The translations under genes and the position numbers were made by a program. A stretch of DNA of 64,000 nucleotides from Brachyspira intermedia PWS/A (GTDB lineage: Bacteria; Spirochaetota; Brachyspiria; Brachyspirales; Brachyspiraceae). The notes below the pieces were generated by a model. That model was not told the DNA's origin, ran no database searches, and worked only from the letters and a program-made list of their open reading frames with translations. The DNA lies in assembly GCF_000223215.1 (NCBI RefSeq), contig NC_017243.1, positions 620,001-684,000 on the forward strand, in the 5' to 3' direction. This document shows positions 1 to 64,000 of the stretch, in pieces. Every line of letters starts with the position of its first letter. Position 1 is the stretch's first letter.

Positions 1-665
1 GTTTTTATATCGCAGTTAAAAAATTTTGCTAATAATTCAGCAAGTTCATCTCTAGCTTTGATAGCTTTATCATCATTAATACCAATAAAAGCATCTATAG
101 GAAATATTATATTTGAAGAGTTTTCAGTGATTTTTCCATATTCGCTTTGTCTCCATATCCATCTTCTAGTTCTTATATCATGAGCAACAGCATAAACTAA
201 TTCATTATTATCAACTTTTTCTGTTTCAGTTTCTCCAAATGGAAGGAATGTATCATCATCTACAGAATATCTAATATAAAAATCTTCATTGTTCATAGAA
301 TCTAAATCATGAGCACCCATAGGAAGTTTATATTTAATAGAAACAGCATTAACTAAATCTACTACAGAATTTATTTCCGGCATTCCTTTATTTTTTGATA
401 TTCTTGTGAGTAATGCTTCTATAGAACACATGAATTTATTAGGATTGATATTTAGTTTTTGAAAAGCATCTCTATAACATTTTATATATTCGCTTTCTTT
501 TATCTTTATATTTTCAAATTCTTTTTCAGCATTTGAAATACTTTCTTTAAGCATTATTGATATATCATTTATTTTATTTTGATTATTAATTCTTTTTGCA
601 ATTATCACAGCAACACACATATCGTTTAGAGTTTCGAATACTCTATCTTCTATTATAAATTTCAT
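1..665 (-). CDS. B3/B4 domain-containing protein (3' end beyond window)
   Basis: A reading frame of 221 codons starts with ATG at 665 and runs off the left edge without a stop, so only the N-terminal part is seen. The translated middle contains LVNAVSIKYKLPMGAHDLD and later DIRTRRWIWRQSEYGKIT. This layout is typical of free-standing proteins with the B3/B4 (tRNA-editing-like) fold of the PheRS beta subunit (COG3382). That family is thought to act on aminoacyl-tRNA or related ligands, but the role is not firmly known. The N-terminal ~60 residues are charged and helical. The family call rests on recalled sequence pattern; the exact function is open. Confidence 0.8.
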   Translation of the reverse strand, partial: MKFIIEDRVFETLNDMCVAVIIAKRINNQNKINDISIMLKESISNAEKEFENIKIKESEYIKCYRDAFQKLNINPNKFMCSIEALLTRISKNKGMPEINSVVDLVNAVSIKYKLPMGAHDLDSMNNEDFYIRYSVDDDTFLPFGETETEKVDNNELVYAVAHDIRTRRWIWRQSEYGKITENSSNIIFPIDAFIGINDDKAIKARDELAELLAKFFNCDIK

Positions 666-742
666 GATGAATCCTAATATTTAATTATTATTTAGATTGA
701 GATTATTTTTTATTTGATTAATAAAGATAATATGTTCTTAAT

Positions 743-793
743 AAAAAAATAATTAGCCTAAGTTAAGAAAATAACTTAAACTAATTATTTTTT
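743..793 (-). terminator. Bidirectional terminator-like hairpin after rpmE
   Basis: AATAATTAG (748-756) pairs with CTAATTATT (781-789), and inside it AAGTTA (760-765) pairs with TAACTT (772-777). A-rich sequence on the left and T-rich sequence on the right give a U-tract on either strand. It lies just beyond the rpmE stop codon. Confidence 0.65.
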
Positions 794-813
794 ATACAAT
801 TTACTTTCATATA

Positions 814-1017
814 TTATTTTTTTAAGCCATAACGTTTTTTAAATTTATCAACTCTTCCAGCAGTATCAAGAATTTTTTGTTTTCCTGTAAAGAAAGGGTG
901 GCAGTTATGACAAATATCTACGTGTAAACTTTTTTGTACTGAGTGAATTTTAAAGTTAGCACCGCAAGCACAGTTTACATCTGTTTCAAAATATTGAGGA
1001 TGTATATCTTTTTTCAT
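814..1017 (-). CDS. rpmE: 50S ribosomal protein L31
   Basis: This is the large-subunit ribosomal protein L31, 67 residues from [10 protein letters not shown]. The zinc-binding Cys set of the C+ (RpmE) type is present: Cys16, Cys18, Cys36 and Cys39 (NCACG and [10 protein letters not shown]). A start 15 bases upstream (ATG at 1032) is possible. GGAGAA sits 5 bases before the ATG at 1017, and the family always begins at this residue, so 1017 is chosen. The gene is monocistronic, with its own sigma-70-like promoter and a hairpin after the stop. Confidence 0.96.
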
Positions 1018-1058
1018 TTTTGCTTCTCCCATTAAAAGTAAAATATAAGTAAGTATAT

Positions 1059-1087
1059 ATTATATTATAAAATCTTTCTTTTTGCAA
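1059..1087 (-). promoter_or_regulatory. Probable sigma-70 promoter of rpmE
   Basis: On the minus strand, TTGCAA (1082-1087) is followed after 17 bases by TATAAT (1059-1064), about 40 bases before the rpmE start. A second TATAAT at 1064-1069 has a spacing too short to pair with this -35. Confidence 0.55.
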
Positions 1088-1130
1088 TACTGTAAAATAA
1101 TAATTTTTAAATATTAGAATTAAAATATAA

Positions 1131-1209
1131 AAGCGAGTCGTAGCCAGCTAGTGAGTTTACTCGCTAGATTATTGTAGGGCACCAAAGGTGGACTTCGTCA
1201 CGAGCATAA
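1131..1209. repeat. GC-rich intergenic hairpin element
   Basis: A short GC-rich island lies in AT-rich DNA between rpmE and the chemoreceptor. AGCGAGT (1132-1138) can pair with ACTCGCT (1159-1165). Alternatively CTAGTGAG (1148-1155) can pair with CTCGCTAG (1160-1167), so the two hairpins compete. It also has CACC-AAA-GGTG and GAC-TTC-GTC mini-hairpins of the kind found in the MITE-like elements at 32.6, 40.5 and 53.3 kb. On the minus strand the first hairpin is followed by UUUUAUAUUUU and could end some transcripts. It lacks the terminal repeats of the larger family. Confidence 0.55.
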
Positions 1210-1245
1210 CAATAATAATAATTTAATTAAAAATATTTCCTACCT

Positions 1246-3066
1246 CTAACTAAATTTGAAGTAATTTATATCATTAACTATATCTTCAGTCATATTTTTT
1301 ACCTCATTGCTTGAACTAGCACTTTCTTCAGCTATTGATGAATTTTCTTGAGTGATGCTATTTAAAGATATTATAGTTTGATTAATCTGCATTATACTAT
1401 TTTGTTCATTAAGAGCAGTTGTGCTTATCTCTGTTAATATATTAACCACTTCTTTAGCAGAAGATGAAATTTTTTGAAGAACATCTGTAGAATATGCTAC
1501 TGACTCATTACCATGTTCTATTTTAGCAACAGTATCATTCACTATTTTTGTAATATTATTAGCCGCTTCATTAACTGTTTGTGCCAGAGAACGAACCTCG
1601 CTTGCTACTACAGCAAACCCTCTTCCTTGTTCTCCAGCTCTTGCAGCTTCTACTGAGGCATTAAGTGCTAATATATTAGTTTGAAAAGCTATTGACTGAA
1701 TGAGTTTTGTTATATCTGATATTTGTTTACTAGATTCTGATATTTCAGCCATATTATTAGATATAACATTAACAGCCTCTACACCTGTTAATGTAGAATT
1801 AGCTACTTCTAAACTCATATTCTTAGCATGTTCCGTATTAACAGAGGTGTTTCTCAAAGAGTTAGATAAACTTTCTGTTGAGGCAGATAATTCTTCCAAT
1901 GATGCTGCCTGAGATGTTGTTCTGTCTGATAAATTTTTGCTTCCATATTGTATGGTATCAATAGAAGAATTTATATTATTTATATTTTCTTTCAAATTAT
2001 AAACAATTTTTCCTATATTGTCCTGCATGCTTTTGATATTTTTGTATAATTCAGCTGTCTGATCTTTTTTAGAAAGCATTTTTTCATTGAAATTACTATT
2101 GAAATAACCATCATTCATAAGTTTTATATTTGCTATAGCCTGATCTAAAGAAGCAGTTATAGGGTTAACTATTACAACAACTAAAACACTTTCTAACAAA
2201 ATTATTATTATAAGAACAAATAATAATATAAACATAAGTGCTTTTATTTGATTTTGTACTTGAGATAAATTTCCGCTTAATACTATACTCCAAGGAACGG
2301 TTTCCAATTTTTGTACCATATACCAATTATTTTTATATATGTTTGTATAATTTTTACCATCAATTATATATTGCTGAATATTTGGGAAATTAATATCATT
2401 AAATATTTTATTATTTTCACTTAATATTTTATTTTCATCAGTATTATTAATAAACATACCATTTTTAGTAACTAGATTTACATTTTCTTCATAAATTGTG
2501 TTCTGAACTATATCATCCATTTTGGCAAAGTCTATAGCAACTACACCCTTTAACTGATTATTATTTGTGTATACTGCTTTAGCAAAAGTGATACATATTT
2601 TTTTTGTAACAAAATCAACATAAGGATCGGTTATATAAATATTTTTGTTATTGCCAACTGCAGACTTATACCATCCTCTAGAAGTCTGATCATAATCAGG
2701 AGGGAAAGGTTCTAAAGAGTTTATGAAGATACCGCCTGTAGGATATGGTATAGTATTTCCAAAATATATATTCATATAATCATCGCTAAGTTTTGCTATA
2801 TTTGTTATAGCATCTCCGAAATATTCATAAGGTAAATCATTTATTTTGAGGTAAGAATCTAAAATATCTATTACCTCATTTACATTATTTAATTTTGATT
2901 CTATTAAGTCATGTATGCTTACTGCTTTAAAAGTTTTAGTATTAAAAAAAGAATTAATATAAATATTCTTATAAACAAATAATATTATGAAATACATAAT
3001 AGTTAAAAATATAGCAAATGGTAAAATAAATTTTATCATTAGGGATATTTTTTTATTTTTTGACAT
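1246..3066 (-). CDS. Methyl-accepting chemotaxis protein, dCache_1 (amino-acid type)
   Basis: This is a 606-residue transmembrane chemoreceptor that would signal to CheA/CheW. TM1 spans about residues 10-32 and TM2 about 277-300. Between them is a periplasmic double Cache domain. Around residues 125-179 it shows Tyr125, Arg130, Trp132, Tyr133, Tyr149, Asp151 and Asp179, close to the known amino-acid-binding dCache motif (Y..R.WY...Y.D...D). A HAMP-like segment follows, then the conserved signalling tip [20 protein letters not shown]. The C-terminus has Glu/Gln-rich methylation-type heptads and no CheR-docking pentapeptide. A 16-bp stem hairpin insulates it from the gene upstream. Ligand class is inferred from the motif only. 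Confidence 0.95.
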
Positions 3067-3112
3067 ATCAGTGCTCCAATAATATATTATATAATATAAG
3101 ATTTTATTTATA

Positions 3113-3157
3113 AAAAAAGTGAGAAAATATAAATAATTATAATTTTCTCACTTTTTT
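3113..3157 (-). terminator. Rho-independent terminator
   Basis: AAAAAAGTGAGAAAAT (3113-3128) pairs perfectly with ATTTTCTCACTTTTTT (3142-3157). On the minus strand it follows the stop of the secreted protein at 3184 by about 27 bases. A/T tracts on both sides make it potentially bidirectional. Confidence 0.75.
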
Positions 3158-3183
3158 CTATTCTTTATAATAATTTATATTTT

Positions 3184-4584
3184 TTAATTGTTCACAACAG
3201 TATCATAGTAGTTAACTATATACCAATAGTCTCCCATTCTTCTCAAAACGAAAGTTCTTTTTACAACAGGATCATAAATATCTCCTGTATCTGCATTAAA
3301 GTATCTATGATAAAGAGTAGCTTCTACTTCAGCTTTTTGTAAGCCATATTCCTGAGTAACAGTAGTTTTATCTATTGTATAATTTAAAAGTGTGTAAGTT
3401 ACAGCAGGATCATACTCTTTTCTAATCATATCAAGTACAGAAGTATAATGTTCTTTAAGTTTAGCATCTTTAGTAGCAATTATATCCCTTTGAAGTTCTG
3501 CTATAAATGCATTTCTTACCTGTCTGTCATAAGCAGAAGTTAAATATTTTTTAAACTCTTCAAATAGAAGTTTTCTGTCTTCAGGTAAAGAAGTTCTATA
3601 GAGAATATCAAATCTTATAGCAAGCTCTCTTATATTGCTTGATTTATAAGCCATTTCCAAATTATTTAAGAAATTATTTCCAAAATTAGTTCTTAACATA
3701 TTGGCACTTATATTATCTGAGAATTGAGTTCTTAAATAATTTTCAAAACTTAATTCTCTTGCTTTTTGACGAATTCCAGTATCTGTAAAATCCTCTAAAT
3801 ATGCATTGCTGTAATTATTTCTATAAGTTTCATAGTATCTTTGGCTTATACTTATTATAGAAGGCATATGCATATAAGTGTAATAATTAGTCCAATCTCT
3901 ATTTTTCATAGCACTTAAAGTATTAGATATAATGCTTGATGGAGCATAATCATATAAAACACCTTGTTGCTGAGAAAGATTGTTATTATTAGTTATATAA
4001 ACAGGTGCAGTATTTGTTTGTGTCTGATATACTCTTGCAGCTTCCAATAAGAAATAAGCAGTGTCGGCATGCATAGAGAAATTATCACTTATCTCAGGCA
4101 TAGGGTTGAAACTGCATTCTATTCTATATCTTCCTATTTTATCGAAATGGAACCAATTATTCAAATCTATATAATATGAGAAAGTTTCTCCTTCATTAAG
4201 AGTGACTATTCTATCTTGAGAATTATCTAAGTTTCTTTCACTTTTATATTTCCAAATAGTATAATTATCTGATGATACTACAGGATTATTGTAATTATCA
4301 TAAACTGTAAAGCTGTAATTATTAAATGGATTAACTGAATTTGTAAAACTTATAGTTCCCTTCTTAGCATGTATTTTTATTTCCATAGTTATAGGTTCGT
4401 TTAATCTGTATCTGTTTAAATCAAAATTCATGCTTATAGTGTAGCTTGAAGGAGAAACTACATTATCATTAGGATAAATTCTTTTTATCTTATCCAAAGT
4501 AATTGTATCTAAAAAGTTGTCATTTTGAGCGAATATATTAGAAAAGCTCATTATAAATAAAAGTAATAATATTCTATATTTCAT
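3184..4584 (-). CDS. Secreted/periplasmic protein of unknown function
   Basis: A 466-residue protein with a clear signal peptide (MKYRILLLLFIMSFSNIFAQ; cleavage likely after FAQ). Residues about 45-175 look like a beta-sandwich: alternating hydrophobic strands with 'NRYRLNEPITMEIKIHAKKG', much like Ig-fold domains in spirochaete surface proteins. Residues about 215-395 are helical with many Tyr and Arg. The last ~70 residues (VEATLYHRYFNADTGDIYD... WYIVNYYDTVVNN) resemble an NTF2/SnoaL-like or DUF4440-type fold, but this is a weak impression. It appears monocistronic. I do not recognise the family. Confidence 0.75.
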   Translation of the reverse strand: MKYRILLLLFIMSFSNIFAQNDNFLDTITLDKIKRIYPNDNVVSPSSYTISMNFDLNRYRLNEPITMEIKIHAKKGTISFTNSVNPFNNYSFTVYDNYNNPVVSSDNYTIWKYKSERNLDNSQDRIVTLNEGETFSYYIDLNNWFHFDKIGRYRIECSFNPMPEISDNFSMHADTAYFLLEAARVYQTQTNTAPVYITNNNNLSQQQGVLYDYAPSSIISNTLSAMKNRDWTNYYTYMHMPSIISISQRYYETYRNNYSNAYLEDFTDTGIRQKARELSFENYLRTQFSDNISANMLRTNFGNNFLNNLEMAYKSSNIRELAIRFDILYRTSLPEDRKLLFEEFKKYLTSAYDRQVRNAFIAELQRDIIATKDAKLKEHYTSVLDMIRKEYDPAVTYTLLNYTIDKTTVTQEYGLQKAEVEATLYHRYFNADTGDIYDPVVKRTFVLRRMGDYWYIVNYYDTVVNN

Positions 4585-4746
4585 ATCTAATTACCTTAAA
4601 AAATACTATTATTATTCTTTATCGGCAAAAAAGAAAATAACATGAGAAAAATTATATATGATTATTATATCATAATATAAATTAAAAATATATATAGTGA
4701 TGTTTATTAATCAGTAAATAATAAGATGAGAAAATTTATTTACATT

Positions 4747-4941
4747 CCCGCCCATTATTTTTTATTAATTTATTTTGAAATAGAAATTTAAATTTGTTTT
4801 TTGTTACTGTAGAAATTATAGCCCCGCCCTAGATTTTTTTAAATTTATAGCATTATATACCGCACGGTGAGCAAAGTTTAAAAATATTATTTTATTTTGA
4901 ATTCTAATTTTTATTATATTTGAAATTTATCTAACCGTGCG
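4747..4941. repeat. Half copy of a nested inverted-repeat element
   Basis: The gap 4585-4950 holds no gene. It contains CCCGCCC (4747-4753), CCCGCCC (4823-4829), CCGCACGG (4860-4867) and CCGTGCG (4935-4941). The spacings (76, 37 and about 75 bases) match the left half and centre of the complete element at 11393-11701. The expected right arms would fall inside the downstream DUF115 gene and are absent. Confidence 0.6.
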
Positions 4942-4950
4942 TATAAAAAG

Positions 4951-6801
4951 TTATAATTCTTTGTTTATCTTTATTAATGCACGCTCTATTATATAATGAT
5001 TAAAATCAATGCTGTCTTTCATAGCTTCATATAATTTGAAAGAACTTATTATAGATTTATGCATAGTTTCATCTTTAAAATCAAAACCTTCTGTTATAGT
5101 CTTGATAGTCTTTTGCATTGTAATACCTAAAAATTCATTAACTTTGCTTATAGTGAGTATTTTAGCATCGGATTCATCTAGTTTAGAAATGAGCTTATCT
5201 ACTTTTCTATGCCTTGATAACTCATCATTTATCGTATAGCATAAATTAATAGCATCTTCAACATAAGGCTTTAATGATGTAATTTCTTTATCTATTTTTA
5301 TTAATCCGTTTTTTAAATTCTCTAGTATTTTTGTTTTGTCTGATGTATTTTTGTCATTTTTATCTATTTGTATGTTTATATCATCAAATTTATCTATTAG
5401 TTCCTGAAGAGTAATATTCTCCATTGCTTTTATTATTACACCGCCTTCAGTGGCATTGTAGAATTTTATTTTACTATTATTGGCACATTGAGCTTCATAC
5501 CAATTTCTGTACATATCGAATCTTGAATCAGTAAATACGCTCTCACCATAGATATTTTTCTCTTCTCTTAAATTCCCGGAAACAAGTACTTTATATATTC
5601 TGCTGTCATAAGAATCTAGCTTTCCTATTTCGGTGAAGAAATTTTCTTCATGATAGCTTCCTTTTATATGAGTTTGATGATTAGGGAAAGAGAGATCCAA
5701 ACCAACCATTATTATAGGATTAGCTCCTATTTTTACAGCAAAATCATAAGCGGCAGTGGAAACGCTTCCTCCCATAGTAATATCGCCTCTATCCCCTAAA
5801 GGCTTCATAAAATATTTTGCAAGCGGGAATATTGAATCTATAAAAAATATTGATCCATTGAATGATTCTACAGCCTCATGATCAACAGAAGATTCAGATA
5901 TTAATACAGTATCTTTAAAATGAATATTCCTGAAATATTTAGAATTTTTCTTTTGAGGGTCTATTGTAATTACAAAATGTGGAGATATGCTATGGGATGA
6001 TAAAGGTTTCATTGCAGTATCAACAGCTATTATTATTGCTTTGTTTTTCATCTCTTTTAATTTTGTAATATTTTTTTCAAGAGAAGGACCTGCTGATACT
6101 ATAACTGCAGGAATATCTTTGTATTTATTAAAAAATCTATTGACTCCATAATGAGTGGCAATTTCAACTGCATTAGAAGCTATATTATAAGCCCAAAGTT
6201 TATCAAATCTTGAAATAGTGTTTATATTAATGATTTTTTTATCTACTACAGAAAGTACTTTACTTTGATAATGCAAGGCTTCTTCAGCAAATAGGGTAGC
6301 ATAAGACCTTGTAATAAAAAATTTTACTTTTTTTGTTGTTGTTAATGATATAAATTTCTCTATATCCTCATCATCATTTCCGCCTATAAAAAAGGTGATT
6401 TTATCATCTTCAAGTATTTTGTCTAATTTGAAATTATTTATTAATGTATTAAAAAAATTTATATCAGGTTCAATCACAGCGACAGAAACATTTAATTTTT
6501 TAACAGCATTAATCAAATATCCTCCGCCAATTCCAAATACAAATACTAAATCTAAATCCTCGTCATTTTCTATTTCTTTTATCAAAGTGTTAGCCTCTTT
6601 TATAGGGTCATAAGCACTATGAAGAAGTATTTGCTTGCCATTTTTTGTTGCTTTGGCAGAAGGTTTCTGTGATTTTGTTTCTATTACCTGTAAAATTATA
6701 TCTGATTCTTTAGCATTATTAAGCATATTAATGAAATCATAAGGATATGCTCTGATATTTTTATTTATTGCTTCTAAATTGATTTTTTTAATTTCATTCA
6801 T
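4951..6801 (-). CDS. Motility-associated factor / DUF115 family protein
   Basis: A 616-residue cytoplasmic protein. The centre (residues ~225-400) has the DUF115/MptE-like core: IPAVIVSAGPSLEKNI, IIIAVDTAMKPL, PHFVITIDPQK and GANPIIMVGLDLSF. These are typical of the MAF flagellin-glycosylation family and of 6-hydroxymethylpterin pyrophosphokinase-like proteins. An N-terminal region (~80-110) carries VFVFGIGGGYLI, a Rossmann-like glycine loop. The C-terminal ~130 residues are helical and lysine-rich. In other flagellates such proteins help add nonulosonic acid sugars to flagellin. Role here is inferred from family. A truncated repeat element abuts the 3' end. Confidence 0.85.
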   Translation of the reverse strand: MNEIKKINLEAINKNIRAYPYDFINMLNNAKESDIILQVIETKSQKPSAKATKNGKQILLHSAYDPIKEANTLIKEIENDEDLDLVFVFGIGGGYLINAVKKLNVSVAVIEPDINFFNTLINNFKLDKILEDDKITFFIGGNDDEDIEKFISLTTTKKVKFFITRSYATLFAEEALHYQSKVLSVVDKKIININTISRFDKLWAYNIASNAVEIATHYGVNRFFNKYKDIPAVIVSAGPSLEKNITKLKEMKNKAIIIAVDTAMKPLSSHSISPHFVITIDPQKKNSKYFRNIHFKDTVLISESSVDHEAVESFNGSIFFIDSIFPLAKYFMKPLGDRGDITMGGSVSTAAYDFAVKIGANPIIMVGLDLSFPNHQTHIKGSYHEENFFTEIGKLDSYDSRIYKVLVSGNLREEKNIYGESVFTDSRFDMYRNWYEAQCANNSKIKFYNATEGGVIIKAMENITLQELIDKFDDINIQIDKNDKNTSDKTKILENLKNGLIKIDKEITSLKPYVEDAINLCYTINDELSRHRKVDKLISKLDESDAKILTISKVNEFLGITMQKTIKTITEGFDFKDETMHKSIISSFKLYEAMKDSIDFNHYIIERALIKINKEL

Positions 6802-6902
6802 AATATATTACAAATTTCTTCTTATTATATTTATTTTTTATTTTTGTTATCGGAGAGTTATAAAAAGAGTTTAACCATTTGTAATGATGTTTATTTATAT
6901 AG

Positions 6903-7787
6903 TTATGATTTTCTTTCTATTATGTAATTTGCTAATTCTATTAATATATTTTTAGCTTCACTATCTTTATAAGGCTTTAAATATTCAATAGATTTTTCAA
7001 TTACTTTTTTGGCTTCTTCTTTTGCACCTTCTAGTCCGAACTGTTTTACATAAGTGAGTTTTCCTTCTTTTTCATCTTTACCAACAGTTTTTCCTAAAGT
7101 TTCATTGTCTGAAATAACATCAAGTATATCGTCCTGAATTTGGAAAGCAAGTCCTATAGCTTCACCGTATTTTGTTATATTTTCTATATCATTATCATTT
7201 TCTGAGGCAATTGCTCCTAGTCTTATAGCACCTCTTATCATAGCACCTGTTTTTTTAGCATGAAGTATTTTAAGCATATCAAAATTGATTTCTTTTTCTT
7301 CATAATATAAGTCTATAAATTGCCCCATAACCATTCCATTTATTCCTGCAGCATAACTCAATTCAAATAAAAGTTTTCTTAAAGTGCTGTCTTTAACATC
7401 TGTCTTTGAAAGTAATTGAAATGCATGAGTTAAAAGTCCGTCTCCTACAAGTATTGCATTAGCTTCACCGTATTTTATATGTGTTGTAGGTTTTCCTCTT
7501 CTTAAATCATCATTATCCATAGCAGGCAAATCATCATGAACTAAAGAATATGTATGTATAAGTTCTAATGCTACTGCAGGTATTATAGATTTTTTATAAT
7601 CGCCGTTAAAAAGTTCGCATGCTAAACATGTAAGTATAGGTCTTAATCTCTTTCCGCCCGCATCCAATGGATATTTAAGCATTTCTATGAAACTATTTTC
7701 TAATTCTATGCTGCTTTTATCAAATACATTGTCAATAGTTTTATTGATTTCTTCTAGTCTTATATTCATATATTCTTTAAGATTCAT
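6903..7787 (-). CDS. ispA: Polyprenyl (farnesyl/geranylgeranyl) diphosphate synthase
   Basis: A 294-residue trans-prenyl transferase that condenses IPP with allylic diphosphates to make FPP or GGPP. The first Asp-rich motif is Asp85-Asp86 to Asp91 (HDDLPAMDNDDLRRG) and the second is Asp219-Asp220-Asp223 (QIQDDILD). The residues before the first motif (HTYSLVHDD) match bacterial type II FPP synthases such as IspA. GGKRLRP near residue 44 is the IPP-binding segment. It fits upstream of the squalene/phytoene synthase at 13.7 kb and undecaprenyl phosphate synthesis. Chain length cannot be set exactly from sequence. It is about 100 bases upstream of the DUF115 gene on the same strand. Confidence 0.93.
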   Translation of the reverse strand: MNLKEYMNIRLEEINKTIDNVFDKSSIELENSFIEMLKYPLDAGGKRLRPILTCLACELFNGDYKKSIIPAVALELIHTYSLVHDDLPAMDNDDLRRGKPTTHIKYGEANAILVGDGLLTHAFQLLSKTDVKDSTLRKLLFELSYAAGINGMVMGQFIDLYYEEKEINFDMLKILHAKKTGAMIRGAIRLGAIASENDNDIENITKYGEAIGLAFQIQDDILDVISDNETLGKTVGKDEKEGKLTYVKQFGLEGAKEEAKKVIEKSIEYLKPYKDSEAKNILIELANYIIERKS

Positions 7788-7955
7788 AATTCAGTCCTGT
7801 TTTTGATGATTTTATTTATTATTATGTATCAATATAGATAGTATATAATAAGAAGTGAAAATGTAAAGAATAAAAATAATATAGTTTTATATAACTTATA
7901 GTTTATTAAGTTTAGAAATATTTACTTTTATTAGCCTTTTTGTTATAATTTTCGC

Positions 7956-8852
7956 ATGAGAAATATTAACAGAATGAATGATTATTTTGTACGCTATCTT
8001 TTGGGTTCTCTTGGAAATGAAGATATACTTGAAAATATAGTTAATTGCGTACTTAGAGATTCAGGCTTTCAAGAAGTACATAATTTAGAAATAATTAATC
8101 CTCATAATTTACCCGAAAACATTAATTTAAAAGAGTCAGTTCTTGATGTTAAAGCAATTACTAAAGACAATAGAAAAATCATTATAGAAATACAATTATC
8201 AGGCAATATAGATTTTGTTAAAAGAATATTTTATTATATATCAAAAAATATAGTGAGTGAACTTAATGAAAATGAATCTTATGATATTATTAGTCAGGTA
8301 ATAAGTATTAATTTTGTTAACTTTAATATGGACTTTTATGATGAAGGTAAGGCACATAGATGTTTTAAATTAATAGATACTGAAAATCATTATGTATCAT
8401 TGGATATGATGCAAATGCATATAATAGAAGTGCCAAGGTTTATAAAAATATTAAATATTTCAGATATAGATGATATTAAGAAAAATAAAATATTATCTTG
8501 GATAGAATTTTTTACAGTTAAAGATTTGGATAAAGTAAAAGATAAATTAAAGGAGGTAAATAGCATAATGTCAAAAGTGATAGATAAATATGAGAGATTT
8601 ATATCAAGTGAAGAAGAGATGGAAGTTTATAATGCTAGAGATGCTTTTTTATATGGGCAAACTATAATGCTAAAAAAAGAGAGAGAAGAAGGTATAAAAG
8701 AAGGTATAGAACAAGGAATGGAAAAGGGTATAGAAAAGGGTGAAAAAAATAAAGCTTTAAGTATAGCTAAAAGTCTTAAAAAATCTGGTTTAGATATTAA
8801 GTTTATCAGTGATAATACAGGTTTAAGTATAGAGGAAATAGAAAAATTATAA
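7956..8852 (+). CDS. Rpn family recombination-promoting nuclease / PD-(D/E)XK transposase-like protein
   Basis: A 298-residue protein of the PDDEXK_2 family, often annotated as a putative transposase. The N-terminus NDYFVRYLLGSLGNEDIL is typical. The nuclease core is seen as Asp64 (SVLDVKA) and Glu78-Ile-Gln80 (IIIEIQLS). The C-terminus has a Glu/Gly/Lys-rich repeat (about residues 243-265: EEGIKEGIEQGMEKG) followed by a short helical tail (SIEEIEKL). Rpn proteins cut DNA and are linked to recombination or phage defence. There are no flanking inverted repeats here, so it is not an intact insertion sequence. The start at 7956 fits the family N-terminus although no strong Shine-Dalgarno is seen. 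Confidence 0.9.
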   Translation: MRNINRMNDYFVRYLLGSLGNEDILENIVNCVLRDSGFQEVHNLEIINPHNLPENINLKESVLDVKAITKDNRKIIIEIQLSGNIDFVKRIFYYISKNIVSELNENESYDIISQVISINFVNFNMDFYDEGKAHRCFKLIDTENHYVSLDMMQMHIIEVPRFIKILNISDIDDIKKNKILSWIEFFTVKDLDKVKDKLKEVNSIMSKVIDKYERFISSEEEMEVYNARDAFLYGQTIMLKKEREEGIKEGIEQGMEKGIEKGEKNKALSIAKSLKKSGLDIKFISDNTGLSIEEIEKL

Positions 8853-8899
8853 TAAAAATTATAGATACTAATTTTATATAAATTAAAAAGGAAAGAAAT

Positions 8900-10153
8900 A
8901 TGAAAATATTAGTTATAGGTTCAGGTGCCAGAGAGCATGCTATTTGTAATAATTTACTTAAGAATGAAAAAGTCTCAAAAGTTTATTGTGCTCCGGGAAA
9001 TGCAGGCACAGCAAGAGAAAAAAATTGTGAAAATGTTAAAATTTCTACTATAGATGAGATTTTAAATTTTGCTAAAAAAGAAAGCATTGATTTAACCATT
9101 GTAGGAAGCGAAGAAATGCTTGTGTATGGAATAGTAGATAAGTTTGAAGAGAACGGACTTAAAATATTCGGACCAAATAAACAGGCCGCTATACTTGAAG
9201 GTTCTAAGGCTTATGCTAAAGATTTTATGAAGAAGTACGGAGTAAAAACTGCTGAATATGAATTATTCACTGATTATAATAAAGCTGATGAATATTTGAA
9301 TAGATGCAGCTATCCTATAGTTATAAAGGCTAGCGGTCTTGCTTTGGGAAAAGGCGTTTTAATATGTCAGGATAAAGAAGAAGCTAAAAATGCATTAGAA
9401 GATATAATGGTAAAAAAGATTTTTAAAGATGCTGGAAATGAAGTTGTAATTGAAGAGTTTTTGGAAGGAGTTGAAGCTTCTATACTTTCTGTAACTGACA
9501 GCAATGTTATAATACCTTTTATATCTGCTAAGGATCATAAAAAAGTTGGTGATAATGATACTGGAAATAATACGGGCGGAATGGGAGTTATTTCTCCAAA
9601 TCCTTATTATACAAAAGAAGCTGAAGAATTATTTATTAAAGATATATTAGAGCCTACACTAAAAGGAATAAAAGCTGAGAAAATGTCTTTTGCTGGTATT
9701 ATATTTTTTGGACTTATGATCACTAAAAAAGGTGTATATTTACTTGAGTATAATGTTAGAATGGGAGACCCTGAAACTCAGGCAGTGCTTCAGCTATTAG
9801 AAACTGATTATTTATCTATAATAGAATCAGCTATGAAAAGAGAATTAGCAACTTTAAATATCAAATGGAAAAAGAAATATGCATGCTGTGTTGTAATGGC
9901 TTCCGGCGGTTATCCTGCTTCTTATAATAAAGGATATAAAATAGAAGGCATAGATAAAATAAACGGACAATGCTTCATTGCCGGTGCTAAATTAGATGAA
10001 AATAATAATATAATCACAGATGGCGGAAGAGTACTCAATGTTGTTAATATTGCTGACAGTTTAGAAGAAGCAAGAAAACTTACTTATGCCGACATTGAAA
10101 AAATAGATTTCAAAGATAAATACTATAGAAAAGATATAGGATTAATAAAATAA
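8900..10153 (+). CDS. purD: Phosphoribosylamine-glycine ligase (GARS)
   Basis: A 417-residue ATP-grasp ligase that makes glycinamide ribonucleotide in the second step of purine synthesis. It starts with MKILVIGSGAREHAI. It carries the GPNKQAAILEGSKAYAK segment, the ATP-grasp loop IKASGLALGKGVLIC, the metal/ATP site DNDTGNNTGGMGVISP and LEYNVRMGDPETQAVL. Length matches the family. The ribosome site AAAAAGGAAAGAAAT precedes ATG. It stands alone, not with other pur genes. Confidence 0.97.
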   Translation: MKILVIGSGAREHAICNNLLKNEKVSKVYCAPGNAGTAREKNCENVKISTIDEILNFAKKESIDLTIVGSEEMLVYGIVDKFEENGLKIFGPNKQAAILEGSKAYAKDFMKKYGVKTAEYELFTDYNKADEYLNRCSYPIVIKASGLALGKGVLICQDKEEAKNALEDIMVKKIFKDAGNEVVIEEFLEGVEASILSVTDSNVIIPFISAKDHKKVGDNDTGNNTGGMGVISPNPYYTKEAEELFIKDILEPTLKGIKAEKMSFAGIIFFGLMITKKGVYLLEYNVRMGDPETQAVLQLLETDYLSIIESAMKRELATLNIKWKKKYACCVVMASGGYPASYNKGYKIEGIDKINGQCFIAGAKLDENNNIITDGGRVLNVVNIADSLEEARKLTYADIEKIDFKDKYYRKDIGLIK

Positions 10154-10188
10154 ATATATTTCAAAATTTAATATAATGAATTTTATGA

Positions 10189-10234
10189 TTTTGGGTTTGT
10201 ATTAAGAAATATAATACTTAATATAAACCCAAAA
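10189..10234. terminator. Bidirectional terminator between convergent genes
   Basis: TTTTGGGTTT (10189-10198) pairs with AAACCCAAAA (10225-10234), with a further TATTAAG/CTTAATA pairing inside. It sits between purD (+) and the LRR gene (-), and T/A tracts lie on both sides. Confidence 0.75.
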
Positions 10235-10242
10235 ATTTTATA

Positions 10243-11198
10243 TTATTCCCTTATGATATTTACAGATACTCCAATACCTAAAGTATTTCTCCATTCTACA
10301 TCTGATGCTGTGCTGCTTTTAGGTATATAGACATTTTTTAATGGAGAGTATGAAAATACACTTTGTCCTACTGTCATTGATTTTGGATCATCATTTAGAA
10401 ATCTTATATTTTCAAAATTTTTACAGGAATAAAATGCATATTTTTCTATAGTTTTTACAGAAGCTGGTATAGTTATTGTATTAATAGATCCGCAGCTTTC
10501 AAACATACTATCAGGTATTGTCTCTAAATTATTTGGTAATTTTATATTTACTAAATTTTCGCAATCGCCAAAAGCACTTTTACCTATAGAAGTTACAGAA
10601 TCAGGAATTTCAATACTTGAAAAGCCACATTGGTTTAATGCTGCTTCTCCTATTGTTTTTAATGAGTTAGGAAGTTTTAATGATTTTAGATTATAACATC
10701 CTATAAGTCCTCGGTTACCTATTGTTATCAAATTACTTGGAAGTGTTATTTCAGTTAATTCAGGACAATAAATGCTATATTCTCCTATTTCTGTTATAGT
10801 GTCAGGAAATGTTATTTTTACTATTGACTTATTTACAGCATTTGCCCCAAACAAATTATCTGGGATTTTATTGTTTGGGAAAATTACATTATCAAGAGAT
10901 ATTTCTATTTTTATATTTTTTAAAGAAATTTTTTCAAGCATTTGAGTTATTGAAGTCCAAATATCATATTTTTTGTTGATGTGCCTGTAAAAATTAATTT
11001 GTATTGCCCATTATGATCAGCGGCATATCTTTTTAATGCTTCTTCCATGTTTTGAGGATTAGCTTCATCTATTTTTAGAGCATATTCCAAGTCTGGTATA
11101 GTTTCAGTTGGTGTATCTGAAATTTTTTCTACTAATGTTATAGAATTTCTGCAAGATGATAATATTATTAAAAGTGCTGTGAGAATTATCTTTTTCAT
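10243..11198 (-). pseudogene. BspA-type leucine-rich-repeat lipoprotein, broken by a one-base frameshift
   Basis: Two overlapping reading frames form one gene. The first (11198 to 10947) starts MKKIILTALLIILSSC, a lipoprotein signal with lipobox LSSC and Cys16, and runs to FTGTSTKNMIFGLQ. The second frame continues KKYDIWTSITQMLEKISLKN and then about seven LRR_5 repeats (ITLPSNLITIGNRGL type) to the end at 10243. The break is in an A6 run (T6 on the plus strand, 10969-10974); one more A joins them. In frame the run reads ACA AAA AAT, a possible -1 slippery heptamer. The joined product would be about 317 residues, a surface lipoprotein. It may be a true pseudogene, a slippage-expressed gene or a sequencing error. 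Confidence 0.85.
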
Positions 11199-11392
11199 AC
11201 TAAATATTATAACAATTATTTATTATAAATGTTAATAAAAAAATTATCTAATTTATAATTAAATTTTATTTTTCATAAATCAATTTTACTTTGTTATGCT
11301 ATGTGTATTGAAAATTTAATAAACTTTCATTTATGTAAATAAAATTAAAATACTTATATTTTTTAAATTAGGTTTTTAGCTTTATTTTAAAT

Positions 11393-11701
11393 CCCACCCT
11401 TTAGGCTTTTTAAACTCATCTGATATTTTTGTATTATATTTATTTTTTTGTTTTCATCTGTAATTACAGCACCCACCCAAAATTTTATTAAGATTTATAA
11501 TATCTCAACCGCACGCAGAATAATACTATAAATATAAATGAATTAATAATAGCACTTAAACTATATAATAAGTTTTGTTTACCGTGCGTTAAAGAGATTG
11601 AAAATTTAATTTAAACTCGGGTGGGTTCTATATTTTCTGATTTAGTTTATAAGAAATGATCAGTTAAACTGCATATAAATTTAATAAGGAAAAAGGGTGG
11701 G
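11393..11701. repeat. Nested palindromic intergenic element (complete copy)
   Basis: The 587-base gap 11199-11785 has no gene. Three GC-rich arms mirror each other about a centre near 11547: CCCACCCTTT (11393-11402) with AAAGGGTGGG (11692-11701), ACCCACCC (11471-11478) with GGGTGGGT (11619-11626), and CGCACG (11510-11515) with CGTGCG (11583-11588). Arm spacings are nearly equal on both sides (about 78/75 and 39/38). The DNA between arms is AT-rich and does not pair well. The half copy at 4747-4941 has the same geometry. Confidence 0.7.
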
Positions 11702-11723
11702 CATATGTAATAAAAACTATAAT

Positions 11724-11760
11724 AAAAAAGGATAGCCCTTTTAAAGAACTATCCTTTTTT
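11724..11760 (-). terminator. Rho-independent terminator of the symporter gene
   Basis: AAAAAAGGATAG (11724-11735) pairs with CTATCCTTTTTT (11749-11760). On the minus strand it lies 26 bases after the symporter stop and ends in a U-tract. Confidence 0.8.
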
Positions 11761-11785
11761 ATATTCTCATTTTAATTTAATAAAA

Positions 11786-12967
11786 TCAAGCGGCATCTTT
11801 TTTTATTCTAGTTTGATAGAACCAATCAACAAATACAGCTATAGCATTATCACCAGATACATTAGCAGCAGTACCAAATGAGTCTTGAGTCAAATATAAT
11901 GCTATCATCAAACCTTGTAATTCTTCTCCAGTTATTCCAATCATATAGAAGAAAGGCAAAGCACTCATAACAGCACCGCCAGGAGCACCAGGAGCTGCCA
12001 CCATAGCTATTCCCAACATAAGTATGAAAGGAAGTATAGAACTGTAAGTAGGATTTTGTCCTAAAATTAATATAACAGCAGTAGAACAGCAAGTTAATGT
12101 AATCATAGAACCAGCTAAGTGTATAGTAGCACAAAGAGGTATTACAAATTTTCTAATCTGTTCAGATACTCCATTTTTTTCAGCAGCTATTAAACTAACA
12201 GGTATAGTTGCAGCACTGCTTTGAGTACCTACAGCAGTAAAGTATGGGGGAATCTGATTTTTAATAAGCATTAAAGGAGATTTCTTTGCTATTAATCCAG
12301 ATATTATAAATAAAGCGGTAATATAAAGTATATGAAGAGTAATAACAACAGCAAATACTTTACCAAATATTATAAGTATATGCTGTATACTTCCGGCATA
12401 AGCTAAATTAGCAAATGTACCTAAAATATGTAAAGGAAGTATAGGGATTATTATATTTTTTAAAATTGCTTGTATAACTTCTTCGGAGTCTCTTACTATA
12501 GAAAATAATTCTTCACCTTGTTTTTTAGGTCTTAGCATTGTTATACCAATACCTAATATAAAAGCAAATACTACAGCAGATGTAACATCAAATAATGGTT
12601 TAAGAGGTATAGTAAAATAGCTGTCTAAGCCAGATTCAATTTTTACACTGCTTAAAGCGGCAGCACCTAAAAGAGTAGGGAAAAGATTAGAAGCTACTAA
12701 AAATGCTATACTTCCAGCTAATAAAGTAGAACCATAAGATATAGCAACTGTAATCCCTATTAATTTAGTTGCACCTTCTGTGAGATTTGCAATACCATAA
12801 CCAATAAAAGCCACTATCATAAGAGGTATAATGAAATTTAAGAATAAACTGAATATGCTACTTATAGTTACAAAAATTCTCACCACAGGAGCAGGAAGAA
12901 ACATACCAACTAATATACCCAGAATTATACCTATAATAATTCTTGGTAAGAGACCTATTTTTTTCAT
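11786..12967 (-). CDS. Dicarboxylate/amino acid:cation symporter (DAACS family)
   Basis: A 393-residue inner-membrane carrier of the glutamate-transporter fold (SDF family), which imports acidic or small neutral amino acids or C4-dicarboxylates with Na+ or H+. About eight hydrophobic segments are visible. The first re-entrant hairpin serine-rich motif is GTQSSAATIPVSL. The second is VAAPGAPGGAVMSALP, and the substrate/cation-binding TM8 shows NVSGDNAIAVFVDW. The usual NMDGT motif of TM7 is not obvious, so it is closer to the SstT-like side of the family. ATG at 12967 is preceded by GGAGAAAG. It is a single gene with its own terminator. Confidence 0.9.
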   Translation of the reverse strand: MKKIGLLPRIIIGIILGILVGMFLPAPVVRIFVTISSIFSLFLNFIIPLMIVAFIGYGIANLTEGATKLIGITVAISYGSTLLAGSIAFLVASNLFPTLLGAAALSSVKIESGLDSYFTIPLKPLFDVTSAVVFAFILGIGITMLRPKKQGEELFSIVRDSEEVIQAILKNIIIPILPLHILGTFANLAYAGSIQHILIIFGKVFAVVITLHILYITALFIISGLIAKKSPLMLIKNQIPPYFTAVGTQSSAATIPVSLIAAEKNGVSEQIRKFVIPLCATIHLAGSMITLTCCSTAVILILGQNPTYSSILPFILMLGIAMVAAPGAPGGAVMSALPFFYMIGITGEELQGLMIALYLTQDSFGTAANVSGDNAIAVFVDWFYQTRIKKDAA

Positions 12968-13231
12968 TTTCTTTCTCCATATATTTTATATTTTTCTATG
13001 TATAGTATTATATAAATTTTTTATGTTCATTCAACTAATATATGTAAATTTTAGTTCTTTTTATTTTATATATAAATATAGTATCTATTTTATTATACAA
13101 ATCATACTTAATTATTTGTTTGAAATTTATATAATTAATGAATATGCATTGTAATTACACTATATAAAATAATTTGACAAATTAATCTATTTTAGTATAA
13201 TTTAAACAGTATAATATAAGGATATTATTAA

Positions 13232-13708
13232 ATGAGAATAGGCTACGGATACGATTCACATATATTTTCTGAGAATCGTAAATTGATATTGGCAGGAATA
13301 GAAATTCCTTATGAATTGGGGTTAAAAGGTCATTCAGATGCAGATGCTGTTATTCATGCTTTGATAGATTCTATATTAGGCGCATTGGCACTTGGAGATA
13401 TAGGAAGTCATTTTCCTGATAATGATGAACAATATAAAGATATTTCTTCTATTGTATTATTGGAAAAAACAGTTTCGATTATGAAAGAAAAAAATTATGA
13501 AATATCTAATACTGATATTACAATTATATTAGAAAAACCAAAATTAAGAAAATATATAGACACTATGAGAGAAAATCTATCCAAAATTCTTAAAACTGAT
13601 ATAGAAAATGTTTCGATAAAAGCTAAAACTAATGAAAAAATGGATTCTATAGGCAGAGGAGAAGGCATAGCAGTTCATTGTGTATCTTTACTAAAAAAAA
13701 TAAAATAA
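13232..13708 (+). CDS. ispF: 2-C-methyl-D-erythritol 2,4-cyclodiphosphate synthase
   Basis: A 158-residue enzyme of the MEP isoprenoid pathway that cyclises CDP-methylerythritol phosphate with loss of CMP. The zinc ligands are in GYDSHIF (Asp8, His10) and KGHSDADAV (the conserved His). Also present are LGDIGSHFPDND and, near the C-terminus, KAKTNEKMDSIGRGEGIAV. Length is standard. It is followed after 16 bases by the squalene/phytoene synthase gene, so the two probably form an isoprenoid operon. Confidence 0.97.
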   Translation: MRIGYGYDSHIFSENRKLILAGIEIPYELGLKGHSDADAVIHALIDSILGALALGDIGSHFPDNDEQYKDISSIVLLEKTVSIMKEKNYEISNTDITIILEKPKLRKYIDTMRENLSKILKTDIENVSIKAKTNEKMDSIGRGEGIAVHCVSLLKKIK

Positions 13709-13724
13709 AACTTAGGAAAAATAT

Positions 13725-14728
13725 ATGGCAACAAAAATTAATACGAAATATTTACTAGATTTAGTTTCAAGAAGCTTTGCTTTGACTATACCATTATTAG
13801 ATAAGAATAAAAAAATAAAGTTGAAGTTCAGTATTTGCTTGCTAGAATAATAGATACAATAGAAGATTCTACTCATAGTGCGGAAGATAAAGAAACATTA
13901 ATAACTGCTTTTATAAATATATTAAAAACAGAAAATATTGATAATTTAGAAAATTTTAAAAATGTAGTTATAGCACATTCCATAAATGAAAATGATAGAG
14001 TATTAATAGAAAATATAGATATTGTGTTAAAATCTTTTTTTACTTTTAAACAGGAGATAAAAAATATATCTATTTCATATTTAAGGGAAATGGGTTATGG
14101 TATGGTTTATTATCAGGATCATACCATATCAACATTTGAAGATTTAGATGATTATTGTTATTATGTTGCCGGTACTGTAGGACTTTATCTTACTGAGCTT
14201 TCAAAAATATTGGATAATATGGAATTGGATAGAGAGAAAGCTAAAAGTTTGGGAAGATTTTTGCAGAAAGTTAATATTATTAAAGATGCTAAATTAGATT
14301 ATGAAGAGAAAAGAGTTTTTTGGCCTATAAGTTTATTTGAAAATGAGAATCCTGCTCCATATTTTGAAGATGGTGCTTATATGGATAAATCTATGGAAAT
14401 ATTAGTTAAGATGGTAGAATCAGCTATGGCTGAGTTTAGGAATTCTATAGAATATATTATGGCAATAGATAAAAAAGCATCTGGTTATAGGCGTTTTTGT
14501 TTGGTGGCTGTTCTTATGGGGTATGAAAGTATAAAACTTATGAAGAGCAATTATAATATATTTATGGGTGAGACTGTAAAAATTCCTAGAAAAAATACTT
14601 TAGAGATAGTTGCAAAAGCGAAAGCTGATTATTATACTAATAAGAGATTGGAAGATCTATTAGAAAAAGTATTTACAACAGAATCAGTACAAAGTGAATC
14701 CGAAATCCCTGCAAATAATAATGAATAA
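13725..14728 (+). pseudogene. Squalene/phytoene synthase family gene with a one-base frameshift
   Basis: ATG at 13725 (with AGGAAAAA before it) opens MATKINTKYLLDLVSRSFAL, the family N-terminus. After DKNKK the frame is lost in an A7 run (13809-13815). One more A would give KVEVQYLLARIIDTIEDS, which continues in the second frame (open to 14728). The restored protein is about 334 residues, normal for the family. Asp-rich motif 1 is DTIED. The second half has YYVAGTVG and a degenerate NIIKDAKLDYEEKRVFWP where N(I/L)xxD...GRxYxP is expected. Such enzymes join two prenyl diphosphates head to head (squalene, dehydrosqualene or phytoene). In frame the run reads AAT AAA AAA ATA, not a classic slippery site. 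Confidence 0.8.
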
Positions 14729-14819
14729 ATAAAGTATTATATTTAAAATTAAAGTCTTGTGTTTTGTATTGATATATATTAAAATTATGTAAACTTTAAA
14801 TTACGGAGCAGTATTTAGT

Positions 14820-16757
14820 ATGTTTATCAGAAAAATTTGTATTGTATTAGCAATTTTAATATTTAGTGCATTTAATTTATTTTCGCAGTCAAATAAAGAA
14901 GATGAAAATGTATTTAAAGATTCTCAATATATAAAAAGTGAAGAAGAGGCAAAAGCTGCATATAGTTTGGCTTTATATTACAAAGAGCGTGCTTTGGCAA
15001 GTAAAACTTTAACAGAACAAACTGTTAAAGATTTGGAAAGTGCTAAAGTAATACTTCAGGAAATTGTTAAATATGTACAAAATAAAGAGATATATATAAC
15101 ATTAGCTGAAACTCATGAGGCTTTAGGAGAATATTATGAGAGCTCTAGAATTTATGATAATTTAGTTTTTGATTCTCCTGAAGATATTGATATATTATTT
15201 AAAGCTGCTGAAAGAAATATATTTATTATGAATAATGTTGATAAGGCTAGATATTATTTAGAATATGCTTATGAAATAGATAATTCTAATAATGATGTTC
15301 TAATATTATTAGGTTATACTTATTATCAAAAAAGAGAACTTGAGAAAGCTGTATATTATTTTTCTAAAGTAGATGAAACTAAAAAACCAAGTAATAATAA
15401 CAATTATTTAAGTTATTATAATTTTTATTATGGTATGAGTGAGTTTTATTTAAGCAGATTTTCCAGTGCTATAGGCAGATTCAATAAACTTCAAAATGTT
15501 CAATTATCACCAGCCGATAAATATACTGCTTCCTATGGTATAGTAAAGAGTTATCAGGCTTTAGAAAAATATAATGAAGCTTATTCTAATAGTATGGATA
15601 TAGAAGATGGATTATTTTTGAGTGCATATTTAAGTTTTATGTCTGATAAATATGATGACGGTTTATTTGAAGAAATAGACCCAGCAAATCCTAATACTCC
15701 TAAGATATTATCTATTATTTCAGAAGCAGAAAGTTCAGGATATAGTAATGCCCTTAATATTATCGAAACTGATTTAGACAGAAGGGAAATAGATTTAGAT
15801 ATTATACAGGCATATTATAAAATGATTTATGAAGTAGGCAGTAAAGAAAATAAAATGAATTCTGAAATGGATATAATATCATTTTATTTAATGATAAAAA
15901 ATATAGATGCTTTACCTAAGCATATAGATAATTTAGTTAGCTATGATAATAGCGGAAAATTTAATAATTTATATTTACAGGCTGCTTTAGAGTTTAAAAA
16001 TCAAAATAATTTTCAATCATCAAAAGAGATGTTAAATAAATATTTATCTTTGGATAATAAAAATATAAAAGAAAATGAATTAGTATCTTTAGTATTGACA
16101 GCAAGCGATATAGGAGAAAGCGAACTTGCTATAAGTGCTATTGAAAAATATGAAAAAGAAAAATATTCTTACAGCTATTTAAAAGCTTATGCAGCATTAA
16201 TGAATAATGATGAAGTTAATGCCAATAAATATTTAGATGAAGACTTTGAATATTTCAGCAATAATAAATCAAATACTAATGATTATAGAATAAATATTCC
16301 TTATGTAACATCATTAGCATTAGATAATACAAATTCGGCATTACTATATGCTAATTATAAATATTCTCAGGATACAAGTTCTGCAGAAAATATGAACAGT
16401 TTATCTTGGGCATTGGTTTCATTAGGCAGTGATTTGGATAAAGCTATAAAACTTTCTCAAAGTGCTGTTCAGTTAGAGCCTAATTCTCCTCATTATATAG
16501 ACACTTTAGGTTTTGCTTATTATAAGAAAGGTGATTATGATAATGCTTTGAAAAACTTATTAAAAGCTGCTTTATATGTAGATGATGATTCTAAAGCTGA
16601 GATATATGCTCATATAGCTGATACTTATTATGCTAAGAATGATTATAAAAATGCTCTTAAATATTATAGAAAATCAATATCTTCATATAAAAAAGAATTC
16701 GATTATGATGAAAATAGAATAAAAGACAGAATAGAAAGTTTAACAGAGAAAGAATAA
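14820..16757 (+). CDS. Secreted TPR-repeat protein
   Basis: A 645-residue protein with a signal peptide (hydrophobic residues 5-20, then LFSQS). It is filled with tetratricopeptide-like helices: early copies at about 85-190 (EIYITLAETHEALGEYYESS, DVLILLGYTYYQKRELEKA) and clear copies near the C-terminus at about 545-630 (HYIDTLGFAYYKKGDYDNAL). It probably acts as a periplasmic or envelope protein scaffold. GGAG lies about 12 bases before the ATG. It is followed by the 239-residue secreted protein and rsmG on the same strand. Partner proteins are unknown. Confidence 0.85.
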   Translation: MFIRKICIVLAILIFSAFNLFSQSNKEDENVFKDSQYIKSEEEAKAAYSLALYYKERALASKTLTEQTVKDLESAKVILQEIVKYVQNKEIYITLAETHEALGEYYESSRIYDNLVFDSPEDIDILFKAAERNIFIMNNVDKARYYLEYAYEIDNSNNDVLILLGYTYYQKRELEKAVYYFSKVDETKKPSNNNNYLSYYNFYYGMSEFYLSRFSSAIGRFNKLQNVQLSPADKYTASYGIVKSYQALEKYNEAYSNSMDIEDGLFLSAYLSFMSDKYDDGLFEEIDPANPNTPKILSIISEAESSGYSNALNIIETDLDRREIDLDIIQAYYKMIYEVGSKENKMNSEMDIISFYLMIKNIDALPKHIDNLVSYDNSGKFNNLYLQAALEFKNQNNFQSSKEMLNKYLSLDNKNIKENELVSLVLTASDIGESELAISAIEKYEKEKYSYSYLKAYAALMNNDEVNANKYLDEDFEYFSNNKSNTNDYRINIPYVTSLALDNTNSALLYANYKYSQDTSSAENMNSLSWALVSLGSDLDKAIKLSQSAVQLEPNSPHYIDTLGFAYYKKGDYDNALKNLLKAALYVDDDSKAEIYAHIADTYYAKNDYKNALKYYRKSISSYKKEFDYDENRIKDRIESLTEKE

Positions 16758-16801
16758 ATAGGTTTTATATTCTATATCTATTTTTAAGAGGTTTATAAAT
16801 A

Positions 16802-17521
16802 ATGATGAAAAAGAATATTATAATATTTATTATATTTTTATTAATTTCTAGTTTAGTATTTGGTCAAAATGAAAAGGAAGTGATGAAAGAGGCTTTTACT
16901 AGGTTTTCAAAATCTCCTTTTACAAGCATATATTCATCAGGTGGAGCTTTTTACAGCGGTGATGATTTAGATCAAATGCCTATGCTAGTTAATTATTATA
17001 AAAATAGTAATAATAAATATATGAATGTTGTTGATGGACTTTTAGGAAGTCTTATATTTGATGCTAAGGTTAATAATAATAGTCTTACATTAGATTTGCC
17101 TGAAGCAGAAGCCCCTTTAAAAAGAAATTTCGATGAATTCGCATTGGAAGCTCCTATTATGCGTTTCCCTAAAGTTTATGCGGATATACTTGATTATAAA
17201 TTTATAGATTTGTCTAAAAAAATAGTAAGCAGTAATATAACTTTAGGAAAGAATTGGCATACATTAGAAATAGGCTATAATGATAGGGTAGATACTATAG
17301 TTTTCTCAGCATCTACCTACAGAGTAAGAAGTTTTTCTACTGCTTTTATGGATAATGTTGTCAATGTGGAATTAGGTTCTTATACAACTGTTAATAATAT
17401 ACCTTATCCTAAAGAGTTTATAATGAAAAGTAAAGTTGATAAGAGAGAACTTCGTTATAATGTTACAAATGTATCAGCTGGAGATAAAGCTAAACAAGAT
17501 GCTAAAAAATTAGGCTGGTAA
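16802..17521 (+). CDS. Secreted protein, possible LolA-like fold
   Basis: A 239-residue protein with a signal peptide (MMKKNIIIFIIFLLISSLVFG, cleavage before QNEKE). The rest alternates short beta-like strands: MNVVDGLLGSLIFDAKV, ITLGKNWHTLEIGYND and LGSYTTVNNIPYPKEFIMKS. The order and the 'IPYPKEF' turn recall the LolA/DUF4292 lipoprotein-carrier fold, but this is only an impression. Two ATG codons occur in a row (16802, 16805), and GAGG lies about 10 bases upstream. It ends 2 bases before rsmG, so the two are likely cotranscribed. Confidence 0.7.
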   Translation: MMKKNIIIFIIFLLISSLVFGQNEKEVMKEAFTRFSKSPFTSIYSSGGAFYSGDDLDQMPMLVNYYKNSNNKYMNVVDGLLGSLIFDAKVNNNSLTLDLPEAEAPLKRNFDEFALEAPIMRFPKVYADILDYKFIDLSKKIVSSNITLGKNWHTLEIGYNDRVDTIVFSASTYRVRSFSTAFMDNVVNVELGSYTTVNNIPYPKEFIMKSKVDKRELRYNVTNVSAGDKAKQDAKKLGW

Positions 17522-17523
17522 TT

Positions 17524-18144
17524 ATGGATTTTGATTTACTATTAGACAATATCAGAAGTAGTATAAAAATTAATGAAAATCAAAAACAAAAACTTATAGA
17601 GTATGCTTCTCTAGTAATAGATTATAATAAAAATGTTAATATTACAGGAGCAAAAACTATAGAAGATTTCTTTAATGATCATATTGCTGATTGTCTTCTT
17701 GCTTTAGATATATTTGCTGATTATGATAATATAATAGATATAGGTTCAGGTTCAGGACTTCCTTCTATACCGCTTGCTATTGTGTTTAATGATAAGAAAT
17801 TTACTTTATGCGAATCTAAAAATAAAAAGGCTGAGTTTTTAAGATTAGCTAAAGATAAATTAGAATTAAATAACATAGAAGTAAAATGTATAAATGCTTA
17901 TGAGATAAAAGAAAAGTATGATACTATTACATCAAGAGCTTTTTCAGATATAGCAACACTTTTAAAAATATTTAATAAATTAAAAACAAAAAAATCAAAA
18001 TTAGTTTTGTATAAAGGCAAGAAAGAAAAAATAGAAGAAGAATTAAAAGAAGCCAATATACAAAAAAATAAATATAATATAGAAATAAAGAAACTTGAAT
18101 CAAGAGATAAAGAACGTCATATGGTTATAATATCAAGTTTATGA
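17524..18144 (+). CDS. rsmG: 16S rRNA (guanine-527-N7)-methyltransferase
   Basis: A 206-residue SAM-dependent methyltransferase (RsmG/GidB) that methylates G527 of 16S rRNA. The SAM motif I is DIGSGSGLPSIPLAI at about residues 74-88, followed by LCESKNKKAEFL and the family segment YDTITSRAFSDI. The C-terminus IEIKKLESRDKERHMVIIS is also typical. It starts 2 bases after the preceding gene and ends 3 bases before the convergent flippase-like gene. Loss of RsmG in other bacteria gives low-level streptomycin resistance. Confidence 0.95.
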   Translation: MDFDLLLDNIRSSIKINENQKQKLIEYASLVIDYNKNVNITGAKTIEDFFNDHIADCLLALDIFADYDNIIDIGSGSGLPSIPLAIVFNDKKFTLCESKNKKAEFLRLAKDKLELNNIEVKCINAYEIKEKYDTITSRAFSDIATLLKIFNKLKTKKSKLVLYKGKKEKIEEELKEANIQKNKYNIEIKKLESRDKERHMVIISSL

Positions 18145-18147
18145 TAT

Positions 18148-19173
18148 TTATGCATTATTTTGTTCTTTAGATTCTGTTTGATTATTATCACATTTAGTAG
18201 CTGTCTTTAAATCTACGCCTAACATAAATAAGAATATGAATCCTATTATTACTATAGGTACGATTCCCATCATATGGTATACAAGAGCATAAGGAAATGC
18301 TACAGTTTTTTCTATTCCTATAAGAGAAAGTCCAAATACAATTGCCCATTCAAAAGGTCCTATTCCTGATGGGGCAGAAGGTACAGCAAAACCAAATCCT
18401 CCTACAGCAAACATAAATAATGCTATTATAGGACTAGCTTTAATATTAAATGCTGTCATTAAAAAGCTTATTGTAAGTATTTGTCCTATAAGATATAAAG
18501 CTGTATAGAAGAATATTAAAAATATATGCTTAGGATCATTTTTAAATCCTATTCCATCTATAAAATTGCATGAAAACTCGATTAGTTTATCTCCGATATT
18601 TTTAGGGAGTATTCCAAAAATTTTATGAAAAACTTTATGTGCAAATTCTCTCTGCCACACTAAAAATATTAATACCAAAAATCCAACTATTGATAAAACA
18701 AATAAAGCAATAGCAGCATAAGTAACTTTTTCAGGTAAATTAGGTATAAATACTACAGATATAGTTAATATAATACCTCCTGTTATAACATCGAAAAGTC
18801 TTTCTGTAACTACAGAGGCAATTAATGCAGATTTGCTTACATTTTCTTTCATTCCTAATATATAAGCTCTTGCTACCTCTCCAAGTTTAGCAGGAAGTAT
18901 ATTGTTTCCCATATATCCTATATAGGTCGCCATTACCACAGTTCTTTTTTTTATAGGCTTTTTTAAAGGAATAAAACATTCCCATCTCAAACCTCTTAAT
19001 GCTATAATAACCACACTCAATACAAGAGAAATAATAAAATATGGAATATTTATATTTTTTACTATCTCTATAGATTCTTTTATATCTATTCCTCTGAAAG
19101 CAAAATATAAACAAATAACACTTATAATAATTCCTATAACTACCTGTATGATGGTTTTAGTATTTTTATTCAT
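18148..19173 (-). CDS. Flippase-like (UPF0104 / lysylphosphatidylglycerol synthase TM region) membrane protein
   Basis: A 341-residue membrane protein with about eight TM helices. It has the UPF0104 signature features: LRGLRWECFIPLKKPIKK after TM2, GYMGNNILPAKLGEVARAY, VTERLFDV and FAVPSAPSGIGPFEWAIV. It is homologous to the membrane half of MprF and to AglD, which move or modify lipids, but it lacks the aminoacyl-transfer domain. The track start is a TTG at 19188; ATG at 19173 has GGAAAA 9 bases upstream and is preferred. It lies 3 bases from the rsmG stop, convergent. Confidence 0.88.
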   Translation of the reverse strand: MNKNTKTIIQVVIGIIISVICLYFAFRGIDIKESIEIVKNINIPYFIISLVLSVVIIALRGLRWECFIPLKKPIKKRTVVMATYIGYMGNNILPAKLGEVARAYILGMKENVSKSALIASVVTERLFDVITGGIILTISVVFIPNLPEKVTYAAIALFVLSIVGFLVLIFLVWQREFAHKVFHKIFGILPKNIGDKLIEFSCNFIDGIGFKNDPKHIFLIFFYTALYLIGQILTISFLMTAFNIKASPIIALFMFAVGGFGFAVPSAPSGIGPFEWAIVFGLSLIGIEKTVAFPYALVYHMMGIVPIVIIGFIFLFMLGVDLKTATKCDNNQTESKEQNNA

Positions 19174-19200
19174 TATTAAATTTTCCAATTAAAAAATATT

Positions 19201-20718
19201 TTATCTTACGAAGTTTTTCATAAGAGCAATAAAGTTATCAAAATCATCAAGCATTTTTTTAGCTATATCAAGATTGAATTTAGGTAAATACTGCACTTTA
19301 TTGGCATTAGTAATTTCTACTTTGGTATTATTTCTGCAGTCTTCAACAATATTTTTTACTATAGTAGTTAAATCTATTACTGAATTATAAACGCTTAGAA
19401 CTATTTTATTTCCTTCAGTATCAATTTTATTTACCATAGTTTCTATTAAATCTTTATTGGCATTTGCTTTATTTTTTGATATTATCCAAGTTTTAAGACG
19501 CTTGAAGTTTTCAGATTCAGGACTTAGCATAGTATCAAACTTTTGTATCATTTCTCTTGAATCATTTAAAATATAGAAAGCATCTAATCCTAGAGAATTT
19601 CTATCTTTGCTTACAAATTCAGCACCCAAAAACATATCATTAAGCGGATCTTTGTAATTTATATCGAACATTTCTATAATAAATGTTTTTATATACTGAA
19701 GTGGCTCTACGCATGTAAATATAGGGCAATCAAATTTTTCAAGCTGTTCATTTTTCTCTTCATTTACATTAGACATTTTCAATATTTCTATGCCATTAAA
19801 TATCTTATTTCTCATTCCAGCAATTTTACTGCTTTTGATTTCAGCAACAATACTGTCCATATCCTTTTTCAAATTATTTGTGAAATCAGTTATGTAATTT
19901 ACAAATATATTAACATTAGAAGGGTTTATACTGCATTTATATGTAAAATCTTTAAGTAAATAAACTATAATATCATGCATTACATCAGGAGTTTGAAGAT
20001 ATTTAACTCTTGCTAAGAATGATTTAATATTTTTTTCAGGTATAGCAGGCATTCCTAAATATTGCTGAAAAACCTTTAAAGCAGATAATAATTCTTTCCT
20101 TATTACTATAGAATTTACAGCATAATCCAATTTTACTAAATCATCAACTATCTGCATATTTGAGCTAGGTTTAAATTGAGGATTAGAATTATAAGCTGCT
20201 TCTACAAATGAAGGGCAAAAAGCTCTCAAAAATAGGAAGAAATCAAAATTAGATAATTGGGCGAAATCTTTAAGTAAATTAAAAGTTAAATTTATTTCTT
20301 TTCCGCTTTCTCCGCTTATAAATTTTTTAAATTTTACAAAATTATTTTTTACTTCATTAAATACAGCATTAGGGTTTTTACCGCTTTGTATTTGAGACAT
20401 CATATAATCTCTGTTTAAAGTAGCATATAATTCTTTCATTTCATCACTGAAAGATACTTCTATCAAATAATATGAAAATTGTTTTCCATCTTTTACTATA
20501 AATTCTTCTTTTAATGGATTGAGTAGAGGACCTACTACTTTATACATCTCAAATATAAACTTTGCACATGTAACTGTCAATGATTTAGTTTTTAAATCTA
20601 CAAAATTATATTTTTGTTTGGATATTCTATCAGAATACTCCTCCATACGCATTTTTTCTACTAGTTCAGGAGTTCTTATGTTAAATAAATTGTATTTTAT
20701 ATAATCGAAAAAATTCAC
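19201..20718 (-). CDS. Spirochaete hypothetical protein (possibly DUF5312)
   Basis: A 505-residue soluble, helix-rich protein without signal peptide or membrane segment. It starts with GTG (20716-20718), with GGGG upstream. The N-terminus (IRTPELVEKMRMEEYSDR) and LNPLKEEFIVKDGKQFSYYL suggest a spirochaete-specific family of unknown role. From memory I would place it with DUF5312, but I cannot verify this. Its end is 28 bases before the flippase-like gene on the same strand, so the two may be cotranscribed. Confidence 0.7.
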   Translation of the reverse strand: MNFFDYIKYNLFNIRTPELVEKMRMEEYSDRISKQKYNFVDLKTKSLTVTCAKFIFEMYKVVGPLLNPLKEEFIVKDGKQFSYYLIEVSFSDEMKELYATLNRDYMMSQIQSGKNPNAVFNEVKNNFVKFKKFISGESGKEINLTFNLLKDFAQLSNFDFFLFLRAFCPSFVEAAYNSNPQFKPSSNMQIVDDLVKLDYAVNSIVIRKELLSALKVFQQYLGMPAIPEKNIKSFLARVKYLQTPDVMHDIIVYLLKDFTYKCSINPSNVNIFVNYITDFTNNLKKDMDSIVAEIKSSKIAGMRNKIFNGIEILKMSNVNEEKNEQLEKFDCPIFTCVEPLQYIKTFIIEMFDINYKDPLNDMFLGAEFVSKDRNSLGLDAFYILNDSREMIQKFDTMLSPESENFKRLKTWIISKNKANANKDLIETMVNKIDTEGNKIVLSVYNSVIDLTTIVKNIVEDCRNNTKVEITNANKVQYLPKFNLDIAKKMLDDFDNFIALMKNFVR

Positions 20719-20817
20719 AGTTGCAATACCCCATTCATTTACTATATTTTAGTTACTTATAATATACTAATTTGACTAATATTGAAAGTTTTTTATTTAT
20801 TTTTTTATATAAAAATA

Positions 20818-21639
20818 TTATTCTTTAATAGCCTCCAAAGCCTTTCTAGCTTCTTCATAATTCTCATTAATTTTTAAAGCATGTTCAAAATTTTCAATTG
20901 CTAATTTTTTATTTCCTGTTGAAGCATATATAGAACCTATAGTATAGTATATTACCTTATCATTATTATTTACTTCCAATGCCTTTTCTAAATATCTTAT
21001 AGCCATTTTATTACTATTTTTTTTATTATAGCATGAAGATATATTGCATAATACATAAGGATTTTTACTTTCATAATTAGCATTTACTTCATGAAAAAGA
21101 GAAAGAGCCTTATCATAATCTTCATTATGATGATATATACAGCCTAATAGGTTAATTATATCATTTGTAGGCTTTGCATTATAAGCTAAATTTGCATATT
21201 CAAAAGATATATCATATTCCTTCCAAGCATAAGATTGAAAAGCAATATATGAACATCTTTTATAATCTTTAGACTTTATTTTCATATTTTTTGATAATTC
21301 CAATGCTTTTTCTAAATATTCTCTTCTATTGTCTTTATCCATTGAAGATAAATATTCATATATAAAAACATTTTCTTTACCATTTTCTAAAAGTTTTTTA
21401 AAATAATTAATAGCTGTAGTATGTTTATTTCTTTTCATATTGATAAATCCCATCATATATAATGATTCGGGATGATTATGCATTTTAAGTAAAATAGCAG
21501 TATAATAGTTTTCTGCATCTGAAATTCTATTTTCTTTAATTGCTATTCTAGCCAATATAGCTAAAGCATGAGGATCATTTGGTTTTTTAGATAAAATATC
21601 ATTATATTTAGCTAATTGCTTATCATATTTACCTGCCAT
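20818..21639 (-). CDS. TPR-repeat protein
   Basis: A 273-residue cytoplasmic protein made almost wholly of tetratricopeptide repeats. Examples are PHALAILARIAIKENRISDA (about 18-37), SLYMMGFINMKRNKHTTAI, NLLGCIYHHNEDYDKALSLF and IYYTIGSIYASTGNKKLAIE. No signal peptide or membrane helix is present. TPR arrays bind partner proteins; none is indicated by the neighbours (tgt upstream, a hypothetical downstream). Confidence 0.85.
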   Translation of the reverse strand: MAGKYDKQLAKYNDILSKKPNDPHALAILARIAIKENRISDAENYYTAILLKMHNHPESLYMMGFINMKRNKHTTAINYFKKLLENGKENVFIYEYLSSMDKDNRREYLEKALELSKNMKIKSKDYKRCSYIAFQSYAWKEYDISFEYANLAYNAKPTNDIINLLGCIYHHNEDYDKALSLFHEVNANYESKNPYVLCNISSCYNKKNSNKMAIRYLEKALEVNNNDKVIYYTIGSIYASTGNKKLAIENFEHALKINENYEEARKALEAIKE

Positions 21640-21709
21640 AAATAAACTCGCTTAATTATTTTGTGTTATATAATACAACTTTTTGTAAAATATGTAAACT
21701 AATAAATTT

Positions 21710-22861
<1,152 letters not shown>

Positions 22862-22919
22862 TTATACGAAAATCAATAAATATCAAATGTATAAATATAT
22901 AGTTTTCAAATATTAAGCA

Positions 22920-24761
22920 TTATTTTACAGGAAGCTTGAATAAATGTACAGTTTCCATAAGCTTTTCTGATTGATTAAACAATGTTTTAGCTGAAGATGC
23001 TGCATCTTCTACTAAAGAAGCATTCTTCTGTGTGTCAGAATCCATTTGAGAAATGGCTATTTTTACTTGATCTACACCATTCTGCTGTTCTACTGCATTT
23101 TGACTTATATCTTTCATAATTTTTGAAGCTTTATTGATTTTATTTTGCACATCTACAAATATTTTTTGAGATTCTCTTGCTGTTCCTGTTGCTTTATCTA
23201 TTTTATCAGATACGTTTTCAATTAACTCTGTTATGCTTTTTACTGAAGTTTGTGTAGTTTGAGCCAGATTTCTTACCTCGCTTGCAACTACAGAGAAACC
23301 TTTTCCCTGTTCTCCTGCACGTGCAGCCTCTACGGAAGCATTAAGGGCGAGTATATTAGTTTGAAATGCTATATCTTCAATGATTTTTGTAATATCTTTT
23401 ATTTTATCGCTTGCTTCATTTACTTCTTCTATATTGGAAGTAGTTTCTAATATTATATTTCCTGCATTTTCTATAGAATATTTTGCATCCAATATCATTT
23501 TATTTCCATTTATAGAATTATCCGCAGAATCTTTTATAGTAGCTGTTATTTCATTCATAGATGCTGAAGTTTCTTCTATACTTGCTGCTTGGCTTTCTGT
23601 TCTATTTGATAAATTATTATTTTGTTCGGATAAACCTTTAGCAACTGTACTGATATTGTTTGCTGAAACTTCTACTTCTTTTATAGTATCAACTAGTTTA
23701 TTTCTCATATATGTAAATGCATTGGATAATTCTCCTAACTCATCTTCACGATTTATGCTTTCTTTTGTGTTTCTCAAATCTCCGCTTGCTATTTCTTTTG
23801 CTGAATTTACTAATATGTCTAATGGTTTTGTTATAGATTTTATGAATAGGAATATGAATGCTGATAATATCAATATAGCTGCTGATGATATTGATATTAT
23901 TATAATTAGAAGTATTTGATTTTGTTCATAAATTTCTTTTTCAGTTACTGATATTCCAAGTACCCAAGGTAAAGTTTTTAATGTAATTACAGATGATACT
24001 CTTTTTTCATTTTCCCAAACATAATGGAAAACGCCTTTTCCTAAATCGAATCCGCCTTTTAATTCGGAAGGTGCTGAAATATTTATATATTGAGTTTTAC
24101 TATGTATCTTACAAATTAAATTATTATCTATCATAAACATATTGCCAGTTTTTCCAACAACTAAAGGCTCTACATGCTGTATATTGAATTTTGCCCAGTC
24201 GAAAATAATATAAAGATGTCCTATTAATTGATTATTATCATCAAACACTTTTTCAATTAAAGTTAAAGACCAATTATCTGTTATAGAAGATTTTGTTATT
24301 TCTTCTGAGAAGATAGTATTTTTCTCAGAATTTAATTTATCTTTTAAATCAGCATTGAAATCAAAAATACTTTTACCTATATAATTTTCATCAGTTGAAT
24401 CTAATGTTATATTACCATCAATATCAGTTAATCCTATATTAATAGCATATTTATTTATTGACTGTATTTTTTTTAGTCTATTATAAGCTGCTTCTTTTTC
24501 TACTTCACTGCTATTTTTTAGATAATCCATCAATTCTTTATTTGATCCGTAAGTTTCTGCTATAATTATTTGTTCATCAAACCATGTATCTATTAGAGAA
24601 GCATATCCGAAAACAATATTATTATATCCGTCTAATGCTGTTTTTTTAAGACTTTCTGAAGCTTTTATATCAGTTATTACAATTAATGCCACTATAAATA
24701 CTACTACTACAGAAATGATTGTTAGGGGTATTTTCACCTTCAAGCTTTTGAGTTTGTTCAT
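22920..24761 (-). CDS. Methyl-accepting chemotaxis protein, dCache type
   Basis: A 613-residue transmembrane receptor. TM1 is at about residues 10-30 and TM2 at about 285-310. Between them is a dCache-like sensor with [20 protein letters not shown] and [13 protein letters not shown], lacking the R.WY amino-acid motif of the receptor at 1.2 kb. A HAMP domain follows ([19 protein letters not shown]), and then the signalling tip [20 protein letters not shown]. It is a close paralogue of the genes at 25.0 and 27.6 kb. A perfect 32-base palindrome lies just upstream of its ribosome site. Confidence 0.95.
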
Positions 24762-24782
24762 AAAATATTAACCTCATAATTT

Positions 24783-24814
24783 TTATTTGTATAGTTATAT
24801 AACTATACAAATAA
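24783..24814. promoter_or_regulatory. Perfect 32-base palindrome upstream of a chemoreceptor
   Basis: The half site TTATTTGTATAGTTAT (24783-24798) is followed directly by its reverse complement (24799-24814). It lies 21 bases upstream of the ATG at 24761, just before AGG of the likely ribosome site. No U-tract follows in either direction, so an operator or a 5'-UTR RNA hairpin is more likely than a terminator. Confidence 0.6.
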
Positions 24815-24987
24815 TATTGAATAATAAACTATATTATAATTTTATGTAAAAATATGTTAAAACAAGTAAAGATATTGTAATGTTTAGGATTTTATTATAT
24901 AGTATTATACATGTTATACATATATTGTGATTTTTTATTTCAATATATATTTTATTTGGATAATATTTTTATTTTAATATGTTTAAA

Positions 24988-25030
24988 ATAAAAATACCCC
25001 ATACCCTAAATAAAAGTATGAGGTATTTTT
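24988..25030 (-). terminator. Rho-independent terminator
   Basis: AAAATACCCCATAC (24991-25004) pairs with GTATGAGGTATTTT (25016-25029) with one mismatch or wobble, ending in T-rich sequence. It follows the chemoreceptor gene ending at 25047. Confidence 0.7.
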
Positions 25031-25046
25031 ATAATCTATCATTTAT

Positions 25047-26894
25047 TTATTTAGTTCCATCAGGAAGTTTGAATAAATGTATAGCATCCATTAATTCTTT
25101 AGACTGAGCAAATAATAATTCAGCAGATGCAGTAGCTTCTTCTACTAATGCAGCATTTTTCTGAGTTGTAGAATCCATTTCTGCTATTGCTATTTTTACC
25201 TGATCTATACCATTTTGCTGTTCAACTGCACTGTTGCTTATTCCTTGCATAATTTTAGAAGCATCATCTATTTTATTTTGTATCTCTATAAATATTTCCT
25301 GAGATTCTCTTGCTGTTCCTGTAGCTTTATCTATTTTTTCATAAACATTTTCAATCAAATCTGTAATGCTTTTTACTGAAGTTTGTGTAGTTTGAGCTAA
25401 GTTTCTTACTTCAGCAGCAACAACAGCAAAACCTTTACCTTGTTCTCCGGCACGTGCAGCTTCTACTGAAGCATTAAGAGCAAGTATATTAGTTTGGAAT
25501 GCTATATCTTCAATTATTTTTGTTATGTCTTTAATTTTACTGCTTGCATCATGAACTTCTTCTATATTGGAAGTTGTTTCAGATATTATATTTCCTGCAT
25601 TTTCTACAGAAGATTTAGAATCTAATATCATTTTACTTCCATTAATAGAATGTTCAGCAGAATCTCTTATTGTAGAAGATATTTCTGTCATAGATGCAGA
25701 TGTTTCTTCTATGCTTGCTGCCTGACTTTCTGTTCTATGAGCTAAATCTGTATTTTGTTCAGATAATTCTTTTGCGGCCATTGTAATATTATTTGCTGAT
25801 TCTTCAACAGTGATAATAGTATCTACTAATTTTTTTCTCATAGCGACAAATGCATCTGATAATTCTCCAAGTTCATCTTTTCTTTTAATTTTTTGTTTTG
25901 TAGTTCTTAAATCTCCGTCTGCTATTTCTTTAGCAACACCTACTAATAGATGTAATGGTTTTGTTATAGACATTATAAACATTGATATAAATACAGCTAT
26001 TATAATTATAGCTATAACAGATATTATTATCATCATAAGCATAAGCATTCTATTAGCTTCATATATTTCTGCTTCTGTTACAGATATACCCAATACCCAA
26101 GGCTGTGATTTTAATGTCATAACTGATGAAACTCTGCTTTCACCATTGAAATCATAACTTAATATTCCTTTTCCCAAGTTGAAAGCATCTTTAAATTGAG
26201 TAGGAGCAGGTTGATTTATATTTTCTGTTTTACTATGTATTTTTATTATTAAATTTTTATCAATAGCAAACATACTTCCTGTTTTACCTATTACAAGAGG
26301 TTCTATATGATTTTTATTTAAAGTAGACCAATCAAGTATTACATATAAGTATCCAATAATCTGATCATTATTATCTTTTACTTTTTCTAATAGTATTAAA
26401 GACCATCCTCCAGTTGTAAGAGAATGAGTAATATTTTCTCCAAATACTCCTTTTGTATTATTATTTATTTTGTTTTTTAAATCTGGATGTATATTAAAAA
26501 TATTTTGATTCACTAGATCCGGATTATCTGAATCTATTAATACTGTTCCATTAGAATCTGATAAACCTATATTGATAGCATATTCATTTAATGATCTGAA
26601 TTTTTTTAAATTATTTAAAGCTAAAATTTGCAAATCTTCAGTTCTTAACTGTAAATATCTTATTAATTCTTCAGAAGTTCCATATATGCTTGCTATAGCC
26701 AATTGATCATCAAACCATGTATCTATAAGTGATGCAAAGCCCATAACAGTATTATTATATCCAGTATATGTAGCATTTTTTATTGCATATGATGCTTTTA
26801 TTTCCGTTATTACGATTAATGCTACAATAAAGAAAGTAACCATAGAAATAATTATAAGAGGCATCTTCACTCTTAAGCTTTGAAGTTTTTTCAT
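25047..26894 (-). CDS. Methyl-accepting chemotaxis protein, dCache type
   Basis: A 615-residue paralogue of the receptor at 22920-24761: same N-terminus pattern ([20 protein letters not shown]), sensor ([20 protein letters not shown]), HAMP ([19 protein letters not shown]) and signalling tip. The cytoplasmic half is nearly identical to that paralogue, while the periplasmic half has diverged. This suggests duplication followed by change in ligand range. ATG is preceded by GGAGAAC. It has its own terminator, so it is transcribed separately from the other receptors. Confidence 0.95.
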
Positions 26895-27000
26895 GACTTA
26901 TGTTCTCCAGATTCAAAAAATTATTTTATTTAAACTATACTTATTAATTATACCTAATTTTAAAAAAAAGTGTTATATTTTTTTTACATATACTTGTAAT

Positions 27001-27414
27001 CTAATTTACATTAGTGTACAAATTTTTTATATATTCATAAGGCAGCATTACATTTTTATCGGTATAATAAAAATTTCCTATAGAAGCAGCTTCAGATGAA
27101 TATATAGTTAAATTATTAATCATATTTTTATTAGTTGAATATATATCTATTATATATCCTATTTTTGATTTATTAATTTTTAATATTGATTTATTTAACG
27201 ATATACTATTCAGGCTTTTTATTATAAAATTTATATCATTAGTATTTGTTACTATTATTGCATTTCCATTATAAGTTATATCTATTTTTGATACACTTTC
27301 AGGATAACATTTTATTCCGTTAATAGGTGATTTGTACCATAATATAATAATTATGACTATAAATAGAGGGGTAAAACTTAATAATGTTTTTAATTTTTTC
27401 TTCATATTTTTCAT
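27001..27414 (-). CDS. Small membrane-anchored protein of unknown function
   Basis: A 137-residue protein with one N-terminal hydrophobic segment (about residues 12-27, LLSFTPLFIVIIIILWY) that may be an uncleaved anchor. The rest is a short mixed alpha/beta domain (SKIDITYNGNAIIVTN... IGNFYYTDKNVMLPYEYIKN). I do not recognise a family. No clear ribosome site is seen, so the start may be a few codons downstream (ATG at 27405). It lies between two chemoreceptor genes but faces away from the one at 27.6 kb. Confidence 0.6.
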   Translation of the reverse strand: MKNMKKKLKTLLSFTPLFIVIIIILWYKSPINGIKCYPESVSKIDITYNGNAIIVTNTNDINFIIKSLNSISLNKSILKINKSKIGYIIDIYSTNKNMINNLTIYSSEAASIGNFYYTDKNVMLPYEYIKNLYTNVN

Positions 27415-27621
27415 AAGGCTATAATAATATTTATTAATTGTAAATGCCTGATTAAATAAATTTATTAATTAAATGATTATAAAATATAAGTACTAATTAA
27501 AAATAAAATAAATTTTTTATTAATTGAATTTTTTATACAAAAAACGATAAATTTAGTTAGTAAATTTTCTAATAAGTGTTAAATTATTCTTATAAAAATT
27601 AAATTTTAGAGGGGCTAAACT

Positions 27622-29463
27622 ATGAAAAAGACTAGTTCTATAAGATTTAAGATGCCATTAACTATAAGCATTATAACAACAATACTTTTGGTAATAACAA
27701 TAATAATATTATCATATAAATCTTATTTAGGTATAACAAAGTCCACATATGCTGGATATAATAATACTATAGAAGGTTATAAATCTATGTTGGATACCTG
27801 GTTTGAAGAAAACAATACCTTAATAAGAACATATTCTATTACACCTTCTATTATTAATTATTTGTCTGGAACTCAAACTCCTGAAGAAGCTGTGGCATTA
27901 ATAGATACATTTAAGCAATTTGAAGCTATAAATAAATATTCTTTAGATATAGGCGTAACCGATGGAAACGGTGTTACTTTACAAAATACAAAAAGTATTA
28001 ATTTGGGAAGAAATATAAAAGATTTAAGACCTGGTATTTGGGATAATTTTGTAAAAAATAATTATGATGTTGCCTATGATACAAAAGTAATAAAATCTAC
28101 TATAAGTGATAATATGACTTTAGCAATCATTGCAGGAGTTAAAACTAATAATGTATTAATTGGTGCTGTGTATATGATTCTCAATTGGGATGCTTTGGGA
28201 GAAAAATTAGGCGAATTGCAGCTTCCGGAAACAGGAAGATTATTTGCAATTGATTATCAAAGAAATATTTCTCTTGACACTAGAAAGCAAATAAATACAT
28301 CAGCTAATCAAAGTTATGATAATGTAATAAAAGATAATAAAGATAGTGGTATATTGAAATATATATCTGATACAAATGGAGAAAAGAGAACAGCAATTTA
28401 TACAAGAATGAATACTATGCCTTGGATATTATCTATGGCAACAGATGATAATGTTATATATGCTGAAAATATAAGTATGGTTAGAATAGCTATAATAGTT
28501 TGTATATTATCTATAATATTTGTTAATTTATTTTCAGTTTCATACATTACAAAAACTATGAGTCCTTTAAGTGTTTTGATGAAAAAGGCAAATAAAATAT
28601 CTGAGGGAAATATAGAGCTTAAATCATCTGCTAATTATAGAAAAGATGAATTTGGAGAATTAGAGAAAGCATTTAATATTATGAGTCAGAAATTGGCTGA
28701 GGTTGTAAGCAATGTTAATGATGCATCAAATGAAATAGTTTTAGCTTCTCAGAGAATGATGGAAAGCAGTGTTGAACTTTCAAGCAGAACTGACTCTCAA
28801 GCCTCTAGTTTGGAAGAAACAGCTTCAAGTTTGGAGGAAATAGTTTCTACTATTAAAGCATCTGCTGATAATTCTGTATCCGGTAAAAATATGATGTCAG
28901 AATCTATGACACATATTGAAGGAGCTGCTAATATAATAGCACAAACTGTTTCTAATATAGAAGAAGTACATCAGGCTAGTGATAAGATTAAAGATATTAC
29001 AAAGATTATTGAAGATATAGCATTCCAAACTAATATACTTGCTCTTAATGCTTCGGTAGAGGCTGCTCGTGCTGGTACTCAAGGTAAAGGTTTTGCGGTT
29101 GTAGCAAGCGAGGTTAGGAATTTGGCACAAACCACTCAGACATCTGTTAAAGATATTACTGCCCTTGTTGATAATACTGCTGAAAAAATAGATACTGCTA
29201 CAAATACCGCAAGAGAATCTCAAGAAATATTTATTCAATTGCAGGATAAAGTATCCGGTACTTCTGATTTAATGCAGAGTATAACTTCTACATCATTAGA
29301 ACAAGAGGCAGGAGTTTCTCAAATAAGTATTGCTATAAATAGTATAGAAAGTGCCACTACTCAAAATGCTGCTTTGGCTGAGGAATCAAGCGAATTATCT
29401 AAGAGATTATTTGATAAAGCTAAGTTTTTAGAAGAAAGTATAAAATTCTTCAATATTTCATAA
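27622..29463 (+). CDS. Methyl-accepting chemotaxis protein, dCache type
   Basis: A 613-residue receptor with the same layout as its two neighbours: TM1 at about 10-30, periplasmic sensor ([20 protein letters not shown]), TM2 at about 290-312, HAMP, and tip [20 protein letters not shown]. Note Thr in place of Glu in the usual AGEQG. AGGGGC lies about 9 bases before ATG. It is followed after 13 bases by a TPR protein, so the two may be cotranscribed. The sensor is the most diverged of the three. Confidence 0.95.
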
Positions 29464-29476
29464 TGGTTTATATTTA

Positions 29477-30058
29477 ATGAATGATAATTTAATTGATATA
29501 AAGAATTTAGCTAAACAGAAATTTAATCTTTCACTTTATAAAGATGTTGTAGATATAATAAATAATTTTCTTAATGATTTTAGAAACTGTTCTGATAGCG
29601 AAATATATTACATAAGAGGGCTTGCCAATCAAGAATTAAAGCTTTATGAAAATGCTATAGATGATTATGACAAAGCCATTAAATTAAATTCTAATGATGA
29701 GAAAATGTATTATTTAAGGGCATTATCTAAATTTCAATTAGGTTTATTTGAAGAGGCTATAAGAGATTATAATAAGTTTATAGAATTTAATCCCAACTAT
29801 GTATGGGCTTATAATGACAGGGGGAATGCTAAATATAATTTGGGTTTATATTATGATGCTATAGAAGATTATAATAAAGCTATTGAATTAAAGCCTGATA
29901 ATGAACTTGCTTATCATAATATGGCTAATGCCAAGTATAATATAGGGCTTTATGAAGAGGCTATAAAAGATTATAATAAAGTTTTGGAATTGAATCCTAA
30001 TGCTAATATAGTATACTGTGATAAAAATAATTTAAAAGATATAAATAACGATCAATAA
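29477..30058 (+). CDS. TPR-repeat protein
   Basis: A 193-residue protein with about four regular tetratricopeptide repeats (YYIRGLANQELKLYENAIDD, YYLRALSKFQLGLFEEAIRD, AYNDRGNAKYNLGLYYDAIE, AYHNMANAKYNIGLYEEAIK). There is no signal peptide. Such YDEAI-type TPR proteins are abundant in Brachyspira. It lies 13 bases after a chemoreceptor gene, which suggests joint transcription but not necessarily joint function. Confidence 0.88.
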   Translation: MNDNLIDIKNLAKQKFNLSLYKDVVDIINNFLNDFRNCSDSEIYYIRGLANQELKLYENAIDDYDKAIKLNSNDEKMYYLRALSKFQLGLFEEAIRDYNKFIEFNPNYVWAYNDRGNAKYNLGLYYDAIEDYNKAIELKPDNELAYHNMANAKYNIGLYEEAIKDYNKVLELNPNANIVYCDKNNLKDINNDQ

Positions 30059-30136
30059 ATATATGAAATACGGCTTGAAAAAATAATTTGTTATAATATC
30101 ATTATTATATTAAATTATTTTTTTGGGGGTAATTAT

Positions 30137-30991
30137 ATGAAAAAATTTATATTTATAATCTTTACATTTTTATTATTTTTATCTTGCGGTAAAGGCGGAT
30201 CTTCCGAACAAAATGTTAATTTCTTAGCTACAACTTCAGGGGTATCTGCTCCGCCTCCTGCTCCTCAAGCTAGAATGGAAGAAGAAAGTACCGTATCAGA
30301 CTATGCAGATTCAAATGGTGCAGCCGTAGAAAGAAAATTAATAGTTTCAGTCGATATAAGAGTAAATTCAAAAGATGTAGAAAAAAGCTATAAATCCATA
30401 GAAGAGAAATTAAAAGAATATAATGGATATTTTGATAATGTTGAATCTTCTAAAAATAGATATTATCTTAATATAAGAATACCTAAAGAAAATCTTTATG
30501 GATTTATAGATTTCATAGAACAAAATGAAAAAGTTGAAAATAAAAATATAAATACTCAGGACGTTACAGAAACTTATTATGATACAGAAAATAGGATAAA
30601 AAATAGGGAAGTACTTTTAGAAAAATTAAGAAACTATTTAAGAGAAGCTAAAAATATTGATGAAATATTAAAAGTAGAAGATAGAATCAATAATTTAACT
30701 TATGAAATAGAAAGCATGAAAGGAAATTTAAAGAATCTTCAGTCATCAGTTGATTATTCAAGAGTAACTTTAAATATATCAAATCCTGAAGCAATAAAAA
30801 GTAATACAAATATATATAATAAATATTTGAATTTAATTTCATTCTTGAAAGAATTTTTCTCAGGTATATTATTCTTTTTGGTAGGTTTTACAGCTGTTGC
30901 CGTTCCTGTTGTGCTAATATTGGCATTATTCTACTATATATGCTTTGGAAAAATAGGATTAATAAAGAAATTATATAAAAAAATCAAGTAA
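30137..30991 (+). CDS. DUF4349 lipoprotein
   Basis: A 284-residue lipoprotein. The signal peptide ends with LFLSCGKGG (lipobox Cys at about residue 17). A proline-rich linker (SAPPPAPQARM) is followed by the DUF4349 domain: RKLIVSVDIRVNSKDVEKSY, coiled-coil helices at about 150-200 (RIKNREVLLEKLRNYLREAK, ILKVEDRINNLTYEIESMKG) and VDYSRVTLNIS. A C-terminal TM helix follows at about 240-268 with a basic tail. The family is of unknown role and is found in many bacterial envelopes. GGGGG lies 10 bases before ATG. Confidence 0.88.
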   Translation: MKKFIFIIFTFLLFLSCGKGGSSEQNVNFLATTSGVSAPPPAPQARMEEESTVSDYADSNGAAVERKLIVSVDIRVNSKDVEKSYKSIEEKLKEYNGYFDNVESSKNRYYLNIRIPKENLYGFIDFIEQNEKVENKNINTQDVTETYYDTENRIKNREVLLEKLRNYLREAKNIDEILKVEDRINNLTYEIESMKGNLKNLQSSVDYSRVTLNISNPEAIKSNTNIYNKYLNLISFLKEFFSGILFFLVGFTAVAVPVVLILALFYYICFGKIGLIKKLYKKIK

Positions 30992-31056
30992 ATTACATAT
31001 ACATACCCTTAGTATATAAAAAAATTCAATTTTTTTAATAAATTTATATTTTTTCG

Positions 31057-31084
31057 GGAACTTTTTATTTTTATCATCGTCTAA
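31057..31084 (+). promoter_or_regulatory. Sigma-E (ECF)-like promoter
   Basis: GGAACTT (31057-31063), 16 bases, then TCTAA (31080-31084), preceded by G. This is the layout of enterobacterial sigma-E promoters. It lies about 50 bases before the small secreted Gly-rich protein and the Spy/CpxP-like gene. Use by a Brachyspira ECF factor is inferred. Confidence 0.45.
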
Positions 31085-31135
31085 TAAGGCATAAGAAAAC
31101 AAAATGATAAAAAATAAAAAAACAGGAGAAAATAT

Positions 31136-31333
31136 ATGAGAAAAGGTATTATAATTTTTATTTCAGCATTAATAATGATTTTTGCTTCAGTGTCTTTATT
31201 TGGTCAGTACGGCAGGGGATACGGTGACGGCAGAGGTTATGGAAATGGAAGAAATAGAGGAAACTCTTGCGGTTATAATAACAATTATTACAACAGGGGC
31301 AATAATAACGGATGTTATTACTACTACAATTAA
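31136..31333 (+). CDS. Small secreted Gly/Tyr/Asn-rich protein
   Basis: A 65-residue protein. Residues 1-24 are a signal peptide (cleavage near LFG-Q) very like that of the next gene (IFASVSLFGQYGRGYG versus VLGSVSLFAQYGRGYG). The mature part is Gly/Arg/Tyr/Asn-rich (GRGYGDGRGYGNGRNRGNSC) and ends in a Tyr run (CYYYYN), with three Cys. It looks like a shortened copy of the next gene that has lost the helical domain. AGGAGA precedes ATG. The role is unknown, possibly envelope stress. Confidence 0.7.
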   Translation: MRKGIIIFISALIMIFASVSLFGQYGRGYGDGRGYGNGRNRGNSCGYNNNYYNRGNNNGCYYYYN

Positions 31334-31381
31334 TTAGCATAATAATTTAAAAAAATATATAAATTAAAAGGAGAAAACATT

Positions 31382-31900
31382 ATGAAAAACAAAATAAGTA
31401 AAAAAGCAGTAATATTAATTTCAATAGCAATTATGGTTTTAGGTTCAGTATCATTATTCGCTCAATATGGCAGAGGTTACGGAAGAGGATATGGATACGG
31501 TGATGGTTATGGAAGAGGATACGGTAGAGGTTATGGATATGGTGATGGCAGAGGATGCGGATATGGCAGAGGTTACGGAAGAGGCGGATGCGGATATGGC
31601 AGAGGCTATGGATACGGTAATGGTTATGGAAGAGGTTACGGATATTATGGTGCTGCACTTACTCAAGAGCAAATTGATCAAGTAAGAAGCATACAAGATA
31701 AATATTTCCCTCAAATGGATAGCCTAAGAATGGAAATATATAATCAAACACAAAAATTAGATGCTGAAATGAGAAAAGAAACTCCAGATCAAAATGCAGT
31801 TAATGCTGCAATAGATGCTAGAAGTAAAGCTTCAGCAGACTTACAAAAATTGAGAAGTCAGTGCTTTTTAGAAATAGACAAAGTATACCAAAATAAATAA
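31382..31900 (+). CDS. Spy/CpxP-like periplasmic protein with Gly/Tyr/Arg-rich repeat region
   Basis: A 172-residue protein. The signal peptide (residues 1-27) ends LFAQ. Residues about 29-92 are a low-complexity region of GRGYG and GYGDG units with three Cys. Residues about 93-170 form a two-helix domain starting with an LTXXQ-like motif (LTQEQIDQVRSIQDKYFPQM) and containing PDQNAVNAAIDARSKASADL. This matches the Spy/CpxP/zinc-resistance (metal-sensor) family of envelope-stress chaperones. AGGAGAAAAC lies before ATG. It is probably cotranscribed with the small paralogue upstream under a sigma-E-like promoter, and ends at a strong terminator. Confidence 0.82.
   Translation: MKNKISKKAVILISIAIMVLGSVSLFAQYGRGYGRGYGYGDGYGRGYGRGYGYGDGRGCGYGRGYGRGGCGYGRGYGYGNGYGRGYGYYGAALTQEQIDQVRSIQDKYFPQMDSLRMEIYNQTQKLDAEMRKETPDQNAVNAAIDARSKASADLQKLRSQCFLEIDKVYQNK
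31463..31657 (+). repeat. Degenerate GGN-TAY coding repeat
   Basis: Tandem GGA/GGT/GGC, TAT/TAC and AGA codons encode GRGYG/GYGDG units. The DNA repeats at about 6-, 21- and 36-base periods with third-base variation, so it evolved as protein repeats. All other frames are open across it. Confidence 0.75.
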
Positions 31901-31923
31901 TTTTTTAATCGCTCAACTTTATA

Positions 31924-31959
31924 CCCCGCATGATATTTATTATGCGGGGCTTATTTTTT
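31924..31959 (+). terminator. Rho-independent terminator
   Basis: CCCCGCAT (31924-31931) pairs with ATGCGGGG (31942-31949), loop of 10 bases, followed by CTTATTTTTT. It lies 24 bases after the Spy-like gene. Confidence 0.9.
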
Positions 31960-32020
31960 GATATTGCTTTATTGTATAATAGTTATATAATAATCATATA
32001 AAATAATTAGGAGGGTATAT

Positions 32021-32488
32021 ATGAAAATATTTTTAATATTTTTAGTTGCCGCAAGCTTAGCTTTTTCACAATATCGTTATTCTCCGACTCCTAGGGTTGG
32101 GAATGTAAAACCTTTTATCCCGTCAACAGCAAAGAATGCTATACCTGTTTATCCTTATAAAAATGATTTATCAACACCAAGATTCTCAAATCCGGGATAT
32201 ACTAAAACCTATTACAGGAATGGAAGATTTTACAAGTTCGGAAGCGGTTATATGAGCTATTGGGACAGACAGAAATTAAGAGATATAGACGGCAGATATT
32301 CTCCTAGATACAGAATGCTTGAAAATCAGATGAGAGTAAATAATTCTACTATTAAATCTCAAATGCATCAGAGAAATCCTAATAATAACGCTATAAATAG
32401 TGCTGTTAATGATAATTTTAGAATAGAAATGGAAATGCAGATGATTAGAACTTTAAGAGAGCTTGATATAAACAGAAATTTTAAATAA
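32021..32488 (+). CDS. Secreted protein, diverged Spy-like paralogue
   Basis: A 155-residue protein with a signal peptide (MKIFLIFLVAASLAFS, then QYRYSPTP). The middle is Tyr/Arg/Gly-rich (YYRNGRFYKFGSGYMSYWDR). The C-terminal ~65 residues align by eye with the helical domain of the previous gene: R-x-I-x-x-x-Y-x-P near 88-96, then NPNNNAINSAVNDN against TPDQNAVNAAIDAR, then LRELDI against LEIDK. It is therefore likely a third member of the same envelope-stress group. GGAGGG lies 9 bases before ATG. It has its own terminator. Confidence 0.75.
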   Translation: MKIFLIFLVAASLAFSQYRYSPTPRVGNVKPFIPSTAKNAIPVYPYKNDLSTPRFSNPGYTKTYYRNGRFYKFGSGYMSYWDRQKLRDIDGRYSPRYRMLENQMRVNNSTIKSQMHQRNPNNNAINSAVNDNFRIEMEMQMIRTLRELDINRNFK

Positions 32489-32510
32489 TTTAATCAGAAG
32501 TTTTTAAAAG

Positions 32511-32552
32511 GTGCATTGATTATTTCTTTTATATTTTCAATGCACATTTTTT
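32511..32552 (+). terminator. Rho-independent terminator
   Basis: GTGCATTGA (32511-32519) pairs with TCAATGCAC (32537-32545), followed by ATTTTTT. It directly abuts the left end of the MITE-like element. Confidence 0.85.
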
Positions 32553-32923
32553 ATATACTAAAAATTTTTAACTTTGTCAATTTTTTATTGTTCTTTTTCC
32601 CGCCGCATACGCTCTGCGGACTTCGTCAAAGAACCTTATATCCTCAATAAACTTGGATACGCTTCGCGAAAGTGCAAGTATAAAATTAGTACTAAATAAT
32701 ACTAAAATCGTCTTACATGTAAAATAATTTATTACATTTAAGTTCAAATATAGCCTTTCGCCGTAGGCGGGCTTCGTATGTGTCAATACTTAACAGTACT
32801 TCCTTCGGTCGCAAAAGAAGTGGGGTGTTACCCTACGGGTACGCTTCGCGGTGGGCAAAGCCCCAGATATAAAAACAAAAATATAAATTTATTTTTGACA
32901 AAATATAGTTGTTTAGGTATATA
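32552..32923. mobile_element. MITE-like element, copy 1 (372 bp)
   Basis: Non-coding element filling the convergent gap before 32924. Left end TATATACTAAAAATTTTT (32552-) ending in CTTTGTCAA (32572-32580). The right end at 32895-32923 is, in reverse complement, TATATACCTAAACAACTA followed by TATTTTGTCAA, so the ends are imperfect terminal inverted repeats of about 29 bases. The interior is GC-rich with mini-hairpins (CGC-TTC-GCG, CGCC-GTA-GGCG, ACCC-TAC-GGGT, GGGC-AAA-GCCC) and a conserved segment AAGTGCAAGTATAAAATTAG. No transposase is encoded. Confidence 0.7.
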
Positions 32924-33502
32924 TCAATAATAATCCCTATAATATTTTTTATAATCATCTTCTTGATTATTATCATCATCTTCTATATTTCTATAATTAT
33001 CATCAAAGAATTTAAACATGCTGTTTATAAATTTATTGCTTATATCTAAATCACCCAAATATATGTATAATGGATCTTCTGATACTATTCTTCCTTTGAA
33101 TTTCCTGAAATAATAAGTTTGAGGATCTTTCAAATATATAAATAAGTAGCTTCCTATTATATCCAAGTCTTTTATCTCTTTCCAAAGAACATAAATATAA
33201 CTTTTCACAAGTAAATTATTATAATATATTCCCTTATCATCTAATATAAAACTTGCTTTTTTAAAGATTACGCTTCTTATTAGAATGATAGAAAGTATAA
33301 TAACTCCAAACATAAAAAAAGATACTACAAATATAATAGCAGCTTTCATATCCTCATCAGGATTTTGTGTAAATAGTACATCTATCAAAAGTATGGCGAT
33401 AATTAATCCTATCATCATTACCGCGAAGAATCTTATATTATTTATATAAATTTTAATAGAAAATTTATTATCTGAATGTAATTTATTATTTTCATTATTC
33501 AT
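32924..33502 (-). CDS. Membrane protein with PH-like (STM3941-type) domain
   Basis: A 192-residue protein with two N-terminal TM helices (about residues 24-46 and 56-78), then a soluble domain of about 90 residues: ASFILDDKGIYYNNLLVKSY, YVLWKEIKDLDI and LFIYLKDP. This is the arrangement of STM3941/YdbT-like bacterial PH-domain proteins. The C-terminal tail is Asp/Asn/Tyr-rich. It is a clear paralogue of the next gene (33528-34049) and lies 25 bases downstream of it, so both are likely in one transcript. Its stop codon touches the end of the MITE-like element. Confidence 0.72.
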   Translation of the reverse strand: MNNENNKLHSDNKFSIKIYINNIRFFAVMMIGLIIAILLIDVLFTQNPDEDMKAAIIFVVSFFMFGVIILSIILIRSVIFKKASFILDDKGIYYNNLLVKSYIYVLWKEIKDLDIIGSYLFIYLKDPQTYYFRKFKGRIVSEDPLYIYLGDLDISNKFINSMFKFFDDNYRNIEDDDNNQEDDYKKYYRDYY

Positions 33503-33527
33503 AATTAAATATCTCCTTTATAATTTT

Positions 33528-34049
33528 TTATTTTTTATTTTCAAAGTAATGTGTTATGAGATATATTAAAGTATTTCTTTTCATATTTATTTCTGATATA
33601 TATATGACAATAGGTTCATCATTATTTTTTTTATTTTCTAATAAACTATTTTCTTCTTTCAAATAAATATATATAAATGTTTTTGAAAAAAGTATTTCTC
33701 TAATATCTGTCCATTTAATAAATATATTTTGATTTTTTAATAAAACATAATAAGCTATGCCGTTTTCATCTAATGTGATTATAGGTTTTCTAGATTTTAA
33801 CCATTGCATGATAAAAGTTAAAATACATATACTAAAAAATATTAATATAAAAATACTTATAATTTCTTCTTTAAACTCTTTTCTATTGATAAATATAAAT
33901 ATACCCATTAAAATAAAAATTAAAGATACGAATATGAGTATGGATAATTTTTTTTTATTGACATATATTTCAATTTCAGGGAAAGAGTCATCATCATTGA
34001 TTAGTGTTTCATTATTATTTAATTCTTTATTATTTAGTTCTTCATTCAT
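33528..34049 (-). CDS. Membrane protein with PH-like (STM3941-type) domain
   Basis: A 173-residue paralogue of the gene downstream. The N-terminus is Asn/Glu-rich and hydrophilic (residues 1-33). Two TM helices follow (about 34-53 and 63-83), then RKPIITLDENGIAYYVLL and FIKWTDIREILFSKTFIYIY, which match the PH-like pattern, and a C-terminal helix. Function is unknown; two PH-like paralogues side by side suggest a duplicated or heteromeric membrane protein. Confidence 0.72.
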   Translation of the reverse strand: MNEELNNKELNNNETLINDDDSFPEIEIYVNKKKLSILIFVSLIFILMGIFIFINRKEFKEEIISIFILIFFSICILTFIMQWLKSRKPIITLDENGIAYYVLLKNQNIFIKWTDIREILFSKTFIYIYLKEENSLLENKKNNDEPIVIYISEINMKRNTLIYLITHYFENKK

Positions 34050-34176
34050 AAAATAATACCGCCTATAATTGATTTATATATCAAATATTATAATAATTCA
34101 ATAGGCAATTATTATTTGTAATATGAATATTAAGATTAAAAATATAAAAAATTAATAAATTTTGATATTGTTTATA

Positions 34177-34353
34177 TTATATTGCTTTTACAATATCATC
34201 AATATTTCTTGTTCTTGAGCTTTTGCAATATGGACATTTCTGTTTATTAAGTTTTATTATAAGTAAATTTATAGTATGTTTTTTTCTTCTTACAGTGAAT
34301 CTTCTTTTGCATTTTTTGCATTGATAAAAATAAGGCGGTTCATCTAAACGCAT
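34177..34353 (-). CDS. Small zinc-ribbon-like protein
   Basis: A 58-residue reading frame, MRLDEPPYFYQCKKCKRRFT to IDDIVKAI. Two CxxC pairs (Cys12/Cys15 and Cys40/Cys43, CKKC and CPYC) suggest a zinc ribbon. Basic residues between them (RRFTVRRKKH) would suit nucleic-acid binding. AGGAT lies about 8 bases before ATG. It is too short for length-filtered gene calls, but codon use and the paired Cys support it being real. Function is unknown. Confidence 0.65.
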   Translation of the reverse strand: MRLDEPPYFYQCKKCKRRFTVRRKKHTINLLIIKLNKQKCPYCKSSRTRNIDDIVKAI

Positions 34354-34418
34354 GTAAAATATCCTATTTGTTAGTTATAAATTATATATGCAGTTTTATT
34401 ATCGTAAAACTTTAAATT

Positions 34419-35492
34419 TTATTGAGGGTTAATATTATGGTATAATACTAATAGTTTAACAACCCTTGAATAACTTTTTATTCCGTCATCTTGGCTATTT
34501 GCTTTAAGATATGTATCATTAACTTTTTGGCTTACTTTGGAAAGATTTCCCATATACTGCTGCCAAAACTCATAATATTTTTTTATTTCTTCTTTGGTAT
34601 CGCTATTTAAATTTGCCATCAAATGAGCATAATTTTCATCTCTTTTTAATTCACCCAAAACATATAAAAGTGCCTCAAAATTACCTGAATATCTTACAAA
34701 TGGATCTGTATGTTTAGAGCAGGCTACATATGATATAAAATTAGCCTCATCTTCATAAGCTATGCCTATTTGATGAGCCATTTCATGTCCTATTGTAAAA
34801 GGTATTGATATGCTTGGAATGAGTATATTTACATTTGCCTCAGAAGTAAAAGGAGAATATATTCCTGTTATTTGAAGATGTAAAAACAATTTTGATATCA
34901 TTATTGGCTTTGTTTTTGAATAATGCATATTTAAAAACTCAAAATCCTCAAATACTTTATTATATTCAGATTCTATCATTCTATTTAAAGCCTGATAATT
35001 GGTATTAACTTCTTTATACTTCATTTCATCTTTTATACTATTTATATTTTTTATAAGAGTATCAGCCAATAAATATATATCATCATTATTTATTTCTCTT
35101 GGCGGATAATTTTCTATTAAAGGTACTCTATGATAATTTAATCCCCATACTAAAAGAAATATTATATATATAACGATCATAGAGCAGGCTAGTATATATA
35201 AAAAATTTAATGCTGTTTTTGTTTTATCTGCTAATGATTTTATATCCGCATTGAAAAAAGATTTTTTAAAAGCTATTACAATAAAAATTATTACTGCTAT
35301 TATAAATAAAAAAAGCAGTATTTCACCCAATGAAAAATTAAAATTTGAAGATATGCGGTTTATAGTACCAGCAATATTTTTGTATATTAATCTAGAATAA
35401 TAATTTTCTACAAAGTTTTTAGAAAATGTTACTATTTTTAATATAATAACAACAAATATAAGAGATAGTATCAAAGTAATTTTTATTTTCAT
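34419..35492 (-). CDS. DUF3810 membrane metalloprotease-like protein
   Basis: A 357-residue protein. TM segments lie at about 5-22, 55-76 and 96-117, and the soluble domain follows. The zinc-protease motif HEMAH is at His236-Glu237-His240 (PFTIGHEMAHQIGIAYEDEA), with the third ligand probably Glu247 or Glu249 in the same stretch. This is the DUF3810 signature. The family's substrate is unknown. It is transcribed with or near the 267-residue protein upstream (49-base gap). Confidence 0.88.
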   Translation of the reverse strand: MKIKITLILSLIFVVIILKIVTFSKNFVENYYSRLIYKNIAGTINRISSNFNFSLGEILLFLFIIAVIIFIVIAFKKSFFNADIKSLADKTKTALNFLYILACSMIVIYIIFLLVWGLNYHRVPLIENYPPREINNDDIYLLADTLIKNINSIKDEMKYKEVNTNYQALNRMIESEYNKVFEDFEFLNMHYSKTKPIMISKLFLHLQITGIYSPFTSEANVNILIPSISIPFTIGHEMAHQIGIAYEDEANFISYVACSKHTDPFVRYSGNFEALLYVLGELKRDENYAHLMANLNSDTKEEIKKYYEFWQQYMGNLSKVSQKVNDTYLKANSQDDGIKSYSRVVKLLVLYHNINPQ

Positions 35493-35540
35493 AAGTATTA
35501 TTATTATACTAAAAAGTAAAAAATTGTAAAGGTATGTATA

Positions 35541-36344
35541 TTATTTCATTTTTTTGATATCAGCATCTAATTTCTTTTTCCAAAGATCATACATTTTCTT
35601 TTTCTCTTCGGATTCTTCATTTTCATTTAAATATACATGTATTCTTCTTAGAGATGCGATGATATTTAAAGCCATTTTCATATCATCTAATCTTTTATCT
35701 TGAAGTTCATATTTAGTTCTGTATTGTTCAGCGGCAGAAGCTAATAGTTTTTTTACTAACTCCATCATTTTTACTCTGAATTTATATCCTTCCAATTCAG
35801 GGCTTAATTCTTTAATATAAGTTTTGAAGTCTATCATATTTTTGCCTATAGTAGCAAATCTAGCTTCTATTTCTACAAAATTTTGAAGCCATTTAGAATT
35901 CTCACCGTAACAATATTTGAAATAGTCTATAACATATCCAAACGAGCAGATAAATTTATATTTCCACTCATCTGATAATTTACCTTTAAAATATTCATGT
36001 ATTTCTTCGTTTAAAGAGAGAGAATCATCTGTATGATTTCCGAATACTTCTTCTAAAAGCATAATTGCTTTGTTAATGTATCTTCTTCCATCATTAAGCT
36101 GATTATCAGAACGGACATCTATAAATTCTATGGCTATATAACAAGTAGTTGCAATGTAAGAAGATGCCTGAATGTATAGTACAGCCGCTTCTATTTTTTT
36201 AGCAGCTATTTCAAAACTATCTTCCAAAGTAAGCAAATCTTTTTCTACTTTTACTAGTTTTGATTCTATTCCTGCAAGTAAATTTTTATATTTATTTTGC
36301 ATCCTAGTGCAATCAGCTTTTGCAGCTTCACTTATTTTAGCCAT
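35541..36344 (-). CDS. Helical protein of unknown function
   Basis: A 267-residue, mostly alpha-helical cytoplasmic protein without signal or TM segments. Residues about 15-55 (KYKNLLAGIESKLVKVEKDL) look coiled-coil, and the C-terminus is Lys/Glu-rich (DLWKKKLDADIKKMK). I do not recognise a domain. It starts 38 bases after the degenerate kinase gene on the same strand and ends 48 bases before the DUF3810 gene, so an operon 37129 to 34419 is plausible. Confidence 0.65.
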   Translation of the reverse strand: MAKISEAAKADCTRMQNKYKNLLAGIESKLVKVEKDLLTLEDSFEIAAKKIEAAVLYIQASSYIATTCYIAIEFIDVRSDNQLNDGRRYINKAIMLLEEVFGNHTDDSLSLNEEIHEYFKGKLSDEWKYKFICSFGYVIDYFKYCYGENSKWLQNFVEIEARFATIGKNMIDFKTYIKELSPELEGYKFRVKMMELVKKLLASAAEQYRTKYELQDKRLDDMKMALNIIASLRRIHVYLNENEESEEKKKMYDLWKKKLDADIKKMK

Positions 36345-36382
36345 ATTTTCATCTCCACTAAATTATTATCGGAAAATGATTT

Positions 36383-37129
36383 TTAATTATTTAAATTAAC
36401 AGGTATGGAAACAAAAAAAGTTGTTATTTTAGACGGACTATTAACACTTTTTATAACCATACTTCCGCCATGTGCTTCTACTATTCTCTTAGAAATAGCA
36501 AGTCCTATACCAACCCCATGACTCTTTGTTGTAAAGAATGGAGTAAATACTTTTTCAGCTAATTCAGGTTCTATATATGAATTAGTATTTTCTACTATGA
36601 TGTCTATTATTGATTCTCTGTATGCATTATCATCAAATATGACGCTTTGAAGTACATTATTTGCATATACAGCAAAGTGTCCTATAACATTTTTTATTTC
36701 ATCAATTATAGAGTTATAGAATTCTATTTTATTTTCTCTATTTCTAAAAAGAACAACTCCAATAGGATTTGCATAGAAAAATATCGGAAGTACAAACATA
36801 GATGAATAATTTGAAAAAACTTCCATATTTGTATGATTGATATTTTCACCTACATAAACTTTTTGATCATATAATACATCTTTACAATGATTGGCAGATA
36901 TTGGAAAATCAACTTTACATACATAGTATCTGTCTATTCCATATACACCTCTAAGTATAAGATAATCCCCTTTAGGAAAATACACTTCTCCGCAATCAAA
37001 ACCGTAGTACTGACAAGTTTTTTCCAAGAATAAATCTACAACTCTATCTATTTCATTGGTGTTTTCAGCAAAAAGCAACCCCATAGATAAATCTGAAAAA
37101 AAACTGTCTATAGATTTTCTCTCTTCCAT
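36383..37129 (-). CDS. GAF-domain protein with a truncated histidine-kinase ATPase domain
   Basis: A 248-residue protein. Residues about 15-160 resemble a GAF sensor domain. The C-terminal ~85 residues match the last part of a HATPase_c domain: ELAEKVFTPFFTTKSHGVGI (F and G2 boxes) and ISKRIVEAHGGSMVIKS. There is no HisKA dimer domain, no phosphoacceptor His and no N box. The G1 box is degraded: IIVENTNSYIEP where D.G.GI is expected. It therefore cannot be a normal kinase. It may be a regulator or a decayed gene, although the frame is intact. It seems to lead an operon with the next two genes. Confidence 0.8.
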   Translation of the reverse strand: MEERKSIDSFFSDLSMGLLFAENTNEIDRVVDLFLEKTCQYYGFDCGEVYFPKGDYLILRGVYGIDRYYVCKVDFPISANHCKDVLYDQKVYVGENINHTNMEVFSNYSSMFVLPIFFYANPIGVVLFRNRENKIEFYNSIIDEIKNVIGHFAVYANNVLQSVIFDDNAYRESIIDIIVENTNSYIEPELAEKVFTPFFTTKSHGVGIGLAISKRIVEAHGGSMVIKSVNSPSKITTFFVSIPVNLNN

Positions 37130-37170
37130 AAAATAAACTTCCTATAATTTTATACCCAATACATTTTTCC

Positions 37171-38598
37171 TTATAAAGCGAATATTTTTAATTGATACGG
37201 TAATATATCAATAGTTTCTGTAATATTTTCTATTTTGTTTTCAAATGATATATCTTCTTTTATTCCGTATTCTTTTGTATCTAATTGTCTAGTTTTAGAA
37301 GTTATATTAACTATAATTAAGAGCTTATCATTTTCATCCAAACTATATTTATAAAACTTTCTAAAAGGATCTTTTTCTTTTTTTTCTTTATAATTTCTTT
37401 CTTGCTCTTGATAATATTCATGATGTTCATGATATTCGTAATGAGTATCGGTTTCTTTTTTTAATTTTTCTAGTTTCTTTTTTTCTTCTATATCAATAGA
37501 AACTATTTTACCGCAATTAGCAAGTATAGGATTATTATTTATATAATTAGTGATATCTTTTATATATTCACTCAAATCATAGTTTATATTTTCATAATCT
37601 TTTTCATTTCCACCCACAACATTGCATCTTTTTAAGAATCCGAACTCATCACCTAAAGTTATCATCCACATATCGCATACTATTGCTGTAAACAAGAAAG
37701 TCTGTTTTACTCTCCAAATATTTCCGTCATATTCTTCAATAAGTCTTCTAGTATCATGATTACTTGGGAATGCTATTTGTTTGCATTTTTCTCTTGCAAG
37801 ATCATACTGTTCTATAAACCATTCTCCTTCATAATCCCACCATTTAGCACTGCTTGCTACATAATCAAAACCTGCCTTTATAAGTTTTTTAGTATCTTCC
37901 ATAGAGCAGCCTAAACTTTCAGCAAAGAATATAACTTCATTATTTATTTTTTTAGCATTATCTATTAAATATTTCCATAATTCTTTAGGAACTTTATATG
38001 CAGCATCGCATCTGAATCCGCTGAATCCTAAATCAAGATTATGTTTTATTAAATCATTCCAGTAATACCATATAGGATTTAATATTTCATTATTATTTAT
38101 CTCATGATTATTTTCTTCTTCACTATTATCTTTATTATCAGCGTTTTCTTCATCATCTTTTTCATTGGGATCTCTTTTATTGTTGAACATAGCTAAATCG
38201 CCCCATTCAATCCATTTTCCATTATCCCAAGCTCCAGGAGATTGCAAAGCCCCGTCTTTGGTTTTATACCATTCAAAATGTTCATTAGTCAAATTACAGT
38301 CTTTTGATGAATGATTAATAACCAAATCTATCATTACTTTTATATTTTTATTATTACAATAGGCAAGGAAATCTTTAATCTCTTTTTCAGCAATTTCTTG
38401 TTCACAGCTAGTGAAAAAAGCAGGGTTATATTTATAATAATATTTTGTAGCGTATAGACTTCCGCTGAATCCGGGATATGTTATAGGATTAATATACACC
38501 CATTCAAATCCCATATTTTTAATCCTATCAATATGGCTATACCAATTTTTTATATGCCCTAAAAGGGGCGGAAATAAATTATATCCAGATGTTTTCAT
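37171..38598 (-). CDS. Alpha-amylase family (GH13) glycosyl hydrolase
   Basis: A 475-residue cytoplasmic enzyme acting on alpha-1,4-glucans or maltodextrins. The (beta/alpha)8 barrel signatures are DLVINHSS (region I), GFRCDAAYK (nucleophile Asp), VIFFAESLG (acid/base Glu) and FPSNHDTRRL (stabilising Asp). An Asp/Glu/Asn-rich insert (about 29 residues near 159-187 of this start) and a His/Tyr/Glu/Lys-rich insert near the C-terminus are unusual and specific. A TTG at 38629-38631 gives 11 extra residues; ATG at 38598 is preferred because the family starts near GYNLFPPLL. Whether it is an amylase, trehalose-related or transferase is not settled by sequence. Confidence 0.87.
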   Translation of the reverse strand: MKTSGYNLFPPLLGHIKNWYSHIDRIKNMGFEWVYINPITYPGFSGSLYATKYYYKYNPAFFTSCEQEIAEKEIKDFLAYCNNKNIKVMIDLVINHSSKDCNLTNEHFEWYKTKDGALQSPGAWDNGKWIEWGDLAMFNNKRDPNEKDDEENADNKDNSEEENNHEINNNEILNPIWYYWNDLIKHNLDLGFSGFRCDAAYKVPKELWKYLIDNAKKINNEVIFFAESLGCSMEDTKKLIKAGFDYVASSAKWWDYEGEWFIEQYDLAREKCKQIAFPSNHDTRRLIEEYDGNIWRVKQTFLFTAIVCDMWMITLGDEFGFLKRCNVVGGNEKDYENINYDLSEYIKDITNYINNNPILANCGKIVSIDIEEKKKLEKLKKETDTHYEYHEHHEYYQEQERNYKEKKEKDPFRKFYKYSLDENDKLLIIVNITSKTRQLDTKEYGIKEDISFENKIENITETIDILPYQLKIFAL

Positions 38599-38832
38599 CT
38601 CTTTATTATATATAATAAATAAAAAAAACAACTTTTTAGTATATTTTTGTTAATGAAATATAATAATATCTTTTTATTAAATGTATAATATACCAAATGT
38701 AATATATTATGAAGTATATTATAAAAATTATTTACTTATTAGAGTTTATGATTAAGTTTATATATATTATTGATTTTAATTTTTTCTATTATATAATGTA
38801 AAAACAATATAATTAATTTTCAGGTATATATT

Positions 38833-39540
38833 ATGAGAGTATTAGTTTATGATTCATCTTTACAAATAAGGGACAGTTTTATCAGTATTCTTATTACGGC
38901 AGGATATGAAGTTGTGGCTGTGAAAGATAAAAATAATATTTTAAGTATGTTCGGTAAACTTCCTTTTTCTATTGCTATTATAGAGGTTGAGGAAAATGAT
39001 ACGGAAATGGAGAGTATACTTGAAAAAATTTATTTAGATGATAGGTATCATGGAGTTCATGTTATAGTTCATGTTGCTGATCCTACTAGAGAGTTTTTTA
39101 CTAAGATGATGAGGATTGGAGTTTCAGGATTTTTATTAAAGCCATTCAATGAAAAAGATTTTTTGAATAGATTCAATGTTTTAATAGATAAGGCTGGGGT
39201 AAAACCTAAAAAACTAAAACATATAGTAATAAACAATTTAGATAATTTTAAATTGGTATTTAGACATGATGGTGTAAGGCAAATTCTTCATGGTATGATA
39301 ATAGAAATGTCGCCTGTAGGCTTAAAATTTATTATGCCTCCTGAAGAAGCTAGTTTGGAAGTTGGACATGTTATAAAAAATGCTTCTATGTCCATAAGTT
39401 CTTATAAAATAAGTTTTTCTATTAATATATTAGAAAAAATAGGAAATGAATATATAGGAGAGTTCGCTGATTTGTCTGTATTTAATTCAAAATTGATATG
39501 TAAATTTATATATGATAAATATATAGAAAAATTAAAATAA
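38833..39540 (+). CDS. Pseudo-receiver protein with C-terminal PilZ-like region
   Basis: A 235-residue protein. Residues 1-120 have the response-regulator fold (MRVLVYDSS...FLLKPFNEKDF) with conserved Asp7 and Lys103. The phosphoacceptor position, at the end of strand 3 (FSIAIIEVEEND), is Glu51 rather than Asp, and the Thr/Ser of strand 4 is Ala82. The rest (about 135-235) has a beta-barrel pattern, 'GMIIEMSPVGLKF', like PilZ domains, but lacks a clear RxxxR motif. The protein is probably locked or phosphorylation-independent. It lies 35 bases before thiD on the same strand. Confidence 0.8.
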   Translation: MRVLVYDSSLQIRDSFISILITAGYEVVAVKDKNNILSMFGKLPFSIAIIEVEENDTEMESILEKIYLDDRYHGVHVIVHVADPTREFFTKMMRIGVSGFLLKPFNEKDFLNRFNVLIDKAGVKPKKLKHIVINNLDNFKLVFRHDGVRQILHGMIIEMSPVGLKFIMPPEEASLEVGHVIKNASMSISSYKISFSINILEKIGNEYIGEFADLSVFNSKLICKFIYDKYIEKLK

Positions 39541-39575
39541 TCTTAATTCATAATAAATTATAGGAGTTTTTGATA

Positions 39576-40385
39576 ATGGTAAAGGCTTTAACAATAGCTG
39601 GATTTGATGGTTCCGGAGGTGCCGGCATACAGGCAGATTTGAAAACTTTTTCTGCTTTGGGATGTTATGGAATGTGCGTACTTACTGCATTACCTGTGCA
39701 GAATACTCAAGGTGTAAGAAGCTGTTATGAAATAGAATTAAAAGCTATAAAAGAACAATTAGAATGCATATTTGATGATATTATACCTGATGCTATAAAG
39801 ATAGGAATGCTTTTTAATAGCGATATAATAAAATTAGTTGCAGATTTTTTGAGTAATAATGCTAAGAACATACCTATAATAGTTGATCCTGTAATGGTGG
39901 CAAAGAGCGGAGACAGACTTCTTCTTGAAGAGGCAGTTGACAGTTTAAAAAAATATATACTTCCTATTTCTACTGTTGTAACTCCGAATATACCTGAAGC
40001 TGAGGATTTAACTTCAAAAAAAATAAAAACCGATGATGATATGATAGATGCCGCTAATGATATACTCAATATGGGGGCAAAAAATGTTATGCTTAAAGGC
40101 GGACATTTAGAAGGTGAATTGTCAAGAGATTTATTTATTAATAAAGAAAGCAAAGAGTTTTTAGATGCTTTAAGAATAGATACTAAAAATACGCATGGTA
40201 CAGGATGCACACTTTCAGCAGCAATATGCAGTTATATAGCACATGGTAAAACTCCTCTTGAGGCTTCAAAATTAGGAAAAGAGTATTTATTTAATGCCTT
40301 ACAGGCTGCCAAAGTTGACAGTGTAGGTAAAGGTCATGGCCCTGTTCATCATTTTTATGAGGCATGGAAGCATTTAAATATATAA
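39576..40385 (+). CDS. thiD: Hydroxymethylpyrimidine/phosphomethylpyrimidine kinase
   Basis: A 269-residue ribokinase-fold enzyme that phosphorylates HMP and HMP-P for thiamine synthesis or salvage. Signatures are ALTIAGFDGSGGAGIQADLK, LPVQNTQGV, VDPVMVAKSGD, TPNIPEAEDL, MLKGGHLEGE and the anion hole THGTGCTLSAA. A TTG at 39570 is possible, but AGGAG lies 9 bases before the ATG at 39576. There is no TPP riboswitch in the 35-base gap upstream. Other thi genes are not in the window. Confidence 0.95.
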   Translation: MVKALTIAGFDGSGGAGIQADLKTFSALGCYGMCVLTALPVQNTQGVRSCYEIELKAIKEQLECIFDDIIPDAIKIGMLFNSDIIKLVADFLSNNAKNIPIIVDPVMVAKSGDRLLLEEAVDSLKKYILPISTVVTPNIPEAEDLTSKKIKTDDDMIDAANDILNMGAKNVMLKGGHLEGELSRDLFINKESKEFLDALRIDTKNTHGTGCTLSAAICSYIAHGKTPLEASKLGKEYLFNALQAAKVDSVGKGHGPVHHFYEAWKHLNI

Positions 40386-40457
40386 TTAATTATTATAGAT
40401 ATATTATTGTGCATTTAAAATAAAAAAATAATTTTTTACAAAATATAGTTGTTTAGG

Positions 40458-40803
40458 TATATACTGAAAATTTTTAAGTTTGTAATTTTTTTATTCAACT
40501 TTTTCCCGCCGCACACCTGCCGTAGGCACGCACAGCGGGGCGGACAGCGTCAAAGTTGCTGCCGACACCTGCCAAAGGCACGCTTCGCGAGGTGGACTTC
40601 GTCGGCACGCTTCGCTAAAGTGCAAGGATAAAATTAGTATTAAATAATACTAACTTTGTTTTATATGTAATATAAATTATTAACTTTTGTATATTAATAA
40701 GTAATCAGCCGCACGTATAGTTGACTATACATAATAATTTGCGGTACCGTGCGGAAAGCCCATATGGCTAATATTTGACAAAATATAGTTGTTTAGTCAT
40801 ATA
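40458..40803. mobile_element. MITE-like element, copy 2 (346 bp)
   Basis: Second copy, filling much of the convergent gap 40386-40887. Left end TATATACTGAAAATTTTT at 40458. Right end TTGACAAAATATAGTTGTTT at 40775-40794, then AGTCATATA to 40803. Interior: CCCGCCGCA, mini-hairpins (TGCC-GTA-GGCA, TGCC-AAA-GGCA, CGC-TTC-GCG, GAC-TTC-GTC), and AAGTGCAAGGATAAAATTAG. A right-end-like copy (TTACAAAATATAGTTGTTTA, 40437-40456) directly abuts the left end, sharing TATATA. A CCGCACG (40709-40715) / CCGTGCGG (40747-40754) inverted repeat lies inside. Confidence 0.7.
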
Positions 40804-40835
40804 GTAGAATACCTTTTAATAAAAATTGTTAAAAA

Positions 40836-40868
40836 TAAAAAAGCGAAACTGTAAAAACAGTCCCGCTT
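40836..40868 (-). terminator. Rho-independent terminator of alkaline phosphatase gene
   Basis: On the minus-strand RNA, GCGGGACUGU pairs with ACAGUUUCGC (two G-U pairs) around a UUUU loop, followed by UUUUUUAUUUUU. It lies about 20 bases after the stop. Confidence 0.75.
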
Positions 40869-40887
40869 ATAAATATGAAAAATATAA

Positions 40888-42480
40888 TTATTTATTCAAT
40901 ATATCTAATACATCAGCAGGGAAATACCATTTAGACTCATTATAAACTACAACTCCCTGTAAAGTTTTTTTCTCTCCGTCTACAGTAATTATATTTCTGT
41001 TTTTCATCATTTGAGCAGTTTTATCTTTCATACGTATAGTAAGAATTTGACCGTCAGATGTTAGCTCAGCACCTGCTTTTTTTATTTCATCTTCACTCAT
41101 AAATAATTTTTTGGAAGCTTCATCTAAACTTATTCCCATGGCTTTAGCAATATTTTTAGCTATATCAGTATTATCTATAAGACCTATAATTCTTTTATTG
41201 TTAGGTAAATAAGTATATAAAGGAACATCTTCTCCGGTATGTCCATGAGAAGTGAATCCTAAATATGCTCTTTTTGCTAATATTGGTCCTATAGCATAAT
41301 GTAAATCATCACCTGTTTTGCCTGTAAGAGAATTTACTTCTGCTGCTGTCATATCATTAATAGAATAATATTTAGACATAGTTTCTCTTATATCTTCACC
41401 AGCTTCTATTTTTCTAGCTATATATTCAGCAGAACGTGAAGCTTTTTTTATAGGATCTATAAGGCTTTCTAATTGTATTTGTTGATAATTTGAAGATGTG
41501 TCATAATTTCCCATAGAAAAACCACTGTTTCCATGATCTGTTACAGCTATAACCATAGTATTATTATCTTTTTTAGCAAAATCCAATGCAACTTTTACAG
41601 CAGCATCATAAGCTAAAGTATCATATACTAATCCCACCGGATCATTGGCATGAGCAGCCCAATCCACTTTGGAAGCTTCTACCATCAAAAAGAATCCATT
41701 TTTATTTTTAGAAAGTATCTCTATAGCCTTTGAAGTCATTTGAGCCAATGAAGGCTGAGATGTTTCATTTCTGTCTATATCATATGCCAAATCTGCATCT
41801 GCAAAAAGTCCTACAACCCTATCGCCTGTGAAAGAATTTAATTCATCAGAAGTTCTGATTATAGAATAACCTAAATTAGTAATTTCAGATATCAAATCCT
41901 TTCCGTCTTTTCTGCCTTCTTTAGTAAAAAACTTATATCCGCCTCCAAGCATAACATCTATATCCTGAAATATTTGCTGTTCGCTTAAATCATCATAGTC
42001 TTTTCTAGTGATATCATGAGCAGAAAATGCTGCCGGAGTTGCATGCATAATTTCTGCAGTAGCAACTACTCCTGTAGCTTTATCAAGAAGCTGTGCTGCC
42101 TCTAATACATTTGCTATAGGACTTCTGGCTTCTGTAGGTATTGATGAATTAGGAAGTATAGCCTCATCTGGAAGAAGACCTATAAACTGCTTATAAGATG
42201 ATTTATACCCAGTAGCTATAGCTGTACCGGCAGGGGCAGAATCAGCTATAGGAGAATCAGCATTATGAGTTCTCACTGCTCCGCTTAACATTTCATCTAT
42301 GGCTAATGACTCTCCACCATTAATCCATCTTGAATATGTAATTACATCAGTGCTTTGTCCGTCAGCAATTAAAATTATAACATTTTTTGCTTTTATGGAA
42401 TTTTCTGAATTAGCGTAATTTGGCTGACCGCATCCTATAAAAAATACGGCTAAAAGAAGAATAGGTAATAATCGAATCAT
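40888..42480 (-). CDS. phoA: Alkaline phosphatase, predicted lipoprotein
   Basis: A 530-residue metallo-phosphomonoesterase. The ATG at 42480 gives MIRLLPILLLAVFFIGCG, a lipoprotein signal with lipobox Cys; GGAGAAAAATC lies 9 bases before it, so this start is better than the upstream in-frame one at 42534. Metal and catalytic motifs are IILIADGQSTDVI, the nucleophile Ser in DSAPAGTAIATG, VEASKVDWAAHA, VTDHGNSGFSMG and TSHGHTGEDVPL. It would release phosphate from organic esters outside the inner membrane. It is monocistronic. Confidence 0.93.
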   Translation of the reverse strand: MIRLLPILLLAVFFIGCGQPNYANSENSIKAKNVIILIADGQSTDVITYSRWINGGESLAIDEMLSGAVRTHNADSPIADSAPAGTAIATGYKSSYKQFIGLLPDEAILPNSSIPTEARSPIANVLEAAQLLDKATGVVATAEIMHATPAAFSAHDITRKDYDDLSEQQIFQDIDVMLGGGYKFFTKEGRKDGKDLISEITNLGYSIIRTSDELNSFTGDRVVGLFADADLAYDIDRNETSQPSLAQMTSKAIEILSKNKNGFFLMVEASKVDWAAHANDPVGLVYDTLAYDAAVKVALDFAKKDNNTMVIAVTDHGNSGFSMGNYDTSSNYQQIQLESLIDPIKKASRSAEYIARKIEAGEDIRETMSKYYSINDMTAAEVNSLTGKTGDDLHYAIGPILAKRAYLGFTSHGHTGEDVPLYTYLPNNKRIIGLIDNTDIAKNIAKAMGISLDEASKKLFMSEDEIKKAGAELTSDGQILTIRMKDKTAQMMKNRNIITVDGEKKTLQGVVVYNESKWYFPADVLDILNK

Positions 42481-42664
42481 AGATTTTTCTCCAATCTTTA
42501 TAATTTGTAAAAATTTTATATCAATTTTTTCCAAACTACATAGTATAATAAAATAAAAATTAACTATAAAAAAATATTTTATATATTTTTTAAAAATTAT
42601 ATATTATCATTTTAGACTATATAATTTTTTAATTCAATACCGCAATAATTTTAAATTATATTTT

Positions 42665-42694
42665 ATAAAAAAGAGGCTTATAATAAAGCCTCTT
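42665..42694 (-). terminator. Rho-independent terminator
   Basis: AAGAGGCTT (42671-42679) pairs with AAGCCTCTT (42686-42694), and A6 on the left gives a U-tract on the minus strand. It lies 20 bases after the lipoprotein gene. Confidence 0.85.
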
Positions 42695-42713
42695 ATAAAT
42701 ACATATTTAATTT

Positions 42714-43457
42714 TTATTTAACTTCTTTTAAAGTACCTTTCAAAGTTAAAGTATCATTTTCAAAAGTACCCTGCAAATCACCCTGCCAATAAGGTATGCC
42801 GTCTTTAGCTTTATCAGTAACCATTTGAATATCAGCAAAATTTATATCATTGGAAATTTGAGAAGTACTTACTTTGTTATTATCTGAACCGTAACCTATT
42901 TTAAATATTCCGTTAGTATCAGATTTTAATTCATAAACCCAAGGATAAACAGTAGGTCCTCCTGCATGAGCATATCTTATAGTTATTACTCCTGTTTCAT
43001 CTTTAGTAACGCCTGTTCCTGTGATGATAGGGCCGTTAGTTCCATTCAATACTTTTTGAGATGTTCCTGTTCCTGTCATACCGTCAAAATTATAAGTTTT
43101 AGCAGGTGAAACTCCGTAAAGTACAAAGAATCCTAATCCTCTTTCTATTTTATTATTGGCATATTGATTATTCTCATATCTGTATGAGTCCCAAGATTTT
43201 GTTGCTCCTTTTGGTGTTGAAGCTCCTGTAGTAGCATCTACTTTAGCATCGATATTGCCGTAAGTTCCTGAAACTTTTAAATATGAGTTTTGCATTAAAT
43301 TATTATCATCATTAGCTTTTTCACCGAATACAGCCTGAAAATCTAAGTCCATAGTGCCTGCTTCAGCTGTTCCTTTCTGATTTGATGTTGTATCTGTTTT
43401 AGAACATGAAAATATTAAAACAGATATAAATAATACTATAGGTATAATTTTTTTCAT
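42714..43457 (-). CDS. Lipoprotein of unknown function
   Basis: A 247-residue protein starting MKKIIPIVLFISVLIFSCSK, a lipoprotein signal with lipobox IFSC (Cys18). A Thr/Ser/Asn-rich linker follows. The mature part is polar and beta-like with many Gly (MTGTGTSQKVLNGTNGP, ITIRYAHAGGPTVYPWVYEL) and ends with DLQGTFENDTLTLKGTLKEV. I do not recognise a family. It may be one of the abundant Brachyspira outer-membrane lipoproteins. GGAGAG precedes ATG. Confidence 0.78.
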   Translation of the reverse strand: MKKIIPIVLFISVLIFSCSKTDTTSNQKGTAEAGTMDLDFQAVFGEKANDDNNLMQNSYLKVSGTYGNIDAKVDATTGASTPKGATKSWDSYRYENNQYANNKIERGLGFFVLYGVSPAKTYNFDGMTGTGTSQKVLNGTNGPIITGTGVTKDETGVITIRYAHAGGPTVYPWVYELKSDTNGIFKIGYGSDNNKVSTSQISNDINFADIQMVTDKAKDGIPYWQGDLQGTFENDTLTLKGTLKEVK

Positions 43458-43628
43458 TTTCTCTCCTTTTTTGTATTGATTATATAATATAAAGTTATAA
43501 GAAATTTTACAATTATATAATTAGTAGTTTTATAAAATTATTATATAAATAGCATAGTATATAATATAGTTATATTTTATTTGTAAGACATTTTTTACAT
43601 ATTATATTATTGTTTAAAAAGTTTTTAT

Positions 43629-43666
43629 AATAAAAAAGCACCCTCATATAAAAATGAAAGTGCTTT
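43629..43666 (-). terminator. Rho-independent terminator of glyS
   Basis: AAAGCACCCTCAT (43635-43647) pairs with ATGAAAGTGCTTT (43654-43666), with G-U pairs on the minus-strand RNA, followed by a U-tract. Confidence 0.8.
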
Positions 43667-43692
43667 ATATACAATTAAATATTATTAATGTA

Positions 43693-45786
43693 TTATTTTA
43701 CCAAACTAGAGAAATCAAGCATATTCTTGAAAATTTTATCAACTGAAGAAAGTAAAGCTATACGGTTATTTTTAATTTTTTCATCATCTACATTTACCAT
43801 AATATCTTTGAAGAATTTATCTAATGGTTCATAAAGACTAGCCAATAAAGCAAATGTTTTTTCATATTCTCTATTTTCCATAAGTTTATTAACTTCATTT
43901 AATTTTTCTTTATATGTATTGTATAGATATTTTTCTGCATCTTCTTTTAATAATGATTCATCTAAATTAACATCTTTAGCTGATTTAATCATATTCTTAA
44001 TTCTTTTAAATACTGTTAAAAGATTAGAGAATAATTCTTCATTTTTCTTTCTAAACGCATCAATAGCTTCTATTTTTAAGTAAGCATCATACATATCATC
44101 TATACCAGTAGAAAGCACGCCGGCAACAGAATCTTTAGCAAAGTCAATATCATTTTCAAAACGAGATTTAAAGAATTCAAATATATCTTTTACTAAATCT
44201 TCGCTCTTATTATTTCTGGCATCTTTAGGCATAGAATTGATAGAATCTTCTATTAACTTTTTAAGATTAACATGCTTTTTAGATTTTATAAGTATATTAA
44301 TAATACCTAAAGCCTGTCTTCTTAAAGCATTAGGGTCTTGAGAACCTGTTGGTATATCTCCTACATAGAAACCGGCTGCTATATTATCCATTTTATCAAG
44401 TATAGCTATAGCCTTACCTGTATCATTAGAAGGTATTTCATCAGCAGCAAATAAAGGTCTATATTGTTCATTGATAGCTAAAGCAACATCATCATTAAGA
44501 TTCATAGATTTAGCAAAATATCCTCCCATTATACCTTGAAGCTCTGGGAAATTGTATACCATATTACTTACTAAATCTGATTTCATGTATTTAATAGCTT
44601 TAAGTATATTTTCTTTATCTTTTTCATAGCCTAAAAGTTTTATTAAAAGTTCTGAGTTTTTCTCAAGTCTTTTTACTTTATCAGCAACGCTTCCAAGCTC
44701 TTTTCTAAACATTAGCATTTCGAGTCTTTCATTCATCTCATCCATGCCTTTTCTAATATCTTCCTGATACAAGAATTTTCCGTCTGAAAGTCTTGCTGTT
44801 AATACTCTTATATTTCCTGCTATTATTTGAGGAGTTTTAGGCTGATTTGCTGTTATTACAAACAAATTAGTTAAAGTACCGTCTTTTTTGCATAATGGGA
44901 AATACTTTTGATGTTCAATCATTTCACTAGTTAAAACTTCTTTAGGAACTTCTAAGAATTTAGAATCGAATTCAGCAGTGAGTAAATAAGGCTCTTCTAC
45001 CAAATCCACAACTATTTCAGATACTTTTTTCTTTGAAACGGCTTCATATCCATGTTCTTTTTCAATATTTTCTAATTGATTTATAATATTTTCTAATCTT
45101 TTTTCTCTTGAAACTATAACATGTTTTTCTAATAAAATTTTTTCATAGTCTTTAGGATTATTAATTTCTTTAAATTCAGGTGAAAGAAGTCTATGTCCTG
45201 TTACTTTATTATTAGTTTCTATTCCTGCAACTGAAGTTTTAATAATTTCATTTCCGAATAAGGCAAGTACATTTCTTATAGGGCGTACAAAAGCAAAATC
45301 TTTGTTTCCCCATCTCATTTTCTTTTTAAAATCTATACTTGAAATAATGCTTTCTAGTTTTTCTTCAAATAGTTTTTTAGTTTCTATACCTTTTTTTTCT
45401 TTTTTGACGAATATATATTTTTTTCCATTTACATCTTTTATATATGGCTTATCAAATGATTCATTTTCATCTATATTTTTTATTGAATTAGCATCTATAT
45501 TATGAGATTTCAAAAAACCTTCTCCAGCTTTTGTAGGAGCTCCATCTTTAAAAGCACTTTCAAATAAAGGACCTCTAAACTCTATAACCTCATCTTTTGA
45601 TTTTTCTTCTATATCTTCTGCTAAAATTGCTAATCTTCTTGGGGTAGTGTATGAATTAACAGAACTAAAATTGATACCGTTGTTTTTTAATGTATTTTCT
45701 ATTATTTTTTTAAAACTTACACTAGCAGGATATGCAAAATCTGCAGGTATTTCTTCTACTAATATTTCAATAAGCAAATCTTTCAC
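43693..45786 (-). CDS. glyS: Glycyl-tRNA synthetase beta subunit
   Basis: A 697-residue subunit of the alpha2beta2 GlyRS, which helps bind and edit tRNA-Gly. Motifs: LLIEILVEEIPADFAYPA at the N-terminus, RRLAILAEDI, RGPLFESAF, MRWGNKDFAFVRPIR and DPNALRRQALGIINIL (HD-like region). The GTG at 45786 (VKDLLIEILVEE) has AAGGAA 7 bases upstream and fits the family start; the longer frame to 45876 adds 30 residues with no homology. The glyQ partner is not in the window. Confidence 0.95.
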   Translation of the reverse strand: MKDLLIEILVEEIPADFAYPASVSFKKIIENTLKNNGINFSSVNSYTTPRRLAILAEDIEEKSKDEVIEFRGPLFESAFKDGAPTKAGEGFLKSHNIDANSIKNIDENESFDKPYIKDVNGKKYIFVKKEKKGIETKKLFEEKLESIISSIDFKKKMRWGNKDFAFVRPIRNVLALFGNEIIKTSVAGIETNNKVTGHRLLSPEFKEINNPKDYEKILLEKHVIVSREKRLENIINQLENIEKEHGYEAVSKKKVSEIVVDLVEEPYLLTAEFDSKFLEVPKEVLTSEMIEHQKYFPLCKKDGTLTNLFVITANQPKTPQIIAGNIRVLTARLSDGKFLYQEDIRKGMDEMNERLEMLMFRKELGSVADKVKRLEKNSELLIKLLGYEKDKENILKAIKYMKSDLVSNMVYNFPELQGIMGGYFAKSMNLNDDVALAINEQYRPLFAADEIPSNDTGKAIAILDKMDNIAAGFYVGDIPTGSQDPNALRRQALGIINILIKSKKHVNLKKLIEDSINSMPKDARNNKSEDLVKDIFEFFKSRFENDIDFAKDSVAGVLSTGIDDMYDAYLKIEAIDAFRKKNEELFSNLLTVFKRIKNMIKSAKDVNLDESLLKEDAEKYLYNTYKEKLNEVNKLMENREYEKTFALLASLYEPLDKFFKDIMVNVDDEKIKNNRIALLSSVDKIFKNMLDFSSLVK

Positions 45787-46025
45787 TTTAATATTCCTTA
45801 AAATAATAATTATTAATGTCCTATATTGTACATTTATAGTATAAAAAAACAATATTTTTTGCCTATTAATTTTCAATTTTGTTAACTAATTGTTTATTTG
45901 TAAGGTTATATTAATAAAGAATCAGAATATTTAAAGAAAATAATCATTATTTTACGATAATATTATAATAAGATATTGATTTTATATCATTAATTTACTA
46001 TATTTATAAATTGGAAGACTTTAAT

Positions 46026-47318
46026 ATGCAAACAATAACAACTAAACAAAATATATTAATAATAGACGATGAAGAAGACATACTGACTACCTGTCAGAAT
46101 ATTTTAGAAGATGAAGGCTATGGAGTAGATATAGCTAAGAATTATAAAGAAGCAGAAGATATACTTAATAGTAAGAATGTAAATTTAGTATTTTTAGATG
46201 TATGGCTACCTGATGTAGACGGACTTGACATACTTGCCAATATAAAAGAAAAATACCCTAATACTATTGTTATAATGATGAGTGGCCATGCTGGTGTTGA
46301 AACAGCAGTAAGAGCTACTAAGATGGGAGCTTATGACTTTTTAGAAAAGCCAATAAGTATATCAAAACTTCTTTCAAGCTGCGAAGATGTATTCAAAGAA
46401 TCTACAAATAAAACAGAATCTCTAGATAATGAAGAAAATGAGTCAAATCATCATCATAATAATGTAGGATATAAGGTTAAACAGAGAACTATAGCTAAAA
46501 GTATCGTTGTAAGCGGTTTTGCTCTAATGGAAGGAAGAAAAACAGCTTTAACATTAGTTCCAGCAGAAGTTAATACAGGTATAGTTTTTATTGATATTAA
46601 TACAAATACTCATATAAAATTATCCCATAATAATATACTTTCTAAAGATAAATCAGGAGCAGTTAATTCTACAGCATTAATCTCCGGAAACAGATATATA
46701 AAGACTACAGAACATTTTTTAGCAGCACTTCATATGATGGGTATTACTAATTTAATAGTAAAATGTGATGGTGAAGTACCCAATGTAGACGGTTCTGCTT
46801 TAGTATTCTGCGATGCTTTGAAAGAGGCTGGTTTTGTAGAGCAAGATGATTATATAGAGCCTATAGTTATAGATCAGACTTTGACTTATGGTACTGTTAA
46901 TGATAATGAAACTTATATAATACTTTCACCTTATGATGGTCTTGAAGTTAGTCTTCGTATAGATTTTGCAGGCAGTATAGGCGTACAGGAATATACATAT
47001 AAATTTGATAATTTTGATCAGTTTACAGAAGAAGTTGGAAGAGCTAGATCATTTAACACTATAGATAATATTGATTATGCACAAAAAATGGGAATGGCTG
47101 GAAGCGGTATGATAGGAAGTCATATACTCCTTTGTGACGGAAAAGTAATAAATACTAAACTTCATTTTGATAATGAGTTTGTAAGACATAAAATTTTGGA
47201 CATAATTGGGGATTTATATATATTAGGAAGACCTATAAGAGGCAAAGTTGTAGCTAATAAGTCTTCACATTCTTTCAATCATTCCGTTGTACATGATCTT
47301 GCAAATAGATATTTATGA
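46026..47318 (+). CDS. lpxC: Response-regulator receiver fused to LpxC deacetylase
   Basis: A 430-residue two-domain protein. Residues 8-120 are a complete receiver of the NtrC/NtrX type: Asp14, Asp15, phosphoacceptor Asp58 (LVFLDVWLPDVDG), Ser86 (MMSGH) and Lys108 (FLEKPIS). An acidic/His-rich linker follows (about 121-150, EENESNHHHNN). Residues ~152-430 are LpxC, the zinc deacetylase that commits UDP-acyl-GlcNAc to lipid A: TTEHFLAALHMMG, GEVPNVDGSALVF, FVRHKILDIIGDLYILG (zinc His and Asp) and KSSHSFNH (catalytic His). Every residue needed for catalysis is present. ATG at 46026 has GGAAG 8 bases before it; a TTG at 46011 is less likely. A sigma factor follows after 57 bases. Confidence 0.93.
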   Translation: MQTITTKQNILIIDDEEDILTTCQNILEDEGYGVDIAKNYKEAEDILNSKNVNLVFLDVWLPDVDGLDILANIKEKYPNTIVIMMSGHAGVETAVRATKMGAYDFLEKPISISKLLSSCEDVFKESTNKTESLDNEENESNHHHNNVGYKVKQRTIAKSIVVSGFALMEGRKTALTLVPAEVNTGIVFIDINTNTHIKLSHNNILSKDKSGAVNSTALISGNRYIKTTEHFLAALHMMGITNLIVKCDGEVPNVDGSALVFCDALKEAGFVEQDDYIEPIVIDQTLTYGTVNDNETYIILSPYDGLEVSLRIDFAGSIGVQEYTYKFDNFDQFTEEVGRARSFNTIDNIDYAQKMGMAGSGMIGSHILLCDGKVINTKLHFDNEFVRHKILDIIGDLYILGRPIRGKVVANKSSHSFNHSVVHDLANRYL

Positions 47319-47375
47319 ATTTGATTTAATGATTAAAAATTATATAATTAATAACTAATTTAAGAGTATGAGAAT

Positions 47376-48230
47376 ATGTCAGAAAGCAGGTTAAGAACTA
47401 ATACGGAAGAACAGAATAACATATCATTATATTTTGCAGATGCTAAAAAAGAAAAGCTTTTAACTAGAGAAGAAGAAATAGAACTCACAAAAAGATTAAA
47501 AGAAGGAGATGCAGAGGCAAGATCCAAACTGATTAGAAGCAATTTGAGATTTGTTATTACAATAGCAAAACAATATAAAAACAGCGGACTTTTACTTGAA
47601 GATTTAATAAGTGAGGGAAATTTAGGACTTATAATAGCAGCTGATAGATTTGATCCGGATAAAGGCTATCATTTTATATCCTATGCTGTATATTGGATAA
47701 GACAGAGTATTTTAAGGGCTATAAATGAAAAATCAAGACTTATAAGGCTTCCTTTGAATAAAGCTATGGATTTAGTAGATTTGGAAAGAGCCGTGCATCA
47801 ATACTATTATAAAAGCGGATATACTCCAGATGTTAATGAGCTTGCAGCTATTTTAAATAAAGACCCTAATGATATACTTCATATTATGTCTATGAGTACA
47901 GAACATGTTTCTCTTGAGGGAGAATATAATTATGACGGTATGAAAGACAGACTCATTGATACTATAGAGGATAAAACTTCAAAAAATGTTGAAGAAACTG
48001 CTATAAATAAAGAGCTTATGGAAGAATTAAAGACTGCCATTGAGAGTTTATCAGATATAGAAAAGCAGATTATCAATGCAAGATATGGAATAGATCAGGA
48101 AAGAAAAACCCTTAAAGAAGTAGGGGAGATGTTTTCTTTCACTAAAGAGCGTATAAGGCAGATAGAGAAAAAAGCATTAAGAAAAATGCATTCTCAGAAA
48201 TACAGTTCATTAAAAGATTTCTTAAAATAA
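47376..48230 (+). CDS. Sigma-70 family RNA polymerase sigma factor (RpoD/RpoS-like, short)
   Basis: A 284-residue sigma factor lacking region 1.1. Visible are region 1.2/2 (SLYFADAKKEKLLTREEEIE, NLRFVITIAKQYKN, LIIAADRFDPDKGYHFISYA, WIRQSILRAI), region 3 (SRLIRLPLNKA) and region 4.2 helix-turn-helix (TLKEVGEMFSFTKERIRQIE). The 'GYHFISYAVYWIRQSI' -10-binding segment has His where primary factors have a different residue. Length and layout resemble group 2 (RpoS/SigB-like) factors. It could be the organism's RpoS-like or a second RpoD. It starts 57 bases after the receiver-LpxC gene and overlaps closely with hemW (4-base gap), so an operon of three is likely. Confidence 0.88.
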   Translation: MSESRLRTNTEEQNNISLYFADAKKEKLLTREEEIELTKRLKEGDAEARSKLIRSNLRFVITIAKQYKNSGLLLEDLISEGNLGLIIAADRFDPDKGYHFISYAVYWIRQSILRAINEKSRLIRLPLNKAMDLVDLERAVHQYYYKSGYTPDVNELAAILNKDPNDILHIMSMSTEHVSLEGEYNYDGMKDRLIDTIEDKTSKNVEETAINKELMEELKTAIESLSDIEKQIINARYGIDQERKTLKEVGEMFSFTKERIRQIEKKALRKMHSQKYSSLKDFLK

Positions 48231-48234
48231 TAAA

Positions 48235-49367
48235 ATGTCCGGGCTTTATATACATATCCCTTTTTGTACATATAAATGCAGTTATTGTAATTTTTATTCT
48301 ATTGTAAATAAGAATGATATAGAAATATATAAAAAATATATAGAAAGCTTAATATCAGAATTAAAATTAAGAATATCAGACTATAAATCAGAAATAGAAA
48401 CAATATATTTTGGAGGTGGTACTCCTTCTGTATTGGGCACCGATTTATTAAAATATTTATTGGATAATATATTAAATATTGTTCATAATAAAGATTTAAA
48501 AAATACAAATTTGATAAAAGAAATTACTATTGAATCAAATATAAATGATATAAATGCTGAATATATTAATTTTTTAGAGAATATACCAAATATAAGGCTT
48601 TCTTTAGGTATACAGACATTCAATGAAAAGAGTTTAGCCATTATAAATAGGCATACCTATAAAAAAGATATTATAAATACACTTAAACTGATAAATAAAT
48701 CATCTTTAGAAAATATATCTCTTGATTTCATATGCGGGCTTCCTTTAAATAGTGAAAATCAAATAATAGATGATATATTATTTTCATTAGATTTGCTTCC
48801 TAAAACCAAGCATTTTTCACTTTATTATTTAGAATTAACCAATTCGCTTCAAAGAAAATGGGAAGATTTACTGCCTAATGAAGAAGAATCTGTCATCTAT
48901 TATAAAAAAGCATCTGATACATTGGAAGGACTTGGATTTAAAAGGTATGAAGTTTCAAATTATTCAATGCCAAATTATAATTCTATTCATAATAGTAATT
49001 ATTGGCTTTTGAAAGATTATATAGGTATAGGTGTATCGGCTGTAGGGTGTTATAATGATAATAGATACAGTAATGTTAAAATGCTTAGAGATTATTTTGA
49101 TTTTATTGATAATAATAATCTTCCTATAAAAGAAAATGAATATTTAGATATAGATACTAGAAAAAAGAATTTATATTCCTTTCACTAAGAACAGTAAAAG
49201 GAATAAATATTAATGAATATAATAATTACTTTAATGAAAAATTTTATGACAAATATTATCACATTATAAATAATAATAATAAATATTTTAATATATCTAA
49301 TAATTATTTATCTATAAAAAAGTTCTATTTTGATTATGTTGATGAGATTAGTTTATTGTTACTTTGA
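48235..49367 (+). pseudogene. hemW: HemW radical-SAM heme chaperone, one-base frameshift near the 3' end
   Basis: A continuous frame gives 317 residues starting MSGLYIHIPFCTYKCSYCNF, with the radical-SAM triad Cys11/Cys15/Cys18 and FGGGTPSVLG. It stops at 49188. The remaining ~60 residues of HemW (SLRTVKGININEYNNYF to EISLLLL, stop 49365-49367) continue in the next frame. The break is in an A6 run (49161-49166); with one extra A the protein is 377 residues, normal for HemW. In frame the run reads AGA AAA AAG, that is the dnaX-type slippery heptamer A AAA AAG. HemW delivers heme to respiratory enzymes. It may be a real truncation, slippage or sequencing error. Its end overlaps trpR (opposite strand) by 9 bases. 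Confidence 0.88.
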
Positions 49368-49658
49368 TTTACTTAATGATTCTTGAAAATTTTTATCGTT
49401 TATAAGATATTTATCGACTATTATTGCTAAAGCACTATCTTCTTTTTTTAATTCCTTTGCTCCTCTTGTTATTGAACAAAGGCTAGCATTTAAATGTTTG
49501 GCTATTTCGTATTGAGGCATCTTCTTTCTTAATAGGGTGACTATCCTCAATCTTTGCTGTATCATATCTTGTTCATCTTTTGTGAAGAGTTCTGTTAGAA
49601 GTTTCTTAATGAATTCTTCATTGTTTTCAGTTGCTAGAATATGTGCTAATAGTTCCAT
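49359..49658 (-). CDS. trpR: Trp repressor family protein
   Basis: A 99-residue TrpR/YerC-like regulator. The core aligns with E. coli TrpR: TKDEQDMIQQRLRIVTLLRK against [20 protein letters not shown], and the helix-turn-helix KHLNASLCSITRGAKELKK against NELGAGIATITRGSNSLKA. In TrpR the Arg of RLRIV contacts the tryptophan. AAGGAGACATAAA before ATG is a strong ribosome site. It lies alone; no trp genes are in the window. It may instead be a YerC-type regulator that does not bind Trp. It is convergent with hemW and overlaps its restored 3' end. Confidence 0.85.
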   Translation of the reverse strand: MELLAHILATENNEEFIKKLLTELFTKDEQDMIQQRLRIVTLLRKKMPQYEIAKHLNASLCSITRGAKELKKEDSALAIIVDKYLINDKNFQESLSKSK

Positions 49659-49826
49659 TTTATGTCTCCTTAAAATTATTACTATTTAGAATACTACTAT
49701 ATTAAGTATAGGATAAATATTAATTTTTTCAAGTAAATTTATTATTATTATTATATATAATAATACATTTTATTTATTACAAGTATATGTAAATTACTGT
49801 TTATTAATAATAATCAAGGCAAATTT

Positions 49827-50402
49827 ATGAAAAAGTCTAATAAAAATAATAGAAATAGTAAAAATATAAAAAAAATTTCAACTAAAGAAAATACTAAAAA
49901 TAATTTGTTTATTATTTTATTTGCCATATTTGTTTTGTTTACTGTATTTATATACAATTATTATAATAAAAAAATTAATTCAGTATCAAATATAAATGAA
50001 GTTGATTCTCAAGGGCTTACAATAGTGATGAAGGCATTACTTAATGAGAATAATCAATTAAATATTAATGATATAAAAAGGCTTATAAGAGATAATAGAA
50101 AAAATATAGATTATAAAATCAGAGATAGCGAAAGTAAAACTCTTTTAATGTATGCGGTATTTAACGGAGATACTGAAATAATAAAAGATATAGCTAAATA
50201 CGGCAATCAATTAAATGAAATAGATAATAATGGAAGAACGGCATTACATTGGGCGGTATATTATAATAAATATGATGCTGTTGTTGCTTTGATAGAGCTT
50301 GGTGCTAAAGATTATATAAAAGATGATTATTCACTTACTCCTATAGATATAGCACAATATGAGGGGTATGAGGATATATATGAATATTTATCAAATTTAT
50401 AA
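49827..50402 (+). CDS. Membrane-anchored ankyrin-repeat protein
   Basis: A 191-residue protein. A basic N-terminus (KKSNKNNRNSKNIKK) is followed by a TM helix at about residues 28-47. The rest (~60-190) contains about three ankyrin repeats: SKTLLMYAVFNGDTEIIKDI, GRTALHWAVYYNKYDAVVAL and YSLTPIDIAQYEGYEDIYEY. The repeats are probably on the outer (periplasmic) side, by the positive-inside rule. Ankyrin proteins are common in Brachyspira; the partner is unknown. No strong ribosome site is seen except AAGG about 13 bases upstream. Confidence 0.85.
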   Translation: MKKSNKNNRNSKNIKKISTKENTKNNLFIILFAIFVLFTVFIYNYYNKKINSVSNINEVDSQGLTIVMKALLNENNQLNINDIKRLIRDNRKNIDYKIRDSESKTLLMYAVFNGDTEIIKDIAKYGNQLNEIDNNGRTALHWAVYYNKYDAVVALIELGAKDYIKDDYSLTPIDIAQYEGYEDIYEYLSNL

Positions 50403-50415
50403 TAATTAAAATATG

Positions 50416-50444
50416 TTGTAAAAAATATTTTTTAATGTTAGAAT
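50416..50444 (+). promoter_or_regulatory. Probable sigma-70 promoter of dnaN
   Basis: TTGTAA (50416-50421), 17 bases, TAGAAT (50439-50444), about 70 bases before the dnaN ATG. A strong ribosome site AAAGAGGAAGCA follows. Confidence 0.45.
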
Positions 50445-50513
50445 TAGTTATTAATATTGTAGTTTTTAGAAATTAGTAAAATAAAAATAATTAATAATAA
50501 TAAAGAGGAAGCA

Positions 50514-51641
50514 ATGAGATTTAGATGTTTAAAAAAAGATATAGTAAAATCTATTGGTGTTACTGAAAATGTTGTTGAAGGCAAAGTAATTTATAATATA
50601 GAAAGCAATGTGCTTTTTCATCTTGCAGGCAATATGCTTACATTAACTGCTACTGACGGTTCTGTTTGGGCTAGAAGCAGAATAATACTTGATGACTGTG
50701 ATGGTGAAGGAGCTGTGGCTGTATATGCTAAGAAAATCAGTTCTATATTAAAAGAGATGCCTGACGGACTTATTACTATAAATGTTGAAGAGAATGAAAA
50801 AATAAACATAGAATCTGAAAACGGAAAAACTAAACACTTAATCATAGGTATGAAAACAGATGATTTCCCTGCTTATCCTGAAAGCAATGGAGATATCAGC
50901 TATATTATGCTTCCTACAAAAGAATTAGTTACTATGATTAATAAAACTATATCATCAATAGCTAAAGAGCCTTTCAAACCTGCTTTAAGAGGTATATGCT
51001 TTGAGAAAACTGATTCTAAATTTCTTGCTGTAGCTACTGACGGAAGAAGAATGGCTGTAATTGAAAGAGAATTTGAAGGTGTAGAAAATGGTTCTTTCTC
51101 TATAATCATAGAGCCTAAGGTTTTAAATGAGATACTTGTAACTGCAAATTATGATGAAGTAGAACAAGTAAAAATGGGAGTAGATGGACAGCAGGTTTAT
51201 TTCCAAGTTGGTAAATATGATTTTGTATCAAGCCTTATAGAAGGAAAATATCCTAATTTCAGACAGGTTATACCAAAAGAGTTTGCTTATAGTTTCAGAG
51301 TAAATAAAAATGATCTTCTTGATGCTATAAGACGTATCGTTCCTATGATTAATGATGTTCGTTCAAAGAGAATGATATTAACAGTTTCAGAAGAATCTCT
51401 AAAAGTAAAAGGTATAAACCAAGAGATGGGAGAATCTTTAGAAGAAATTGACATAAAATATTCAGGCGAAGAACATTCAGTTGCTTATAATTATACTTAT
51501 ATTCAAGATGTTATAAAACAAATCGATTCTGAAATAGTTACTTTTATGGTTAATAAAGACTCTAGCCCTACTATGGTAAAAGAAATAGAAAGAGAAGATT
51601 ATTATTATATCATTATGCCTATGAGTATAGGTGAGGAGTAA
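50514..51641 (+). CDS. dnaN: DNA polymerase III sliding clamp (beta subunit)
   Basis: A 375-residue sliding clamp of DNA polymerase III. Family features: MRFRCLKKDIVKSIGVTENV, RGICFEKTDSKFLAVATDGR, LIEGKYPNFRQVIPKEF, and the C-terminal YYYIIMPM hydrophobic pocket for clamp-binding motifs. Three clamp domains fit the length. dnaA, recF or gyrB are not next to it, so this does not mark the usual origin region. It is followed 22 bases later by a toxin-antitoxin-like pair. Confidence 0.95.
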   Translation: MRFRCLKKDIVKSIGVTENVVEGKVIYNIESNVLFHLAGNMLTLTATDGSVWARSRIILDDCDGEGAVAVYAKKISSILKEMPDGLITINVEENEKINIESENGKTKHLIIGMKTDDFPAYPESNGDISYIMLPTKELVTMINKTISSIAKEPFKPALRGICFEKTDSKFLAVATDGRRMAVIEREFEGVENGSFSIIIEPKVLNEILVTANYDEVEQVKMGVDGQQVYFQVGKYDFVSSLIEGKYPNFRQVIPKEFAYSFRVNKNDLLDAIRRIVPMINDVRSKRMILTVSEESLKVKGINQEMGESLEEIDIKYSGEEHSVAYNYTYIQDVIKQIDSEIVTFMVNKDSSPTMVKEIEREDYYYIIMPMSIGEE

Positions 51642-51663
51642 TTCATTTTAAGAGGAAATTCTG

Positions 51664-51852
51664 ATGGAAATTTTGGATTTATCTGTATTGGATAAAGAAT
51701 CAAAAAAACAGATAATAGATTTTTATGATTTATTACTTAATAAACAAAAAAACTCTTCTAAAAATGATTTAAATAAATTTAGCGGAAGTTTAAAAATCTT
51801 AGAGAAAGATCCATTAGAATTTCAAAAAGAAATAAGAAATGAATGGAAATAA
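51664..51852 (+). CDS. Putative antitoxin of a VapBC-type pair
   Basis: A 62-residue acidic/basic helical protein (MEILDLSVLDKESKKQIIDF) ending RNEWK. It overlaps the downstream PIN toxin by 14 bases, as is usual for type II pairs. It resembles short antitoxins with a C-terminal toxin-binding tail; a DNA-binding fold is not clear. AAGAGGAA lies before ATG. The call rests on its partner. Confidence 0.75.
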   Translation: MEILDLSVLDKESKKQIIDFYDLLLNKQKNSSKNDLNKFSGSLKILEKDPLEFQKEIRNEWK

Positions 51853-52207
51853 TATATTACTAGATACAAATGCGATTATATATTTTTTAAATGGTAAATT
51901 TCTACTTGATAATGAATATAATATATTTATATCAATAATATCAGAAATAGAATTACTATGTTATCCAAAAATAACATCGAAAGAAGAAAATATAATAAAA
52001 GATTTTCTTAACAGTATTAATATTATAAATTTAGATAACTATATTAAAAATGAAACTATTTTAATAAAAAAAGAAATTTCTATAAAACTTCCGGATGCAA
52101 TTATATTAGCTACCGCAAAAATAAATAATTTAATTTTATTAACACAAGATGAAGGCATATTAAAATATAATGGGTATAAAAATATAGATATAAGAAAATG
52201 TTTCTAG
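51839..52207 (+). CDS. PIN-domain ribonuclease toxin (VapC-like)
   Basis: A 122-residue PIN protein. Acidic active-site residues are Asp9 (LLDTNAIIYFL), Glu36 or Glu38 (ISEIELLCYP), Asp86 (KLPDAIILATA) and Asp104 (LLTQDEGILK). These metal-binding residues cut RNA; known VapC toxins cleave tRNA or rRNA, but the target here is unknown. It starts inside the antitoxin gene. All catalytic positions are intact, so it is likely active. Its position behind dnaN may be chance insertion. Confidence 0.88.
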   Translation: MNGNNILLDTNAIIYFLNGKFLLDNEYNIFISIISEIELLCYPKITSKEENIIKDFLNSINIINLDNYIKNETILIKKEISIKLPDAIILATAKINNLILLTQDEGILKYNGYKNIDIRKCF

Positions 52208-52355
52208 CTATATTTAGTTTTATAAAATTATATATTTGTAAAAAAATGGTAAAATAATTGTAAAAAATACTTGCTTAAAATTCTCATATAATATATTATC
52301 ATTTTTTTAATAATTGATGATTTTTAAGTTTGTTATAAGAGGTTTATTTAAAATT

Positions 52356-53210
52356 ATGAAAATTTTAGGCAATTATATTTACACAATAATAAAAGGTTTT
52401 ATCATAGGAGCCTCAATGCTTGTACCGGGCTTCAGCGGCGGCACTATGGCTATGATACTCGGCATATATGATAAATTAATTGCTTCTTTAAGCGGTGTTT
52501 TAACTTTCTCAAAAAATGAAAATTATTTTATAAAAAACAAACTTAACTTTTTATTTTTGATATTTTTCTGTGTAGGCTCTATTTTAGGTATGGTAATAAT
52601 TTCAAAGCCACTGTCTAATTTAATAGAAAAATATTATACTGTTTCTTCTTTCTTTTTTATGGGAGCGGCACTTGGCGGATTTAATACAGTTTATAATAAA
52701 ACCAAAGCCTATAAATTCGATTTTTTAAGCATTATATATATTCTTTTGGGAGCAGGAATAGTATATTTAATATCCATAATACCTGAAGGATTTTTTAGCA
52801 GCACAGGTGATAGAAGCGAAATGTTTATGTATTTTATACTTATAGTGGCAGGCTTGATTGTGGCAATAGCTATGATACTTCCGGGTATAAGTGTGTCATA
52901 CATGTTTTTGCTTTTAGGTATTTATCAGGAAACCATTGATGCCGTACATGATTTATATATTCCATATTTAGCACCTTTAGCTATAGGCTCTATTTTAGGA
53001 GTTGTACTTACTACAAAAATTTTGGAATATTGGATGGAGCATTATGTGAAATCATCTTATTTGATAATATCCGGTTTTGTATTAGGATCTATTATACAGG
53101 TTTTTCCAGGACTTCCAAAAGGCATAGAATGGGCTTTATGTCCTATAATGTTTTTAGCAGCTTATTTCCTTATAAGGCTTTTACAGAGATTCGATCCTGA
53201 TAATAGATAA
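52356..53210 (+). CDS. DUF368 membrane protein (PopT-type undecaprenyl phosphate translocase)
   Basis: A 284-residue membrane protein with about eight TM helices. The signatures GFIIGASMLVPGFSGGTMAM near the N-terminus and VAIAMILPGISVSYMFLLLG near residue 180 are the inverted-repeat DUF368 hairpins. This family was recently shown to recycle undecaprenyl phosphate for cell-wall synthesis, with DedA proteins as alternatives. The ATG at 52356 (MKILGNYIYTIIKG) fits the family start; in-frame codons at 52314 (TTG) and 52317 (ATG) would add a hydrophobic extension. AAGAGG lies 13 bases before 52356. Confidence 0.88.
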   Translation: MKILGNYIYTIIKGFIIGASMLVPGFSGGTMAMILGIYDKLIASLSGVLTFSKNENYFIKNKLNFLFLIFFCVGSILGMVIISKPLSNLIEKYYTVSSFFFMGAALGGFNTVYNKTKAYKFDFLSIIYILLGAGIVYLISIIPEGFFSSTGDRSEMFMYFILIVAGLIVAIAMILPGISVSYMFLLLGIYQETIDAVHDLYIPYLAPLAIGSILGVVLTTKILEYWMEHYVKSSYLIISGFVLGSIIQVFPGLPKGIEWALCPIMFLAAYFLIRLLQRFDPDNR

Positions 53211-53220
53211 TATAGATGAG

Positions 53221-53499
53221 TATATACTAAAAATTTTTAAGTTTGTTAATTTTTTGTTGTTCTTTTTCCCGCCGCAAAAAGTTGCAAAAAGTGCAAGTAT
53301 AAAATTAGTACTAAATCATACTAAAATTATATTAAATGTAAGGTAATTCATAAAATTAAAGCCAAAATGCAGTCTTTTTGGTTCTCGCCGTAGGCGGGCT
53401 TCGTCTGTGCCAACAAAAGAACTGGGGTGCGGGGCAAAGCCCTGCAAATATTTTAAATTAAAAAATTATTTTGACAAAATATATTTGTTTAGGTATATA
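53221..53499. mobile_element. MITE-like element, copy 3 (279 bp)
   Basis: Third copy, filling the convergent gap 53211-53512. Left end TATATACTAAAAATTTTTAA (53221-53240) and GTTTGTTAA. Right end TTGACAAAATATATTTGTTT (53471-53490) then AGGTATATA to 53499. The interior is shorter: CCCGCCGCA, AAGTGCAAGTATAAAATTAG, CGCC-GTA-GGCG, GGGC-AAA-GCCC. Orientation is the same as copies 1 and 2. Confidence 0.7.
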
Positions 53500-53512
53500 T
53501 TAGCATATAATA

Positions 53513-54136
53513 TTAATCATAAATTACTTTGATATTATAAACATTAAAATAGTATGGATATCTGCTGAAAAGTTCTATATCAAAAGTTTTTGTATCGTTA
53601 TTTATTTCTTTAAAATTTTTTATTTTTTTACTGCCATTTAAATAAAAATCCATTTTTAAAAATGAATTTATATTTCTTTCATTTATCTCATCAAAAATAT
53701 TTTTATTTATTTTAATTGTGAATAATTTATTTTCTTTTATAGATTTATAATTATTGTATCCGTCTGTAATTTCTAAATTAAATAGGGCAGGGTATACATT
53801 AATTTTGTATGTGTTTAATATACGCCCTAACTTAATTATATTTATTTCTAATATTTTTATATTATATTTTTGATTTTGTTTTGTATTGATTTTTAATTCC
53901 GTATCTGCATCTCTATCAAATGTTTGTATAAATAAATTATTAGTATCGAAATTATCATCTTCTAAAAACAAATCATAATTGTATTCATCTTTATGAAATC
54001 CTATTATATGAGATTTTTCTCTTTGTATATTATAACCATTGTATTTTAAATCGCTTAATTTATAAATATCGTCCGGCATAATAGAATAGGCATTTAAACA
54101 ATAAATGAATATTATAAAAATGAAATGCTTTATCAT
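53513..54136 (-). CDS. Secreted protein of unknown function
   Basis: A 207-residue protein with a signal peptide (MIKHFIFIIFIYCLNAYS). The mature part is rich in Asn/Lys/Ile and alternates strand-like segments (KYNIKILEINIIKLGRILNT, NVYPALFNLEITDGYNNYKS). I see no known motif. It starts 7 bases after the DUF1877 gene and is probably cotranscribed with it and the small membrane protein upstream. Its stop is 13 bases from the MITE-like element. Confidence 0.65.
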   Translation of the reverse strand: MIKHFIFIIFIYCLNAYSIMPDDIYKLSDLKYNGYNIQREKSHIIGFHKDEYNYDLFLEDDNFDTNNLFIQTFDRDADTELKINTKQNQKYNIKILEINIIKLGRILNTYKINVYPALFNLEITDGYNNYKSIKENKLFTIKINKNIFDEINERNINSFLKMDFYLNGSKKIKNFKEINNDTKTFDIELFSRYPYYFNVYNIKVIYD

Positions 54137-54143
54137 TGCTTTA

Positions 54144-54659
54144 TTATTGATCTACTGTGAATATAACGGCTCTGTTTGAATCAGCGGCATTTTTCCAAAA
54201 TTCTATGCTTCTGTAAAAATAATCCCAAGTATATTCAAAATCTTCATCGCTTAAAGGATATTCATAATCTTTTTCATCAATTTTAAAATACTTTTCTTTG
54301 AACTTTTCTTTTGTTATAGATTCTATTTTGGAAGCTATATCTTTAACTACATTAGGTTTTTTTAATGTGATAATATAATCTTCCTCATCATCTCCGTTTC
54401 CGTATAAAACATCTCCCCCCATTATGATAGAGCCAAAAGGATAATTATCATCACCAAATACTAAAAGCCCATCATTAGAAAGACATCTATGCATAGCGTC
54501 CCAAGATTTATCAAGCTCATAAATATATTTTGTATGCTTTTCAAAATAAATTTCTTCCAAATCTTCAGAAATAAAATCAGGTCTTTCAAACCTTGAAGTT
54601 TTTAATAATTTATTTAAATCTCTATCGCTTAAAGCAAAGAATACACCCAAACAACCCAT
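54144..54659 (-). CDS. DUF1877 (YfbM-like) protein
   Basis: A 171-residue soluble protein of the DUF1877/YfbM family. The start MGCLGVFFALSDRDLNKLL and the segment ELDKSWDAMHRCLSNDG match the family, as does the C-terminal YYFRSIEFWKNAADSNRAVI-like stretch (FYRSIEFWKNAADSNRAVIF). The family has no known function. It lies in a small group of minus-strand genes of mixed content. Confidence 0.85.
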   Translation of the reverse strand: MGCLGVFFALSDRDLNKLLKTSRFERPDFISEDLEEIYFEKHTKYIYELDKSWDAMHRCLSNDGLLVFGDDNYPFGSIIMGGDVLYGNGDDEEDYIITLKKPNVVKDIASKIESITKEKFKEKYFKIDEKDYEYPLSDEDFEYTWDYFYRSIEFWKNAADSNRAVIFTVDQ

Positions 54660-54699
54660 ATAAAGTAATCCTTATTAATATTTATTTAATATAATATTT

Positions 54700-54963
54700 T
54701 TATAAAAAATAATTAGCTGCAAATATTATTACAGCTAGAATAATGCTATATATTAAAGACATTTTTATTTTTATAGACTTAAGAAAATATATCACTAAAA
54801 ATAAAGCGAAAACTAATGTAGCAATGAAATAATATCTTTTTATACCTTCATTAATCACAATTAAGCTTATAGAAGCTACAAGATTGCTAATCATAATTAT
54901 TCTTGCTAGTATAAGCTGCATTGTTATAGCAAGTATATCGTCATTATCAGGTTCTTGATTCAT
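54700..54963 (-). CDS. Small membrane protein, three predicted TM helices
   Basis: An 87-residue protein with hydrophilic N-terminus (MNQEPDNDDILAITMQLILA) and three hydrophobic segments at about 15-38, 46-64 and 68-86. No known motif. It lies between ftsA and the DUF1877 gene on the same strand (61 and 40 bases). Confidence 0.6.
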   Translation of the reverse strand: MNQEPDNDDILAITMQLILARIIMISNLVASISLIVINEGIKRYYFIATLVFALFLVIYFLKSIKIKMSLIYSIILAVIIFAANYFL

Positions 54964-55024
54964 ATTTTAAAGCCTCGTATAATGACTCATTATTACATAT
55001 AAAGATATAAAAATCAATATTGTA

Positions 55025-56272
55025 TTATTTAAAAAACTCGGAGAAAGGATTTTTGAAATTGAATTTAAATCTTCCTTTTTCAGAAGTTTTTTTATGAGGT
55101 ATATTAACTTGAGTAGCCTCATCTAAACTCATCATAAGTATTCCAATAACAGCAGAATATGCAGGGTTATTTGCTATATCTCTTATGCCTTCAATTTTAT
55201 CAGGCACACCTATTCTAGCACTAATAGGAGCAGCACCTTTTACAGCTGTTTGATAAGCTTTAGCAAGTTCTACCAAACCAGGAAGTAATGCACCTCCTCC
55301 TGTAAATACCATTCCTGCAGAGAGCGAATCAATATATTTCATTCTATTTAATTCTTTTCCGCATAAGCTGAAAATTTCTTCTACTCTAGGCTGTATTATT
55401 TCAGTTAATACTCTTTTAGGTATAGTACGCATTTGTCCGCTTGCAGTAGGCACTTCAATGATTTCTTTTTCTCCTACCATATCTATAAATGCAAAACCAT
55501 GATCTCTTTTTAATTTTTCAGCAGAAGGTATTGTTATTCTTAAACCTTCGGCTATATCATTAGTTATATGCTGACTTCCTACAGGTATAACAGCAGTATG
55601 CCAAACTGATCCTTCCAAATATACCATAAGAGAAGTAGTAGAGTGTCCTATATCGAATACTACTACACCAAGTTCTTTTTCATCATCAGTAAGACAAGCT
55701 TCAGAACTTCCTCTTATATTAACTATAAAGTCTTTTCCAGAGAAACGCATTTTATTTAAAGTTTTTCTTAAATGCTCGCTTACATGTTTAAGACCTGTTA
55801 TGATATGCACTTTAGTTTCAAGTCTAGTTCCTGACATACCCACAGGATTTTTTATTTCATCTTGTCCGTCCAAAGAATATTCTTGTTCTATAGCTTCAAT
55901 GATTTCTCTGTCGGCAGGTATCAATATATTTTTTGCACTTTCTAAAACTCTTTCTATTTCAGCCGGAGTAACTTCTTTGTCTTTTGTATTAACACCTATT
56001 ACTCCTTTACTGTTTAAGCCTTTTATATGATCTCCGCCTATTGTTGCAATTATATCAGGAGCTTGTAATCCGGCCATATGTTCTGCTTCATTGATAGATT
56101 TTTCTATAGCATTAGCAGCGGCATCTATATTGATGATAACTCCTTTTTTGATGCCTTCACTTTCACTTTCGCCTATACCTATAACATCTAATTTGTCATT
56201 ATTAACACGGGCAATGACAGTTTTTATTGATGCACTTCCTACATCTAATCCTGCTAAGATTGGCTCTTTCAA
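55025..56272 (-). CDS. ftsA: Cell division protein FtsA
   Basis: A 415-residue actin-fold ATPase that tethers FtsZ to the membrane. Seen: phosphate-1 loop LAGLDVGSASIKTVIAR, the SHS2 region (KKGVIINIDAAANAIEKSIN), VVVFDIGHSTTSLMVYLE and GMVFTGGGALLPGLVELAKA. The C-terminal amphipathic helix (FKFNFKNPFSEFF) binds the membrane. The start is TTG (56270-56272), with AGGAG 6 bases upstream and no suitable ATG; this is the only start that fits the family. FtsZ is not next to it here. Confidence 0.94.
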   Translation of the reverse strand: MKEPILAGLDVGSASIKTVIARVNNDKLDVIGIGESESEGIKKGVIINIDAAANAIEKSINEAEHMAGLQAPDIIATIGGDHIKGLNSKGVIGVNTKDKEVTPAEIERVLESAKNILIPADREIIEAIEQEYSLDGQDEIKNPVGMSGTRLETKVHIITGLKHVSEHLRKTLNKMRFSGKDFIVNIRGSSEACLTDDEKELGVVVFDIGHSTTSLMVYLEGSVWHTAVIPVGSQHITNDIAEGLRITIPSAEKLKRDHGFAFIDMVGEKEIIEVPTASGQMRTIPKRVLTEIIQPRVEEIFSLCGKELNRMKYIDSLSAGMVFTGGGALLPGLVELAKAYQTAVKGAAPISARIGVPDKIEGIRDIANNPAYSAVIGILMMSLDEATQVNIPHKKTSEKGRFKFNFKNPFSEFFK

Positions 56273-56380
56273 GGTAAACTCCTAAATAATAATATTATGT
56301 TAATATTCTCGGTAAAAATAAAAGTATGATTAATGATTATTTTTTATGATAATTATTATGGTATTAATTAATATAATAAA

Positions 56381-56875
56381 TTATAAAATAACCCATTTAT
56401 TATTTTCATAAGACATTACAAATGTTTGTCTTGCCTTTGAAGTAGTATCTTCTACTCTGTCATAAACAGAAGAATCGGCATCTATATAAGCCTTTTGTCC
56501 TTCCAATTTTATATCATAAACTTTTTCTATTGTAGTTTCAAATTCAAAATCTAATGAAGGATCACTTTGTACATACTCATCAGCATTTCTTATATTTCTA
56601 CTTTTTCTTAAAACTTCTTTATAATTTGTAGAATAGAATTTCTCATAAGCTATTCTTACACTGTCCTGATTATAAGGCAAAGAATAAAATTCTTTTAAAG
56701 ATGATAATGCTAGATTTTTTAATTTATCTTCATCGTATTTTTTTACTTCAACATTTTCTTTAAAATCTTCATCGCTAAGAATTATTTCTACTCTTTTAAT
56801 AGTTTCTTTATCATCGTTATTATTACTGCATGATACTAATAGAGCAAATGATATTAATAAAATATATTTAAACAT
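56381..56875 (-). CDS. Small lipoprotein of unknown function
   Basis: A 164-residue protein with a lipoprotein signal: MFKYILLISFALLVSCSNNN (lipobox VSC, Cys16). The mature part is charged and includes a small alpha/beta domain with VYDIKLEGQKAYIDADSSVY and a C-terminal FVMSYENNKWVIL, reminiscent of NTF2-like or DUF4878 domains, but not certain. It starts 3 bases after the secreted protein upstream, so the two form an operon. Confidence 0.75.
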   Translation of the reverse strand: MFKYILLISFALLVSCSNNNDDKETIKRVEIILSDEDFKENVEVKKYDEDKLKNLALSSLKEFYSLPYNQDSVRIAYEKFYSTNYKEVLRKSRNIRNADEYVQSDPSLDFEFETTIEKVYDIKLEGQKAYIDADSSVYDRVEDTTSKARQTFVMSYENNKWVIL

Positions 56876-56878
56876 TTA

Positions 56879-57544
56879 TTAAAGTCCTTCCAATATAGAT
56901 TTTCTTGTATTTTGCGGAGGAGCAGCTTCTTTCTCTTTTATTCTAGTATCTGAAGTTGTTGTAACATTGTTCATATCTATATATTTTACAACGCTTGGTC
57001 TTTCTAATATTATTCTTATATCACCATTTTGCCAAGCTACTGTATTAGCATTCAAAAATGCACCTTTAGTATATTTGGCATTTAAAGCAGATAATAGTTC
57101 AAGGAAATCAACTTGATTAGGCTGAAAATTTATAGTGATAGAATATAGAGCATCATTTTTAAATATAAAATATCCGCTTTTATAAAATTTATTTTCTTCT
57201 AATGCTAAAAATGTAGCACTTTCTTCAGCATTCAAATCAACAGTACCAGTCATATACTGTTTAGGTAAAGTCATAGTATTATCGCTTAATATTGCATTTA
57301 TTGTATCTTGTCTTGTAGCACCTAAAGTAATATTTTTAAATCCTGTTATAGGAGTATCTATTACTGCAGGCTGTCTTCCCATTATAGCATCATTAGTTAT
57401 ATATTCATTATTATTTTGATTATTTTCTTCTGTTTGCGTATTATTATTGTTATTATTTGGCGGAATATAAATATCATTTGTAGCATATTGAGAGAATAAA
57501 GTACATCCAAATAAAAATATCAAAATAAATATATATTTTTTCAT
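56879..57544 (-). CDS. Secreted protein of unknown function
   Basis: A 221-residue protein. The signal peptide ends LFGCTLFSQYA; a Cys at residue 14 is too close to hydrophobic core residues to be a sure lipobox. A Asn/Gln/Pro-rich linker (about 25-50) is followed by a domain with FKNITLGATRQDTINAIL, FIFKNDALYSITINFQPNQV and GDIRIILERPSVVKYID. The pattern resembles small secreted spirochaete domains near FtsA, but no family is certain. Cotranscribed with the lipoprotein downstream. Confidence 0.7.
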   Translation of the reverse strand: MKKYIFILIFLFGCTLFSQYATNDIYIPPNNNNNNTQTEENNQNNNEYITNDAIMGRQPAVIDTPITGFKNITLGATRQDTINAILSDNTMTLPKQYMTGTVDLNAEESATFLALEENKFYKSGYFIFKNDALYSITINFQPNQVDFLELLSALNAKYTKGAFLNANTVAWQNGDIRIILERPSVVKYIDMNNVTTTSDTRIKEKEAAPPQNTRKSILEGL

Positions 57545-57769
57545 TTTTTATCCCAAATTTTTTTATTTTATTTTTAAAAAACCTTGTAAATACAATCTTG
57601 TTATATAGTATCGGTTATATTTTATTTCAAAATAGTAAATTTATTTTGCTGCTTTTTAATATTATGCTTGCAAATTATATGATTTAGCTTTATTTATTTA
57701 ATTAAAAAAATTTGAAAAAATTATGAAATATATTATATTTTAGATATGAAAGGGTTTTAGGGAATAATT

Positions 57770-58444
57770 ATGGATAAATATAATAGAGTTACAATAGTGT
57801 GCGGTCATTATGGAGTCGGGAAAACTACTTTTTCTATTAACTATAGTATGTATATTAGAAACTACACATCTAAAGATATTTATATTGCAGATTTAGATGT
57901 TGTAAACCCTTATTTCAGATCCAGAGAGCATTCCTCGTATTTAGAAGAAAAAAACATAAAAGTCATAGGAAGCTACCTTCCTCAGTCAGGTGCGGATATA
58001 CCAGCAGTTTCAGCTGAAGTATATTCTATCTTTGAAAGAAAAGAGATTATAGGTATAATTGATATGGGAGGAAATTCTGCTGGAAGTTTATCATTTGCAT
58101 CTTTTCGTAATAATGTTGATATTGACGAAACAGATGTTTTTTTTGTATTTAATGCTAACAGAAAAGAAAACTCTACTTTTGAATTAGCATTAGGGCATTT
58201 AATTGATATAGAGGCAGTTCTTGGTTTAAAAGTTACTGGTATAATAAATAATACTCATTTAATGAATGATACTTCTCTTGATGATATAGAAAAAGGTGAA
58301 ATTATAGCGTATAATTTATCTAAAGAGAAAAATATTCCGATAAAATATACTTGTGTCGATAGGAAATTTTATCAGAATAATTCTAAAATATTGACTAAAT
58401 ATGATTTATTTGTAATTGATTATGATATAAAAAATAAAATATAG
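57770..58444 (+). CDS. P-loop ATPase of the MinD/ParA-like group
   Basis: A 224-residue protein. Walker A is VCGHYGVGKTTFSINYS (residues about 10-26), of the deviant MinD/ParA shape but with HYGVGKT rather than the KGGxGKT consensus. The Walker B-like DMGGNSAG is at about residue 98. DLDVVNPYFRSREHSSYLEE and NANRKENSTFELALG follow. The function is unknown; relatives lie near redox and cobalamin genes in other bacteria. It is followed by an unrecognised gene and waaF on the same strand. Confidence 0.85.
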   Translation: MDKYNRVTIVCGHYGVGKTTFSINYSMYIRNYTSKDIYIADLDVVNPYFRSREHSSYLEEKNIKVIGSYLPQSGADIPAVSAEVYSIFERKEIIGIIDMGGNSAGSLSFASFRNNVDIDETDVFFVFNANRKENSTFELALGHLIDIEAVLGLKVTGIINNTHLMNDTSLDDIEKGEIIAYNLSKEKNIPIKYTCVDRKFYQNNSKILTKYDLFVIDYDIKNKI

Positions 58445-58464
58445 GAATATTATATAGTTTATTT

Positions 58465-59229
58465 ATGGATTATAGTAATGTCAGATTATATGAGATAGCT
58501 TCTATGTTATCGCCTAGTGTATATGAAACTATATTTTATAGTCAGTATCAAGGACGTTCAGATAAAGATGCCATCATTTTAGATGATGAGACATTTGAAA
58601 GATGTCATGTATCTGATAATGTTTATAAAAATTTCCTATTTGCTAATGCTATGAGACTTGGAAAGAGTATAGATTATATAGGTCTTAATCAGATGCATAG
58701 CTCTATAATAGAAGATATGAGAATAACTGAAAATGATGTATCTATGAAATTAAATGACATAGCTTTAACTAATTTGGCAGATACTTTAATAGATATAAAA
58801 TCTATGGATGTAAAATTAGAGCCTTTCTATATTAATTTAATATTTAAAGGTATAAATTATTATTCTAATAACTATATAGATGAAAATGAAAAATTAATAC
58901 CTACTGATGAAAGTCCTATAAATTCTATGTATTGCCAAGATCAATTATCCTTTGTTAATGATAAACATATAGATATGGTTATTTCAACACAATATAACAA
59001 TACTAATAAATTAAAGTATATGATAATAAATTGTAACCATATTGAAGTTATTGAATCTGCAAAAGATGTTTGGAAAAATATATTTAAAAATGACTTTTCT
59101 ATGCTTTATGAATATTTTCAAAATATTAGAAAGTCTAGTAATTTTATAATTGAAGGAACTATTTATAAAAGTATAATATCAGGCTATGAGAAGTTTATGG
59201 ACGACTTTATTGATTTAGATGATTTTTAA
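58465..59229 (+). CDS. Protein of unknown function
   Basis: A 254-residue soluble protein without signal or TM segment. It is acidic with regular helices and strands (MDYSNVRLYEIASMLSPSVY, LEPFYINLIFKGINYYSNNY). I see no known motif. It lies 20 bases after the P-loop ATPase and about 30 bases before waaF. The three may be cotranscribed. Confidence 0.65.
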   Translation: MDYSNVRLYEIASMLSPSVYETIFYSQYQGRSDKDAIILDDETFERCHVSDNVYKNFLFANAMRLGKSIDYIGLNQMHSSIIEDMRITENDVSMKLNDIALTNLADTLIDIKSMDVKLEPFYINLIFKGINYYSNNYIDENEKLIPTDESPINSMYCQDQLSFVNDKHIDMVISTQYNNTNKLKYMIINCNHIEVIESAKDVWKNIFKNDFSMLYEYFQNIRKSSNFIIEGTIYKSIISGYEKFMDDFIDLDDF

Positions 59230-59258
59230 TTATATTTTTATAATTGTATTAGGTGTTT

Positions 59259-60239
59259 ATGAAAGATATTAAAAATTTACTTATACATTCTCCTAATTGG
59301 CTTGGAGATATCATTATGTCTATGCCGGCGATTCATTTGATAAAACAAAGATATAAAGACATAAAGATTACTGTAATGGCAAAAAAATCTATGTTGGGTA
59401 TTTTTGCTGCTACTGATTTAATTGATGATTATTTAGAATTGAAAAATTTTCCAAAATTAAGAAAATATAATTTTGATGCTGTTTTGATTTTGCCTAATTC
59501 ATTTGAAAGTGCTTTTAGAGTATTTGGACATGGAATAAAAACTCGTATAGGTTATAAAGCTGATTATAGAGATTTTATGCTTACAAAAGCTGTTGATAGA
59601 AAAGAGGTAAGATGGATACATACTTCTGATTATTATGTTAATTTACTTAAGTCTATTGGAATCAATAAAAAAAGACCTCGTATTAAGTTAAAAATAAAAG
59701 AAGATATATTAAATAAAGCAAAGGATTATTTAAAAACTGTAAATCCTAAAAATAAAAAAATATTTGCTTATGGAATAGGTGCGACTAATAGTATTGGAAA
59801 AATTTGGAGAGAAGAATATTTTGCAGAAGTTGCTAATTATTTGTCAAATAAGTATGATGCTTTAACTTTATTTATTACTACACCTAATGAAAAAGAGATA
59901 TCCGATAAAATATCAGCAATGCTTTTAAAAGATCCTATAATACCTTATATGTCTTTAGATATGATAGCTGCCATATTGAGCTTATGTGATGGTTTTATAG
60001 GTAATGATTCCGGAGCTATGCATGTAGCTTCTATAGTTGGAATACCTACTTTGGCATTATATTTTGCTACACCAGCATATCAAAATTCTCCTATAGGGAT
60101 TAAAAGCAAGATAATAGAAAAAAAGCCTGATAATCCCGCATGTATATGTGGAGGCAAAAAATGTAAATTAGAAACTTTTGAATGCCGTGAAATAATAAAA
60201 CCTCAAGAAGTAATAAAGAAATTTGAGTCGATGATTTAA
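59259..60239 (+). CDS. waaF: Lipopolysaccharide heptosyltransferase (GT9)
   Basis: A 326-residue glycosyltransferase of family 9, the WaaF/WaaC group that adds heptose to the lipopolysaccharide core. Signatures are LLIHSPNWLGDIIMSMPAIH at the N-terminus, YGIGATNSIGKIWREEYFAE and LCDGFIGNDSGAMHVASIVG (the donor-binding acidic/GDSG motif). The C-terminal CICGGKKC and CREI Cys pattern is typical. ATG at 59259 is preferred over the GTG at 59253 (AGG upstream). It links with the LpxC fusion at 46 kb: this organism makes a lipid-A-anchored oligosaccharide. Confidence 0.9.
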   Translation: MKDIKNLLIHSPNWLGDIIMSMPAIHLIKQRYKDIKITVMAKKSMLGIFAATDLIDDYLELKNFPKLRKYNFDAVLILPNSFESAFRVFGHGIKTRIGYKADYRDFMLTKAVDRKEVRWIHTSDYYVNLLKSIGINKKRPRIKLKIKEDILNKAKDYLKTVNPKNKKIFAYGIGATNSIGKIWREEYFAEVANYLSNKYDALTLFITTPNEKEISDKISAMLLKDPIIPYMSLDMIAAILSLCDGFIGNDSGAMHVASIVGIPTLALYFATPAYQNSPIGIKSKIIEKKPDNPACICGGKKCKLETFECREIIKPQEVIKKFESMI

Positions 60240-60246
60240 TATTGTA

Positions 60247-61256
60247 TCATCTAATATGAAATTTACTTCTATTCTGTTTGCCATTTATTAAAGTATTTTT
60301 TATCCAAGAGCTATTGTCATTCATAGGTATCCATCTTCTTTCTTCAACCCTATAATGCCAATCTTTATCCTCTTGATAATATATTTGTATTCCGCTTCCC
60401 TCATGTATATTTAATATTTCATTATCATGGTAGTTTATTTCATCATAATCGGTACATGATTTCTGTCCCATTTCTGAATAATATTCATTTAATGACATTA
60501 AAGATTCATTTAATTTATCATCCATTTCTTTTACATTAAGCCCTAATTTTTTAGCCTCTCTTATAGTGATAGGGTAGTTATGTGAAGGATAAGCTGAATT
60601 AAGAGAATTTGATATTTCATCTATTAGTTTTTGATCTTTCATATGATAAGATAAAATATCTTTACATAGCTTTATTGATAGGCTTGAAGCTCTGTCAACA
60701 GCCCCTAAAACTAATGGGTGTATATATTTGTATATATGTTCATAAGGGTTATTGTCATTGTTATTTGACTGCTCTTTCCATAGCTTTATAACTCTTGCTA
60801 ATTCGTCCTGACTAACATATACAAGGCTATTATCTTTATTTACAGGAGATAATTCATGCTGAAGTGATGTATCTACGGCTGTTATAAAAGCTAAAGGTCC
60901 CATTTGTATTTCATCAGCTCCTAAACATAACATAGTAGCAGCACTTGCCGCTTCTAATGGAAGTAATGCTATAACTTTTTTGCAAGACTGTCTAAGCAGA
61001 TGCACTATTCTTAAAGAGGCCTGTCCGCTTCCTCCTGAACTCTTTATAAAAAAGTATATTTTATCGCATTTTCCTATATGTTTAAGAATATCAGAAAGCA
61101 CAATTACATCATTTTGACATACACTTCCTCCGTTAGAATTCCAATATGCAAGTAAAGGGGCATCTAATTGTTTTTTATTTTATTAATAATTTCCTGAGTT
61201 TTAGAAAATAATATAGGCGGTTTTATAGTTTTAGTTTGTGATTTCTTGTCAGCCAT
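60247..61256 (-). pseudogene. ClpP/crotonase-fold serine protease (SDH proteinase family), one-base frameshift near the start
   Basis: The start ATG at 61256 (AGAGG 8 bases upstream) gives MADKKSQTKTIKPPILFSKT and stops after 30 residues. From the next frame the protein continues QLDAPLLAYWNSNGGSVCQN into a long frame ending at 60247. The frameshift is in an A6 run (T6 on the plus strand, 61171-61176) and one extra A fixes it. In frame it reads ATA AAA AAC, the classic A AAA AAC slippery heptamer. The downstream part has the ClpP-like core: KIYFFIKSSGGSGQASL and LLPLEAASAATMLCLGADEI (nucleophile Ser). The restored protein is about 336 residues. A WWE-like C-terminus (DWHYRVEERRWIPM) follows. 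Confidence 0.8.
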
Positions 61257-61360
61257 AGTATAAACCTCTTTTTTAATTTACATAATTACATTTTTTTACT
61301 AGATTCTACATTAATAACAGATAATGTCAAATAATGAATTATTTTTTTGATTAAATTTGC

Positions 61361-61389
61361 TTGACAAATTAAGAAATTTAGTGTATAAA
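61361..61389 (+). promoter_or_regulatory. Strong sigma-70 promoter of flaA
   Basis: TTGACA (61361-61366), 17 bases, TATAAA (61384-61389), about 48 bases before the flaA ATG, with AAGGAG (61420-61425) 11 bases before ATG. This is the best promoter match in the window. Confidence 0.75.
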
Positions 61390-61436
61390 AGTTGTATTAT
61401 TATGCTTATTAATTAGTACAAGGAGTGCAATAAATT

Positions 61437-62399
61437 ATGAAAAAGTTATTCGTAGTATTAACTTCCATTTTTATCGCTGCATCTGCTTACGGTTTAACAA
61501 ACTCAACTTTGATTGATTTTGCTTTAACAGGTAATGCTGATAACTTACAAGCTGGAGAAGGTGATACAAATGAAGTAGTTCCAGTTGCAGAAAATCTTTA
61601 TAATGATAACTGGGTAGTATGGTTGAATGAATCTGCTAGATTAACAGAGAATCGCAGAAATTCTTATGTTACTAACGTAGACAGTAAAGGTAACAATGGT
61701 GCTTGGGAAGCAGGAAAAGTTCTTGGTATAAGAGTACATTTCCCATTAGCAGCTTGGAACAGTTATGCTTTAGTAAAACCAGTATTTGAACTTGAAATGT
61801 ATGGCGGTGCTGATGGCACTAAATATACAGAAGGTAAAGGTGTTATACATAACGTTGGCGAAATTAAATCTATTAGTTCTTGGGTTTATGGCCGCAACTA
61901 TTTAGTTAGCTACTTTGTAAACTTACAAAATGAATTTGGCGCTTTAAAATCTTATCCAATGGGTACTGTTTACTTCAATGGTTGGAGACAAGTAAGATGG
62001 GAAAATAGAGAATACTTACCTAATGTTCGCGATAGAGTATTAGTAAGAGAACCTCTTTATCCTAGAATGATCCCTTCTGTTAAATTAGATTCTTTAGGTT
62101 TCTATAGAACTAAAGATACTAAAGGTGGAGATTTCATCACTTACGTTAAAGACGTAACAATTGAGTACGATGTAGTAGTTGTTGATTTCGAAGAAGATAT
62201 CGATGATGAAGCTACTTGGCAGTTATTAAAAACAGAAAACGATAGAAAACAAGCTATCGAAGCTGCTAGAATACGTGAGCAAGCTGAATTAAGAGATCTT
62301 GAACAAAGACGTATAGGTGACGGTGCTGCTGCTGATCAGGGTACTACTACTGATACAGGTGCTGCTGACACTGGTGCTGCTCAAGAACAAGCTCAATAA
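61437..62399 (+). CDS. flaA: Flagellar filament outer layer (sheath) protein FlaA
   Basis: A 320-residue periplasmic flagellar sheath protein. The signal peptide is [19 protein letters not shown]. The family motifs include [60 protein letters not shown] and [20 protein letters not shown]. It closely matches, from memory, FlaA of Brachyspira hyodysenteriae, which coats the FlaB core of periplasmic flagella. The C-terminal ~60 residues are charged and Ala/Thr/Gln-rich. It has a strong promoter and its own terminator, fitting a very abundant protein. Confidence 0.97.
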
Positions 62400-62437
62400 T
62401 TAAATTAGTTTGGAAATAAAAGACTAATTAATAGATT

Positions 62438-62469
62438 AAGGGGAAACTTTAATAGTTTCCCCTTTTTTA
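62438..62469 (+). terminator. Rho-independent terminator of flaA
   Basis: AAGGGGAAACT (62438-62448) pairs with AGTTTCCCCTT (62454-62464), loop TTAAT, followed by TTTT. Confidence 0.9.
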
Positions 62470-62527
62470 TTGTATTTTTTTCTATTTTACAATATAATTT
62501 GTATAAATTATATTTAAGGAGTTATTT

Positions 62528-63091
62528 ATGAGAGTAATGAAACAACCTCTAATCAATAAAGATGATACTTTATATATATGTATAGATGAGCAGGGTAAAT
62601 TAACAACTGCTGTTTATGATGCAGAATCTGTTATCAAAAATACTAATATGCTTTTTAGAGTTGCTGATATGCACAATATACCTGTTCTAGTTACAGAGCA
62701 ATATCCTAAAGGTCTTGGTCATACTGATGAAAGAATAAAGTTTCCTAAAAATTGCAAACTATTTGCTAAAGAATATTTCAGCATATTTGGAGCAGAAGAT
62801 TTTGTAGAAGAGTTTAATAAAATCAATAAAAAGAATATAGTTATTTTTGGTATAGAAACTCATGTATGCGTATATTATAGTGTTGTGCATTTGCTTGAAA
62901 ATGGTTATAATGTGTATGTAGTTGCTGATGCTTGTACTTCTAGAACAAAAGAAAATAAAGAAATAGCTTTGGAACAAATGAGAAAACTTGGTGCAAATAT
63001 TGTAAATACTGAAATGGTAATATTCGGTCATATAGAACATTGCAAAGTTCCTTGTTTTAAAGATGTTAGCAAATTATTAAAAGATAATTAA
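62528..63091 (+). CDS. Isochorismatase-family hydrolase
   Basis: A 187-residue cysteine hydrolase of the isochorismatase/nicotinamidase fold. The active-site set is Asp in CIDEQGKL, Lys in YPKGLGHTD and Cys in GIETHVCVYYSV. The last contains the cis-peptide motif of the family. Substrate is not determined (nicotinamidase, N-carbamoylsarcosine amidase-like or other). GGAG lies about 8 bases before ATG. It is followed after 21 bases by tpiA, and cotranscription is likely but functional linkage is not obvious. Confidence 0.9.
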   Translation: MRVMKQPLINKDDTLYICIDEQGKLTTAVYDAESVIKNTNMLFRVADMHNIPVLVTEQYPKGLGHTDERIKFPKNCKLFAKEYFSIFGAEDFVEEFNKINKKNIVIFGIETHVCVYYSVVHLLENGYNVYVVADACTSRTKENKEIALEQMRKLGANIVNTEMVIFGHIEHCKVPCFKDVSKLLKDN

Positions 63092-63112
63092 TATAAATTT
63101 AGGAGAAATAAA

Positions 63113-63874
63113 ATGGCTAGAAAAAAACTTATAGCAGGTAATTGGAAAATGAATAATTCCAATAAAGAGGCCTTAGAATTAGTTAATAGTTTGAAAGGTT
63201 TAGTTAAAGATGTTAAAGACAGAGATATTATGATAGCTCCTACATTTACTTGTTTAAGTGATGTTCATAATGCTATTAAAGGAACTAATATCAAATTAGG
63301 TGCTCAGAATTTATACTTTGAGGAAAAAGGTGCTTTTACAGGACAGATTTCTGCTGATATGCTTTTAGCTGTAGGATGTGAGTATGTTATTATAGGACAC
63401 TCTGAATGCCGTGATATATTCGGTGAGAAAGATGAACTTATTAATAAAAAGGTAAAAAGAGCTTTAGATAAAAATCTTATTCCTGTTTTATGTGTAGGAG
63501 AACATTTAGAAGAAAGAGAAAAAGGAATAACTTCTGACATAGTAAGTAATCAAACTAAAGAAGCATTCAAAGGTTTGAGTGAAGCTGAAGCTAAAAAAGT
63601 TGTTATAGCTTATGAACCTGTTTGGGCTATTGGTACAGGAAAAACTGCTACTCCTCAAGATGCTGATGATGTACATAAAACTATTAGAGAAACTTTAAAA
63701 TCTCTTTATAATGAATCTGTTGCTGAAGGTATGATTATACTTTACGGCGGAAGTGTTAATGAAAAAAATGCTGATGATTTACTTAATATGCCTAATATAG
63801 ATGGTGCTTTAGTTGGTGGTGCTTCATTAGTTGCTGATAAATTTGCTAGAATAGTTAATTATGTAGCTAAGTAA
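63113..63874 (+). CDS. tpiA: Triosephosphate isomerase
   Basis: A 253-residue TIM-barrel enzyme of glycolysis that interconverts DHAP and glyceraldehyde-3-phosphate. Catalytic residues are Lys in AGNWKMN, His in VIIGHSECR and Glu in AYEPVWAIGTGK (flexible loop 6 follows). The C-terminal phosphate-binding GGSVNEKNADDLL and GALVGGASL are present. AGGAGAAATAAA precedes ATG. Length is normal. Confidence 0.97.
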   Translation: MARKKLIAGNWKMNNSNKEALELVNSLKGLVKDVKDRDIMIAPTFTCLSDVHNAIKGTNIKLGAQNLYFEEKGAFTGQISADMLLAVGCEYVIIGHSECRDIFGEKDELINKKVKRALDKNLIPVLCVGEHLEEREKGITSDIVSNQTKEAFKGLSEAEAKKVVIAYEPVWAIGTGKTATPQDADDVHKTIRETLKSLYNESVAEGMIILYGGSVNEKNADDLLNMPNIDGALVGGASLVADKFARIVNYVAK

Positions 63875-63897
63875 ATTTAATTATTATATTGTATTTT

Positions 63898-63938
63898 AGG
63901 GGCAATGCTTTATTAGTATTGCCCTTGTTTTATTTTTT
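63898..63938 (+). terminator. Rho-independent terminator of tpiA
   Basis: GGGCAATGCT (63900-63909) pairs with AGTATTGCCC (63915-63924, one G-U), followed by a T-rich tract. It follows the tpiA stop; the remaining bases to 64000 show no gene. Confidence 0.85.
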
Positions 63939-64000
63939 TAAAAAATATATAATTATATATTATTAAATAATTTAAAAGAGCATAATGATTTGAAGATATT

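Follow-up and report, generated by a model that had tools for sequence, protein, structure and literature searches.

A receiver domain of NtrX type fused to the only LpxC of Brachyspira intermedia suggests direct phosphorylation control of lipid A synthesis

Introduction

LpxC is the gatekeeper of lipopolysaccharide (LPS) synthesis and an antibiotic target, and its control outside the enterobacteria is largely open (PMC12444477). The LpxC regulators covered by a 2025 review of lipid A regulation are LapB/YejM/FtsH, MurA, Lon, and, at the level of transcription, NtrYX/ChvGI; a fused receiver is absent from that review, in which the words "receiver" and "fusion" have 0 occurrences (PMC12444477). 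When R. sphaeroides lacks ntrYX, lpxC mRNA is 8.8-fold up and LPS is about doubled (PMC7240162), and NtrYX affects lpxC transcription in C. crescentus (reviewed in PMC12444477). In D. vulgaris, lpxC is the one DNA target of the response regulator DVU2934, and the S. fumaroxidans operon of the DVU2934 orthologue has lpxC immediately upstream of it (PMC3333781).

Here we describe a gene in which a response-regulator receiver (REC) is fused to LpxC. Response regulators that control an attached enzyme are familiar from CheB, REC-GGDEF, REC-HD-GYP, and PorX, but the outputs of these are signaling or modifying enzymes, whereas that of the fusion is the committed step of an essential biosynthesis. 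With NtrY-NtrX the fusion has in common an NtrX-type receiver, an NtrY-type kinase, and, in several groups, the location of lpxC beside ntrYX. It differs in that its output is the LpxC enzyme and that the Brachyspira protein has neither an AAA+ nor a DNA-binding domain; fusions that retain the AAA+ domain have lost the sigma-54 loop. DVU2934 and its orthologues are likewise response regulators dedicated to lpxC, but DVU2934 acts on the lpxC promoter, whereas the fusion would bypass DNA. Compared with other LpxCs, the fusion shares fold and active site but has an N-terminal receiver, is missing the C-terminal tail, and belongs to a separate clade. LpxC is also part of a larger fused protein in the LpxC-FabZ of Bacteroidetes, Chlorobi, and Verrucomicrobia (PMC3087551), but there the partner is a C-terminal metabolic enzyme and not an N-terminal signaling input. 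We found no publication describing receiver-LpxC in the open-access literature, although domain databases may well list the architecture.

The fusion gene and its protein

The window (the whole stretch of 64,000 nucleotides analyzed, from Brachyspira intermedia PWS/A) contains the fusion gene as a single open reading frame (ORF), which begins with ATG at 46026, has no internal stop, and ends with the stop codon at 47318 (Table 1). The position of the ATG matches the start in most Brachyspira orthologues. A sequence-only reading of this DNA had claimed an in-frame protein of 430 residues consisting of a receiver and LpxC, and had named a stop codon between the two as a test; the frame has none there, and both domains exceeded their Pfam cut-offs. 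Response_reg (PF00072) matched residues 10-117 with E = 3.4e-30, above the curated cut-off, and LpxC (PF03331) matched residues 153-426 with E = 3.5e-69 and 233.7 bits versus a cut-off of 27. The NCBIfam equivalog model for lpxC, TIGR00325, gave 199.5 bits versus a cut-off of 187.25. In the AlphaFold2 model (mean pLDDT, 90.3; pTM, 0.76) there are two well-formed domains, joined by a linker that is unstructured at residues 135-146 (pLDDT under 50). Foldseek aligned the C-terminal part to LpxC crystal structures with target TM-scores of about 0.8-0.9.

Table 1. Positions of the fusion gene, its parts, and associated genes (window coordinates unless another contig is given)
Feature	Position	Strand	Evidence
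REC-LpxC fusion gene, 430 aa	46026..47318	+	Pfam, TIGR00325, whole-genome LpxC search; kept in all sampled Brachyspirales
Shine-Dalgarno-like GGAAG, 8 bases 5' of ATG	46013..46017	+	Read from sequence
Receiver domain, NtrX type, residues 10-117	46053..46376	+	Pfam PF00072; receiver tree; dN/dS 0.02-0.11
Asp58 codon, predicted phospho-acceptor	46197..46199	+	Asp in 89/89 distinct fusions
Linker, residues 121-150, partly disordered, hardly conserved	46386..46475	+	AlphaFold2 pLDDT; dN/dS 0.09-0.75
LpxC domain, residues 153-426	46482..47303	+	PF03331, TIGR00325, PDB LpxC matches, invariant residues
Sigma-70 family factor gene, 284 aa	47376..48230	+	Pfam regions 1.2, 2, 3, 4
NtrY-like kinase gene, 596 aa, outside window	G000:C2:491681-493468		Transmembrane, HAMP, HisKA, HATPase_c

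Distribution of the fusion

We searched 296 Spirochaetota genomes. The fusion was full length in 26 of 26 Brachyspira genomes, one copy being cut by a contig end, so that separate receiver and LpxC genes, which had been named beforehand as a further test, do not occur in the other members of the genus. It was also found in three other members of the Brachyspira family, in two genomes from another family in the order, and in genomes of three further spirochaete families. At one locus from these last families (L042) the junction contains NN in the assembly; because of this, we set aside the alternative of two adjacent genes and score the locus as probably fused.

Among named genomes, a scan turned up the fusion in a Deltaproteobacteria metagenome-assembled genome (MAG; L057) and in a Thermoanaerobaculales MAG (L058). 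Two Nitrospinota proteins (L059 and L060) have a sigma-54 AAA+ domain between the receiver and LpxC. This REC-AAA+-LpxC form was present in at least 56 of 77 genomes of the latter phylum (counted as rows), and one or the other form is near-universal in Nitrospinota. Matches to the fusion at E = 1e-75 or better were obtained in 66 of the 297 genomes of the phylum of L057, and every one of the 20 examples fetched was a fusion, some having AAA+ and some not; the corresponding figure for the phylum of L058 was 9 of 297. Outside Spirochaetota and Nitrospinota the occurrence is scattered, in at least two phyla. Many of these nonspirochaete examples come from MAGs. What had been presented as a feature of one organism instead characterizes one LpxC clade, which extends over at least four phyla. 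Because the same fusion is present in every Brachyspira genome sampled and in related families, and is the sole LpxC of the B. intermedia genome, it is neither a sequencing artifact nor a chance event; an assembly error is also excluded by the identical architecture in independent assemblies across the genus and other phyla.

Three very long ORFs (L252, L256, and L262) were considered as kinase-REC-LpxC triple fusions and rejected, as Pfam shows no kinase in them. The extra N-terminal residues of L252 and L256 overlap the upstream ntrY in a different frame, and the extra part of L262 has no family match in Pfam.

The LpxC domain

Brachyspira makes lipooligosaccharide, and the B. hyodysenteriae annotation includes lpxA, lpxB, lpxC, lpxD, and kdtA; at least in the passages of that report on these genes, the receiver goes unmentioned (PMC2650404). 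A whole-genome search found no second LpxC, and the fusion, judged by its sequence, is the cell's LpxC, with a predicted role as deacetylase of UDP-3-O-acyl-GlcNAc. The zinc ligands (His230, His388, and Asp392) and the catalytic Glu229 and His415 are invariant in 89 distinct fusions. The claim that every catalytic residue is intact stood for these five and for Lys389, likewise invariant in the fusions, but needed one correction, in that Ser342 aligns with the position at which other LpxCs have the Thr of an R-T-F motif. The change is conservative, and among the fused proteins this position is Ser in 31 and Thr in 57. In E. coli the Thr of the motif is Thr191.

The fused LpxCs end early. Beyond the [GS]HxxN motif, 76 fusions have 11-18 residues, whereas single LpxCs, of which the roughly three quarters with the exact motif were counted, nearly all have 23-57; LpxC-FabZ fusions have more residues than this after the motif. 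The exceptions were two Bacillota sequences and the NN-interrupted fusion; the short-tailed single LpxCs include L119 and L136. In E. coli the degron recognized by FtsH sits in the C-terminal tail of LpxC (PMC12444477). The mention of FtsH control in the earlier reading was therefore apt, since the fused LpxCs measured are without the tail that bears this degron in E. coli. However, because the fused LpxCs form one clade, tail loss counts as one evolutionary event and is only suggestive.

The receiver domain

The receiver is complete, as claimed, with Asp14, Asp15, Asp58, Ser86, and Lys108 all present. Asp15, Asp58, Lys108, and Ser/Thr at position 86 are kept in all 89 distinct fusions, and the acidic pair is invariant or nearly so across these proteins, which span phyla. 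Within Brachyspira, dN/dS of the receiver (0.02-0.11) was close to that of LpxC (0.025-0.08), the linker having 0.09-0.75; these values place the receiver under strong purifying selection. Because the residues needed for phosphorylation are kept and dN/dS is low, the receiver is not a relic, and a vestigial domain is excluded.

Several results place the receiver in the NtrX lineage. It has NtrX-type motifs (LD-W-P, MSGHA, and EKP), and the best NCBIfam model over the receiver region is NtrX. In a tree of 69 receivers, which included the tested other receivers of the same genome and which, having few columns, is of modest resolution, the fused and NtrX receivers grouped together versus the others (support, 89/93). 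The full NtrX model (NF051870) gave the window protein 114 bits versus a cut-off of 600, and Pfam and NCBIfam searches of this protein found neither a sigma-54 AAA+ domain nor a Fis-type helix-turn-helix (HTH) domain; for these reasons we do not class it as an NtrX. The receiver tree placed the Brachyspirales receivers among spirochaete NtrX proteins (88/90). In this it disagrees with the LpxC tree, so that the history of the Brachyspirales fusions may include a receiver replacement, that is, a possible exchange of receivers.

Origin of the fusion

In a tree of 72 LpxC domains, all 41 fused ones lay on one side of a single branch (100/100), within which REC-LpxC and REC-AAA+-LpxC were mixed, requiring 4 changes. 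The simplest reading of these sequences is one fusion event followed by loss (or gain) of the AAA+ domain, with a clade that came to span phyla through age, transfer, or both. The fusion architecture is old.

The proteins with three domains resemble an NtrX in which LpxC replaces the DNA-binding end. The AAA+ domain of NtrX-like regulators carries a GAFTGA loop that contacts sigma-54. In 20 of 20 REC-AAA+-LpxC proteins this loop was absent and Walker B was altered, leaving a relic AAA+ domain; in the seven unfused NtrX proteins compared, both were intact or nearly so, one having GSFTGA. An NtrX incapable of transcription activation and bearing LpxC is the intermediate to be expected on the way from a protein that regulates lpxC to an LpxC that is itself regulated, and the best reading of the sequences is that an NtrX-type regulator swapped its transcriptional output for LpxC itself. 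We lean toward extending this to the whole LpxC clade, in at least four phyla, which would have exchanged transcriptional control by ntrYX for direct, phosphorylation-set control of LpxC: NtrX would have lost its DNA-binding output and taken on its target enzyme, first with a degenerate AAA+ spacer (as in Nitrospinota and others) and then without it (as in Brachyspira and others). The change of a transcriptional response regulator into one that has the enzyme of its own target gene as output, with surviving intermediates, is a step rarely documented.

A candidate kinase

Histidine kinases are few in this genome. There are a PhoR-like kinase close to an OmpR-like regulator, an AtoS/NtrB-like kinase adjoining an NtrC-type regulator, chemotaxis kinases, a protein combining NUDIX and kinase domains, and an NtrY-like kinase. 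The gene for the last lies 174 kb from the fusion gene and has no response regulator beside it in this genome. Its product has the motif WRE..AHEIKNP around the phosphorylated His and grouped with NtrY kinases versus other histidine kinases (100/98), and an orthologue was present in 31 of 31 Brachyspirales genomes sampled.

Genome context, which had been proposed as the way to find the cognate kinase, points to an NtrY-type kinase that has lost its ntrX partner in just those lineages that carry the fusion. In 41 of 43 loci from Spirochaetota without the fusion, NtrY was followed by a receiver protein of NtrX type of ~450-480 aa; in spirochaetes with the fusion, none of the 32 loci with enough flank had a response regulator next to NtrY. 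The association has P = 3.6e-19, but few lineages (Brachyspirales and two others) contribute to it, so this value should not be read as if each genome were an independent event. It seems that the fusion replaced ntrX in these spirochaetes. Elsewhere the genes are neighbors: ntrY is directly upstream of rec(-aaa)-lpxC in nine loci of the phylum of L057 (L243, L245, L247, L250, L252, L256, L258, L259, and L261), lpxC, ntrY, and ntrX are adjacent in L064 and L104, and ntrY-ntrX is close downstream of lpxC in L067, L072, L089, L095, and L125. Because of its family, the loss of ntrX, the location of ntrY upstream of the fusion in other bacteria, and the neighboring lpxC, ntrY, and ntrX genes, the lone NtrY-like kinase is the likely kinase of the fusion. 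In Brachyspira, where the two genes are not adjacent, the pairing rests on family, ntrX absence, and analogy, and the genome has competing unpaired parts: another lone histidine kinase (L140, the NUDIX protein) and unpaired single-domain receivers. In other bacteria NtrYX has a known connection with the cell envelope that is so far without explanation, and the fusion sets this connection within a wider association of NtrYX with lpxC.

The gene for this other lone kinase, L140:1480-3030 (-) (G000:C2 near 328953), encodes 516 aa with a NUDIX-like hydrolase domain (by eye) and histidine-kinase domains; the 3.4-kb flank fetched contains no response regulator. Just downstream of the NtrY-like kinase gene and convergent with it is a receiver-like gene (L163:3384-3653, -). 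It occurs in Brachyspira and the sister genus and encodes about 115-138 aa with N/P in place of the phospho-acceptor Asp ("FNPNLVW"); full-length copies are at L172:3286-3654, L182, L187, and L188, and the frame in the window genome is cut to 89 aa. Its product may serve the kinase as a decoy or adaptor. In one genome of the same genus (G083; L180), the NtrY-like gene appears disrupted, with two separate matches, one of them containing stops; the fusion is kept there.

Proposed mechanism and alternatives

We consider it likely that the fusion is a lipid A enzyme under signal control, all within one chain. A membrane histidine kinase/phosphatase of NtrY type would phosphorylate Asp58 of the NtrX-type receiver, to which a flexible linker covalently ties the only LpxC of the cell. 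The receiver would respond with a change, most probably in self-association, as receivers of the NtrX/NtrC type do; LpxC would thereby be altered in activity, in oligomeric state, or in its placement at the membrane, and lipid A synthesis would be set posttranslationally. The HEIKN motif of the NtrY family makes both kinase and phosphatase activity possible (PMC13001219), which suggests that the Brachyspira enzyme is also a phosphatase. The phosphotransfer from NtrY, its effect on LpxC function, and the mode of that effect are what we infer from the sequences, and with them the idea that phosphorylation controls lipid A synthesis directly, whether by activating or by restraining LpxC. Because the linker is long, disordered, and unconserved, tight allostery through it is disfavored, and dimerization or tethering is likelier than transmission through the linker. 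The fusion suggests that outer-membrane synthesis answers to a membrane sensor kinase directly and not through gene expression, and it makes LpxC control directly testable with one soluble protein, one predicted phosphosite, and one predicted kinase.

The receiver might instead be a phospho-controlled tag for degradation or localization, LpxC being destroyed or held at the membrane with its catalysis unaltered. RssB and CpdR, which work with ClpXP, are precedents for phospho-controlled degradation. A disordered linker suits a tethered tag better than it does rigid allostery, and the tail missing from the fusions is the one with the FtsH degron in E. coli (PMC12444477). However, many unfused LpxCs outside the Enterobacteriaceae are also without this degron (PMC12444477), and short-tailed single LpxCs exist, so tail loss alone is no proof of rerouted proteolysis; we regard such a tag as unlikely, if still to be reckoned with.

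Much less probable is a receiver that acts independently of phosphorylation as a dimerization or scaffold module, or that is a phosphate sink attached to LpxC. Receivers can dimerize unphosphorylated, but the near or complete invariance of Asp58, Lys108, and the acidic pair across phyla argues against this explanation, as does the retention of the NtrY-type kinase in all Brachyspirales sampled despite the loss of ntrX. Degenerate receivers do arise in the genus, an example being the one without Asp beside the kinase, whereas that of the fusion has kept its residues.

We give slightly less credence again to a reversed flow of information, in which occupancy of LpxC by substrate or product changes the receiver and so reports the level of lipid A precursor to the kinase. 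An NtrY of the HEIKN type, both kinase and phosphatase, could be titrated by a metabolite-dependent receiver (PMC13001219), and NtrY is kept without ntrX; but with ntrX gone and no other kinase output evident in Brachyspira, such a report would have no reader. That the fusion is a misassembled or decaying, functionless gene is virtually out of the question, given that independent assemblies of every species sampled in the genus, and genomes of other phyla, contain it and that both domains are under purifying selection.

Neighboring genes

A sigma-70 gene starts 57 bases downstream of the fusion stop, as the sequence-only reading had noted. This neighbor is conserved in Brachyspira and the sister genus and was seen at none of the more remote fusions in the order; a part for the sigma factor in the mechanism is unsupported beyond those two genera, and we treat it as a member of the neighborhood. 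Two other window genes encode signaling-like proteins. One (38833-39540, +) has 235 aa, with a degenerate receiver (a weak PF00072 match) whose phospho-acceptor region, "AIIEVEEND," has Glu and no Asp, and a C-terminal part that by eye resembles PilZ. The other (36383-37129, -) has 248 aa, with HATPase_c after a GAF-like region (by eye) and no evident histidine-phosphotransfer domain. In the L057 lineage (L057:4331-5386, -, and L057:5435-5875, +) the fusion gene comes after an Hsp20-like small heat-shock gene and is near an RpoH-like sigma gene, and the related loci L219-L226 keep the sigma factor.
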